Both the position numbers and the translations under genes were made by a program. The notes beneath the pieces are model-generated. The model was given only the letters and a program-made list of their open reading frames with translations. It was not told the DNA's origin and did not search any database. A stretch of DNA of 5,060 nucleotides. Source: Gammaproteobacteria bacterium UBA7376 (lineage in GTDB: Bacteria; Pseudomonadota; Gammaproteobacteria; Pseudomonadales; Azotimanducaceae). The stretch covers positions 6,191-11,250 of the forward strand of contig DKNY01000058.1 of assembly GCA_002470275.1 (NCBI GenBank). The letters run 5' to 3'. Of the stretch, positions 1-5,060 are shown piece by piece; the first letter of the stretch is position 1; every line of letters starts with the position of its first letter.

Positions 1-33
1 GGAAGGGTTCTTGCTGAGTTCTGGACGCTCGAC

Positions 34-50
34 GCCATCCCTGAGATGGC
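34..50 (-). terminator. Weak hairpin just after the PhoX-like gene
   Basis: GCCATC, a 5-nt loop and GATGGC form a perfect 6-bp inverted repeat starting 9 nt beyond the TAG stop of the PhoX-like gene. No T-tract follows on the minus strand, so it is not a classical intrinsic terminator. It could be a transcript-end stabilising hairpin or chance. The rest of positions 1-58 contains nothing that can be called. Confidence 0.25.
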
Positions 51-58
51 CATTGGGC

Positions 59-1444
59 CTAAGCCTGCGCAAAGGCCTCAATGGCGGTCCAATCGCCGCT
101 GATCGCCAGTGTCTTGCCAGAGCCTTGAACGTTGATAAACATGGTTTGGGTCGCATTGGAAAAGCATAGCCCTGCCAGTTCATCCCCAATGATCGGGCAG
201 CTTGCCAGCACGTAACTGGAGGCATCCGCGCGGAAGCCGATGACGCGGCAGGGCTGCTGATCATGGTCCTCACACACCAATAGATCACCCCAGGGGGCAA
301 TGTAAATGTTGTCACCTGCCCAGTAGGCACTGGGGTCTGGAGAATCGTAGAACAACTCGATGGCGTCCGTTTCCAGGTGATATCGCCAAATTTGGCCAGA
401 GTTGGATTGACCGCCTCGCTTGTTAACGAAGTAGACAAAGCGGTTTTCGTCATCGACGATCACCCCCTCACCGCCGTTGAACGCGTGGGCGCCGAGCTGC
501 GCACCTTGGTCTCGAGTTTTTTCCTCGGCGGCCTGTGGGTCTGCAATAGGGACCCAGGCCGCGGCATAGGTTTCCCCAAGGATTCCGCCCTCACTGAGGA
601 AAGATTCCGTACTGCCCGAGAACGCCCTGATCATTAACGCTTCGAGCCTGCCCGGACCGTCCAGCTGATTGATCTGATCGGGTATGAATCGATAGAAGAG
701 TCCGCTGGGATCGTCCTCGGTCTGAAAGCAAATGCCGGTGGTTGGATCGACGGCAACGGCTTCCCGCTCGAATCTACCCATGGCGGTGAGACGTTTGTAG
801 CCAGCGAGGGTTGTCTCTCGCGGGTCGACTTCGAAGGCATACCCGTGTTCGTCGATTTCAGTTTCTTCGCAGGAAATCCAGGTACCCCAGGGTGTCTCGC
901 CACCCGCACAGTTTCGGACTGTGCCGGCCAGGCTGCGGTGAACGCGTTTGGTGTCTAATGACTCCGCATCCAGGATAATGGTGGTCGTGCCTCCAGATAA
1001 TGCCGAGCCGTCACTGGCCAGGTTGTAGGCGGTTTCAGGGTTGATCGCCTCATCCCGGCCACCCGAACTATATTCGCCGCCTATTTCATGATTGCAGACC
1101 AGGGCGACTTCGTTGTCACTGATGTCGAAGGCACCCATACCGTCTGGACGCGGAGGGGTCATCAGGCCGTCGGCCATCATCGTCCCTCGTTCAGCAACGA
1201 CGCGGTAGCTGAGGCTGTTCGGAAGGTCTAGGAGCCCCGCAGAATCTGGCGCCAAGACTTGATCCCAAGGCAATGCAGGGTCGTCTAGCCCTGAGCCGCT
1301 CGGCGGAGGCGTCAAAGGCGCGGCTACGTTGCCAGAGCCTGCGCCGTTGCCGCAGGCATGCAACACGGTGAATGAACTGGTCACCGTGATTGCCGATTGC
1401 ATAAATCGCCTTCTAGACCAGGCCTTTGGAGTTCGCTTGCTCAC
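59..1444 (-). CDS. PhoX-family (DUF839) phosphatase-like protein, Tat-exported probable lipoprotein
   Basis: 461 residues, complete, with a GTG start and TAG stop. The start is supported by AGGAAG placed 5 nt upstream. The N-terminus carries a twin-arginine motif S10-R-R-R-F-M-Q16, a weakly hydrophobic stretch, and then L28-H-A-C31, a plausible lipobox (His at -2 is unusual). This suggests Tat export followed by lipid anchoring. PhoX hallmarks are present in order: C-N-H-E (117-120), G-G-T-T-T-I (151-156), N178-C179-A-G-G followed by T-P-W-G-T-W and C-E-E (to 194), M-G-R-F...E-A-V-A-V-D-P (222-233), T-E-D-D (242-245) with Y-R-F-I-P, E-G-V (326-328), and D-N-I...P-W-G with C-E-D (378-393). In characterised PhoX enzymes the Cys and acidic residues hold an Fe/Ca cluster for phosphoester hydrolysis. 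This protein is shorter than classical PhoX (roughly 600 or more residues), so phosphatase activity is inferred. No Pho box is recognisable upstream. Confidence 0.9.
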   Translation of the reverse strand: MSKRTPKAWSRRRFMQSAITVTSSFTVLHACGNGAGSGNVAAPLTPPPSGSGLDDPALPWDQVLAPDSAGLLDLPNSLSYRVVAERGTMMADGLMTPPRPDGMGAFDISDNEVALVCNHEIGGEYSSGGRDEAINPETAYNLASDGSALSGGTTTIILDAESLDTKRVHRSLAGTVRNCAGGETPWGTWISCEETEIDEHGYAFEVDPRETTLAGYKRLTAMGRFEREAVAVDPTTGICFQTEDDPSGLFYRFIPDQINQLDGPGRLEALMIRAFSGSTESFLSEGGILGETYAAAWVPIADPQAAEEKTRDQGAQLGAHAFNGGEGVIVDDENRFVYFVNKRGGQSNSGQIWRYHLETDAIELFYDSPDPSAYWAGDNIYIAPWGDLLVCEDHDQQPCRVIGFRADASSYVLASCPIIGDELAGLCFSNATQTMFINVQGSGKTLAISGDWTAIEAFAQA

Positions 1445-1626
1445 TGTATCTTCCTAAATGCTTTGCCTGCAGGCGATTGAAGACACCTTAGGCGTTGTCG
1501 GATGCGGCTGCCGCTCGCCCGTACGATGCCAGCAAATTGTTTCAAAAAAAACGCAGGAGTCAAAATAAACCGGATAGGCGGCTGTCTTTACCCTACTTGG
1601 ACCGAGTTATTTTAGGTTGCCCAAGA
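1445..1626. other. Intergenic region between the selenoprotein and PhoX-like genes
   Basis: This 182-nt region shows no credible gene. On the minus strand it begins with a bulged inverted repeat (CTTGG...CCAAG with inner ACC/GGT, about 1596-1624). A T8 run (1551..1544) follows about 45 nt later, without a hairpin directly before it. It also contains a perfect 10-bp palindrome GCCTGCAGGC (1465-1474) close to the phoX start. The length and the separate strong RBS suggest that phoX has its own promoter here, but no clear -35/-10 pair or Pho box can be read. Confidence 0.4.
1450..1455 (-). promoter_or_regulatory. Ribosome binding site of the PhoX-like gene
   Basis: On the minus strand the sequence reads AGGAAG, then 5 nt, then GTG. 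This is a strong Shine-Dalgarno match at good spacing. It fixes the GTG at 1444 as the start and keeps the complete twin-arginine signal in the protein. Confidence 0.75.
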
Positions 1627-2751
1627 TCACTCGCTTGGGTGGGAGTGTTGAGCACTGACAAAGGCGTCAAGGTTTAGGTCTTTGCGAATCTGCTTGCCCA
1701 TCTCCGAACCCATATCATCATAGGGTATTCCAGTAGCGTCAGCGATCCTCACCATACGCTGAAAATTTGCGGCAACGCCGGCGGCATCCACCAAAACCTC
1801 AGGACCTGCGGCCTCCATTAGGGTTTGACGGGCCACCCCCAGGGCCGGCCCATCGCGTTGTGCCAGGCTCTCGGCAAACCGCATCAGTTCAGCGCCAAGG
1901 GGCATCGCCACATTGGCCGATGCTGGGTCCCCGGCAAGAGCCTGGATATCGATATCTTTGTTGGAGATCTTGGCGCTCACACGGAGCATGGCCGCATGGG
2001 CATTGGTTCAGTAAAAACACTCGTTAACGGCAGAGACACGGCCAGCGATGAGTTCCATTTGCATTCGATGAAGGGATCGTCCTCGGAAGGCTCCGTAGTG
2101 GCCCATGTCCGTCAGGGCGAGATATTGCACAGCCGCCACGCTCCGCCAGTCGCGCAGGGCGTTGGGCACCAGGCTCAGCGCCCGTACCACGTTGGCCGTT
2201 TTCCCCAGCGGCCAGAGATCGCGCTCTTCACCCAGGGCGCCTTCCGGCGGCACGGTGGGCACGAATCCGATGTCGTGGCTCAGGATGCTCGGGCGATAGC
2301 GGCTTGGCTCACCGTCGAGGGGATGGGGTAGGGGTTCCAGCGGCATATCCAGGGCTCGATGAAACTCGTCAATGCTGAACACGGTGACCACGATACCCAC
2401 CAGCTCCACATAGGCCTCCTGGCTCAGGCCGTTTGCGGCGTTGTCCTGAACCCAGGCGCGCGTGATGCGATTTTGGTCGGTGATGATTCGATGAATAGCG
2501 TCCACGGCGCGGGCGGTCAGGTCGGAGGTGTCGGCGTGCCTCTCTGTACCGCCGTAGGGAGAGAGGGCCGTCTTGCGCTCGGCGCAGAGCAGGCAGGCAC
2601 CAGCATGTCGACTTTCATCGGCGATGGCCACCCGCTGATGCCCGGTCCACCAAGTCCCTGGCGCCGCCAACGCGCTCCAAAATTGGCGGTAGGCCGCTGG
2701 GATGTCCTCGCGGACAGGTAGGGTATGTTCGGTATAGTCGAAAGACGTCAC
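1627..2751 (-). CDS. Selenocysteine-containing AhpD-like (carboxymuconolactone decarboxylase/alkylhydroperoxidase-related) protein, Sec248
   Basis: A single 374-residue gene read through an in-frame TGA at 2010..2008. It has a GTG start and a terminal TGA at 1629..1627. The two halves are in the same frame with no other interruption. Around the TGA the protein reads N243-E-C245-F-Y-U248-T-N-A-H252, the AhpD redox motif C-x-x-C-x-x-x-H with Sec replacing the second Cys. Glu233 lies 12 residues before Cys245, the same spacing as Glu118 to Cys130 in mycobacterial AhpD, so the catalytic constellation is complete. The C-terminal part (F-Q-R-M-V-R-I-A-D-A-T-G-I-P, about 339-352) is typical of the two-domain AhpD-like proteins. 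The N-terminal half has a second, degenerate motif C53-L-L-C56, with Lys60 at the usual His position. No signal peptide is seen, so it is probably cytoplasmic. The likely role is thiol/selenol-dependent peroxide reduction or a related redox reaction; the substrate is unknown. It starts 27 nt after the PepSY gene, and GGGGG 7 nt upstream of the GTG is a modest RBS. The alternative, a nonsense mutation or sequencing error, is disfavoured by the SECIS hairpin. Confidence 0.92.
1972..1993 (-). promoter_or_regulatory. Bacterial SECIS element (selenocysteine insertion hairpin)
   Basis: Numbered from the U of UGA as 1, the mRNA folds as follows: GGC (18-20) pairs with GCC (37-39), CAU (21-23) bulges, GCUC (24-27) pairs with GAGC (33-36), and CGUGU (28-32) is the apical loop. 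That gives seven Watson-Crick pairs with no mismatch. The apical loop begins 24 nt after the UGA, inside the published 16-37 nt range, and has G at its second position as the bacterial SECIS consensus requires. The bulged U directly under a 4-bp upper stem resembles the E. coli fdhF element bound by SelB. The hairpin lies within coding sequence. The fold was derived by eye; no energy was computed. Confidence 0.85.
2008..2010 (-). other. Selenocysteine codon (UGA, Sec248)
   Basis: In-frame TGA between Tyr247 and Thr249 of the AhpD-like protein. It occupies the position of the second, catalytic Cys of C-x-x-C-x-x-x-H. Upstream Cys245 and downstream His252 are intact, and reading continues open for 126 codons. 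A SECIS-like hairpin follows at the correct distance. Cys (TGC/TGT) differs from TGA by one base, which fits the usual Cys/Sec exchange in homologues. Confidence 0.92.
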
Positions 2752-2758
2752 ATCGTTA

Positions 2759-2763
2759 CCCCC
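2759..2763 (-). promoter_or_regulatory. Probable ribosome binding site of the selenoprotein gene
   Basis: GGGGG lies 7 nt upstream of the GTG at 2751, in the 27-nt gap after the PepSY gene. It is only a partial Shine-Dalgarno match. The GTG is preferred because no in-frame ATG lies near it. An out-of-frame ATG at 2768 opens a 6-codon frame ending in the TGA that overlaps the GTG, which is probably chance. Confidence 0.45.
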
Positions 2764-2778
2764 GTCATGGGCATGCTA

Positions 2779-3474
2779 TCAGCCCTTGGTGCCAGCGCGA
2801 CGCCATTTTTTGGGAATCACTACATAGAGAGCGATGCCCAAGAGGGCAGTGACCAAGGCTAGGAGGGAAAAAACCTTCAGCAGGATCGTCCCGATGTCTT
2901 CCCGGTCGTCATAGTCCATGATGTGCAGCGACCACAGTAGATCCCAAATGCGCCAGGCTTCATTGCGAATGGCCACCACCTGCCCGGACCTCGGGTCCAG
3001 GTAACAAACTGTCCGGGGAGCGTCTGGATTCCAAAGCCGCCAAAGGGGCAGTGCGTAGCCCCGAAACTCGGCATCGGGCTCCGCCTCTGCAACCAGTTCA
3101 GCTTCTGTCGGATTGAGATCCGTGAGGCGCTGGCCTAGGGCCAGAGCCTCCTCAGCGGATAGCGGCTCGACCGGCGAACCTGCCGTCGTGACCCAGTTCA
3201 TGCCCAGCGAGGTCTCGATCCCGACCACCCACTCATCGGGCAGGCGCTGATGGAAGGCATAGCCGGTACCTGGGGAAAGGGTCGCAGTGAAGGTGGATAA
3301 GTCTAGGGGTAGAGGCTCAGCTGCCTGCCGATGGTGTGTGCCTCTGACAAAGTCCAGGTCGATGAAGGCAAAGTAAATGCCGCTCAACGTCCAGGCCAAA
3401 AGCTGGACGGCGGTCAGTAAGGCCAACCAACGATGCCAGCGGCGGAGCCGCCGCTGTAGGCTCAACGTACCCAC
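2779..3474 (-). CDS. PepSY domain-containing inner-membrane protein
   Basis: 231 residues with a GTG start and TGA stop. The N-terminus is basic (R-R-L-R-R-W-H14-R-W) followed by a transmembrane helix at about 16-38. A soluble, presumably periplasmic region of about 155 residues comes next. It contains a PepSY-like segment (about 104-171: S-A-E-E-A-L-A-L...V-C-Y-L-D-P-R-S-G-Q-V-V). A conserved-looking L-H184-I-M-D-Y-D-D segment precedes a second helix at about 196-220 and a basic tail (K-K-W-R-R). This is the layout of the small PepSY-TM proteins; related larger members occur with iron uptake or flavin/heme redox functions, but the role here is unknown. No good Shine-Dalgarno is near the GTG (AAAGG is 14 nt away), yet an in-frame stop 42 nt upstream leaves no better start; TTG at codon 4 is the only close alternative. 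The gene is probably co-transcribed with the selenoprotein gene downstream. Confidence 0.85.
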   Translation of the reverse strand: MGTLSLQRRLRRWHRWLALLTAVQLLAWTLSGIYFAFIDLDFVRGTHHRQAAEPLPLDLSTFTATLSPGTGYAFHQRLPDEWVVGIETSLGMNWVTTAGSPVEPLSAEEALALGQRLTDLNPTEAELVAEAEPDAEFRGYALPLWRLWNPDAPRTVCYLDPRSGQVVAIRNEAWRIWDLLWSLHIMDYDDREDIGTILLKVFSLLALVTALLGIALYVVIPKKWRRAGTKG

Positions 3475-3565
3475 GGTGGGTGGTCTAACCTTTCGCGGAG
3501 ACCGATGCTCAGGTCACGCGCCCGGTGGGCCTCTTCGGGCTGAAGGTGATGCTTGATCCGCGTAA

Positions 3566-4984
3566 TCATCTTATGGGTGGGGCTCCAAGCCTTATATGAC
3601 GTTCCAGGGCGGCAGCGTAGCCGATGATGTCCTTATCCTTCCATTTGCGCCCGATAATGGATAGGCCTACCGGGAATCCCTCTATCTGAAAGGCCGGAAT
3701 GGTAATATGCGGCATGCCTAAGATAGCCGCAAAACCACCGTTACCGAAGTCGGGTACCGCCCCGGCGGCACGATCGTCACCGCCGACATAGTCGATTTTC
3801 CACGCTGGGCCTCGCGTGAGACCTACCAGCCCATCCAGCTCATTGGCCTGGAAGAGGCGGAGGGTGGCGCGACGGGTTTTTTCAATGTCGGTCAAAGCCT
3901 GACTGTATTGGCGGCTCTTGCCGGCTGCCGCCAGGGATTGAAGAAAAATTTCCTGGCCGAAGTGGGGCATCACCGTGGCCGCATTTTGGTTATTGAAGTC
4001 GATTAAAGCCTGGAGTGTTTTCTTCGGCTCAGACGCAGTCCGCAGGTAGCTCTCGAGACCCAGATTGAATTCGTAAAGCAGCAGGAAGTAGGCCGCGTCC
4101 GAGGGATAGCGTCGACTGTCGTCGATGGCGATCACCTGGCCACCCAGATGTTCGATCATGCGCGTCAGTTCATTCAGAAAGCGCTGGCCCTGTTCGTTCT
4201 CGCGCCCTGAATCCAGCAGGCCAAATTTTTTACCGGCAAGGCTTGCCGTGTTGGTGGCATCCACCAGGTTGAAGTCGAAGTCCGAGGGAATGTCTGCGGT
4301 GCGCGAATCTTCGGCATCATATCCCGCCATGGCCTCCAGGGCGCGGGCAACAATGGCAACGCTATCGCCCATGGGTCCTGCCGTATCCTGAGAGGCGGCA
4401 ATGGGTATGATGCCGTCTCGACTGACCAAGCCCAGGGTTGGCTTCATGCCCACGATGCCGCTCACCGAGGCAGGGCAGGTGATGGACCCATTGGTCTCGG
4501 TGCCGACGGCGACCCGGACCATGCCCGCCGCCACGGCCACGGCGGAGCCCGAGCTGGAGCCGCAGGGGTTGTATTCAGCACCGAGGACGTGGGTGGTTTG
4601 GCCACCCAGGCTGGACCAACCGCTCACGGATTTGATGGACCTGAAGTTGGCCCACTCCGAGAGATTGGTCTTACCGAAAAGGTGAAAACCGGCTTGACGC
4701 AGGTTCTCGATCAAATGGGCATCGTCGGGGGCTACGTTGTTGGCCAAGGCGAGAGAGCCCCCAGAGGTCACCCGGCCCGCGATGTCGATATTGTCCTTGA
4801 TCGCAATCCCGAGGCTGTCCTGCTTTGCTCCGGTCGGGAAGATTTCGATAAAGGCGTTGTGCGGGTCTTCCGCCGCCGTTATGAACACGGGCGTGACGAC
4901 GCAGGTCAGAAGCGCTGTCCCCAGGAGCAACCGAGTCAGTCTTTGCCGTATCGCTGGAGCGGCGTCGTTGTGGGTGGTCTGCAT
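3566..4984 (-). CDS. Exported amidase-signature family hydrolase, peptide-amidase-like
   Basis: 472 residues with an ATG start and TGA stop. GAGG 5 nt upstream supports the start. Residues 1-38 look like a Sec signal peptide: a basic region R-Q-R-L-T-R, a hydrophobic core from L19 to about A37, and likely cleavage near I-T-A-A-E-D. The Ser-cisSer-Lys triad is readable: Lys63 in G-I-A-I-K-D-N-I-D, cis-Ser143 in C-G-S-S-S-G-S, and nucleophile Ser167 in G-T-E-T-N-G-S-I-T-C-P. Flanking segments (N-L-S-E-W-A-N-F-R-S, S-V-S-G-W-S, G-L-V-S-R-D-G-I-I-P-I, S-Q-D-T-A-G-P-M) resemble, from memory, the Stenotrophomonas peptide amidase that removes C-terminal amides. The C-terminal G-M-P-H-I-T-I-P...G-F-P-V-G-L-S-I-I-G segment is also typical. 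The stretch between the signal peptide and Lys63 is short for the family. The likely role is periplasmic amide hydrolysis; the substrate is not determinable. Confidence 0.93.
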   Translation of the reverse strand: MQTTHNDAAPAIRQRLTRLLLGTALLTCVVTPVFITAAEDPHNAFIEIFPTGAKQDSLGIAIKDNIDIAGRVTSGGSLALANNVAPDDAHLIENLRQAGFHLFGKTNLSEWANFRSIKSVSGWSSLGGQTTHVLGAEYNPCGSSSGSAVAVAAGMVRVAVGTETNGSITCPASVSGIVGMKPTLGLVSRDGIIPIAASQDTAGPMGDSVAIVARALEAMAGYDAEDSRTADIPSDFDFNLVDATNTASLAGKKFGLLDSGRENEQGQRFLNELTRMIEHLGGQVIAIDDSRRYPSDAAYFLLLYEFNLGLESYLRTASEPKKTLQALIDFNNQNAATVMPHFGQEIFLQSLAAAGKSRQYSQALTDIEKTRRATLRLFQANELDGLVGLTRGPAWKIDYVGGDDRAAGAVPDFGNGGFAAILGMPHITIPAFQIEGFPVGLSIIGRKWKDKDIIGYAAALERHIRLGAPPIR

Positions 4985-4989
4985 TAAAA

Positions 4990-4993
4990 CCTC
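4990..4993 (-). promoter_or_regulatory. Ribosome binding site of the amidase gene
   Basis: GAGG is followed by TTTTA and then ATG on the minus strand, giving 5-nt spacing. It supports the ATG at 4984 and hence an intact signal peptide. The remaining sequence to 5060 shows no convincing promoter or gene. Confidence 0.65.
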
Positions 4994-5060
4994 ATTCTTA
5001 TTGTTCCGAGGGCGAGTGATCTGCCCAAAGCGCTAAAGGGCGGTCCCCGGGCTGAACCCT

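Follow-up and report, generated by a model that had tools for sequence, protein, structure and literature searches.

The window, by which we mean the whole 5,060-nucleotide stretch of Gammaproteobacteria bacterium UBA7376 DNA analysed here, contains a gene that conventional ORF calling divides in two, giving minus-strand frames at 2751..2008 (247 residues, GTG start) and 1989..1627 (120 residues). The two lie in the same frame and, as the original prediction had it, they form one frame broken by a single TGA: codon 248 is the sole internal stop among the 374 codons, and the terminator, codon 375, is a TGA as well. The residues around the stop read E-C-F-Y-U-T-N-A-H, which bears out the motif C-F-Y-U-T-N-A-H that had been proposed there. 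The neighbouring genes of the window (59-4984) encode PhoX (PF05787), a PepSY_TM protein and an amidase, and all are on the minus strand.

The translated gene matches the NCBIfam family NF041238 (‘AhpD_rel_CFYUT, alkylhydroperoxidase-related (seleno)protein’) and scores 448.2 bits, the curated cut-off being 175. The match extends over residues 13-365 and profile positions 1-356 of 357, crossing the TGA, and the C-F-Y-U-T motif of the family, with its in-frame TGA, is present. Since the match spans the TGA and the stop stands at the same column in every relative examined, the continuity of the frame is not due to chance. No difference from NF041238 was observed; the gene is one more, ordinary member of a selenoprotein family that is already known. 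The original reading as an AhpD-like selenoprotein is thus supported, but the family itself had been catalogued before, as NF041238 and, by the account of a 2026 review (PMC13188914), as a ‘hypothetical protein 1’ of 2005. In its available text this review equates NF041238 with ‘hypothetical protein 1’ of the Sargasso Sea selenoproteome, and a table in it enters the family as a CxxU selenoprotein. The available text of the 2005 Sargasso Sea survey (PMC1088965) describes four CXXU sequences under that name, without functional evidence; the table of the survey gives 4, 7, 0 and 5 for ‘hypothetical protein 1’, some of these being Cys homologues according to its text.

Table 1. Features of the selenoprotein gene (positions in the window) and selenocysteine genes of the source genome (positions on contigs C24 and C10)
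Feature	Position	Strand	Basis or remark
Selenoprotein gene (whole)	1627..2751	minus	GTG start at 2751, TGA stop 1629..1627, 374 residues, Sec at 248
In-frame TGA, predicted selenocysteine U248	2010..2008	minus	frame reading and same column in relatives
Redox motif C245-F-Y247-U248-T-N-A-H252	1996..2019	minus	frame reading; C245, Y247 and H252 invariant in 19 members
Predicted bacterial SECIS hairpin UGCUC-CGUGU-GAGCG	1974..1988	minus	RNAalifold, codon constraint, pair counts
N-terminal AhpD-like domain, predicted	2338..2712	minus	residues 14-138
C-terminal AhpD-like domain, with Sec site	1723..2196	minus	residues 186-343
C53-L-L-C56 pair of the N-terminal domain	2584..2595	minus	invariant in 19 members and in a 50-row alignment
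Glu233, proton-relay position of AhpD-like enzymes	2053..2055	minus	12 before C245; invariant in 19 members
tRNA-Sec gene (selC)	C24:24590-24678		72.6 bits, cut-off 47
selB	C24:21250-23073		400.7 bits, over cut-off
selA	C24:19913-21211		511.9 bits, over cut-off
selD	C10:31390-32298		261.1 bits, over cut-off; inside 728-aa frame

Conservation of the TGA and of the stretch behind it

In a sample of the order, 17 of 390 genomes hold NF041238 members over the cut-off, at 19 places that include the window gene. Each has one TGA inside, always at the column C-[FY]-Y-TGA-[TA]-x-x-H, as read by a script that recognised a stop or Cys alone. A scan of 84,980 named genomes with an alignment of the 19 members gave 454 relatives; the best 80 of these, kept as 79 loci, all have TGA at the Sec column (79/79), read in this case with any residue permitted. 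The patterns used in the scan stop short of the TGA or cover other parts of the gene, and hence did not select for it. Four places, identical around the TGA, are common to the two sets. No member over the cut-off besides the window's own was found in a class-wide sample of 369 genomes or a phylum-wide sample of 398, and a scan of the genome collection with the window protein as single query found no relative. The named strain Candidatus Litorirhabdus singularis IMCC14734 (L159) is among the carriers. Two copies per genome, all with the TGA, are present in G643, G440 and L111; in L111 the copies have the same orientation and are separated by about 2.5 kb, and the second copy also has the TGA. 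The members in L101, in L109 (labelled Rubrivivax) and in L161 (labelled Verrucomicrobiales) may be due to transfer or, alternatively, to metagenome contigs that were misbinned or mislabelled.

Database searches yielded 303 different proteins, the window fragment included (120, then 65 new and 118 new, from the best 120 each of 1137, 1057 and 1012 matches). All except three end exactly at C-[FY]-Y (300/303), where the next codon, judged from the proteins alone, is presumably TGA. The expectation that such genes are missed by standard annotation is borne out by these database entries, but not by the NCBI family models, in which NF041238 exists. The remaining three proteins have Cys (P0123 and P0124) or Val (P0122) at the Sec column and ranked at the top of the profile search, as expected of full-length proteins. 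Searches of this kind score only candidates sharing words with the query, and, because the best 120 matches of each search were examined, more distant Cys forms may exist. P0122 (408 residues, from a Pseudomonadota MAG) is listed as ‘alkylhydroperoxidase-related (seleno)protein’ though Val occupies the Sec column, and in the stretch that would encode the hairpin it reads MLCVIG instead of MLRVSA.

In a tree of 87 N-terminal parts, which represents a selection of the listed proteins and the 19 members and has an unsettled bootstrap and a root for drawing only, P0123 and P0124 group with the Sec-type P0187 (99/91), inside the Sec-type sequences. Because these two are nested within a Sec clade, the Cys forms look derived from Sec forms. 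Changes from Sec to Cys are rare and are documented mainly for FdhA and SelD, according to the available text of PMC13188914.

The hairpin predicted behind the TGA has a spacing of 24 nt from TGA to loop, with G at loop position 2. RNAalifold, applied to 19 sequences without a given structure, places a stem at 23-27/33-37, in a numbering that starts with the T of the TGA. Codon constraint, which denotes fewer synonymous codons at a column than the family's own average, is the stronger evidence for this predicted element. It was assessed in 91 sequences, left from 96 after removal of five rows that duplicated others around the TGA; L122, at a contig end, and L150, with 100 open codons before the TGA, were excluded. 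The six most constrained of 372 columns are the TGA (trivially), +8, +9, +10, +11 and +6. Leu +8 is CTC in 87/91, Ser +11 is encoded by AGC or AGT in 91/91, the upper four pairs are formed in 89/91, and G lies within the first two loop bases in 90/91. Pair 27-33 is C-G in 87 sequences, U-A in three and U-G in one; each of the three sequences with A at 33 has U at 27 (hypergeometric 3e-5, kinship not corrected). Covariation in the formal sense is thin. A shuffle control with the 19 sequences does not discriminate, and 90 sequences (L103, which has an N, being excluded in addition) show three double-change cells, reached by 0/500 shuffles, all of which fall in one pair, a number reached by 75/500.

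The bacterial SECIS rule calls for a guanosine in a small apical loop (PMC1088965, available text). A hairpin close to the UGA with a small loop and a G is apparent here from conservation across relatives and not from a single-sequence fold: the 64 nt behind the window TGA fold with another pairing and a z of -0.35, which is uninformative, and minimum-energy folds of single relatives often pair the hairpin stretch differently.

Selenocysteine machinery and the reading of the stop

The source genome (2.58 Mb, 71 contigs, 96.7% complete) contains selA, selB, selC and selD, the four genes that the original prediction had proposed to seek, each over its cut-off, and the first three share one contig. 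The front of the 728-residue selD frame looks FAD/NADH oxidoreductase-like, and from its sequence the gene looks like the Ndh-SelD fusion type described in the available text of PMC2398784. C24 also carries a SAM-I/IV riboswitch (L082 7636-7731; 57 bits, cut-off 41.1), which follows the tRNA-Sec gene at a distance of about 1 kb, past selA and selB.

Across the order sample, selA is over the cut-off in 56 of 390 genomes, and these include all 17 carriers of the family (Fisher 4e-16, kinship not corrected). Outside the window's own family, the four carriers, which belong to four different families, all have selA (4/4), against 38 of 372 genomes with selA (Fisher 9e-5, kinship again not corrected).

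The shared TGA column, the conserved hairpin and the sel genes together support the intact selenoprotein of the original prediction. A nonsense mutation, in a decaying pseudogene or introduced as a sequencing error, would likewise lead conventional calling to two ORFs, and the ends of 300 of the 303 listed proteins at the TGA position might be taken in the same sense. Such a reading is refuted by the column common to 19/19 and 79/79 relatives; the frame is also free of further stops, invariant residues are kept behind the TGA, and selA accompanies the gene in 17/17 carriers. We consider it scarcely credible. It is likewise very improbable that the TGA has been reassigned or is leaky, with another amino acid inserted without a Sec system. 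The open frame alone would agree with that idea, but TGA has kept its terminating function in the source genome, where it ends the selenoprotein gene itself and 4 of 11 neighbouring genes checked; in addition, the sel genes and the hairpin favour Sec. Codon 248 is, in our judgment, almost certainly decoded as Sec. SelB and Sec-tRNA would recognise the hairpin and insert Sec at 248, an incorporation that is predicted from sequence.

Predicted domains and active site

It is highly probable, on the basis of structural models, that the chain comprises two AhpD-like helical domains. Taken by itself, the N-terminal part is predicted to form a second domain of the AhpD-like type, which fits the two-domain form originally suggested. 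A profile comparison of the N- and C-terminal halves, in which an internal repeat was sought, gave no match, and the repeat is therefore solely a matter of predicted folds. In the C-terminal half, Pfam PF02627 (CMD) matches residues 215-268 with 25.5 bits, above the gathering cut-off of 23, and it is matched by 19/19 family members in a Pfam search up to E 10. The TIGR00778 core domain (24.7 bits, curated cut-off 27.8) and TIGR01926 (41.3 bits, curated cut-off 81.8) fall below their thresholds. Sequence-profile matches comprise 14 AhpD- or peroxidase-related chains, including 6k40, 3c1l, 2oyo and 2pfx.

The proton relay of the R. eutropha protein YP_296737.1 is formed by E74, C86, Y88, C89 and H93 (PMC4674687). 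E233, C245, Y247 and H252 of the window protein have the same spacing, and Sec stands at the position of the second Cys. The Glu / Cys-x-Tyr-Cys / His relay is thus complete in the C-terminal domain, with Sec for the second Cys, and the N-terminal domain has an invariant CxxC but neither Glu nor His at the positions that they occupy in AhpD. The protein differs from AhpD-like and peroxidase-related enzymes (PF02627, TIGR01926; 2prr, which is R. eutropha YP_296737.1, and 6k40 of D. radiodurans) in this replacement of the second Cys by Sec and in the extra AhpD-like domain that is predicted to be fused at its N-terminus.

Like the sestrins, the window protein has two AhpD-like domains in one chain, as judged from its predicted fold. 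The arrangement of these domains is predicted to resemble the two halves of sestrin, with Sestrin2 (5t0n) as the best solved match. Sestrin is missing among the matches listed in the N-domain search and among the 50 Foldseek matches listed for the whole model, and the Pfam matches of the 19 members up to E 10 contain no sestrin family, in a search that distant relatives can escape. The two proteins differ in the distribution of their sites. The peroxidase of Sestrin2 is its N-terminal domain, with the single Cys125, and the C-terminal domain has lost the site; in the window protein, by contrast, it is the C-terminal domain that bears the complete, Sec-containing site, and the N-terminal domain has kept a CxxC. 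In sestrins the helix-turn-helix of the C-domain is replaced by a DDYDY hinge (PMC11429811, available text). C-[FY]-Y-U and the His are kept in the C-domain of 19/19 members, and since the DDYDY hinge is absent the window protein is not a sestrin.

Further parallels are the bacterial fused AhpD dimers presented as sestrin analogues in PMC11429811 (C. ureicelerivorans, Comamonas aquatica and YciW), which, as far as the available text describes them, also have two AhpD-like domains per chain. The C-terminal domains of the C. ureicelerivorans and Comamonas aquatica proteins hold two redox residues, as does that of the window protein, although theirs are cysteines; compared by description only, their N-terminal domains are without cysteines, unlike the CxxC-bearing domain found here. 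In the available text the fused dimers are described as Cys proteins, and selenoproteins are not mentioned.

Gene company and proposed chemistry

Among 98 flanking loci (1.21 Mb), in which four pairs represent the same place and L142 and L143 are identical around the TGA, the most frequent neighbour family is found in 11, and the window's neighbours are absent from the 22 neighbour families listed for the relatives. Within about 1 kb of the gene, selA and selB are found together in five loci (L135, L149, L151, L153 and L174), compared with a chance expectation of about 0.35 loci at assumed 3.5-Mb genomes (Poisson 3e-5); L135, L149 and L153 have the same arrangement and could go back to a single event. 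A SelD-like gene (30-31% identity) lies within 1.5 kb in two of the 98 loci (L128 and L151), and a peroxiredoxin-like gene with W-TGA-P-x-C is near the selenoprotein gene in five (L085, L128, L141, L151 and L173). In L151, from the Woeseiaceae MAG OFTM117, positions 1722-9493 encompass selA, selB, the UxxC peroxiredoxin-like gene, the AhpD-like selenoprotein gene and a SelD-like gene within 8 kb.

The source genome has a second selenoprotein gene, which is peroxiredoxin-like, with the motif W-TGA-P-F-C (C20:96845-97276, L182). The stretch behind the TGA of that gene could pair, when read by eye, as CAGUU-CGUGA-AACUG, in which the first four loop bases are the same as in the window gene's loop; the minimum-energy fold pairs the stretch otherwise. 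A peroxiredoxin-like match with one internal TGA occurs in 16 of the 17 carriers, compared with 10 of the remaining 39 genomes with selA (Fisher 1.7e-6), and outside the window's own family in three of four carriers against seven of 34 (p 0.048), counts in which the place of the TGA was not read in most cases and some matches are distant (29-31% identity). The one carrier that is missing the match, G379, is 81% complete; five of the 39 non-carrier selA genomes have a peroxiredoxin-like match without a stop. Co-occurrence and adjacency are suggestive, and no more than suggestive, of an AhpC/AhpD-like pairing with the peroxiredoxin-like partner.

For the protein itself, the likeliest role, as a selenol/thiol alkylhydroperoxidase or as a reductase of such a peroxiredoxin-like partner, has about an even chance of being correct; the fold, the chemistry, the partner and the role of the N-terminal CxxC are all features that we infer. 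In the proposed cycle, the Glu/His relay would activate Sec248 for attack on an alkyl hydroperoxide or on the oxidised partner, and Sec248 and Cys245 would alternate between selenol/thiol and selenenylsulfide states. The N-terminal CxxC, at the mirror position in the pseudo-dimer, could pass electrons from a thioredoxin- or lipoamide-type donor to the Sec site. A link between AhpD and lipoamide is known from the M. tuberculosis system.

It is possible to imagine different uses of the same gene. The stop might act as a regulated switch, with low selenium giving mainly a 247-residue product, functional in itself, that contains the CxxC domain, and the presence of selenium giving the two-domain enzyme. 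Because a complete domain, with the invariant CxxC, is predicted for the N-terminal part, a stable truncated product is possible; against this, a cut at residue 247 would fall in the motif of the C-domain, of which, in the model, an unfinished piece of about 60 residues would remain, and we regard the switch as improbable. Reductive dehalogenation, or other selenol chemistry, could in principle be accommodated in the same fold, for which the debrominase Bmp8 offers a comparison. However, the profile matches are AhpD- or peroxidase-related chains, with Bmp8 not among the 14, and identity to Bmp8 is 11-12%, versus 20-24% for 6k40, 2oyo, 2prr, 3c1l and 2pfx. The Glu/Tyr/His relay is complete and the co-occurring gene is peroxiredoxin-like, and such chemistry, too, seems unlikely. 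The preferred interpretation is thus of one intact NF041238 gene, with two AhpD-like domains, in which the TGA is a predicted Sec codon decoded by the genome's own SelA, SelB, tRNA-Sec and SelD with the help of the hairpin, and in which peroxide or peroxiredoxin chemistry is likely; taken as a whole, it seems to us very probable.

A more ambitious proposal, which we offer tentatively and think rather less likely to be right than wrong, is that of a selenoenzyme with sestrin architecture, in which a CxxC domain feeds a CxxU peroxidase that is paired with a Sec peroxiredoxin in an all-selenium system of the AhpC/AhpD type. The requirement for Sec would be nearly strict, and the Cys members would have arisen through replacement of Sec by Cys, against the direction usual for bacteria. 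In the 5.39 million open-access papers covered, the term ‘CFYUT’ is absent and ‘NF041238’ was found in PMC13188914 only, and a sestrin-like fold for NF041238 was not found there under the terms tried. In the portions of published work available we did not find the two AhpD-like domains, the sestrin-like arrangement, the near-absence of Cys forms or the co-occurrence with a peroxiredoxin-like gene.

Since the gene joins a catalogued selenoprotein family, the headline claim is not new. The point of interest is the profile of the family, whose dependence on Sec, predicted fold and gene company are unusual. The predicted sestrin-like arrangement would represent a bacterial fused AhpD dimer with redox-type sites still in both halves, and a family that is hardly able to do without Sec affords a direct way to ask why Sec is needed.
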